Shown here in pieces: positions 1 to 30,943 of a DNA stretch of 30,943 bases. Every line of letters begins with the position of its first letter. Position 1 is the first letter of the stretch. The stretch spans positions 1 through 30,943 of the forward strand of contig NZ_JNYE01000094.1 of the NCBI RefSeq assembly GCF_000717185.1, written 5' to 3'. A program made the position numbers and the translations under genes. Source of the stretch: Kitasatospora phosalacinea. Lineage in GTDB: Bacteria; Actinomycetota; Actinomycetes; Streptomycetales; Streptomycetaceae. The notes beneath the pieces are model-generated. The model worked only from the letters and a program-made list of their open reading frames with translations, searched no databases and was not told the DNA's origin.

Positions 1-24
1 GCTCAGCCCCGCCCCCGCCCCCGC

Positions 25-840
25 TCAGCCCCGCAGCCCGTCGCCCAGCAGCAGCACCGCGAGCGCGAGGGCCGCCGCCGCGATCACGGCCAGGAAGGGG
101 GCGCGGCTGCGGGGCGGGGCGAGCAGGGTGGTGAGGGCGGGCGGGGCGGTGACGGCGAGGACCGGCCAGCCGGGGGCCAGCAGCAGGGCGGCCGCGCTCG
201 CGGCGAGGACGGCCGTCGCGGCCGAGGCCCGGCGGCCCAGCCGCTGCGGCAGTCCGCGGACGCCCGCGGCGCGGTCCGCGGCCAGGTCGGGCAGGACGTT
301 GGCGAAGTGCGCGGCGATCCCGAGCAGCGCGCCCGCGCCCAGCACCTGCGGGGCGGGCCAGGGCCGCCCCGGCAGCGCGAGCGTGACGAACGCGGGCAGC
401 AGCGCGAACGCCACCGCGTACGGCAGCCAGGACCAGGCGCTCGCCTTGAGCCGCAGGTTGTACGCCCAGCCCGCCCCCACCGCGACCAGGTGCACCGTCG
501 CCGCGGCCACCCCGCAGGCCGCCGACAGCAGCACGCAGCAGACCACCGCCCACCGGGTGGCCGCGGCGACCCGCCCCGCCGTCAACTTTCGTGCGGCGAG
601 CGGCTTGTCGGTCCGCCCGGCCGCCGCGTCGCGCCGCCGGTCGACCAGGTCGTTGCTCCAGCCGATCGACAACTGCCCGGCGGCGACCGCCCCGGTGGTG
701 AGCACGGTGCCGAGCGGGCCGCGCCCGGCGGCGACGGCCATCACCGCGGTCAGCCCGGTCACGGCGGCCGCCGGGGCCGGGTGGCAGGCCCGCAGCAGGA
801 CACCGGTCCGGGCCCGCTCCACCGTCGCTGTGCTGCTCAT
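25..840 (-). CDS. UbiA-family membrane prenyltransferase
   Basis: A 271-residue, very hydrophobic protein with several membrane segments. The first Asp-rich motif of the UbiA superfamily is visible (NDLVDRRRD, about residues 63-71, followed by DKPLA). The second motif (DLAADRAAG) lies in the second half. These motifs bind Mg2+-prenyl diphosphate in polyprenyl transferases that prenylate aromatic or isoprenoid acceptors in the membrane. The ATG at 840 is chosen because a TAGCCT -10-like hexamer (852-847 on the minus strand) sits only 6 nt upstream, which suggests a leaderless mRNA. The gene diverges from a membrane kinase and lies 2 kb from a phenolic-lipid (srs-type) operon, so a role in prenylating or decorating an aromatic/quinone product is possible but inferred. 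The acceptor cannot be told from sequence. The family call is secure; the substrate is unknown. Confidence 0.85.
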   Translation of the reverse strand: MSSTATVERARTGVLLRACHPAPAAAVTGLTAVMAVAAGRGPLGTVLTTGAVAAGQLSIGWSNDLVDRRRDAAAGRTDKPLAARKLTAGRVAAATRWAVVCCVLLSAACGVAAATVHLVAVGAGWAYNLRLKASAWSWLPYAVAFALLPAFVTLALPGRPWPAPQVLGAGALLGIAAHFANVLPDLAADRAAGVRGLPQRLGRRASAATAVLAASAAALLLAPGWPVLAVTAPPALTTLLAPPRSRAPFLAVIAAAALALAVLLLGDGLRG

Positions 841-949
841 CCCACCAGGCTAGGCGGTGCGCGGCGGTTCACCGGCGACGACATGGACGAACCGTCAAGA
901 TCCCTCGCAGAAGCGGGAATTCACCCGTCCGGCGCGTCCCGATCCCCCG

Positions 950-955
950 TATACT
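950..955 (+). promoter_or_regulatory. Candidate -10 element for the membrane kinase gene
   Basis: TATACT stands out in a G+C-rich intergenic stretch, about 40 nt upstream of the kinase start at 997. No convincing -35 hexamer is found at 16-19 nt, so only the -10 is called. Confidence 0.35.
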
Positions 956-996
956 CCCCCGGCCCGGCCACGCCCCCACGGAAGGAGGAGCCGACG

Positions 997-2694
997 GTGC
1001 CGCACCTCGGTCTCGCCGTTGACCAGCCGATCGCCTCGTTGCTCACGGCGGAGTCCGCGAGTTGGTCCTCCGAGTACGGCGAACTCGCCGTGGACCTGTC
1101 ACTGGTCGTGCTGCTCGCGCTGGTCGTCCGGCTGCTGTCGCTGCCGCTGCTGCGCCGTGCCCAGCAGACGACCAGGGAGCGGGCGGCGGTCTCGGCGTCC
1201 GGCGCGGCCCGGGTGCCCGGTGGGGCTCCGACGGCCGCCGGGCCGGTGGTGGCCGAGGTCGTGGCGTGCGTGGTGTTCGCGGCCGGGCTCGAAGCCGCGA
1301 TGTTCTTCGTTCCCACCTACGGCTTCGAACTCCTGCGCAGCCAGGTGGTGTTCGCGGACACCGACGGCATGGCGATGGATCTCGACCTGAACTCGGACGA
1401 CGTGATGGTCCGCGCACTGGTCATCGGCGCGGCGCTGCTGGCGCTCTGGCTGCTGTCCGCCCACCTGTCGCGGCGCGCGCTGCTGACCTCCGGGATGCCG
1501 CCCGCGGTGGCCGCGGACGACCGGATCCGCCGGCAGGGCCTGCTCCGGCTGGGCCTGTTCGCCGTGGCCGGGGCGCTCGTGCTGCCGATGGGCGTGCTGC
1601 TGGCCGGGGCGGTGTTCCAGGCGGTCGCGCTGCTCTCCGCCCGCCGCCTGCCCGCACCGGCCGAATCCACCGGAACGACCGCCGGAACGACCGCCGTCCT
1701 GCCCCGACCCGCGACCGCGACCGCACCCGCCACCGCGCCCGTCCCCGCCTTCGTCCCCGCTCCCCCTCCCGCCCCCGCACCCGCCTTCGCCCCCGCCCCC
1801 GTCCGGGTGCCGCACCAGCCACTGAACGGGCACGAGCCGCGCCGGATCGGCGGCTACCTGCTGCTGGGCCGGATCGGCGCGGGCGGGATGGGCACCGTGT
1901 ACCTGGCGCGCCGGGAGGGGGCCGCGACCGAGGTGGCGCTGAAGACGATCAACCTGGAGCTGCTGGACGACCCCGACCTGCTGCGCCGCTTCCAGCGGGA
2001 GTCGGAGGTGCTGGCGATGGTGCCGGGCGCGTACACCGCCCGGGTGCTGGACACCGGCGTGGACGCGGGCCGCCCGTTCCTGGCGATGGAACTGCTGGAC
2101 GGGCGCCCGCTGGACGCGCACCTGCGCGAGCTCGGCCCGGTGCGCTCGCCCGAGGCGCTGCGGGCGCTGGCGCTGGCGCTGGCCGTGGCGCTCTCGGGCG
2201 TGCACCGGCTCGGGCTGGTGCACCGCGACCTCAAGCCCGCCAACGTCATGCTCACCTCGGCGGGGCCCCGGCTGCTCGACTTCGGCATCGCCGCACTGGT
2301 CGACGGCACCCGGCTGACCATGACGGGCGCGGGCCCCGGCACGCTCACCTACATGGCGCCCGAGCAGTTCGGCGAGGAGCGGGTCGGCACCGCGGCGGAC
2401 GTCTGGGCCTGGGCCTGCTGCGTGGTGTGCGCGGCGCACGGCGCCAGCCCGTTCGCGGCGACCAGCACCGGCGGCGTGATCCGCCGGATCGTCGACACCG
2501 GCCCCGAACCGTCCGCCCTGGCCGCCGTGCACGCCCTCGACCCGGCCCTGGCCGCCGTCGTCACCCGCGCCCTCACCCCCGACCCGGCGGCCCGCCCCGC
2601 CGACGGCTCCGCCCTGCTGGCCCTGCTCACCGACGCCCCGCAGGAGGACCTCCGCGCGGAGATCACCCACGGCTGGAACACCCTGCGCCTGTGA
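997..2694 (+). CDS. Ser/Thr protein kinase with N-terminal membrane domain
   Basis: A 565-residue protein. The GTG at 997 is chosen because a strong Shine-Dalgarno (AAGGAGG) lies at 982-988; the frame stays open far upstream, but that part is antisense to the prenyltransferase gene. Residues 1-215 hold about four hydrophobic segments (near 33-51, 82-103, 137-155 and 183-214). A Pro/Ala/Thr-rich linker follows (about 216-275). Residues 285-550 form a Hanks-type kinase with all key motifs: glycine loop GRIGAGGMGTVY (291-302), Lys316, HRDLKPAN (catalytic Asp411), DFG (428-430) and APE (454-456). The kinase should be active. The order is reversed from the common PknB plan, in which the kinase is N-terminal and the sensor lies outside. 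The neighbours are a prenyltransferase and the srs-like operon; a link to membrane-lipid state is only inference. Confidence 0.88.
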   Translation: MPHLGLAVDQPIASLLTAESASWSSEYGELAVDLSLVVLLALVVRLLSLPLLRRAQQTTRERAAVSASGAARVPGGAPTAAGPVVAEVVACVVFAAGLEAAMFFVPTYGFELLRSQVVFADTDGMAMDLDLNSDDVMVRALVIGAALLALWLLSAHLSRRALLTSGMPPAVAADDRIRRQGLLRLGLFAVAGALVLPMGVLLAGAVFQAVALLSARRLPAPAESTGTTAGTTAVLPRPATATAPATAPVPAFVPAPPPAPAPAFAPAPVRVPHQPLNGHEPRRIGGYLLLGRIGAGGMGTVYLARREGAATEVALKTINLELLDDPDLLRRFQRESEVLAMVPGAYTARVLDTGVDAGRPFLAMELLDGRPLDAHLRELGPVRSPEALRALALALAVALSGVHRLGLVHRDLKPANVMLTSAGPRLLDFGIAALVDGTRLTMTGAGPGTLTYMAPEQFGEERVGTAADVWAWACCVVCAAHGASPFAATSTGGVIRRIVDTGPEPSALAAVHALDPALAAVVTRALTPDPAARPADGSALLALLTDAPQEDLRAEITHGWNTLRL

Positions 2695-2804
2695 CCGGCC
2701 ACCCGGCACGACTGGACGAACGGTCGACCTGACCGGATCGGCACCGGCCCTTCGCCCGCCCCCTGACGGCACGTCACCTCCCGGGACGCGCCCGGCCGGG
2801 CGAA

Positions 2805-2834
2805 TTGCCCGGTTCGGGCGGTGTGTTCCCTATC
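2805..2834 (+). promoter_or_regulatory. Promoter of the srs-like operon
   Basis: TTGCCC (2805-2810), an 18-nt spacer and TATCCT (2829-2834) precede the GTG at 2843 by only 8 nt. There is no ribosome-binding site in between. This suggests that transcription starts at or next to the start codon (leaderless mRNA). Confidence 0.55.
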
Positions 2835-2842
2835 CTGGGTCG

Positions 2843-3901
2843 GTGACGCGGATCGCGGCTGTGCACGGGGTGCTCCCGGCCCACCGCTACGGACAGCGGG
2901 AGTTGACCGGAGCGGTGGCGGCGCTGCGCCCCGGCGGCGACGGGCCCGCGCGGGCCCTCGCGGAGCGGTTCGCGGCGGGTGCGGGCGTGGAGTTCCGGCA
3001 CCTGGCGTTCCCGCTGGAGCGGTACCCGCAGCTGGAGGGCTTCGGCCGCGCCAACGACGCCTGGCTGACGGCCGCGGCCGAACTCGCCGGGCGGGCCGCC
3101 ACCGGGGCCCTGCACGAGGCCGAACTCCCGCCCGAGCGCGTCGACTTCGTCGTCTCCACCACCGTCACGGGCATCGGCGTGCCGTCCCTGGAGGCCCGGC
3201 TGGCGGCCCCGCTGGGCCTGCGCGAGGACGTGCGGCGGCTGCCGCTGTTCGGCCTGGGCTGCGCGGGCGGCGCGGCGGGCATCGCGGCCCTGGCCGACCT
3301 GCTGGCGGGGCGTCCGGACGGGGTGGCGCTGCTGCTGGCGACCGAACTGTGCTCGCTGACGTGGCAGCGCTCCGACGGCTCGGCGGCGAACCTGCTGGCC
3401 ACCGCCCTGTTCGGGGACGGCGCGGGCGCGCTGGTCGCGGTCGGCGACGCCGTCGACCGCCCCGGCGCGGAGGTGGTGGCGACCCGCAGCCGGTTGTACC
3501 CGGGCACCGAGCGACTGCTCGGCTGGGAGGTCGGCGACTCCGGGTTCCGGATCCTGCTGGGCGCCGAACTCCCGGAGCTGGTACGGCTGTTCGTGGGCGA
3601 GGAGGTGTCCTCCTTCCTGGCCGCGCACGACCTCAAGCCGGGTGACGTGACGGCCTGGGTCTGCCACCCGGGCGGCCCGCGGGTGCTGGACGTGCTCCAG
3701 GAGGAACTCGGCCTGCCCGCAGCGGCGCTGGCCCCGAGCCGGGCCTCGCTGGCGCGCTGCGGCAACCTCTCCTCGGCGTCGGTGCTGCACATCCTGCGGG
3801 ACGTGCTGGCGGCCGATCCCCCGCCGCCGCCCGGCTCGTACGGGCTGGTGCTGGCCCTCGGCCCCGGCTTCGCGTCCGAACTCGTCCTCCTACGCTGGTA
3901 G
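2843..3901 (+). CDS. srsA: Type III polyketide synthase (alkylresorcinol synthase-like)
   Basis: A 352-residue protein of the usual chalcone-synthase-superfamily length. The thiolase-fold catalytic triad is readable: Cys140 in GLGCAGG, His275 in CHPGG and Asn308 in CGNLSSAS. Enzymes of this type extend a fatty acyl starter with malonyl-CoA and cyclise the chain to alkylresorcinols or pyrones. The call as SrsA-like, rather than RppA- or germicidin-synthase-like, rests mainly on context: a small membrane methyltransferase and an FAD hydroxylase follow directly, exactly the srsA-srsB-srsC order described in Streptomyces griseus, where the products are phenolic lipids linked to penicillin resistance. 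The GTG start fits the putative leaderless promoter 8 nt upstream. The downstream gene begins 6 nt after the stop, so an operon is near certain. Starter chain length cannot be predicted here. Confidence 0.88.
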   Translation: MTRIAAVHGVLPAHRYGQRELTGAVAALRPGGDGPARALAERFAAGAGVEFRHLAFPLERYPQLEGFGRANDAWLTAAAELAGRAATGALHEAELPPERVDFVVSTTVTGIGVPSLEARLAAPLGLREDVRRLPLFGLGCAGGAAGIAALADLLAGRPDGVALLLATELCSLTWQRSDGSAANLLATALFGDGAGALVAVGDAVDRPGAEVVATRSRLYPGTERLLGWEVGDSGFRILLGAELPELVRLFVGEEVSSFLAAHDLKPGDVTAWVCHPGGPRVLDVLQEELGLPAAALAPSRASLARCGNLSSASVLHILRDVLAADPPPPPGSYGLVLALGPGFASELVLLRW

Positions 3902-3907
3902 TTGCCG

Positions 3908-4426
3908 ATGACCGCCTACACCGTCCTGATCGCCCTGGTCGCCGTGGAGCGGCTGGCCGAACTGCTGGTCGCCCGCCGCAACGCCGCCTGGAGCCTGGCC
4001 CGGGGCGGGGTCGAGTACGGGCGGGGGCACTACCCGGCGATGGTGGTGCTGCACACCGGGCTGCTGCTCGGCTGCCTGCTCGAAGTCCACTACGCGGCAA
4101 GGCCGTTCGTCCCGGTGCTGGGCTGGCCGATGCTGGCGCTGGCGCTGGGCGCGCAGGGGCTGCGCTGGTGGTGCATCCGGACGCTGGGGCCGCGCTGGAA
4201 CACCCGGGTGATCGTGGTGCCGGGCCTGCCGCTGGTGGTCGGCGGCCCGTACCGGTGGCTGCGGCACCCCAACTACCTGGCGGTGGTGGTGGAGGGCTTC
4301 GCGCTGCCGCTGGTGCACACGGCCTGGGTGACCGCGCTCTGCTTCACCCTGTTCGACACCTGGCTGCTGGCCACCCGGCTGCGCTGCGAGGAGGCCGCGC
4401 TGCTGCGCTGCCGGGTGCTCGCGTGA
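3908..4426 (+). CDS. srsB: Isoprenylcysteine-carboxyl-methyltransferase-family membrane methyltransferase
   Basis: A 172-residue integral membrane protein. The C-terminal half carries the ICMT/PEMT-type SAM-binding signature: GGPYRWLRHPNYLAV (about 112-126) and a Glu pair at 161-162 after the last hydrophobic segment. In the S. griseus srs pathway the SrsB protein methylates the alkylresorcinol hydroxyl; the same role is inferred here. ATG 3908 is preferred to the TTG at 3902, which abuts the upstream stop. The 3' end overlaps the next gene in a GTGA arrangement (4423-4426), so translation is probably coupled. Family assignment is firm; the substrate is inferred from the neighbours. Confidence 0.85.
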   Translation: MTAYTVLIALVAVERLAELLVARRNAAWSLARGGVEYGRGHYPAMVVLHTGLLLGCLLEVHYAARPFVPVLGWPMLALALGAQGLRWWCIRTLGPRWNTRVIVVPGLPLVVGGPYRWLRHPNYLAVVVEGFALPLVHTAWVTALCFTLFDTWLLATRLRCEEAALLRCRVLA

Positions 4427-5451
4427 TCGACCTGCTGGTGGTGGGCGGCGGCCCGGCGGGGCTGGCCACCGCGATCCACGCCGCGCGGGCGGGGCTGTCC
4501 GCGACCGTACTGGAGCCGCGGACGACGCCGATCGACAAGGCCTGCGGGGAGGGCCTGATGCCGGGCGCGGTGCGGGCCCTGGAGCGGCTGGGCGTCGAGG
4601 TGGCGGGCCGCCCGTTCGCGGGCATCCGCTACCTGTCCGCGGACGGCGCCCGCACCGCCGAGGCCCGGTTCCGCTCCGGCCACGGCCTGGGCGTGCGCCG
4701 CACCGCCCTGCACGCCGCGCTGGCCGCCCGCGCCGAGCAGCTCGGCGTCCACCGCCTGGCCGCCCGCGCCGACGGCCTGCACCTCACCCACCAGGCCGTC
4801 ACCGCAGCCGGGTTGACCGCCCGCCACCTGGTCGCGGCGGACGGCCTGCACTCCCCCGTCCGCCGCGCCCTCGGCCTGCACCGGCCCGCCCCCGGGCGGC
4901 TCCCGGCCCGGTACGGGCAGCGACGGCACTTCGTGCTGGAGCCGTGGAGCGACCTGGTCGAGGTGTACTGGTCGCGGCACGCGGAGGCGTACGTCACGCC
5001 GGTCGCGGACGGGACGGTCGGGGTGGCCGTACTGGGCAGCGAACGCCTCCCGTTCGACCGCCAACTCGCCGCCTTCCCGGCCCTGTTGCGGCACCTGGAC
5101 GGCGCGCAGGCCGGCCCGGTCCGGGGCGCGGGCCCGCTGCGGCAGCGGGCGGGCGCCCGGGTGCGGGGCCGGGTGCTGCTGGTCGGCGACGCGGCGGGCT
5201 ACCTGGACGCGCTGACCGGCGAGGGCGTCGCACTGGCCCTGGCCTCCGCCGAAGCCGCGGTCCGCTGCCTGGCCGCTGGCCGCCCCGCCGCCTACGAACG
5301 GGCCTGGCACCGCGCGACCCGCCCCTACCGGCTGCTGACCTCCGCCCTGCTCACCGCCCGCCACCACCCCTGGCTGGGCCCGCACATCGTCCCGCTCGCC
5401 GCCGCCCTGCCCCCGGTCTTCGGCGCCGCGGTCAACCTGCTGGCCCGCTGA
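4423..5451 (+). CDS. srsC: FAD-dependent monooxygenase/hydroxylase
   Basis: A 342-residue flavoprotein. It begins with the dinucleotide-binding motif GGGPAGLA (residues 8-15), has an internal ADG motif (139-141) and a GDAAGYLDALTGEG motif (255-268) that contacts the FAD ribityl chain. This is the group A aromatic hydroxylase/geranylgeranyl-reductase fold. In the srs pathway SrsC hydroxylates the methylated alkylresorcinol to give the alkylquinone, and the same position in the operon supports that job. GTG 4423 overlaps the stop of the methyltransferase gene (GTGA); the frame remains open upstream, but that part lies inside the methyltransferase gene. The CGEGLMP stretch near residues 41-47 also resembles geranylgeranyl-reductase-type proteins, so reductase activity is an alternative. 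A hairpin follows the stop. Confidence 0.82.
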   Translation: MIDLLVVGGGPAGLATAIHAARAGLSATVLEPRTTPIDKACGEGLMPGAVRALERLGVEVAGRPFAGIRYLSADGARTAEARFRSGHGLGVRRTALHAALAARAEQLGVHRLAARADGLHLTHQAVTAAGLTARHLVAADGLHSPVRRALGLHRPAPGRLPARYGQRRHFVLEPWSDLVEVYWSRHAEAYVTPVADGTVGVAVLGSERLPFDRQLAAFPALLRHLDGAQAGPVRGAGPLRQRAGARVRGRVLLVGDAAGYLDALTGEGVALALASAEAAVRCLAAGRPAAYERAWHRATRPYRLLTSALLTARHHPWLGPHIVPLAAALPPVFGAAVNLLAR

Positions 5452-5456
5452 CCAAA

Positions 5457-5491
5457 GGCCCCCTGACTCCTACAGAGTCCCATCAGGGGCC
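5457..5491 (+). terminator. Hairpin terminator of the srs-like operon
   Basis: GGCCCCCTGA (5457-5466) pairs with TCAGGGGCC (5483-5491) with one bulged C. An alternative inner helix GACTC/GAGTC (5465-5469, 5475-5479) has a CTACA loop. There is no U-tract, as is usual in actinomycetes. It starts 5 nt after the flavoprotein stop. Confidence 0.65.
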
Positions 5492-5593
5492 GTCCACCAC
5501 ACGCAAATTGCTGCGCCACTTCCTGCATTTAGGGCACATGCGCCTCCGGAACGCCCTAACCTGTCTCCCACTGATCACCACAAGGAGCCAGCG

Positions 5594-7066
5594 ATGAGCA
5601 CTCGCCAGCATGCTGCGACTATATCCCCACTGACCAGCGATTGGAATACAGCACGATACTCAGAAAAAGGATGGCCCCAATTTCTTGATGCCATTACAAT
5701 AAACGGACTCCGCGGCTGGAAAGGGGAGACGATCGAGTTTCGATTCCCCGTGACGGCAATAGCTGGCGAAAATGGCGCAGGGAAAAGCACAATACTTAAG
5801 GCTGCAGCCGCTGCATATGGGGCGCAATCTGGCCCCGGGAAACTAAGAGTCTTCTATCCCGATGACTTTTTCCCGAATACCCCATGGGAGCAGGTCGAAG
5901 GAGTCAGCTTCGTCTACCAGTTCCACACCGGCGCCACTGCAAACACCCTCAACCTTCGAAAGAGAACCAAGCGGTGGCGCGGGATGCCCGAACGGGCTGG
6001 GCGGCCAGTCTTTTTCCTTGACATTAGCCGAACCCAGCCGATCGACACACTGATCGGGTACGGCAAAATAGCCAAGCAGTCCACATTCAGTGGAGATGAG
6101 ACAGAGTTCCCCGACGCAGATCGAAAAATGCTCGCGCGCATTATGAATAAATCATATACTGCTGGAAGGATGGCCAAGTACGAGCAGAAGCAAATTGGCA
6201 TTCTATCGACCCTTGAGGGGGAGTACTCAAACTTCCACCAAGGCGCCGGAGAGGATGCAACTACGGACTTGGTAGCTCTGCTCAGGGGAGCACCAAGGAA
6301 CTCTCTAGTGATCATTGACGAAGTGGATTCGTCGCTGCATCCCCGCGCTCAAAGGCGGCTAATGGCTGAACTTTTTGCAATTTCAAGATCGCAGCGAATT
6401 CAGTTCATCCTCTCAACCCACTCGCCCTATGTGCTAGAGCAGCTGCCAACCGAAGCTCGCGTCTACGTCCAGTCAAGAAAAGGCGCTCGGGAGATAATCT
6501 ACGGTGTGACCCCAGACTTCGCAATGTCCCTAATGGACGATCAGGAGCACACGGAACTCACAGTATATTGCGAGGACGTCGAGGCCGCCGTCCTTACGGA
6601 TGCACTAATTTCACATGAAATCCCAGAAATACGCCGCCGTATCTCAATTACTCCCGTAGGGCCAGCGGCCACAGTTCGCACCCTTGGCGAATTGGCTGCA
6701 AAAAATAAACTTCCTGGGATTTCTATCGCAGTCCTGGATGGAGATCAAAGCCCGGGCAGTGGGTGCGCAGTTCTACCCGGTGGAGAAGCTCCAGAAAAAG
6801 TGATCTTTCGCGACGCAACCGATGAATATTGGGATCTCGTTGCGCAACGAATGGGCGTTCGAGTCGGAGACCTCCTTGACGCAGTCGAAGATGCGGTAAG
6901 GATAGAGAACCATCACGCCTGGACCAGAAGAGTTGCAGAAAGCCTAGGCCCTCGCGTTCGCGCTTCTCGCGTATGGGAGGACTTCGCTTCGGTATGGGCA
7001 CAAACCGTAGTTTCTTCAGAGGAGAGGAAAGATTTCGTCGAAAAATTTTCCACTCTTCTAAGCTAA
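5594..7066 (+). CDS. OLD-like AAA/ABC-type ATPase with Toprim-like C-terminal domain
   Basis: A 490-residue protein. The ATPase half has Walker A GENGAGKST (58-66), a signature-like HQGAGE (215-220), Walker B SLVIIDEVD (237-245) and an H-switch STHS (274-277). This order is seen in RecF/OLD/AAA15-type ATPases. In the C-terminal half, YCEDVEA (Glu327) and AVLDGDQ (Asp382, Asp384) match the E...DxD pattern of the Toprim nuclease fold, so this may be an OLD-family nuclease related in plan to GajA or retron/PARIS-type effectors; that part is inference. ATG 5594 has AAGGAG 6 nt upstream. Base composition is strikingly lower: 6181-6240 is 30/60 G+C against 47/60 at 4141-4200. A-ending codons rare in the neighbours (ATA, CTA, AAA) are common. 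No helicase, HNH or other partner gene adjoins. Its stop overlaps the convergent P450 stop by 4 nt. A solitary, acquired defence-type gene is likely. Confidence 0.8.
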   Translation: MSTRQHAATISPLTSDWNTARYSEKGWPQFLDAITINGLRGWKGETIEFRFPVTAIAGENGAGKSTILKAAAAAYGAQSGPGKLRVFYPDDFFPNTPWEQVEGVSFVYQFHTGATANTLNLRKRTKRWRGMPERAGRPVFFLDISRTQPIDTLIGYGKIAKQSTFSGDETEFPDADRKMLARIMNKSYTAGRMAKYEQKQIGILSTLEGEYSNFHQGAGEDATTDLVALLRGAPRNSLVIIDEVDSSLHPRAQRRLMAELFAISRSQRIQFILSTHSPYVLEQLPTEARVYVQSRKGAREIIYGVTPDFAMSLMDDQEHTELTVYCEDVEAAVLTDALISHEIPEIRRRISITPVGPAATVRTLGELAAKNKLPGISIAVLDGDQSPGSGCAVLPGGEAPEKVIFRDATDEYWDLVAQRMGVRVGDLLDAVEDAVRIENHHAWTRRVAESLGPRVRASRVWEDFASVWAQTVVSSEERKDFVEKFSTLLS

Positions 7067-8379
7067 TCCCGCTCGCCCAGCAGCATCGGCTGCGGCCCGG
7101 GCGACAGCACCAGCCGCGGCACCGGCCGCACCGGGCCGGGGCCCGCGGGGCGCAGCTGCCACCGGCCCGCGACGGTGGCCAGCGCCAGCGCCGCCTCGGT
7201 CAGTCCGAAGCTGTCGCCCAGGCACTTCGTCGCCCCGGAGCCGAAGGGCAGGTAGGCGCCCCGCGGCGGCCCGTCCGCGAACCGGTCCGGGTCGAACCGC
7301 TCCGGGTCGGGGAAGAGTTCGGGCCTGCGTTGCAGCAGGTACAGGCAGCAGACCACCAGCGCCCCGGCGGGGAGCCGGGCCCCGCCGAGTTCGGTGGGCC
7401 GGGTGGTGGTGCGGCTGATCGCCCAGGCGGGCGGGTAGAGCCGCAGGGTCTCGCTGATCACCCGTGCGGTGTAAGGGAGTTGCGGCAGGTCCTGCCAGCG
7501 GGCCGGGGCCCCGGCCGGTCCGGCGTCCAGTTCGGCGTGCAACCTCCGTTCCACGTCGGGGTGTTCGGCGACCAGGCGGAGCGACCAGGCCAGGGCGGAG
7601 GAGGTGGTCTCGGCCCCGGCCAGCACCAGGGTGGCGACCTGATCGGCGAGTTCGCGCTCGCCGAGCGGCCGCCCGTCCTCGTCGCGCGCGGCCAGCAGCA
7701 GCGCGAGCACGTCGCCGCGGTCGATCCCGCGGGCCCGGTAGTCGGTGATGATCGCCGCCACTCCGGCGTGCCAGGTCGCCAGCGCCCGCCGGTAGGCGCG
7801 CCGCGCCGGGGTGGGCAGCAGGTCGGCGGCGGGCAGCACCACCCGCAGGTAGATCCCGCGCAGCAGCACGTCCAGGGCGCCGCGCAGGTCCTCCGCGGCC
7901 CGCGGCGGCAGCCCGGCCGAGAACAGGGTGCGCACGGCGACGGCGGTGGTGAGCCGGAACGCCTCACGGGTGACGTCGACGACCTGCCCGGCCCGCCACC
8001 CGGCGGTGAGCGCCGCGGCCTCGTCCGTCATCGCCGCGGCGTAGTGCGGCAGCAGCGCGCGCCGGAAGGCGGGCTGCACGATCCGGCGGAGCCTGCGGTG
8101 CTCGGCGTGCGGGCAGGAGGCCAGCCCGTTGCCCAGGAACGCCCGGATCTTCGCGTACAGCGGCCCCGTCCGGTCGTACGCCACCCGGTCGGCCAGCACC
8201 CGCTGCACCAGCTCCGGCTCGCTGACCACGTACATCTCCCGCGGCCCGACCCGCACCCGCACCGGGTCCCCGTAGCCGGGCAGGGTGTCGAGGAAGGCCA
8301 GCGGCCGGGTGAGCAGCGCGGGCAGGTGCCCCAGCAGCGGCACTCCGCCGGGGGCGGTGACGGGTCGGGTGGCGCGCAC
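7063..8379 (-). CDS. Cytochrome P450
   Basis: A 438-residue soluble bacterial P450. Visible motifs are the I-helix oxygen-activating AGAETTS (254-260), the K-helix ETLR (310-313), and the heme-binding FGSGATKC with the thiolate ligand Cys386. Full length and all key residues suggest an active monooxygenase. The YPPAWAISRTT segment and overall plan recall the terpenoid oxidases of Streptomyces (CYP170/CYP183-like), but no terpene synthase lies in the window, so the substrate is unknown. Start GTG 8379 has no Shine-Dalgarno; TATCGT (8393-8388, minus strand) lies 8 nt upstream, which suggests a leaderless mRNA. No ferredoxin gene adjoins; a ferredoxin-reductase-type flavoprotein lies 12 kb away. 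The 3' end overlaps the low-G+C ATPase gene by 4 nt. Confidence 0.9.
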   Translation of the reverse strand: MRATRPVTAPGGVPLLGHLPALLTRPLAFLDTLPGYGDPVRVRVGPREMYVVSEPELVQRVLADRVAYDRTGPLYAKIRAFLGNGLASCPHAEHRRLRRIVQPAFRRALLPHYAAAMTDEAAALTAGWRAGQVVDVTREAFRLTTAVAVRTLFSAGLPPRAAEDLRGALDVLLRGIYLRVVLPAADLLPTPARRAYRRALATWHAGVAAIITDYRARGIDRGDVLALLLAARDEDGRPLGERELADQVATLVLAGAETTSSALAWSLRLVAEHPDVERRLHAELDAGPAGAPARWQDLPQLPYTARVISETLRLYPPAWAISRTTTRPTELGGARLPAGALVVCCLYLLQRRPELFPDPERFDPDRFADGPPRGAYLPFGSGATKCLGDSFGLTEAALALATVAGRWQLRPAGPGPVRPVPRLVLSPGPQPMLLGERD

Positions 8380-8461
8380 GGACGACCACGATACGTGGCG
8401 TACTGGGCACCCGGGGTGACATCAACGGGACGTTGCGGGCGCGGCGCGGGACACTGGAGGC

Positions 8462-8704
8462 ATGAGCGAGTCCGGAGACATATTCCACCCGCCGGTCGTG
8501 GTCCGCCCGCCGACCCGCGGGCAGCGGCCGTACCGGCGGGTGGAGATCTACGGACGGACGGTGGGGCGGGCGACCGGGCCGCAGGACGTGGTGGAGCTGA
8601 TCCGGCACGCGGGCGTCGCCGAGCCGGACCTGGACGATCCGGCCCTGGTGGCCTGGCGCGGCGGCGACCGCACGGTGTGGGAGCACCCCGCCGGGGAGGA
8701 GTAG
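8462..8704 (+). CDS. Small conserved-looking hypothetical protein
   Basis: An 80-residue, soluble, charged protein beginning MSESGDIFHPP. I recognise no domain. It reads PYRRVEIYGRTVGRA in the centre and ends in an acidic tail. Codon bias is typical of the genome (strong G/C in third position), which supports a real gene despite its size. ATG 8462 is preceded by CTGGAGG only 1 nt away, too close for a normal ribosome site; GACACT 6 nt upstream could be a -10, so it may be leaderless. It diverges from the P450 gene with about 80 nt between starts. Function unknown. Confidence 0.65.
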   Translation: MSESGDIFHPPVVVRPPTRGQRPYRRVEIYGRTVGRATGPQDVVELIRHAGVAEPDLDDPALVAWRGGDRTVWEHPAGEE

Positions 8705-8849
8705 CCGCGGCGCCGGGGCGGACGGACCGGTGGGCCTTCCGGGGCAACCTGGTCCCCCCTGGTGCGGAGCGGCCCGGCTCTGGAGTGGCCGGGTGGCGGG
8801 CGGCGGGGGTGGATGGTGTTCCAGTGCCGCGCCGTCCCCTGGAGCCCCG

Positions 8850-9785
8850 ATGCCCCGTACCCGCCGTGTCGCCGCCGCCGCGGTGCTGTCGCTGACCGTC
8901 CTGTCCGCCCTGCTCTCCGCCGCGGGCTGCTCGGCGCCCGCGGACCTGAACGCCCCGCCCGCCGCCGACTCCCCGTCCGCGGCGGCCCCGGCCTCGGGTT
9001 CCGGCCCGTCGGTGTCGGCGTTCGCGACCTCGGTGGGGACCCGGGTGGCGCTGGCCAGTGTCGGCAGCCTGGGCCCGATCCTGGTGGACGCCCAGGGCCG
9101 CACCCTGTACCTGTACGGCGCCGACACCTCGGTGCACGCGAGCTGCCTGGACGAGTGCGCGAAGTCCTGGCCGCCGGTGACCACCCCGGGCTTCCCGCTG
9201 GCCGGACCCGGCGTGGACGACGGGCTGCTGGGCGCGGCGGCGCTGCCGGACGGGACGGCGCAGGTGCTGTACAAGGGCCACCCGCTGTACCGCTACGCGG
9301 GCGACCGCGGCCCGGGCGAGACCGCCGGGCACACGGTGGCGGACCCCCGCGGCACCTTCTACGCGGTGACCTCGCTGGGCGACCCGGTGGGCGTCGACAT
9401 CGCGACGCTGCGCGGGACGGGCGGCGCGGTGCCGAGCCCGGGCGCCAGTGCGGGCGCGAGTGCGGGCGCCAGTGCTTCGGCGGGCGCCCCGGCCGCGGAC
9501 CCCAACGCGGACCCCAACACCGATCCGAACGCCGATCCGAACGCCCTGGCCCAGGCCCCCGCGCAGACGCCCGCACCCGCCGCCCAGCAGCCCGCCCAAG
9601 AGCCCCAAGAGCCCCAAGAGCCCCAGCAACCCCAGCAGCCCCAGCAGCCCGCCCAGGTCCCGGTCGAGGTGCCCCCGGCGCAGGCTCCGGCCCAGGCCCC
9701 GGCCGAGGAAGCCCCCGCCGCGGAAACCCCGGCCGTGGAGGCCCCCGCCGAGGAGGCCCCCGCCGACGGCTCGCAGGAGGGCTGA
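8850..9785 (+). CDS. Secreted-repeat lipoprotein (PF03640-like) with low-complexity tail
   Basis: A 311-residue predicted lipoprotein. The signal peptide ends in LSAAGC, so Cys27 is the likely lipidated residue. Residues 65-175 form a two-part secreted repeat typical of PF03640: LVDAQGRTLYLYGAD...CLDECAKSWPP (Cys99 and Cys103) and YKGHPLYRYAGDRGPGETAG (141-160). Domains of this type are of unknown biochemical role, often linked with redox or heme-bearing membrane proteins. The rest is low complexity: Ala/Gly/Ser repeats, four DPNA/T units (217-232), QEP/QQP repeats (250-267) and an Ala/Pro/Glu-rich end, probably a wall-spanning spacer. ATG 8850 has CTGGAG 5 nt upstream; an earlier in-frame ATG at 8730 gives no signal peptide at its N-terminus. 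The next gene starts 1 nt after the stop, so an operon is likely. Confidence 0.82.
   Translation: MPRTRRVAAAAVLSLTVLSALLSAAGCSAPADLNAPPAADSPSAAAPASGSGPSVSAFATSVGTRVALASVGSLGPILVDAQGRTLYLYGADTSVHASCLDECAKSWPPVTTPGFPLAGPGVDDGLLGAAALPDGTAQVLYKGHPLYRYAGDRGPGETAGHTVADPRGTFYAVTSLGDPVGVDIATLRGTGGAVPSPGASAGASAGASASAGAPAADPNADPNTDPNADPNALAQAPAQTPAPAAQQPAQEPQEPQEPQQPQQPQQPAQVPVEVPPAQAPAQAPAEEAPAAETPAVEAPAEEAPADGSQEG
9498..9545 (+). repeat. Four 12-bp coding repeats (DPNA/T)
   Basis: Four tandem 12-bp units (GACCCCAACGCG and variants GATCCGAACGCC) encode Asp-Pro-Asn-Ala/Thr in the lipoprotein tail. The last two units are identical, so slippage variation between strains is likely. Confidence 0.85.
9597..9650 (+). 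repeat. Six 9-bp coding repeats (QEP/QQP)
   Basis: Six tandem 9-bp units encode three Gln-Glu-Pro and then three Gln-Gln-Pro triplets in the same lipoprotein tail. Confidence 0.85.
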
Positions 9786-9786
9786 G

Positions 9787-10347
9787 GTGGCGCCCGGTCG
9801 CCGTCCGGGCGGGTCGCCCGCCGGGTCGCTGCCGGTGCTGCTGGCGGTGCTCGCGCCGGTGGCGGTCGCGCTGGGGCTGCTGTGGTTCGGGCGGGTGCAC
9901 GTGCCGGATCCGGGGCGGAGCCTGTTCGGGGCGTCCGGCGAGGACGCGCTGCGGCTGAAGTCGTGGCTGGGTTCGGCGCTGTTCGGGCTGGCGCTGGTGC
10001 AGGTGGTGCTGGCGCTGGCGCTGTACCGGCGGGGCCCGGCGGCCCGCCCGGTGCGGACGGGGCACCGGGTGGGCGGCTGGCTGGCGTTCGCGCTGTCGCT
10101 GCCGATCGCCCAGCACTGCCTGCTGGCGTACGGGGCGCGGTTCACGGACGTCCGGGTGGGCCTGCACTCGGCGGCGGGGTGCTTCCTGTACGGGGCGTTC
10201 GCGGCGAAGGTGCTGCTGGTGCGGCACGGCGGGCTGCGCGGGTGGGTGCTGCCGGTGGCGGGCGGGGCGCTGTTCTGCGCGGTGGGGGTGCTGTGGTGGT
10301 CGGCGGCGCTGTGGTTCCTGAACGGGTACGCGGCGCCCGGTTTCTGA
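9787..10347 (+). CDS. Polytopic membrane protein with conserved-type histidines (DUF6529-like)
   Basis: A 186-residue protein with about five membrane segments (near 14-34, 58-80, 92-116, 124-146 and 150-178). Histidines at 93, 110, 127 and 147 lie in or at the edges of helices, for example TGHRVGGWL, IAQHCLLAYG and VGLHSAAGCFLYG. Two such pairs in a helix bundle resemble b-type heme ligation in small membrane cytochromes; heme binding is an inference. The likely family is DUF6529, called from memory of its layout beside PF03640 lipoproteins. GTG 9787 begins 1 nt after the lipoprotein stop, so translational coupling is likely. The pair may form an extracytoplasmic redox unit. A hairpin follows before the catalase gene. 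Confidence 0.75.
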   Translation: MAPGRRPGGSPAGSLPVLLAVLAPVAVALGLLWFGRVHVPDPGRSLFGASGEDALRLKSWLGSALFGLALVQVVLALALYRRGPAARPVRTGHRVGGWLAFALSLPIAQHCLLAYGARFTDVRVGLHSAAGCFLYGAFAAKVLLVRHGGLRGWVLPVAGGALFCAVGVLWWSAALWFLNGYAAPGF

Positions 10348-10351
10348 GGGT

Positions 10352-10394
10352 CACCGGGCCGGGCCCCGCCGGTTGTGGGCGGGCCCGGCCGGTG
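10352..10394 (+). terminator. Hairpin after the lipoprotein/membrane-protein operon
   Basis: Arms at 10352-10370 and 10378-10394 pair with two bulged bases around a 7-nt loop (GGTTGTG). No U-tract. It separates the upstream pair from the catalase gene. Confidence 0.5.
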
Positions 10395-10479
10395 TTCGAG
10401 TGGAGGGCAGTCGCGGCGGTCGACCCTCGCCGCCGCGCGGCTACGGCGCCCCGGCGGGTGCCCGAGGAGGATTCCCCCG

Positions 10480-11931
10480 ATGTCCCAGCACGTTCCCTCC
10501 ACCACGAACAGCGCGGGCGTCCCGGTCGAGAGCGACGAGCACTCGCTGACCGCGGGCCCGGTCGGCCCGGTCCTGCTGCACGACCACTACCTGATCGAGA
10601 AGATGGCCCAGTTCAACCGGGAGCGGGTGCCGGAGCGGGTCGTGCACGCGAAGGGCAGCGGCGCGTACGGCTCCTTCGAGGTGACCGAGGACGTCAGCCG
10701 GTTCACCGTCGCGGACCTGTTCCAGCCGGGGAAGCGGTGCGAGGTGCTGGCCCGGTTCTCCACCGTGGCGGGCGAGATGGGGTCGCCGGACACCTGGCGC
10801 GACCCGCGCGGCTTCGCGCTGAAGTTCTACACCGAGCAGGGCAACTACGACCTGGTCGGCAACAACACGCCGGTGTTCTTCGTCCGGGACCCGATGAAGT
10901 TCCAGGACTTCATCCGCTCGCAGAAGCGCCGCCCAGACAACGGGCTGCGCGACCACGACATGCAGTGGGACTTCTGGACGCTCTCGCCCGAGTCGGCGCA
11001 CCAGGTGACCTGGCTGATGGGCGACCGCGGCATCCCGCGGACCTGGCGGCACATGGACGGCTTCTCCTCGCACACCTACCAGTGGGTGAACGCGGCCGGG
11101 GAGCGGTTCTGGGTGAAGTACCACTTCCGGACCGACCAGGGCAACGAGTTCCTCACCCAGGCGGAGGCGGACCGGCTGGCGGGCGCGGACGGCGACCACC
11201 ACCGGCGCGACCTGTTCGAGTCGATCGAGGGCGGCGCGCACCCGTCCTGGACGCTGCACGTGCAGGTGATGCCGTTCGACGAGGCGCGGGAGTACCGGTT
11301 CAACCCGTTCGACCTGACGAAGGTGTGGCCGCACGGCGACTACCCGCTGATCGAGGTCGGCCGGCTGACCCTGAACCGCAACCCGGAGGACCACTTCGTC
11401 CACATCGAGCAGGCCGCGTTCGAGCCGTCCAACCTGGTGCCGGGCATCGGGGTGTCGCCGGACAAGATGCTGCTCGGCCGGATCTTCTCCTACCCGGACA
11501 CCCACCGGTACCGGATCGGGCCGAACTACGACCAGCTGCCGCCGAACCGGGCGCACGTGCCGGTGCACTCGTACAGCAAGGACGGGCCGATGCGCTTCGA
11601 CGCGGCCCGCACCGCCCGGCCGTACGCGCCGAACTCGTACGGCGGCCCGGCGGCCGACCCGTCGCCGTGGGGCGGGCAGCCGGGGTGGGACGTGGCGGGG
11701 CGGATGGTGCGCGAGGCGTACCCGCTGCACCGGGAGGACGACGACTGGGGACAGGCCGGGACGCTGGTGCGGGAGGTGCTGGACGACGCGGCGCGCGAGC
11801 GGCTGGTGGCCAACATCGCCGGGCACCTGCTGGACGGGGTCTCCGCGCCGGTGCTGGAGCGCGCCCTGCAGTACTGGCGCAACGTCGACCGGTCGCTGGG
11901 CGACCGGGTGGCGGCCGCCGTGGCCCGCTGA
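10480..11931 (+). CDS. Monofunctional heme catalase
   Basis: A 483-residue small-subunit catalase that converts H2O2 to water and oxygen in the cytoplasm. Active-site His56 lies in [12 protein letters not shown], the distal Asn in GNNTPVFF (128/129), and the proximal heme ligand Tyr338 in [14 protein letters not shown]. Length and motifs match the clade 3 enzymes, so it should be fully active. ATG 10480 has GAGGAGG 9 nt upstream; the frame is open further 5' but without signals. It has its own hairpin terminators on both sides, so it is a single-gene unit. I see no operator of a Fur/CatR type directly upstream. Confidence 0.96.
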
Positions 11932-11942
11932 CGCCCTTCCCT

Positions 11943-11983
11943 GCCGCCGCCCGTCCGGAGCGCCGTTCCGGGCGGGCGGCGGC
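11943..11983 (+). terminator. Catalase terminator hairpin
   Basis: A 17-bp stem (11943-11959 with 11967-11983, one G-U pair) around a 7-nt loop, starting 11 nt after the catalase stop and ending just before the -35 of the next operon. Confidence 0.75.
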
Positions 11984-11988
11984 GCGCG

Positions 11989-12017
11989 TTGACAAGTCCC
12001 CCCGCCGGGCCGATCCT
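11989..12017 (+). promoter_or_regulatory. Promoter of the phosphotransferase-ACAD operon
   Basis: A perfect -35 TTGACA (11989-11994), 17-nt spacer and GATCCT -10 (12012-12017). The operator begins on the last two bases of the -10, a layout suited to repression. The same promoter arrangement recurs at 17826-17854 on the minus strand. Confidence 0.75.
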
Positions 12018-12034
12018 AAGCAAGCGCTTAGTCA
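12016..12034 (+). promoter_or_regulatory. TetR-type operator, copy 1
   Basis: CTAAGCAAGCGCTTAG (inverted repeat CTAAGC-AAGC-GCTTAG) followed by TCA. The same 19 bp occur on the minus strand at 17827-17809, beside a divergent TetR gene. It overlaps the -10 and the likely transcription start. Confidence 0.8.
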
Positions 12035-12063
12035 GCACGCCCCGACCCCTGCGAGGTGCCCCG

Positions 12064-13083
12064 ATGACCACCGCCGCTCCGCCCGGACTGGACCTGGAGA
12101 GGCTGCGCGCCCACCTGGACGCCGCCCTGCCGGCCCCCGTCGCGGGCCCGCTGACGGCCCGGCTGTTCGAGGGCGGCCGGTCGAACCTGACCTACCTGGT
12201 CGAGGACGGCGCCTCCCGCTGGGTGCTGCGCCGCCCGCCGCTCGGGCACGTGCTGGCCACCGCGCACGACATGGGCCGCGAGCACCGGGTGCTGGGCGCC
12301 CTGGCGGGCACCGCCGTGCCGGTCCCGCGGCCGGTGCTGCTGGTCGAGGACACCGACGTGATCGGCGCGCCGTTCTACCTGATGGAGTACGTCCCGGGCA
12401 CCGCCCACCGGGACGCGAAGGCGCTGGCCGCGCTCGGCGAGCAGCGGGTGCACGCCCTGGGCGGGCGCCTGGTGGAGACCCTGGTCGCCCTGCACGCCCT
12501 GGACCCGGACGCGGTCGGCCTGGCCGGCTTCGGCCGCCCCGAGGGCTTCCTGGAGCGCCAACTGCGCCGCTGGGGAAAGCAGTTGGACGCCTCGCGGAGC
12601 CGCGAGGTGCCGGGCGCGGACGAGCTGCACCGCCGCCTCGCCGACACCCTGCCGCCCTCCCCCGCGCCCGCCCTGGTGCACGGCGACTACCGGCTGGACA
12701 ACGTCCTGGTCGACGCCGAGGACCGGATCGCCGCCGTCCTGGACTGGGAGATGTCCACCGTCGGCGACCCGCTCACCGACCTGGGCCTGCTGGTGATGTA
12801 CACCGAACTCGCCCGCCGCTTCGACGGGTTGCTCCCCGGCGCGGCCCTCGCCCCCGGCTTCCCGTCCACCGCCGAGATCGTCCGCCACTACGCGCAGGCG
12901 TCCGGCCGGGACGTCTCCGGCCTCGGCTGGTACGTCGCCTTCGCCTCCTTCAAGCTGGCGGTCGTCCTGGAGGGCATCCACTACCGCTACACCCGGGGCG
13001 GCACCGTCGGCGCGGGCTTCGACCGGGTCGGCGAACTCGTGCCGCTGTTCGTCGAGTTCGGCACCGGATCGCTGGAGGGCTGA
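12064..13083 (+). CDS. APH-family phosphotransferase, ACAD10/11- or LvaA-like
   Basis: A 339-residue aminoglycoside-phosphotransferase-fold kinase. The catalytic loop is HGDYRLDN (206-213, Asp208) and the Mg-binding motif is LDWEMSTVGDPLTDLG (Asp227). This HGDYRxDN...LDWE pattern with an acyl-CoA dehydrogenase next door is that of the kinase part of ACAD10/11 and of LvaA in the Pseudomonas levulinate pathway. LvaA-type enzymes phosphorylate the hydroxyl of 4-hydroxyacyl-CoA esters; antibiotic resistance is unlikely. ATG 12064 lies about 40 nt after the predicted transcript start and has GCGAGG upstream. The next gene starts 3 nt after the stop, so one operon under the TetR operator is near certain. 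The exact substrate is unknown. Confidence 0.88.
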   Translation: MTTAAPPGLDLERLRAHLDAALPAPVAGPLTARLFEGGRSNLTYLVEDGASRWVLRRPPLGHVLATAHDMGREHRVLGALAGTAVPVPRPVLLVEDTDVIGAPFYLMEYVPGTAHRDAKALAALGEQRVHALGGRLVETLVALHALDPDAVGLAGFGRPEGFLERQLRRWGKQLDASRSREVPGADELHRRLADTLPPSPAPALVHGDYRLDNVLVDAEDRIAAVLDWEMSTVGDPLTDLGLLVMYTELARRFDGLLPGAALAPGFPSTAEIVRHYAQASGRDVSGLGWYVAFASFKLAVVLEGIHYRYTRGGTVGAGFDRVGELVPLFVEFGTGSLEG

Positions 13084-13086
13084 CCC

Positions 13087-14298
13087 ATGGACTTCTCCCA
13101 CGACGCCCGGACCACCGAGCTCCTCGGCCAACTCGCCGCCTTCATGGACGAGTTCGTCTACCCCGCCGAACCGGTGCTGGCCGCCCAGCTCGCCGACCCG
13201 GCCCGCGAGCCGTGGTCGGTCCCGCCGGTGGTCGGCGAGTTGCGGGCCGCCGCGAAGGCCCGCGGCCTGTGGAACCTCTTCTTCCCCGGCGAGCTCGGCG
13301 CCGGGCTGACCAACCTCCAGTACGCGCCGCTGGCCGAACTCACCGGCCGCTCCGTCCTGTTGGCGCCGCCCGCGCTCAACTGCGCGGCGCCCGACACCGG
13401 CAACATGGAACTGCTCGCCCAGTTCGGCACCCCCGAGCAGCGCGAGCGCTGGCTGCGGCCGCTGCTGGACGGCGAGATCCGCTCCGCCTTCGCGATGACC
13501 GAGCCGGACGTCGCCTCCTCGGACGCCACCAACATCACCACCCGGATCGAGCGCGACGGCGACGCGTACGTGGTCAACGGCCGCAAGTGGTACATCACCG
13601 GGGCGATGAACCCGGACTGCAAGGTCCTGATCGTGATGGGCAAGACCGACCCGGCCGCCGAGCCCCACCGCCAGCAGTCGATGGTCCTCGTCCCGCGCGA
13701 CACCCCGGGCGTGCGGGTGCTGCGCGGCATGCGGGTGTTCGGCTACCCGGACGAGGACCACGGCGGGCACGCCGAGATCCTCTTCGAGGACGTCCGCGTC
13801 CCCGTCGCGAACCTGGTCGGCGAGGAGGGCGGCGGCTTCGCCATCGCCCAGGCCCGCCTCGGCCCCGGCCGGATCCACCACTGCATGCGGGCCCTCGGCA
13901 TCGCCGAGCGCGCCCTCGAACTCACCTGCCGCCGGGTCAGCTCCCGGGTGGCGTTCGGCCGTCCGCTCGCCGACCAGGGCGTCGTCCAGGACTGGATCGC
14001 CGAGGCGAGGGTCCGGATCGAGCAGGCCCGGCTGCTGGTCCTGAAGACCGCCTGGCTGATGGACACCGTCGGCAACCGCGGCGCCCACACCGAGATCCAG
14101 GCCATCAAGATCGCCGTCCCGTCCACCGTCGAGTGGATCCTCGACAAGGCCGTCCAGGCCCACGGCGCCGCCGGGGTCAGCCAGGACACCCCCCTCGCCC
14201 AACTCTGGGCCGGCAACCGCACCCTGCGCCTCGCCGACGGCCCCGACGAGGTCCACCGGCGCTCGCTCGCCCGCCGCGAGCTGCGCAAGTACCGCTGA
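13087..14298 (+). CDS. Acyl-CoA dehydrogenase, ACAD10/11- or LvaC-like
   Basis: A 403-residue FAD enzyme of the acyl-CoA dehydrogenase superfamily. Visible are the FAD/substrate motif FAMTEPDVASSDATN (135-149), KWYITG (167-172), the C-terminal helix stretch GPGRIHHCMRALG (259-271) and VQAHGAAGVSQDTPLAQLWAGNRTLRL. The DGPDEVH segment (384-390) puts Asp where many family members have a catalytic Glu, a mark of the ACAD10/11 group. In the LvaA/LvaC system this partner removes the phosphate from 4-phosphoacyl-CoA to give an enoyl-CoA for beta-oxidation. That reaction is inferred here from motif and pairing with the upstream kinase gene. A strong hairpin follows. Confidence 0.92.
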   Translation: MDFSHDARTTELLGQLAAFMDEFVYPAEPVLAAQLADPAREPWSVPPVVGELRAAAKARGLWNLFFPGELGAGLTNLQYAPLAELTGRSVLLAPPALNCAAPDTGNMELLAQFGTPEQRERWLRPLLDGEIRSAFAMTEPDVASSDATNITTRIERDGDAYVVNGRKWYITGAMNPDCKVLIVMGKTDPAAEPHRQQSMVLVPRDTPGVRVLRGMRVFGYPDEDHGGHAEILFEDVRVPVANLVGEEGGGFAIAQARLGPGRIHHCMRALGIAERALELTCRRVSSRVAFGRPLADQGVVQDWIAEARVRIEQARLLVLKTAWLMDTVGNRGAHTEIQAIKIAVPSTVEWILDKAVQAHGAAGVSQDTPLAQLWAGNRTLRLADGPDEVHRRSLARRELRKYR

Positions 14299-14307
14299 GG
14301 GCCGCGG

Positions 14308-14345
14308 GCCCGGGGCGCCGGTGCCGCAACACCGGTGCCCCGGGC
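14308..14345 (+). terminator. Terminator of the phosphotransferase-ACAD operon
   Basis: A 16-bp stem (14308-14323 with 14330-14345, one G-U pair) and a 6-nt CCGCAA loop, 10 nt after the stop. Confidence 0.75.
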
Positions 14346-14435
14346 GGGCGGTGGAGGCGGGCCGTGGGGGCAGGCCGTGGGGGGCGGCGGCGAAAACCGC
14401 TGTCCGATCACCGGACGCGGTGGTAGACATCCGGC

Positions 14436-15233
14436 GTGGAGAAGAACCCTCAGTTCCCCGACCTGCTCCGACTGATCGACGAACGGTCGACCGCCTTCCG
14501 CGCCGCGGTCGCCGCCGCGCCCGACCTGGACGCACGGGTGCCGACCTGCCCCGAGTGGACGCTGTTCGACCTGGCGAAGCACCTGGGCGGGGGCGACCGC
14601 TTCTGGGCCGCCATCGTCGGCGCCGGGCCCGCCGACGGCCCCCCGGCCGAGGCCGTCGCCGCGCGCGCCGCCCTGGAACCGCCGCGGGAGCGCGAGGCCC
14701 TGCTGGCCTGGCTGGCCGCGTCGACGCAGCTCCTGCTGGGCGCCCTGCACGGGGCGGGCCCGGACGCCGCCTGCTGGACGTGGTGGAGCGCCCTGCAGTC
14801 GCCGCGGTCCTCCGGCGCAGTCGCCCGGCACCGGGTGCAGGAGACCTCGGTGCACACCTACGACGCCCAGCTCGCCGGGGGCGCCCCGCAGCCGCTGCCG
14901 GTCGGGGTCGCCCTCGACGGCGTCGAGGAGTTCCTGTTCACCTGCGTCGCGTCGCCCAGCGCCTGGCCGCACGAGCCCGCGACCTTCGAGTTCCACGCCG
15001 CCGAGGGCCGCTCCTGGCTCCTCACGGTCGACGGCGACGGCGCACGCTCCACCCGCATCCCCGCGCCCACCGACACGGGCGCGGACGGCCCGGGCGCGGC
15101 CGGTGCGTCCGTCCACGGCCCGGCCGGCGAGCTGGTCCTCTACCTGTACGACCGCGTCCCGGCCGAGTCCCTGCGCATCGGGGGAGACGCGGGGCTGCTC
15201 GACCTGCTCCGCGCCTGGGAGCCGGAGGAGTAG
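14436..15233 (+). CDS. Maleylpyruvate isomerase-family mycothiol-dependent protein
   Basis: A 265-residue protein of the actinobacterial MDMPI/DinB-like group. The N-terminal metal-site pattern is present: CPEWTLFDLAKHLGGGDRFW (His49) and RHRVQETSVHTYDAQLA (Glu136, His140, Asp143). A smaller alpha/beta C-terminal domain follows. Family members use mycothiol as cofactor for isomerisation or transfer, but most have no known substrate. GTG 14436 is chosen because TAGACA (14424-14429) lies 6 nt upstream, which suggests a leaderless transcript; no Shine-Dalgarno is present. It sits between two units that share a TetR operator but has its own start region, so co-function is uncertain. Confidence 0.85.
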   Translation: MEKNPQFPDLLRLIDERSTAFRAAVAAAPDLDARVPTCPEWTLFDLAKHLGGGDRFWAAIVGAGPADGPPAEAVAARAALEPPREREALLAWLAASTQLLLGALHGAGPDAACWTWWSALQSPRSSGAVARHRVQETSVHTYDAQLAGGAPQPLPVGVALDGVEEFLFTCVASPSAWPHEPATFEFHAAEGRSWLLTVDGDGARSTRIPAPTDTGADGPGAAGASVHGPAGELVLYLYDRVPAESLRIGGDAGLLDLLRAWEPEE

Positions 15234-15249
15234 GACGCGACGGATCCGG

Positions 15250-15265
15250 CCCCGGGCGCCCGGGG
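15250..15265. terminator. Palindrome between convergent genes
   Basis: A perfect 16-bp palindrome (CCCCGGGCGCCCGGGG) in the 40-nt gap between the convergent MDMPI and quinone-reductase-like genes. It could serve both strands. Confidence 0.4.
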
Positions 15266-15273
15266 AGGACCGC

Positions 15274-16230
15274 TCAGGGGACGATCGCGAGGCGGCCGGT
15301 GGTGGTGCCGGCCGCGAGGTCGTGGACGGCGGTGGCGGCCGACTCCAGGGGGAGGCGGGCGGAGACCAGGGGGCGGGGGGCGAGGGCGGTGAGGGCCGCG
15401 TGGCAGGCGCGGACGGCGGCGGGGTCGCGGGTGGCGTAGAGGCCCCAGTGCAGGCCGAGCAGGGAGTAGTTCTTCACCAGGGCGTGGCCGAGCGGCGGGG
15501 CGGGGATCTCGCCGGAGGCGAAGCCGACCAGGACGATCCGGCCCTCGAAGGCGACGCACCTGGTGGAGCCGGTGAAGGCGGGGCCGCCGACCGGGTCGAA
15601 GACCACGTCGGCGCCGCGGCCGCCGGTGGCCTCCTTGACGGCGGTGACGAAGTCCCCGGCACGGCGGTCGACCACCACGTCCGCGCCCAACTCCCGTGCG
15701 ACGGAGGCCTTCTCCGGTCCGCCGACCACGGCGATGACGAACGCCCCGGCGGCCTTGCCGAGTTGGACGGCGGCGCTGCCGACGCCTCCGGCCGCGGCGT
15801 GCACCAGGAGGGTCTCGCCGCGGGCGAGGCGGGCGCGCCGGTGCAGGGCGAACCAGGCCGTCTGGTAGGCGATGTGGAAGCCGGCGGCTTCGGCGTCGTC
15901 CAGGTGGCCGGGGGCGGGCAGGGCGGTGGCGGCGTTCATCAGGGCGTGCTCGGCGAACGCCCCGGCGGGCAGCTCCGCGGTGCCGATCAGGCGTTGACCG
16001 GCCCGCGGCCCCTCGGTGACCTCGCCGCAGAGTTCCACGCCGGGGGTGAACGGCAGCGGCGGGCGGACCTGGTACTGCCCGGCGGCCATCAGCGCGTCGG
16101 GGAAGTTGACGGCCGCGGCCCTTACCCGGACCAGGAGTTGGCCCGGTCCGGGCACGGGGAGGTCGGCGTCCGGGACGAGTTCCATCACGTCCAGGGGTGC
16201 GCCGGTGCGGGTGATCCGCCAGGCTCTCAT
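15274..16230 (-). CDS. Zinc-less MDR NAD(P)H:quinone oxidoreductase-like enzyme
   Basis: A 318-residue medium-chain dehydrogenase/reductase. The N-terminal GroES-like part lacks the Cys/His zinc ligands of alcohol dehydrogenases. The Rossmann part shows LVHAAAGGVGSAAVQLGKAAGA (about 142-163), the quinone oxidoreductase/enoyl-reductase signature. It likely reduces or oxidises a carbonyl or enoyl group with NADP(H). ATG 16230 overlaps the stop of the upstream SDR gene (ATGA at 16230-16227), so the two are translationally coupled. It is the last gene of the minus-strand operon that starts at the TetR-controlled promoter near 17826-17854. Substrate unknown; an acyl-CoA intermediate is plausible from context. 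Confidence 0.88.
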   Translation of the reverse strand: MRAWRITRTGAPLDVMELVPDADLPVPGPGQLLVRVRAAAVNFPDALMAAGQYQVRPPLPFTPGVELCGEVTEGPRAGQRLIGTAELPAGAFAEHALMNAATALPAPGHLDDAEAAGFHIAYQTAWFALHRRARLARGETLLVHAAAGGVGSAAVQLGKAAGAFVIAVVGGPEKASVARELGADVVVDRRAGDFVTAVKEATGGRGADVVFDPVGGPAFTGSTRCVAFEGRIVLVGFASGEIPAPPLGHALVKNYSLLGLHWGLYATRDPAAVRACHAALTALAPRPLVSARLPLESAATAVHDLAAGTTTGRLAIVP

Positions 16231-17027
16231 CGGGCCTCGATCTCCTGCTGGAGGCGGTTCATGCCGCGCAGCCAGCGGTCGGGGGTGGTGGCGCGGGCCG
16301 CGTACTGCCCGGCGGTCTCGGGGTGCGGGAGGATCAGGAACTCGTCGGCGGCCATCCCGCGCAGGGCGGCGGCCGCGGCCTCGGCGGGCTCGATCGCCGT
16401 GGGGGCGAGCAGGACCTGCCCGTGGGTGCCGGTGCCGTCGAGCATCCGGGTGCGCACGCCCTGCGGGCACAGGGCGTGCACCTTCAGGCCGCGGTGCCGG
16501 TAGGTGGCGGAGAGCCACTCGGCGTACGCGAGGGCGCCGTGCTTGGTGACGGCGTACGGGGCGGAGCCGAGCATGGTGAGCAGCCCGGCGGCGGAGACGG
16601 TGGCCAGGTAGCGGCCGGTGCCGCGCTCCAGCCAGTCGGGCAGCAGCAGGCGGGTGGCCCGCACGTGGGCGAGCACGTTGACCTGCCAGGCCAGTTCCCA
16701 GGCCTCGGGCCCGGCGTCGGGGCCGCCGGTGGTGGCGACGCCCGCGTTGGCGCAGTAGAGGTCGATCGCGCCGAGGCGGTCGCGGGCGGCGCCGATCAGG
16801 GCGGCGACGCCGTCCTCGCCCGCGGCGTCGCCGGGGACGGCGTGCCCGCCGGTCTCGGCGGCGACGGCGCGGGCCGCGTCGGCGTCGAGGTCGTTGACCA
16901 CCACCCGGGCGCCGGCGGCGGCCAGGGCGCGGGCGAGGGCGGCCCCGATGCCGCGCCCGGCGCCGGTGACGACGGCCCCGGCCCCGGCGAGGTCGGCCCC
17001 GCCGGGGGCGGGCCGGGGCCCGCTCAC
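16227..17027 (-). CDS. Short-chain dehydrogenase/reductase (SDR), middle gene
   Basis: A 266-residue classical SDR. The cofactor motif is TGAGRGIG (21-28), the structural motif CANAG is near 92-96, and the catalytic Ser145, Tyr158 and Lys162 are all present in SAAGLLTMLGSAPYAVTK. It should oxidise or reduce a hydroxyl/keto group with NAD(P)(H). GTG 17027 overlaps the upstream SDR stop (GTGA), and its own stop overlaps the following gene, so all three genes are coupled. The C-terminal region is longer than in the first SDR and lacks the usual DGG end. Substrate unknown. Confidence 0.88.
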   Translation of the reverse strand: MSGPRPAPGGADLAGAGAVVTGAGRGIGAALARALAAAGARVVVNDLDADAARAVAAETGGHAVPGDAAGEDGVAALIGAARDRLGAIDLYCANAGVATTGGPDAGPEAWELAWQVNVLAHVRATRLLLPDWLERGTGRYLATVSAAGLLTMLGSAPYAVTKHGALAYAEWLSATYRHRGLKVHALCPQGVRTRMLDGTGTHGQVLLAPTAIEPAEAAAAALRGMAADEFLILPHPETAGQYAARATTPDRWLRGMNRLQQEIEAR

Positions 17028-17779
17028 AGGCCGCCGCCGAGGGTGACGCCGCCGTCGACGACCAGGGTCTGGCCGGTGATCCAGGCGGCGTCCTCGGAGA
17101 GCAGGAAGGCGACGGCCCCGGCGATGTCCTCGGGGAGGCCGAGGCGGCCGAGGGGGTAGGCGCGGGCGACCTTCTCCTCGCGGCCCTCGTAGAGCGCTTC
17201 GGCGAACTTGGTCTTGACCACGGCGGGGGCGACGGCGTTGACCCGGACGGCGGGGCCGAGTTCGGTGGCGAGTTCCATGGTGAGGCGGATCAGCGCGGCC
17301 TTGGAGACGCCGTACATGCCGATGCCGCTGGAGGACCGGATGCCCGCGATGGAGGCGACGTTGACGACGGCGCCGCCGTGCTCGCCCATCCAGGCGGCGT
17401 GGGCGCGGCGGGTCCAGGCCAGCGGGGCGAGCACGTTGACGGCGAGGATCTTGGCGGCGGCGGCCGGGTCGGTGTCCAGGACCGGGCCGTAGACGGGGTT
17501 GATGCCGGTGTTGTTGACCAGCAGGTCGAGGCGGCCGTAGGTCTCCATGACGCGGGCGACGGCCTCCTCCTGGTGCGCGGCGTCGTCGGACTTCCCGGCG
17601 ACGGCGATCGCGTGCCCGGGCCCGCCGAGCTCCTTCGCGGCCTGCTCCAGGGTCTCCGCGGTGCGGGCGGTGAGGCAGACCTTCGCCCCGCGCCGGACCA
17701 GCTCCCGGGCGATGCCGAACCCGATGCCCCGGCTCGCGCCGGTGACCACGGCCACCTTGCCCTCGAACGACACTGCCAT
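17024..17779 (-). CDS. Short-chain dehydrogenase/reductase (SDR), first gene of the TetR-controlled operon
   Basis: A 251-residue classical SDR of FabG-like length. Motifs: TGASRGIG (13-20), VNNTG (88-92; a Thr replaces the usual Ala), Ser143, Tyr156 and Lys160, and the C-terminal TGQTLVVDGG. It is likely a 3-hydroxyacyl-CoA or alcohol dehydrogenase. ATG 17779 lies about 41 nt after the predicted start of a transcript from the promoter at 17854-17826. The same operator controls the kinase-ACAD operon, so the two units probably act in one pathway. Confidence 0.9.
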   Translation of the reverse strand: MAVSFEGKVAVVTGASRGIGFGIARELVRRGAKVCLTARTAETLEQAAKELGGPGHAIAVAGKSDDAAHQEEAVARVMETYGRLDLLVNNTGINPVYGPVLDTDPAAAAKILAVNVLAPLAWTRRAHAAWMGEHGGAVVNVASIAGIRSSSGIGMYGVSKAALIRLTMELATELGPAVRVNAVAPAVVKTKFAEALYEGREEKVARAYPLGRLGLPEDIAGAVAFLLSEDAAWITGQTLVVDGGVTLGGGL

Positions 17780-17808
17780 CTCGTACCTCGCACCTCTCCG
17801 AACCGATG

Positions 17809-17827
17809 TGACTAAGCGCTTGCTTAG
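17809..17827 (-). promoter_or_regulatory. TetR-type operator, copy 2
   Basis: Read on the minus strand, the same 19 bp as at 12016-12034: CTAAGCAAGCGCTTAG then TCA. It lies between the SDR operon and the divergent TetR gene, so the regulator probably also controls itself. Confidence 0.82.
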
Positions 17828-17854
17828 CATCTTGGCGGCGGGCGACACTGTCAA
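17826..17854 (-). promoter_or_regulatory. Promoter of the SDR-SDR-MDR operon
   Basis: On the minus strand: TTGACA (17854-17849), a 17-nt spacer and GATGCT (17831-17826). The spacing and operator overlap are the same as at 11989-12017. Confidence 0.75.
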
Positions 17855-17902
17855 CAGCCCGACCCGCCGGGGCGGGCCGGAGCCGTCTGGGAGGATTGCC
17901 CC

Positions 17903-18529
17903 ATGACCGACCCAGCGACCGCCGAACTCTGGCCCGGGGAGCGCACCGAGGCCGCCCGGCGGCTGCTGCTGGCCGCCGTGGACTCCTTCGCCCGCCGCGG
18001 CTACCACGCCACCACCACCCGGGACATCGCCACCGCCGCCGGGATGAGCCCGGCCGCGCTGTACATCCACTACCCGTCGAAGGCGGCACTGCTCGCCGAG
18101 ATCTCCCGCACCGGCCACCGGGCCACCCTGGAGCTGGTCGAGCGCGCCGAGGCCGCCGGGTCGGACCCGGTGGAGCGGATGCGCGCCCTCGCGGAGTCCT
18201 TCACCGCCTGGCACGCCCGCGGCCACACCGTCGGCCGGATCGTCAACCACGAGCTGCACGCCCTGCCCGAGGAGGACTTCGCGGCCGTCGCCGACCTGCG
18301 GATCCGGATCGAGGAGACGGTGCTGCGGATCATCGCGGACGGGGTGGCGCAGGGCCTGTTCCGCGTCCCCGACCAGCGCACCGCGGCCCGCGCCGTCACC
18401 TCGCTCGGCATCGACGTCTCGCGCTGGTACACCGAGCGCAGCAGCGAGTCCCCGGAGGAGCTGGGGCGGCGGTACGGGCAGCTGGTGCTGCGGATGCTGG
18501 GCGCACCGGCCGGGCGGGTCGGCGACTGA
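17903..18529 (+). CDS. TetR-family transcriptional repressor
   Basis: A 208-residue regulator. The N-terminal helix-turn-helix is clear (TTTRDIATAAGMSPAALYIHYPSKAALL, about 37-64). The C-terminal ligand domain is variable, as usual. ATG 17903 has GGGAGGA about 8 nt upstream. It diverges from the SDR operon, and the 19-bp operator lies in the 123-nt gap. The same operator 5.8 kb away fronts the kinase-ACAD operon. It is therefore the likely repressor of both. The ligand may be an acyl-CoA, as with other catabolic TetR proteins. The operator core is one mismatch from the mycobacterial KstR2 pattern AnCAAGnnCTTGnT, so a CoA-thioester ligand is plausible but unproven. Confidence 0.92.
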   Translation: MTDPATAELWPGERTEAARRLLLAAVDSFARRGYHATTTRDIATAAGMSPAALYIHYPSKAALLAEISRTGHRATLELVERAEAAGSDPVERMRALAESFTAWHARGHTVGRIVNHELHALPEEDFAAVADLRIRIEETVLRIIADGVAQGLFRVPDQRTAARAVTSLGIDVSRWYTERSSESPEELGRRYGQLVLRMLGAPAGRVGD

Positions 18530-18566
18530 GCGCACCCCGGCACTGGACCTCCGACCCCCTTCTTGA

Positions 18567-18585
18567 TTAGGTTAGCCTTACCTAA
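18567..18585 (+). promoter_or_regulatory. IdeR/DmdR iron box
   Basis: TTAGGTTAGCCTTACCTAA matches the actinobacterial iron-box consensus (TTAGGTTAGGCTAACCTAA) at 17 of 19 positions. It ends 17 nt before the start codon of the DUF2470 gene and just before its ribosome site. Confidence 0.88.
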
Positions 18586-18602
18586 GCAGAAGGAGGCTCC
18601 CC

Positions 18603-19352
18603 GTGCTGCCCCAGCCCGCCCGCCGCCCGTCCGCCGCCGAACGCGCCCGCACCCTGCTGGAGCACGCCTCCTCCACGGTCCTGGACGTCCACGGCGCCGA
18701 CCTCACCGCCCGCCCCGGCCTGCCCCCGCAGGTCGCCTGCGCGCTGCGGCCGGACGGCTCGGTGGCGGTGCTGGTCAGCCGCGAGTCGGCCCTGCACCGG
18801 ATCACCGCCCTCGCCCGCACCCCGCTCACCGCCGAACTCGACTGCGTGGACGTCGCCCCCGTCGCCCTCCCGCACCGCGTCCGCGGCCGCCTCCTGGTCC
18901 GCGGGCAGCTCACCCGCTCCCCCGGCGAGAGCGCCGCCGCGCTGTTCCCCCGCCACGGCCACCACGGCGACGTCCTGCTCCGGCTGGAGCCCGAGCACCT
19001 CGCCCTGGACGACCTGTGGGGCTCCGAGTGCTGCGTCGACCCCGACGAGACGGCCGCCGCGAGCCCCGACCCCGTCGCCGCCGAGGAGACCGGCCTCCTC
19101 CAGCACCTGGCCGACGCCCACGCCGACCAGCTCCTGCTGCTCGGCACCCGGGCCCTGGACCACCACCGGCCCACCGCCGAGCGCCTGCACGGAGTCCGCC
19201 CGGTCGCCCTCGACCGCCACGGCCTGCGGGTGCGCCTGCTCCTCGGCGACGGCAGCCTGGACGCCCGCTTCGACTTCCACCGCCCCGTCACCCGCCCCGA
19301 CGACCTCCCGGAGGCGATGCACCGCCTCTTCGCCCCGACCCTCACCCCCTGA
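18603..19352 (+). CDS. DUF2470-domain protein under iron control
   Basis: A 249-residue soluble protein. The N-terminal half resembles the split-barrel fold of pyridoxamine-oxidase/HugZ-like proteins (for example PQVACALRPDGSVAVLVSRESALHRITAL). The C-terminal 80 residues read as DUF2470: EETGLLQHLADAHADQLLLLG...GLRVRLLLGDGSLDARFDFHRPV. Related HugZ-type proteins bind or degrade heme, so a part in heme-iron use is a fair guess. GTG 18603 has a very good AAGGAGG 6 nt upstream. An iron box directly upstream says the gene is switched on in iron shortage by relief of DmdR/IdeR repression. No siderophore or heme-uptake gene adjoins in this window. Confidence 0.85.
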   Translation: MLPQPARRPSAAERARTLLEHASSTVLDVHGADLTARPGLPPQVACALRPDGSVAVLVSRESALHRITALARTPLTAELDCVDVAPVALPHRVRGRLLVRGQLTRSPGESAAALFPRHGHHGDVLLRLEPEHLALDDLWGSECCVDPDETAAASPDPVAAEETGLLQHLADAHADQLLLLGTRALDHHRPTAERLHGVRPVALDRHGLRVRLLLGDGSLDARFDFHRPVTRPDDLPEAMHRLFAPTLTP

Positions 19353-19379
19353 AGCACCGGGCCCGGAAGGGGCGCGCAC

Positions 19380-19459
19380 TCAGGGGCCCGGGGCACGGCG
19401 GGTCCGGGCTGCTGCCGGCCGGAGCCCGTCGATGCGTCCGTGCTGCTCCGGGCCCCTGA
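19380..19459. repeat. Perfect 12-bp inverted repeat with 56-bp spacer
   Basis: TCAGGGGCCCGG (19380-19391) and CCGGGCCCCTGA (19448-19459) are exact reverse complements between the convergent DUF2470 and VOC genes. It may act as a bidirectional terminator with a long loop, or be a remnant of something else. Confidence 0.6.
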
Positions 19460-19470
19460 ATACGCGTCCG

Positions 19471-20265
19471 CTAAACAGGCGTCCGCCCGGGCCCCAGGAC
19501 CGAGAAGTGCCCGCCCTCCGCGTCGGCGAGCCGGGCGACCCGCCCGTAGGGGGAGTCCGCGGGGCCGTCGAGGACGCGGCCGCCGAGGGCGGTGGCGCGG
19601 TGGGCGGCGGTGTCGGTGTCGGGGACGGCGAAGAAGACCTCCCAGTGCGGGGAGAGGTCCCGCGCGGCGCGCAGCGCGGCGACGCTGCGGTCCTCGGAGC
19701 GCAGCACGACGCGCTCGTGCTCGTAGCGGACCTCGAACAGCGCCGGGTCGCGGTCGTCCCAGCGGAACACCTCGCCGTAGAAGAGGGCGGCGGCGAACGG
19801 GTCGGCGGTGCGCAGTTCGATCCAGGCGGGGGCACCGGGCTCGGCGGTCCAGGGGGCGTCGCCGGGCCGGGGGTCGGCGGGTTCGCCCTCCCAGATGCCG
19901 AAGGTCGCGCCGAAGGGGTCGGCGGCCAGCGCGACCCGCCCGGCGTCGAAGGAGAGCGGGCCGACGGCGAGGGTGCCGCCGCGTTCGCGGACGCCGTCGG
20001 CGGCGCGGTCGGCGCTCTCGGTGCCGAAGTAGGTGGTCCAGGCGACGGGGCGTTCCCAGTCGGTGCCGAGCTCGCTCAGCCCGGCGACCTCGACGCCGTC
20101 GACGATCGCGCGCAGGTAGGGGCCCCAGCGGTCCGGCCCGGGGGCGAACTCCCAGCCCAGCAGCGGCCCGTAGAAGCCCCGCGCGACCGCGAGGTCGCGC
20201 GCTGTCAGGCCGACCCAGCACGGCACCGCGGGCACGCAGCGCACCGTGGCCGTTCGCTCCACCAT
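19471..20265 (-). CDS. Two-domain VOC (glyoxalase/bleomycin-resistance) protein
   Basis: A 264-residue protein made of two vicinal-oxygen-chelate units in tandem. Each has the opening pattern W..L...D...A..FY...FGW/FRW: CWVGLTARDLAVARGFYGPLLGW (about 15-37) and AWIELRTADPFAAALFYGEVFRW in the second half. Proteins of this make-up are usually annotated as VOC or hydroxylase-like proteins with unknown substrates. ATG 20265 has AAGGGAG 8 nt upstream. A single gene converging on the DUF2470 gene and divergent from a flavoprotein, with 213 nt between the starts. Metal-site residues are not all clear, so it may bind rather than convert its ligand. Confidence 0.85.
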   Translation of the reverse strand: MVERTATVRCVPAVPCWVGLTARDLAVARGFYGPLLGWEFAPGPDRWGPYLRAIVDGVEVAGLSELGTDWERPVAWTTYFGTESADRAADGVRERGGTLAVGPLSFDAGRVALAADPFGATFGIWEGEPADPRPGDAPWTAEPGAPAWIELRTADPFAAALFYGEVFRWDDRDPALFEVRYEHERVVLRSEDRSVAALRAARDLSPHWEVFFAVPDTDTAAHRATALGGRVLDGPADSPYGRVARLADAEGGHFSVLGPGRTPV

Positions 20266-20478
20266 CCCGCGGGCTCCCTTCGACGCTCCGCCGACCGGAA
20301 GGGCCGGACCCGCCCAGCCTAGGCGGAGGGCGCCGCCGGAGGGTGGTGCGCCTCGCGGGCGAATCCGGGCCGGGGCGGGTCGCGGACCGGCGCGGGTCCC
20401 CCGGTCGGACGTGTGGCGGTGCCAAGGTCGGGCAGGACGGCGGACAAGGGGACGCCGCGCTGGGAAGGACGTGTGGGC

Positions 20479-21684
20479 ATGGACACCGGGATCGTGATCG
20501 TCGGAGCGGGCCTGGCCGGGGCGAAGGCCGCCGAGGCGCTGCGCGCGGAGGGCTACGGGGGGCCGGTCACCCTGGTCGGCGACGAGGCCGAGCGGCCGTA
20601 CGAGCGGCCCCCGCTGTCCAAGGGGTACCTGCTGGGCAAGGAGGAGAAGGAGAAGGTCTACGTCCACCCGGCCGACTGGTACGGGCAGCACGGGGTGACG
20701 CTGCGGCTGGGCACCGCGGCCACCGCGGTCGACCCGGCCGGGCACGCCGTCACGCTGGAGGGCGGCGAGCGGCTGCCGTTCTCGAAGCTGCTGCTGGCCA
20801 CCGGTTCGGCGCCGCGCACGCTGCCGGTGCCGGGCGGGGACGGGGAGTTCGTGCGGACGCTGCGGCGGCTCGGCGACAGCGAGCAGCTGCGGGCCGCGTT
20901 CCGGCCCGGGGCCCGGGTGGTGATCGTCGGCGCGGGCTGGATCGGCCTGGAGGCGGCGGCCGCGGCCCGCACCGCGGGGGCCGAGGTGACGGTGCTGGAG
21001 GCGGCCGAGCTGCCGCTGCTGCGGGTGCTGGGCCCGGAGGTGGCCCGGGTCTTCGCGGACCTGCACCGGGCGCACGGCGTCGACCTGCGCCTCGGCGTGC
21101 GGGTCGAGGAGCTGCGGGCGGACGGCGTGCGGCTGGGCGACGGCAGCACCGTCCCGGCGGACGTGCTGCTGGTCGGCGTCGGCGTCTCCCCGAACACGGC
21201 GCTGGCCGAGAACGCCGGGCTGACGGTCGACGACGGCGTGCGCACCGACCAGCACCTGGCCACCTCGCACCCCGACGTGTTCGCGGCGGGCGACGCGGCC
21301 AACGCCTTCCACCCGCTGTTCGGCAGGCCGATCCGGGTCGAGCACTGGGCGAACGCGCTCAACCAGCCCGCGGTGGCCGCCGCCTCGATGCTCGGCAAGG
21401 CGGCCGTGTACGACCGCGTCCCGTACTTCTTCACCGACCAGTACGACCTGGGCATGGAGTACACCGGCTACGCGGAGCCCGGCGGCTACGACCGGGTGGT
21501 GTTCCGGGGCGACGTCGCCGGGCGGGAGTTCCTCGCGTTCTGGCTGTCCGGCGGGAAGGTGCTGGCCGGGATGAACGTCAACGTCTGGGACGTCACCGAC
21601 CCGATCCGCGAACTGGTCCGCTCCGGGCGCGCGGTGGACCCGGAGCGGCTGGCCGACCCGGCGGTGCCGCTGGGCGAGCTCTGA
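20479..21684 (+). CDS. FAD-dependent ferredoxin/rubredoxin reductase-type oxidoreductase
   Basis: A 401-residue pyridine-nucleotide-disulfide-fold flavoprotein without a redox disulfide. It has the FAD motif VGAGLAG (8-14), PYERPPLSKGYL (40-51), LLATGS (105-110), an NAD(P) motif VGAGWIGLEAA (150-160) and the second FAD motif VFAAGDAA. The set is that of ferredoxin reductases serving Rieske dioxygenases and bacterial P450s. ATG 20479 has GGAAGGA 9 nt upstream. No ferredoxin gene adjoins, but it could supply electrons to the P450 at 7063-8379; that is inference only. It ends 12 nt from the convergent DUF1876 gene. Confidence 0.9.
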   Translation: MDTGIVIVGAGLAGAKAAEALRAEGYGGPVTLVGDEAERPYERPPLSKGYLLGKEEKEKVYVHPADWYGQHGVTLRLGTAATAVDPAGHAVTLEGGERLPFSKLLLATGSAPRTLPVPGGDGEFVRTLRRLGDSEQLRAAFRPGARVVIVGAGWIGLEAAAAARTAGAEVTVLEAAELPLLRVLGPEVARVFADLHRAHGVDLRLGVRVEELRADGVRLGDGSTVPADVLLVGVGVSPNTALAENAGLTVDDGVRTDQHLATSHPDVFAAGDAANAFHPLFGRPIRVEHWANALNQPAVAAASMLGKAAVYDRVPYFFTDQYDLGMEYTGYAEPGGYDRVVFRGDVAGREFLAFWLSGGKVLAGMNVNVWDVTDPIRELVRSGRAVDPERLADPAVPLGEL

Positions 21685-21696
21685 GCACCTCCCGGA

Positions 21697-21984
21697 TCAG
21701 GTCACGTCGCGCCACATCAGCGGGGCCATCGGGTCCCCGGTGGGGCGGCTCATCTCGTCGTGGGCCTTGGTGAGCAGCTGCATGGCGAGGTCGTTGAGGG
21801 CGCGCGCCCCGGCGACCTCCTCGCCGACCCGCAGCTGCGGGCTGTCGCCGTGGTGCCGGGTCGCGCTGCCGTGCCCGCGCAGTTCCGTGCCGTCGGAGAG
21901 GCGGACCAGTGCGGCGGCCCTGGTGCGGTCGCCGTCCTCCTGGAACTCCATCTCGACGTGCCATCCGACCAGCGTCCTCGTCAT
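21697..21984 (-). CDS. DUF1876 small protein
   Basis: A 95-residue protein. It reads MTRTLVGWHVEMEFQEDGDRTRAAALVRL, then TELRGHGSATRHHGDS and RVGEEVAGARALNDLAMQLL, which is the DUF1876 (dsRBD-like fold) pattern common in streptomycetes. Role unknown. ATG 21984 is chosen because GGGAGG lies 9 nt upstream (21999-21994); the earlier in-frame GTG at 21993 would touch that site. A single gene convergent with the flavoprotein. Confidence 0.85.
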   Translation of the reverse strand: MTRTLVGWHVEMEFQEDGDRTRAAALVRLSDGTELRGHGSATRHHGDSPQLRVGEEVAGARALNDLAMQLLTKAHDEMSRPTGDPMAPLMWRDVT

Positions 21985-22078
21985 GGCCGCCACCTCCCGG
22001 GTGCGTGCAGGTCGTTCGGACCGGTCCGGTCCTTCCAGGGTGCGACGCCGGGGCCGGGGCGGCGAGGCGGGGCCGGTC

Positions 22079-22288
22079 TCAGCAGCGGCTGAGGCCGGTC
22101 CGCTCCACGTCGATCGGCGCCTCGCCGGGGTTCTCCCCGGGAAGCTCCTCGACGGCCTCCGGCTCGTCGCACGCCTCGCGGCCGGTCCCGGTGTGCACCA
22201 CGCGCACCGGGTGGTGGGGGTCGTCCTGGTGGACGACCTGCTGCGGGTGCCCGCAGCGCGGGCAGAGCAGGGGCATCCGGTTGTTCAT
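22079..22288 (-). CDS. Small zinc-ribbon-like hypothetical protein
   Basis: A 69-residue protein starting MNNRMPLLCPRCGHPQQVVHQDD. The CPRCGH knuckle (residues 9-14) with later Cys at 39 and the C-terminus could bind zinc. The acidic C-terminal half is low in structure. Codon bias fits the genome. The start at 22288 has only a weak GGA upstream; 22276 is an alternative. No domain recognised beyond the knuckle. Confidence 0.55.
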   Translation of the reverse strand: MNNRMPLLCPRCGHPQQVVHQDDPHHPVRVVHTGTGREACDEPEAVEELPGENPGEAPIDVERTGLSRC

Positions 22289-22694
22289 CACCGCTGTCCA
22301 CGCGCCCCGCGGCGGGCAGTTCCCGGGCCCGCGTGGCCTCCTCACTACCTCCAGTGTGCCGCGGTGGCGGGGACGGTGACCAGCACTGCCGTCCCGGAGC
22401 GGACCGCGGGGCGGGCGCGCGCCCTCAAGTCCGGTGCGGCCGGTGTCGATAACCGTGACGGGAGTGCGGCGCGGGCGCCCGCGCCGCACCCCTCCCCGTC
22501 TCCCGCTCCGCCGGTCACGGCCGCCGTCCCGGGAGGGTGCCGCCCGGTCCCGGTTGGACCGGTTCGTCCGGGGGTACGTACGGCGGGTCCCGGGTGTTCA
22601 CCGCCCGCGCCGCCGGAATAGTTCCGCAGGTGGCGGGGTTGTGCCGGGCGAAGGGCCCGACAGGCGGGGCCGGAGCTGCGAGAGGCAGGTGGCG
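22289..22694. other. 406-nt stretch without a gene
   Basis: No open frame with good start signals or plausible codon use was found. It holds the sigma-R-type promoter at 22615-22640 near its right end, and otherwise G+C-rich sequence without clear repeats. Confidence 0.6.
22615..22640 (+). promoter_or_regulatory. Sigma-R (thiol-oxidative stress) promoter
   Basis: GGAAT (22615-22619), exactly 18 nt, then GTT (22638-22640). This is the published Streptomyces sigma-R consensus, and the downstream gene is a thioredoxin, a classic sigma-R target. The leader would be about 45 nt. Confidence 0.8.
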
Positions 22695-23078
22695 ATGATG
22701 AGCACGGTGGAATTGACCAAGGACAACTTCGACGAGGTGGTCCAGGGCGAGGACGGCAAGGCGTTCGTCCTGATCGACTTCTGGGCGGCCTGGTGCGGCC
22801 CCTGCCGCCAGTTCGCGCCGGTCTTCGAGCGGGCGTCCGACAAGCACGCGGACATCACCTTCGCGAAGGTCGACACCGAGGCCCAGCAGGAGCTCGCCGC
22901 GGCGTTCGACATCCGGTCGATTCCGACCCTGGCGATCATCCGCGAGGGCGTGCTGGTCTTCGCCCAGCCCGGCGCGCTCCCCGAAGCCTCCCTGGAGGAC
23001 CTGATCGGCCAGGCCCGGAAGCTCGACATGGCCGAGGTCCACGCCGGCGTGGCCGCCCAGAAGGCCGCCCAGAACTGA
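22695..23078 (+). CDS. trxA: Thioredoxin
   Basis: A 127-residue thioredoxin (126 if the second ATG at 22698 is used). The active site is WCGPC in FWAAWCGPCRQF, and the cis-proline loop is SIPTL. The C-terminus is longer than E. coli TrxA by about 15 residues and Ala/Gln-rich. It reduces disulfides in cytoplasmic proteins, recharged by thioredoxin reductase, which is not in this window. A GAGAGGCAGG stretch precedes the start. The sigma-R-type promoter upstream predicts induction by diamide or other thiol oxidants. Two hairpins follow. Confidence 0.93.
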   Translation: MMSTVELTKDNFDEVVQGEDGKAFVLIDFWAAWCGPCRQFAPVFERASDKHADITFAKVDTEAQQELAAAFDIRSIPTLAIIREGVLVFAQPGALPEASLEDLIGQARKLDMAEVHAGVAAQKAAQN

Positions 23079-23100
23079 CCCCCGGCAGTAGGCAGCACCC

Positions 23101-23144
23101 AACGGCGGGGCCCCGGAGCACCACTCCCCGGGCGCCCCGCCGTT
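23101..23144 (+). terminator. Thioredoxin gene terminator hairpin
   Basis: AACGGCGGGGC (23101-23111) pairs perfectly with GCCCCGCCGTT (23134-23144), 22 nt after the stop. Confidence 0.65.
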
Positions 23145-23188
23145 CCGCTGCCCGCGGCACGGCCGACCGTTCCGCTCCCGGCAGCACG

Positions 23189-23224
23189 ACCGAGGGCCCG
23201 CCCCTGGTGGGGCGGGCCCTCGGT
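23189..23224. terminator. Bidirectional terminator between thioredoxin and pirin genes
   Basis: A perfect 16-bp stem (23189-23204 with 23209-23224) with a TGGT loop, 14 nt from the pirin stop. It is the strongest hairpin in the window and fits termination from both sides, mainly for pirin. Confidence 0.8.
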
Positions 23225-23238
23225 GCGGGCGGGTGGGG

Positions 23239-23994
23239 TCAGTCGAGGGCGGCGGTCATCTCCCACTGGAGGAGTTCGGCGCCCTCGGGGCCCGCGGTGA
23301 CGCGCTGGCCCTCGGCGGCGGTGATGCGCAGGGCGTCGCCCTGGCGGAGGAGGCCGGCGCCTTCGACGGCGGCTTCACCGCGGGCGGCGTAGAGGTGGAC
23401 GAAGGGGGCGGTGGCGAGTTCGAGCGTCTCGTCGGGGCGCAGGCGGGCGACGTGCAGGGCGGCGTGCTTCTGCCGGATGCCGATGGCGCGCTGGTCGGCG
23501 TGCTTGCCCATGCCGGAGGCGAGGGTGGTCCAACCGCCCCGGGAGAGCTGGTCGTTGATGTCGAGCTGCTCGTAGCCGGGGGCGATGCCCGCGGTGTCGG
23601 GGATGGTCCACATCTGGACGAAGTGGACCGGGTCCCGGTGGGCGGGTTCGCCGGTGAGCGTCCAGGAGTCGTTCTTCTCGCTGTGCAGGATGCCGGTGCC
23701 CGCGCTCATCCGCTGAGCCAGGCCGGGGTAGACGACGCCGTTGTGGCCCTCGGAGTCCTGGTGGACGAGGCCGCCGTCGAGCACCCAGGTGATGATCTCC
23801 ATGTCCCGGTGGGGGTGGGTGTCGAAGCCGGTGCCGGGGGCGACGGTGTCGTCGTTGGAGACCAGCAGCAGGCCGAAGTGGGTGTTGGCCGGGTCCCAGT
23901 GGTGGGAGAAGGAGAAGGAGTGCTTGGAGTCCAGCCAGCCGGCCCGGGTGCGGAAGCGCTCGTCGGCGCGGCGCAGGTCGATCGTGGATGCCAT
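23239..23994 (-). CDS. Pirin-family protein
   Basis: A 251-residue bicupin. The metal-site pattern of pirin is intact: His60 and His62 in THPHRDMEIITWVLDG, and His104 and Glu106 in GILHSEKN. Bacterial pirins bind iron; some (E. coli YhhW) open quercetin as a dioxygenase, others bind partner proteins. ATG 23994 has AGGAGG about 5 nt upstream. TACAGT (24053-24048, minus strand) is a likely -10. A single gene, convergent with thioredoxin and divergent from the Asp-box protein. Confidence 0.92.
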   Translation of the reverse strand: MASTIDLRRADERFRTRAGWLDSKHSFSFSHHWDPANTHFGLLLVSNDDTVAPGTGFDTHPHRDMEIITWVLDGGLVHQDSEGHNGVVYPGLAQRMSAGTGILHSEKNDSWTLTGEPAHRDPVHFVQMWTIPDTAGIAPGYEQLDINDQLSRGGWTTLASGMGKHADQRAIGIRQKHAALHVARLRPDETLELATAPFVHLYAARGEAAVEGAGLLRQGDALRITAAEGQRVTAGPEGAELLQWEMTAALD

Positions 23995-24172
23995 CGGGTC
24001 CTCCTCCGGGTGGGGCGTGCACGGCGGCTCGGCCACCGTGTTGTTGAACTGTAAACCACCTGCCGGGCGCGGGCATTCCCCGCCCGCGCGGCGCGCTGGC
24101 GTGCGGGTGTCAGTGGCCCGGAGCACACTGCTGCGAGACCGCGCACGACCGAGTCTCCGGAGGGGTTCGACG

Positions 24173-25276
24173 ATGAACGACGCACGTGACGCCCGTGGTT
24201 TCCTGCTGGCCGTCGGCACGAAGAAGGGCCTGTTCCTGGGCCGCAGCCCGGACCGCGAGGAGTGGGAGTTCAGCGGCCCGCACTTCCCGATGAACGGGGT
24301 CTACGCGGTGGGGATCGACCGCCGCGGCGGCCGCACCCGGCTGCTGGTCGGGGCGGACAGCAGCCACTGGGGCCCCTCGGTCTGGTGGTCGGACGACCTG
24401 GGCGGGAGCTGGCAGGAGCCCGCCCGGCCCGCCGTCCGCTTCTCGGAGCGGACGGGCGCCTCGCTGGAGCGGGTGTGGCAGCTGCAGCCCGCCGGCGACG
24501 AGGCCCCCGGGGTGGTGTACGCGGGCACCGAGCCCGCCGCGCTGTTCCGCTCCACCGACGGCGGCGAGAGCTTCACCATGGTCGACGCGCTGTGGGACCA
24601 CCCGCAGCGCGAGCAGTGGGGCGCGGGCTACGGCGGCCAGGGCATGCACACCGTGCTGACCGACCCGCGCGACCCGGACGCGCTGCTGGTCGCGGTCTCC
24701 TCCGGCGGCGCGTACCGGACGGCCGACGGCGGGCTGAGCTGGCGCCCGTCCAACACCGGCGTCCGCACCGACTTCCTGCCCGACCGCTTCCCCGAGTTCG
24801 GCCAGTGCGTGCACAAGATCGCCCGGGACGCGGGCGACCCCGACCGCCTCTACCTGCAGAACCACGGCGGGGTCTACCGCAGCGACGACGCCGGGCGGAC
24901 GTGGAAGTCGGTCTCCGGCGACCTGCCCGCCGACTTCGGCTTCGGCGTCGCCGCGCACCCGCACACCCCCGGCACCGCGTACCTGTTCCCGCTGGAGGCC
25001 GACTACGCCCGGCTGCCCGTCGACCGCCGCTGCCGGGTGTTCCGCACCACCGACGCGGGCGAGACCTGGCAGCCGCTGGACACCGGGCTGCCCACCGGGG
25101 AGCACTACGGCGTGGTGCTGCGCGACGCGCTGTGCACCGACGACGCCGACCCGGCGGGCGTCTACTTCGGCAACCGCAACGGCGAGGTCTACGGCTCCCC
25201 GGACGGCGGCGACCACTGGTCCCTGCTGACCTCCCACCTGCCGGACGTGCTGTGCGTGCGGGCGGCGGCGCTCTGA
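24173..25276 (+). CDS. Asp-box (BNR) beta-propeller protein
   Basis: A 367-residue cytoplasmic protein without signal peptide. At least six Asp-box turns (S/T-x-D-x-G-x-x-W/F) are spaced along it: SDDLGGSW, STDGGESF, TADGGLSW, SDDAGRTW, TTDAGETW and SPDGGDHW. This gives a sialidase-like or VPS10-like propeller. No sialidase arginine triad or RIP motif was recognised, so an enzyme role is not supported; such proteins are often annotated as exo-alpha-sialidase or YCF48-like without proof. ATG 24173 has GGAGGGG 7 nt upstream. Divergent from pirin with 178 nt between. Function unknown. Confidence 0.85.
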   Translation: MNDARDARGFLLAVGTKKGLFLGRSPDREEWEFSGPHFPMNGVYAVGIDRRGGRTRLLVGADSSHWGPSVWWSDDLGGSWQEPARPAVRFSERTGASLERVWQLQPAGDEAPGVVYAGTEPAALFRSTDGGESFTMVDALWDHPQREQWGAGYGGQGMHTVLTDPRDPDALLVAVSSGGAYRTADGGLSWRPSNTGVRTDFLPDRFPEFGQCVHKIARDAGDPDRLYLQNHGGVYRSDDAGRTWKSVSGDLPADFGFGVAAHPHTPGTAYLFPLEADYARLPVDRRCRVFRTTDAGETWQPLDTGLPTGEHYGVVLRDALCTDDADPAGVYFGNRNGEVYGSPDGGDHWSLLTSHLPDVLCVRAAAL

Positions 25277-25360
25277 CCGACCCGCCGACGGGGAAGACCC
25301 CTCCCGGGGAGCGCACGTCCAGCGGGCCCGCCGCCGGTGCCCGAGCGGTGGCCCGCGCCC

Positions 25361-25825
25361 TCAGGAGTCGGCGGCGCGCAGGCGGTCGCTGACGGTGCCG
25401 AGGCTCTCGGCGAGGGCGGCGAGCTGGGCCGGGGCGAGGACGTCGATCAGGGCCTCGCGGACGGCGGCGACGTGGCCCGGGGCGGCGGCGCGCAGCACGC
25501 TCCAGCCCTGGTCGGTGATCTCGGCGAAGACGCCGCGGACGTCGCTGGGGCAGGAGCGGCGGGCGACCAGGCCCGCCTTCTCCAGCTGGGTGACCTGGTA
25601 GGTGAGGCCGCTCTTGGAGGTGATCAGGCGGTCGGCCAGGTCGGTCATCCGCAGTGAGCCGCCGGGGGCGGCGGAGAGCTGGACCAGGATCTCGTACTGG
25701 GTGTGCGAGAGCCCCGCGTCCTCCTTGAGCTGGCGTTCGAGGTGGCGGGCGACCAGGTTGGTGGCCGCGACGAACCCGCGCCAGGCGGCCATCTCGGTCT
25801 CGTCGAGCCAGCGAGGATCGTCCAT
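25361..25825 (-). CDS. MarR-family transcriptional regulator
   Basis: A 154-residue winged-helix regulator. The fold is readable: LSHTQYEILVQLSAAPGGSLRMTDLADRLITSKSGLTYQVTQLEKAGLVARRSCPSDVRG spans helices H2-H4 and the wing, with the basic-acidic wing tip CPSDVRG. MarR dimers bind short palindromes and release DNA on phenolic or oxidising ligands. It diverges from a LigB-type dioxygenase gene, and two palindromic sites lie in the 111-nt gap. It is thus the likely repressor of that gene and of itself. ATG 25825. Confidence 0.93.
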   Translation of the reverse strand: MDDPRWLDETEMAAWRGFVAATNLVARHLERQLKEDAGLSHTQYEILVQLSAAPGGSLRMTDLADRLITSKSGLTYQVTQLEKAGLVARRSCPSDVRGVFAEITDQGWSVLRAAAPGHVAAVREALIDVLAPAQLAALAESLGTVSDRLRAADS

Positions 25826-25846
25826 GCGCCGCAGTCTACTCCGGTT

Positions 25847-25860
25847 GTTCAAATTCGAAC
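25847..25860. promoter_or_regulatory. MarR operator, imperfect copy
   Basis: GTTCAAATTCGAAC, a 14-bp palindrome with one mismatched pair, 21 nt from the marR start codon. Confidence 0.7.
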
Positions 25861-25885
25861 TCGGGTGTACCTTCGGAGTCGCAAG

Positions 25886-25899
25886 GTTCAAATTTGAAC
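25886..25899. promoter_or_regulatory. MarR operator, perfect copy
   Basis: GTTCAAATTTGAAC, a perfect 14-bp palindrome. Its centre is 39 bp from that of the other copy, and it lies 37 nt from the dioxygenase start. Confidence 0.8.
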
Positions 25900-25936
25900 T
25901 ACCAGTCGGCGGCCCCGGCAGCAGGAGGACGGACCC

Positions 25937-26719
25937 GTGAGCACCCCCACCACCGAGCGCATGCCCGCCCTCTACCTCTCGCACGGCGCGCCCCCGCTCG
26001 CCGACGACCCGCTCTGGCCCGGCCAGCTCGCCGCCTGGTCCGCGGACCTGCCCCGCCCCAAGGCGGTCCTGATGGTCTCCGCGCACTGGGAGGAGGCCCC
26101 GCTGGCGATCGGCGCGGTCGACACCCGCCCGCTGGTCTACGACTTCTGGGGCTTCCCCGAGCACTACTACCAGGTCCGCTACGCCGCCCCCGGCGCGCCC
26201 GAACTCGCCGCGTCCGTCCGCAAGTTGCTGAACGCCCCCGGCACCCCCGTGCAGGACGTGCCGGACCGCGGGCTGGACCACGGCGCGTACGTCCCGCTGG
26301 TCGAGATGTACCCCGACGCGGACGTCCCCGTCCTCCAGGTCTCGCTGCCCACCCTGGACCCGCGGAAGCTGATGGAGATCGGCCGCAAGCTCGCCCCGCT
26401 GCGCGACGAGGGCGTCCTGATCGTCGGCTCCGGCTTCTTCACCCACAACCTGCGCGCCCTCTCCCCCGACGGCCGGGTCACCTCCGTGATGGCCGAGTTC
26501 GACGACTGGGGCCGCCGCGCCCTGGAGGCCCGCGACCTCGACGCCCTGCTCGACTTCGAGCACAAGGCCCCCGCCGGGCGCCTCGCCCACCCCCGCACCG
26601 AGCACTTCGCCCCGCTCTTCGTCACCCTCGGCGCGGGCGAGGCCGACCTCGGCACGCAGCGCAGCGTCATCGACGGCTTCTGGATGGGTCTGGCCAAGCG
26701 CTCCGTCCAGCTCGGCTGA
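25937..26719 (+). CDS. LigB/DODA-type extradiol ring-cleavage dioxygenase
   Basis: A 260-residue protein of the class III extradiol dioxygenase superfamily (YgiD/4,5-DOPA dioxygenase group). Metal-ligand candidates are His16 in YLSHGAPP, His50 in VSAHWE and His223 in TEHFAPL; GLDHGAYVPL (His115) and FFTHNLR (His170) are further conserved-type motifs. These enzymes cleave catechol rings using Fe(II) or Zn. GTG 25937 has AGGAGG 8 nt upstream. Control by the divergent MarR through the two palindromes is likely, with a phenolic inducer an obvious possibility. No other aromatic-pathway gene adjoins, so the natural substrate is unclear. Confidence 0.92.
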   Translation: MSTPTTERMPALYLSHGAPPLADDPLWPGQLAAWSADLPRPKAVLMVSAHWEEAPLAIGAVDTRPLVYDFWGFPEHYYQVRYAAPGAPELAASVRKLLNAPGTPVQDVPDRGLDHGAYVPLVEMYPDADVPVLQVSLPTLDPRKLMEIGRKLAPLRDEGVLIVGSGFFTHNLRALSPDGRVTSVMAEFDDWGRRALEARDLDALLDFEHKAPAGRLAHPRTEHFAPLFVTLGAGEADLGTQRSVIDGFWMGLAKRSVQLG

Positions 26720-26828
26720 CCGCGCCCCGCCCGGAAAGTCCTTACACGTTCCTTCCGTGCCGTTCGGCAGAATGCGCCACAGCGACCAGTGGTGCAGCGG
26801 GCAGCGGGCCGAGGAGGAACGGGAAGAG

Positions 26829-27281
26829 ATGGCGCAGAGGGCGGCGCAGGCGGCGCGGACGGGCCGTCCGTTCCGGGCCAGGTACTGCCTGGCGGCGATG
26901 GCCGCGGGCTGGGCCTGCAGCTGGTTCGCGTTCCGGGCCGACGGGGGCGTGCAGCAGCTGATCGGGCGGTGCCAGGACAGCCCCGGCATCCCCGGGTACG
27001 CCCTGCTGCTGGCCTGGGCCGGCCCCCTGCTGAGCGCCGCGGCCGCGCTCCGGGCCGTCCGGCTCGCCGCCCTGACCCAGCGCGAGACCAGCCGCCCGAT
27101 CAGCGCGGGCGGCTGCCTGCTGTTCGTCGCCCTGCCCACCGCCCTCCTGTTCGGCGCCTTCCAGTACGCCGTCCTGCAGGACGCCCGCGGCTACGACGGC
27201 CCGCAGCACAGCCCCTGCGCCGGGGCCGCCCCCGCCGCGGACCGCGCGTACGGCAACCTCTCCCGGCCCGGACGCGTCTGA
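26829..27281 (+). CDS. Small membrane protein, paralogue A
   Basis: A 150-residue protein with about three hydrophobic segments. It shares a layout with the next gene: RYCLAAMAAGWACSW, GIPGYALLLAWAGPLLSAAAAL, then a third segment (LLFVALPTALLFGAFQYAVL) and a tail with HSPC. ATG 26829 has GAGGAGG 11 nt upstream (26811-26817) plus a closer GGGAAGAG. The upstream part of the open frame lacks hydrophobic or coding character. No family recognised. Probably a streptomycete-specific envelope protein. Confidence 0.7.
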   Translation: MAQRAAQAARTGRPFRARYCLAAMAAGWACSWFAFRADGGVQQLIGRCQDSPGIPGYALLLAWAGPLLSAAAALRAVRLAALTQRETSRPISAGGCLLFVALPTALLFGAFQYAVLQDARGYDGPQHSPCAGAAPAADRAYGNLSRPGRV

Positions 27282-27318
27282 CCGGGGGACGGCCGGACGA
27301 CGCGCAGGAGTGCATGGG

Positions 27319-27798
27319 GTGGGAATGGACGAGGTACGGGTGCCCTGGTGGTCCCGGACGCGGTACGTCCTGCTGGCGACCGGCGCCGGCTGGGCCTGCA
27401 CCGCCGGGGCGGTCGCGGCCGTGTCGGCGTTCCAGGGCGAGCTGGGCCGGCACTGCTTCGGCACCCTCCGGATCCCCGGGTACGCACCGCTGCTCGCCCT
27501 CACCGGCCTGCTGGCGGGCGCCGCCGCCCTCGGCTGGGGCGCCCGGCAGCTCGGCTCCGCCCTGTACCTCCGACCGGAGCGGGAGCGGGCCGGGCACGTC
27601 GTGCTGGCCGTCGTGGTGCCGCTGGCCGTGCTGGGCCTGCTGGGACAGGCGGTCGTGCTGTACGGGGCCGACCGGTACCGGACCCCGCACTCGACGTGGT
27701 GCCCCAAGGGCGCGCCGCTGCGGGGCGGCTCCCCGGGCGGGGTGTCGGCCGGGGTGTCGGCCGGGGTGTCGGCCGGGGTGTCGGCCGGGGTTCAGTAG
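27319..27798 (+). CDS. Small membrane protein, paralogue B, with repeat tail
   Basis: A 159-residue protein with about three membrane segments. It is clearly related to the preceding gene: RYVLLATGAGWACTA, RIPGYAPLLALTGLLAGAAALG, a third hydrophobic stretch, and HSTWCP near the end. The C-terminus is four perfect GVSA repeats. GTG 27319 is chosen because CAGGAG lies 8 nt upstream (27305-27310); ATG 27325 is an alternative and may be what others annotate. The stop overlaps the convergent reductase gene by 7 nt. It lies 37 nt after paralogue A, so one transcript is likely. Function unknown. Confidence 0.7.
   Translation: MGMDEVRVPWWSRTRYVLLATGAGWACTAGAVAAVSAFQGELGRHCFGTLRIPGYAPLLALTGLLAGAAALGWGARQLGSALYLRPERERAGHVVLAVVVPLAVLGLLGQAVVLYGADRYRTPHSTWCPKGAPLRGGSPGGVSAGVSAGVSAGVSAGVQ
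27739..27786 (+). repeat. Four perfect 12-bp tandem repeats
   Basis: GGGGTGTCGGCC four times without change, then a partial fifth unit. It encodes (GVSA)4 at the C-terminus of paralogue B and ends 5 nt from the convergent gene's stop. Confidence 0.95.
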
Positions 27799-28433
27799 CC
27801 GCAGGTGAAGCGCTCGCCGTGGTGGGCGGGGCGCTCCAGCTCGTCGACCAGGGCCACCGCGAGGTCCGCCAGCGAGAGGGCGGACAGGCCGTCCGGGGTG
27901 GCCACCAGGTCGTCGGCGGCGGAGCGGTAGGCGCCGGTGCGCTCGCCCGGGAACAGGCTCTGCGGCGGGCTGAGCACCGTCCAGTCGAGGTCGCGGACCG
28001 TCCGCAGGTAGTCCAGGGCCCGGCCGTGCGCGCGCATCAGCTCGAACTGGCGGGGCGACACCGACGGGTCGTCCCACAGCGGGGCGCCCGAAGCGGTGAC
28101 CAGGCTGCCCGCGCTGCCGACCACCAGCAGGCGCGGCGCCGCGTCCGCGAGCCGGCGCAGCCCGGCGACCAGCGCGTGCGCGGCGGGCTCCACCAGCCGC
28201 CCCCGCCCCGGGCCGTCCCCGCCGCCCACCGCGCTCACCACCGCCTCCCGCCCCGCCGCGACCCGCGCCACGTCCTCCGGGTCCAGCACGTCGCCGCGCT
28301 CCACCGTGATCGCCAGCCCCTGGTACTCCTCCGGCCGCCGCACCACCGCCGTCACCCGGTGCCCCCGCGCCAGCGCCTCCGTCACCACGCACCGGCCGAT
28401 CGCGCCGTTCGCCCCGATCACCGCGATCCGCAT
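27792..28433 (-). CDS. NAD(P)-binding atypical SDR (NmrA/epimerase-like)
   Basis: A 213-residue Rossmann protein. It starts MRIAVIGANGAIGRCVVTEAL, the GxxGxxG motif of atypical SDRs. It continues with RGDVLDPEDVARVAAGREAVVSAVGG and ends with a typical NAD(P)H-binding tail. Such proteins act as flavin/quinone reductases or redox sensors; no specific role can be set. ATG 28433 is preferred to the ATG at 28466 because the motif begins right at the N-terminus and a G-rich GAGGCGGG site lies upstream. Its 3' end overlaps paralogue B. Confidence 0.87.
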   Translation of the reverse strand: MRIAVIGANGAIGRCVVTEALARGHRVTAVVRRPEEYQGLAITVERGDVLDPEDVARVAAGREAVVSAVGGGDGPGRGRLVEPAAHALVAGLRRLADAAPRLLVVGSAGSLVTASGAPLWDDPSVSPRQFELMRAHGRALDYLRTVRDLDWTVLSPPQSLFPGERTGAYRSAADDLVATPDGLSALSLADLAVALVDELERPAHHGERFTCGY

Positions 28434-28520
28434 ACCGCCCGCCTCGCTCTCCTCACCCGCGCCCATGACGTTTCATCAGACCATGTGAACGCCCCGCGGC
28501 CCGGGAACCCGCTGCGCGGG

Positions 28521-29051
28521 TCAACGGCGCACGGAGCAGGCCTCCTGACCTGGCATCGAGACGTACGAGCCGGTCTCCTCCCCGTTGCCGACCGACAGGA
28601 AGACGACCTCGTTGGGGCCGTCCGGGCCGTAGCCGAGTTCGGTGATGCGTCGGCACAGGGCCAGGGTCTGTTCGCGGACGGTGTCGGGCTCGACGTCGAC
28701 CATCACGACGTTCCCCTCGCCCTCGACGTCGTCCGACCCCGACGGTTGGCGCATGTAGTAACCGGAGGCGATGTGCGGCAGGCAGCGGATCTCCTCCGGC
28801 AGCGACTTCCGCCACCCGCCCAGCCAGCTCTCGGAAGGGCTCGGCGCCGCACTGCACGCGGCCCCGGGCTGCTCGACGGGAGCTGCTGCGGCCGCGGAGG
28901 CGGTCACGGGAGCGGTCGCGGTCGCGGTCGGAGCAGCCCCGGCGCCGGAGTGGTCGGTGGCGGGGTGGTCGGTGGTGCTGCTGGTGCACCCCGCGAGGGC
29001 GAGGGTCGCGAGGGCGGCTGCGGCAACGGCTGCGGCCGGGCGTACGGGCAT
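28521..29051 (-). CDS. Predicted lipoprotein of unknown function
   Basis: A 176-residue protein with a lipoprotein signal: MPVRPAAAVAAAALATLALAGC, with Cys22 the likely lipidated residue. A Ser/Thr/Ala linker follows. The mature domain (about 65-176) contains four Cys (near CSAAPS, IRCLPH, ALCRRI, EACSVRR) that could form two disulfides outside the cell. ATG 29051 has AGGAGGAG directly upstream. No domain recognised. Divergent from the multicopper oxidase with 220 nt between, where I see nothing except that gene's -10. Confidence 0.78.
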   Translation of the reverse strand: MPVRPAAAVAAAALATLALAGCTSSTTDHPATDHSGAGAAPTATATAPVTASAAAAAPVEQPGAACSAAPSPSESWLGGWRKSLPEEIRCLPHIASGYYMRQPSGSDDVEGEGNVVMVDVEPDTVREQTLALCRRITELGYGPDGPNEVVFLSVGNGEETGSYVSMPGQEACSVRR

Positions 29052-29271
29052 GCTTCTCCTCCTGGTTCGCCCACACCGTACCGGCCGCGACAAGCGCTTT
29101 TCCGGGGCGGCCCGGCACCCCGTCGACGCAGCTGCCCGCCGGAGGAGCCCGGGGAGCGGAGCGGTTCCACGCGCCGCAGCCGCAGGCGGTGCCGGCGATC
29201 CGTCGGCCGGACGGGGCCGTGCGGTGCGGCAGTCCGGGTCCTCCGGGTGGTTTGGCCTAGATTGCCCGGTT

Positions 29272-30891
29272 ATGGGAGACAGTCGTGAGGTCAGTGGCGG
29301 GATCAGTCGCCGGTCGGTGCTCAGGACGGTCGCCGCCGCCGGTCTCGGGTCGGTGGCGGGGACGGGTGCCGGGGCCGGGCGGGCTGCGGCGGCGGTGCCG
29401 GTGGCGGTGCCGACGGGGTTCCCGCAGCCCGTGGTGGTGCGGCGGCGGGCGGTGCCGGGGCGGGTGCCGTCGGTGCTGGAGCAGGTGCTGGACGTCCGGT
29501 ACGCGGAGGTCGCGGTGCCGGGGTACGGGCGGGTGACCGTCCGTGCCTACAACGGGGCCCTGCCGGGGCCGACGCTGCGGGTGCGGGCCGGGGACACCCT
29601 GCTGCTGACGCACGTCAACGGGCTGCCGCCGAACCCCGTCCACGACCACCGCGGGGCCCGGATGGCGCACCGGCCCAACAGCTTCAACCTGCACACCCAC
29701 GGGCTGCACGTCTCCCCGTCCGGGCGCGCCGACAACGTGCTGCGGGAGTTCGCGCCGCGCGCCGCGGCGGGCGACCCGGAGCCCCGCTACACCTCGGCCG
29801 TGCACGTCCCGGCCGACCACCCGGCCGGGACGTACTGGTACCACCCGCACCTGCACGGCTCCACCGCCGAGCAGGTGGCCGGGGGGATGGCCGGGGTGAT
29901 CGTGGTCGAGGGGGACGTGGACGAGGTGCCGGAGGTGCGGGCCGCCGCGGACGTGGTGGTGTGCGTCAACGAGCTCAAACTGCGCGACGGCCGGGTGCCG
30001 CCGTTCACCTCGGGCGCCTGGATGACGGGGGTGCCGTCGGTGTTCGCCGTCAACGGCGCGGTCAACCCGGTGCTGGCGCTGCGGCCCGGCGAGGTGCAGC
30101 GCTGGCGGCTGGTCGGGGCCACCGCGTTCACCGCCCTCAAGCTGCAACTCGTCGGCCCGTCAGGCAGGTTGACGTTGCACCGGATCGCCCAGGACGGGGT
30201 GACGCTGCCCGCCCCGGTGCCCGCGCAGCTGGTCGAGCTGGTGATGGGCGGCCGGGTGGACGTGCTGATCCGCGGCGGCGCGCCCGGCCGGTACGAGCTG
30301 CGCGCGGAGCGGGTGCCGCAGCCGCTGCTGACCGTCGAGGTGGCGGGCCCGCCGGTCGTCCCCCCGATGGGCCTGCCGTCCGCCCTGCCGCCGGGCCGCC
30401 CGCCCCTCGACGAACGGGAGGTCACCGGCCCGGACCGGGAGGTGCTCTTCCACGCCGACCCGAACGTCTTCCCGCAGCCCTTCCCGGACGCCTTCCGCGT
30501 CCTCGGCAGCCACCCCACCCCGCCCGCCCGGACGGACGGCGACCTCCGCCGCGACCCGGCGTACGGCCTGTACGACCCCGACTACGTCAACCACGTCCTC
30601 CCGCTGGGCCGCACCGAACGCTGGACGGTGCGCACCGGCGAGACCGCCCCCGGCTTCAACCACCCCTTCCACCTGCACACCAACCCGTTCCTGGTCACCC
30701 ACCGGAACGGCGTCCGCCTGGACCCGCCGGTCTGGCACGACACCGTCGGCCTGGCGGGCGGCACGCCCGGCGAGTCGGTGACCTTCCTGGTCCGCTACGA
30801 GGACTTCACCGGCCGCACCATCGCGCACTGCCACCAACTGCACCACGAGGACCTCGGCATGATGCAGACCGTGCAGTACGTGGCCCCGTGA
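29272..30891 (+). CDS. Tat-exported multicopper oxidase
   Basis: A 539-residue three-domain laccase-type oxidase that takes electrons from phenols or metals and reduces oxygen to water. The N-terminus has a twin-arginine signal (ISRRSVLRTVAAAGLG, 11-26). All four copper-binding motifs are intact: HTH (141-143), HPH (191-193), HPFHLH (464-469) and HCHxxxH with axial Met (519-525, Met530). It is full length and probably active outside the cell. ATG 29272 lies 8 nt after TAGATT (29258-29263) with no Shine-Dalgarno, so a leaderless mRNA is likely. Substrate not predictable; copper handling or phenol oxidation are both common for the family. Confidence 0.93.
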   Translation: MGDSREVSGGISRRSVLRTVAAAGLGSVAGTGAGAGRAAAAVPVAVPTGFPQPVVVRRRAVPGRVPSVLEQVLDVRYAEVAVPGYGRVTVRAYNGALPGPTLRVRAGDTLLLTHVNGLPPNPVHDHRGARMAHRPNSFNLHTHGLHVSPSGRADNVLREFAPRAAAGDPEPRYTSAVHVPADHPAGTYWYHPHLHGSTAEQVAGGMAGVIVVEGDVDEVPEVRAAADVVVCVNELKLRDGRVPPFTSGAWMTGVPSVFAVNGAVNPVLALRPGEVQRWRLVGATAFTALKLQLVGPSGRLTLHRIAQDGVTLPAPVPAQLVELVMGGRVDVLIRGGAPGRYELRAERVPQPLLTVEVAGPPVVPPMGLPSALPPGRPPLDEREVTGPDREVLFHADPNVFPQPFPDAFRVLGSHPTPPARTDGDLRRDPAYGLYDPDYVNHVLPLGRTERWTVRTGETAPGFNHPFHLHTNPFLVTHRNGVRLDPPVWHDTVGLAGGTPGESVTFLVRYEDFTGRTIAHCHQLHHEDLGMMQTVQYVAP

Positions 30892-30943
30892 CCCGCGGCG
30901 CCGCGGCCGCGGCCGCGGCCCGCCCCCGCGCACCCCCCCGCTC

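Follow-up and report, generated by a model that had tools for sequence, protein, structure and literature searches.

Two operons in a 30,943-nucleotide stretch of the Kitasatospora phosalacinea genome (the whole stretch analysed, hereafter the window) carry the same promoter-operator module, and a TetR-family gene lies beside one of the copies. Does one regulator control both operons and, if so, which pathway does it serve? The evidence suggests that a TetR-type repressor very probably controls these two nearby gene sets, and a third elsewhere, through an identical DNA switch. The gene products look like a pathway through which hydroxylated fatty acids would enter ordinary fat breakdown, and in many relatives fat-breakdown genes carry the same switch.

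Promoter-operator modules and the divergent TetR gene

An earlier note on this DNA described a TTGACA-N17-GATNCT promoter with an overlapping 19-bp operator at 11989-12034 (+) and 17854-17809 (-), and we found both. Alignment of the two 46-bp modules revealed identity in the TTGACA, the 17-nt spacing, the GAT and the 19 bp of CTAAGCAAGCGCTTAGTCA. The promoter of the kinase and acyl-CoA dehydrogenase (ACAD) operon has its -35 TTGACA at 11989..11994 (+) and, 17 nt away, the -10-like hexamer GATCCT at 12012..12017 (+), followed by operator 1 (CTAAGCAAGCGCTTAG plus TCA) at 12016..12034 (+). The promoter of the SDR-SDR-MDR operon has the equivalent elements on the reverse strand: TTGACA at 17849..17854 (-), GATGCT at 17826..17831 (-) and operator 2, identical to operator 1 over 19 bp, at 17809..17827 (-). 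Both operators were assigned from copy number and conservation. The hexamers are weak, each matching TATAAT at 3 of 6 positions, and a sigma-70 promoter scan of 11900-18000 called no promoter. If the hexamers ending at 12017 and 17826 are the -10 elements, the predicted starts lie about 40 nt before the ATG codons at 12064 and 17779, respectively, in line with the leader proposed earlier.

Orthologous loci retain this architecture. TTGACA is present in 18 of 20 kinase promoters (two lack it), at a spacing of 17 nt in 11 and 18 nt in 7, and the A at hexamer position 2 is kept in 20/20. All 26 SDR promoters have TTGACA and, at a constant 17 nt from it, the hexamer [CG]AT[GC][CT]T. Much of the SDR promoter spacer is also conserved, so conservation there extends beyond the operator. 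Within the window, CTAAGCAAGCGCTTAG occurs twice, even when up to 3 mismatches are allowed; dinucleotide shuffles of the window averaged 0.05 occurrences and 0 of 100 reached two.

As first described, the TetR gene (17903..18529, +) diverges from the second copy, with 123 bp between the coding starts of TetR and the first SDR gene. The product has the TetR_N and TetR_C_24 domains (PF00440, PF17932) and a helical predicted structure (pLDDT 90.3). According to one study, a TetR encoded less than 200 bp away from a divergently transcribed gene is usually its repressor (PMC3511530), and the 123-bp gap lies within this distance. The only operator in the gap is 75 bp from the TetR start codon. The regulator would bind as a dimer to the imperfect palindrome CTAAGC-AAGC-GCTTAG. 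In both promoters of the window the operator begins inside the -10 hexamer and spans the expected transcription start, so bound TetR would block RNA polymerase. An activating or dual role is improbable. The weak -10 hexamers could need help, and the Streptomyces TetR protein AtrA activates its neighbour (PMC3511530). However, in 46/46 orthologous promoters (44 with TTGACA) both the hexamer position and the expected start are overlapped by the operator, an arrangement typical of steric repression, and the five tested TetRs with spacers under 200 bp that the same source describes all repressed.

Operator copies and their pairing with the regulator

The earlier note proposed a genome-wide motif search for further members and held that a random spread of the motif would speak against the regulon. 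We searched the 8.6-Mb genome (340 contigs) at up to 3 mismatches and recovered 13 places: 3 exact, 0 with 1-2 mismatches and 10 with 3 mismatches. About 2e-6 exact 19-mers are expected from the window base composition, and each of the three exact copies lies upstream of genes named here, so the motif is not scattered at random. The third copy precedes an MDR oxidoreductase gene on another contig (C8), which extends the regulon to at least three units. Thus, the proposed two-operon regulon was too small, although its central idea, a single TetR for both operons, appears well supported by the comparisons below. The search found no wider regulon in this genome, as the 10 sites with 3 mismatches are fewer than the 23 matches of the backwards control at up to 3 mismatches.

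Co-occurrence across the Streptomycetaceae links the site to the regulator. Among 297 family genomes, with TetR presence scored at E <= 1e-25, the CTAAGCAAGCGCTTAG 16-mer occurred in 259 of the 275 genomes with TetR and in none of the 22 without it (Fisher p 2e-23, ignoring relatedness); its backwards control occurred in 0/297. The genomes lacking both span nine genera, four of which additionally hold genomes positive for both, so the joint absence probably has more than one origin. Among Kitasatospora-clade loci, the operator (<=1 mismatch) precedes the SDR operon in 26/26 and the kinase in the 20/20 whose fetched stretch had the kinase. Loci from other genera of the family, or around second TetR copies, carried at least one site (<=3 mismatches) within the 18-19 kb around TetR in 19 of 20 cases; the exception is a paralogue locus (L136) in genome G119, which lacks a site although SDR genes adjoin the TetR. 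Five of the 53 rows were absent from the tree, owing to a filter on stops or to no match.

The association reaches beyond the family. The alphaproteobacterium Nitratireductor aestuarii has a TetR with 44% identity and an identical GMSPAALYIHY stretch, and GTAAGCAAGCGCTTAG ends 25 bp before its ATG, between TetR and a divergent ACAD gene. This ACAD is 55% identical to the one behind the site beside TetR of G119. SDR and MDR genes are nearby, the MDR being 46% identical to that of the third site. The more distant TetRs (27-34% identity) of Bosea, Planomonospora and an Anaerolinea MAG had no site at up to 3 mismatches in the 20 kb fetched.

Could the operator belong to another regulator, with the TetR beside copy 2 a bystander? 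The genome has 34 matches to TetR at E <= 1e-3 (itself included), relatives that could bind similar palindromes, and 16 of the 275 family genomes have TetR without the exact 16-mer. Yet the next best paralogue is distant (E 3.6e-9, 34% identity), site presence tracks TetR across the 297 genomes, and the site remains beside TetR in other genera and in the alphaproteobacterium, all of which make a bystander role highly improbable. The palindromic operator overlaps the predicted target promoter and is conserved together with the regulator, and their pairing is strongly supported by these comparisons.

The targets differ between lineages. Elsewhere in the family, operators are found at beta-oxidation genes (MaoC, ACAD, thiolase and AMP-ligase). 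A kinase match was present in 35 of 38 chosen genomes outside the genus, and in all 30 for which loci were given (26 in genomes with TetR, 4 in genomes without) no site preceded the gene. Judged from these sequences, the regulator-operator pair is therefore old and the kinase operon joined the regulon in Kitasatospora. At two of the outside loci we also observed a 3-mismatch match about 1.2 kb beyond the other end of the kinase gene, which we took for chance.

Probable target genes and the predicted pathway

The first gene of the kinase-ACAD operon (12064..13083, +) encodes an APH-fold kinase (PF01636) related to LvaA and to the kinase domain of ACAD11 (E 1.4e-50 with the mouse protein). Its best solved relative, ahead of ACAD11, is 9o56 (4.5e-72), an entry named aminoglycoside phosphotransferase. 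The alignment contains the catalytic Asp and Asn (HGD...LDN), the residues named as D220 and N225 in PMC12440821. The second gene (13087..14298, +) encodes an LvaC-like acyl-CoA dehydrogenase that we assign to the ACAD10/11 class from its match to ACAD11 structures (E 5e-132 to 3e-131, versus 3e-44 or weaker for ordinary ACADs). Furthermore, it conserves R626, H634, R637 and D753 of mouse ACAD11, residues tied to the 4-phosphoacyl-CoA reaction (PMC12440821).

The SDR-SDR-MDR operon begins with SDR A (17024..17779, -; PF13561/PF00106), which scores 316.7 bits against NF005559.1 (cut-off 215), a subfamily model bearing the name glucose 1-dehydrogenase. It continues with SDR B (16227..17027, -; PF00106) and a PIG3-like MDR of the quinone oxidoreductase type (15274..16230, -; PF00107) that scores 204.7 bits against TIGR02824, below the cut-off of 296.8. 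We identified no 4-oxo reductase.

The best 120 of 6757 matches in a protein search with TetR carried general TetR names only. Acyl-CoA TetRs that rank high in a fold search include AibR and FadR, whose structure entry titles name CoA ligands, and PfmR, KstR2 and BkaR. However, DarR, a c-di-AMP regulator, also ranks high and the top match, 3him, is uncharacterised, so the fold leaves the ligand unfixed.

In all likelihood, the whole system is best read as 4-hydroxyacyl-CoA catabolism under a TetR repressor that an acyl-CoA relieves. The repressor would be released by one of the pathway's CoA thioesters, presumably a hydroxy- or oxo-acyl-CoA. With the kinase-ACAD operon on, the kinase would phosphorylate the 4-hydroxyl of 4-hydroxyacyl-CoA, the likely substrate, and the phosphate would then be eliminated to give 2-enoyl-CoA for beta-oxidation. 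Release would also switch on the SDR-SDR-MDR operon, whose products may convert the acyl chain between its oxo, hydroxy and enoyl states, and the second MDR gene on contig C8.

A pathway of ordinary fatty-acid or branched-chain acyl-CoA catabolism under the same TetR is unlikely, albeit conceivable. The MaoC, ACAD, thiolase and AMP-ligase genes at family sites elsewhere would fit it, and profile matches assign neither the SDR nor the MDR genes to 4-hydroxy acids. Against it, the ACAD belongs to the ACAD10/11 class, has both the catalytic Asp and the R..H..R helix, and is adjoined by the matching kinase. Moreover, ACAD10/11 did not act on plain acyl-CoAs in the conditions used in one study, whose authors left partial activity possible (PMC12440821).

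With 4-hydroxyacyl-CoA catabolism as the preferred reading, we offer a broader, speculative proposal. One regulator-operator pair, in most Streptomycetaceae genomes searched and at least one alphaproteobacterium, might act as a lineage-tunable switch for acyl-CoA catabolism with a rewired regulon. In Kitasatospora it might sit on a 4-hydroxyacyl-CoA (gamma-lactone-derived) pathway and sense 4-hydroxy- or 4-oxoacyl-CoA, and the pathway could consume gamma-lactones, including butyrolactone-type signals. QsdR, a lactone-sensing TetR, was considered as a possible link, but the passages on it offer no operator sequence for comparison (PMC6262395).

Comparison with known systems

According to a 2017 paper, no description existed at that time of the signals and genes that regulate catabolism of triacylglycerols and fatty acids in these bacteria (PMC5539140). 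For an acyl-CoA catabolic regulon, the present analysis provides an operator defined to 16-19 bp and names a candidate repressor; most of the Streptomycetaceae genomes searched carry the 16-mer (259/297). Among the matches listed from the open-licence PMC literature, no relevant paper covered the operator or its half-sites, no Streptomyces TetR of the same kind was described, and candidate S. coelicolor locus tags led to no description of such a TetR. The entry 3him is a TetR protein of Rhodococcus sp. RHA1, for which the listing gives neither function nor operator.

The acyl-CoA-responsive TetR repressors FadR, PfmR, KstR2 and AibR share 16-33% identity with TetR in fold-search alignments. 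Like the operators of FadR-type TetRs, those described here are at fatty-acid catabolic genes (kinase-ACAD, and beta-oxidation genes in other genera), but the TetR here differs from these four in having a target set that varies between lineages. Regulator and operator here exemplify a conserved pair whose target set changes.

Mammalian ACAD10/ACAD11 and LvaA/LvaC of Pseudomonas putida combine an APH-type kinase with an ACAD to turn 4-hydroxyacyl-CoA into enoyl-CoA. The pair here is likened to them by sequence and has the same catalytic and phosphate-site residues; as in LvaA/LvaC, kinase and ACAD are two separate proteins. The lva (levulinate) operon includes the acyl-CoA ligase LvaE, whereas none of the five genes in these two operons encodes a ligase. 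The kinase-ACAD pair differs in the SDR-SDR-MDR genes beside it and appears to be under TetR control, a bacterial and apparently regulated counterpart of mammalian ACAD10/11.

A promoter-operator module shared by separate operons

The window spans an entire contig (C94), and the same promoter-operator module stands before two of its operons, as the earlier note had read it: in the module alignment, the two copies agree in TTGACA, in spacer length (17 nt), in GAT and in the 19-bp operator CTAAGCAAGCGCTTAGTCA. Module 1 (11989–12034, + strand) precedes the genes for an APH-fold kinase (12064–13083, +) and an acyl-CoA dehydrogenase (ACAD; 13087–14298, +). Module 2 (17854–17809, − strand) precedes the SDR, SDR and MDR oxidoreductase genes (17779 down to 15274, −), from which the TetR gene (17903–18529, +) diverges, with 123 bp between its coding start and that of the first SDR. 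The TetR protein groups with Kitasatospora, and its nearest named relative is from K. phosalacinea NBRC 14627 (97% identity). Between both operons sits a mycothiol maleylpyruvate isomerase-like gene (14436–15233, +; PF11716, PF07398), for which the window scan found no operator of its own. Operator 1 lies immediately downstream of a catalase gene (10375–11931, +; PF00199); among the 26 Kitasatospora-clade loci, 7 show a catalase close to this operon within the stretch fetched. The element TTAGGTTAGCCTTACCTAA (18567–18585), immediately ahead of a DUF2470 gene (start at 18603), differs at 1–2 positions from the actinobacterial iron box, and shuffled sequence yielded no such match. This gene is perhaps iron- or haem-related and controlled by a DmdR/IdeR-type regulator.

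Allowing up to three mismatches, the operator's 16-mer STRAGCAAGCGCTTAG occurs in the window at just the two module sites (shuffle mean, 0.05). The genome-wide motif search proposed in the earlier note, run over 8.6 Mb, recovered three exact copies, none with 1–2 mismatches and 10 with three; the backwards control gave 23 at up to three mismatches. The third exact copy (C8:7285, on another contig) is upstream of an MDR gene and oriented opposite to it. This MDR is of another subtype (ADH_N_2) than the window MDR, and the same gene is at the third site in all nine genus loci inspected, the source genome's among them. The proposed regulon thus comprises at least three units rather than two. Across 70 genus genomes, the 19-mer pattern STRAGCAAGCGCTTAGTYA has at least three sites in 32, two in 36, and one and none in a single genome each. 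In one genome (G005; L100:1501–1541), two operator copies separated by 25 bp lie ahead of the MDR gene, the second copy being CAGAGCAAGCGCTTAG; the arrangement perhaps allows tandem repressor binding.

The promoter comparison covered 26 named loci of the Kitasatospora clade, some of them catalogued under Streptomyces or Saccharothrix. In 26/26 loci, the SDR promoter consists of TTGACA followed after 17 nt by [CG]AT[GC][CT]T. The kinase promoter, compared in every locus whose fetched stretch included the kinase (n = 20), has TTGACA in 18 (spacing 17 in 11 and 18 in 7) and lacks it in two; A at hexamer position 2 is unchanged in all 20. The T at position 6 is part of the operator. As a −10 element the hexamer is weak, and it was not called by the promoter scan. 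Most operator columns reach 2.0 bits and downstream columns mostly fall below 0.5 bits; the spacer of the SDR promoter is likewise well conserved. The operator opens with the final two hexamer bases and extends over the expected (predicted) start, a position at which TetR binding would fit steric repression.

Co-occurrence of the operator and TetR

TetR (E ≤ 1e-30) and the 19-mer pattern were each present in 69 of the 70 genus genomes. The single genome without either, G045, gave no kinase match at E ≤ 1e-40. Family-wide, TetR (E ≤ 1e-25) was found in 275 of 297 genomes, and the exact 16-mer in 259 of these 275 versus 0 of the other 22 (G148 and G237 assigned to the latter by elimination; Fisher p = 2e-23, kinship ignored). 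The backwards control matched none of the 297. The 22 TetR-less genomes come from nine genera, and in four of these genera other genomes have both TetR and the motif. Given this tracking of site and protein, TetR very probably regulates both operons, as first proposed. The 16 exceptions with TetR and without the exact 16-mer include G078, G093, G103 and G154, and the TetR matches of two (G104 and G122) are near the cut-off. The operator may have drifted in such genomes; in G093 (L134), a site with three mismatches lies between TetR and the MDR. A second TetR paralogue (52–59% identical) is encoded in G002, G022, G029, G038 and G119, with an exact 16-mer within ~3 kb of it in the first three. 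Therefore, two paralogues may share one operator, with cross-talk.

Nitratireductor aestuarii (Alphaproteobacteria) is, by sequence, an independent case of the pairing. Its TetR is 44% identical to the window protein and has the same GMSPAALYIHY stretch, and GTAAGCAAGCGCTTAG ends 25 bp before its ATG. The locus has a divergent ACAD and a nearby SDR and MDR; this MDR is 46% identical to the third-site Kitasatospora MDR, and the ACAD is 55% identical to that of G119, a genome of another family genus with an exact site just past TetR and the ACAD behind that site.

Likely operator targets outside Kitasatospora

We scanned 18–19 kb around 20 TetR genes from other genera or second copies (≤3 mismatches). 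At least one site was present in 19 loci, within 200 bp upstream of TetR in 15, and a further site lay 0.5–1.3 kb beyond the TetR gene end in 10. Targets outside Kitasatospora were judged by ORF position and third-position G+C for 20 sites (19 of 30 loci), with five representatives checked by Pfam. The likely targets are ACADs (11, of three types), MaoC dehydratase (5, including L168, where the other side of the site also has a long ORF start), AMP-binding ligase (2), thiolase (1) and TetR itself (1). In G091, one site is followed by maoC and ACAD, with tetR further along in the same direction.

Outside the genus, 30 kinase loci were inspected, 26 from TetR-bearing genomes; none has a site ahead of the kinase, although the kinase lies ~9–28 kb from TetR in 16 of the 20 genomes with both coordinates given. 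The regulator-operator pair is thus common to the family and, with the kinase loci elsewhere lacking sites, the kinase operon would most simply have been brought under TetR control in Kitasatospora. An ancestral kinase site lost elsewhere is the less simple alternative. In the tree (48 rows), the SDR-type TetRs of Kitasatospora cluster as a single group (100/97).

Predicted inducer and pathway

The AlphaFold model of TetR (pLDDT 90.3) is closest to 3him, an uncharacterised structure, followed by PfmR, KstR2, DarR, AibR and BkaR, with FadR lower. Several of these (among PfmR, KstR2, AibR, BkaR and FadR, and not DarR) regulate acyl-CoA metabolism. The fold neighbours, together with the target genes, therefore favour a CoA thioester as the likely inducer. 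SDR A, the first gene product of its operon, scores above the cut-off of a subfamily model bearing the name glucose 1-dehydrogenase; none of the models shown is passed by SDR B or by the window MDR. We infer a role for the SDR and MDR enzymes in oxo, hydroxy and enoyl interconversion.

Among solved structures, those of human and mouse ACAD11 match the window ACAD with E-values of 5e-132 to 3e-131; the sole other structure at this level is 4hr3 (putative ACAD, 3e-132), and all further entries score 3e-44 or weaker. The mouse ACAD11 residues R626, H634, R637 and catalytic D753, named in PMC12440821, are identical at the mapped positions. For the kinase, the match to the ACAD11 kinase domain stands at 1.4e-50, and the HGD and LDN motifs are retained; two solved proteins lie closer, 9o56 at 4.5e-72 (an entry titled aminoglycoside phosphotransferase) and 3dxp at 1.1e-55 (titled putative acyl-CoA dehydrogenase). 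According to PMC12440821 and PMC11342911, mammalian ACAD10/11 and the Pseudomonas putida enzymes LvaA/LvaC act on 4-hydroxyacyl-CoA, which they phosphorylate and turn into enoyl-CoA. TetR repressors of acyl-CoA catabolism are an already known type of system; as far as the open-licence literature searched extends, this TetR regulator, its operator and the link to an ACAD10/11-type pathway are new. The kinase-ACAD pair of the window most likely handles 4-hydroxyacyl-CoA in the way of ACAD10/11 and LvaA/LvaC, by phosphorylation and conversion to enoyl-CoA.
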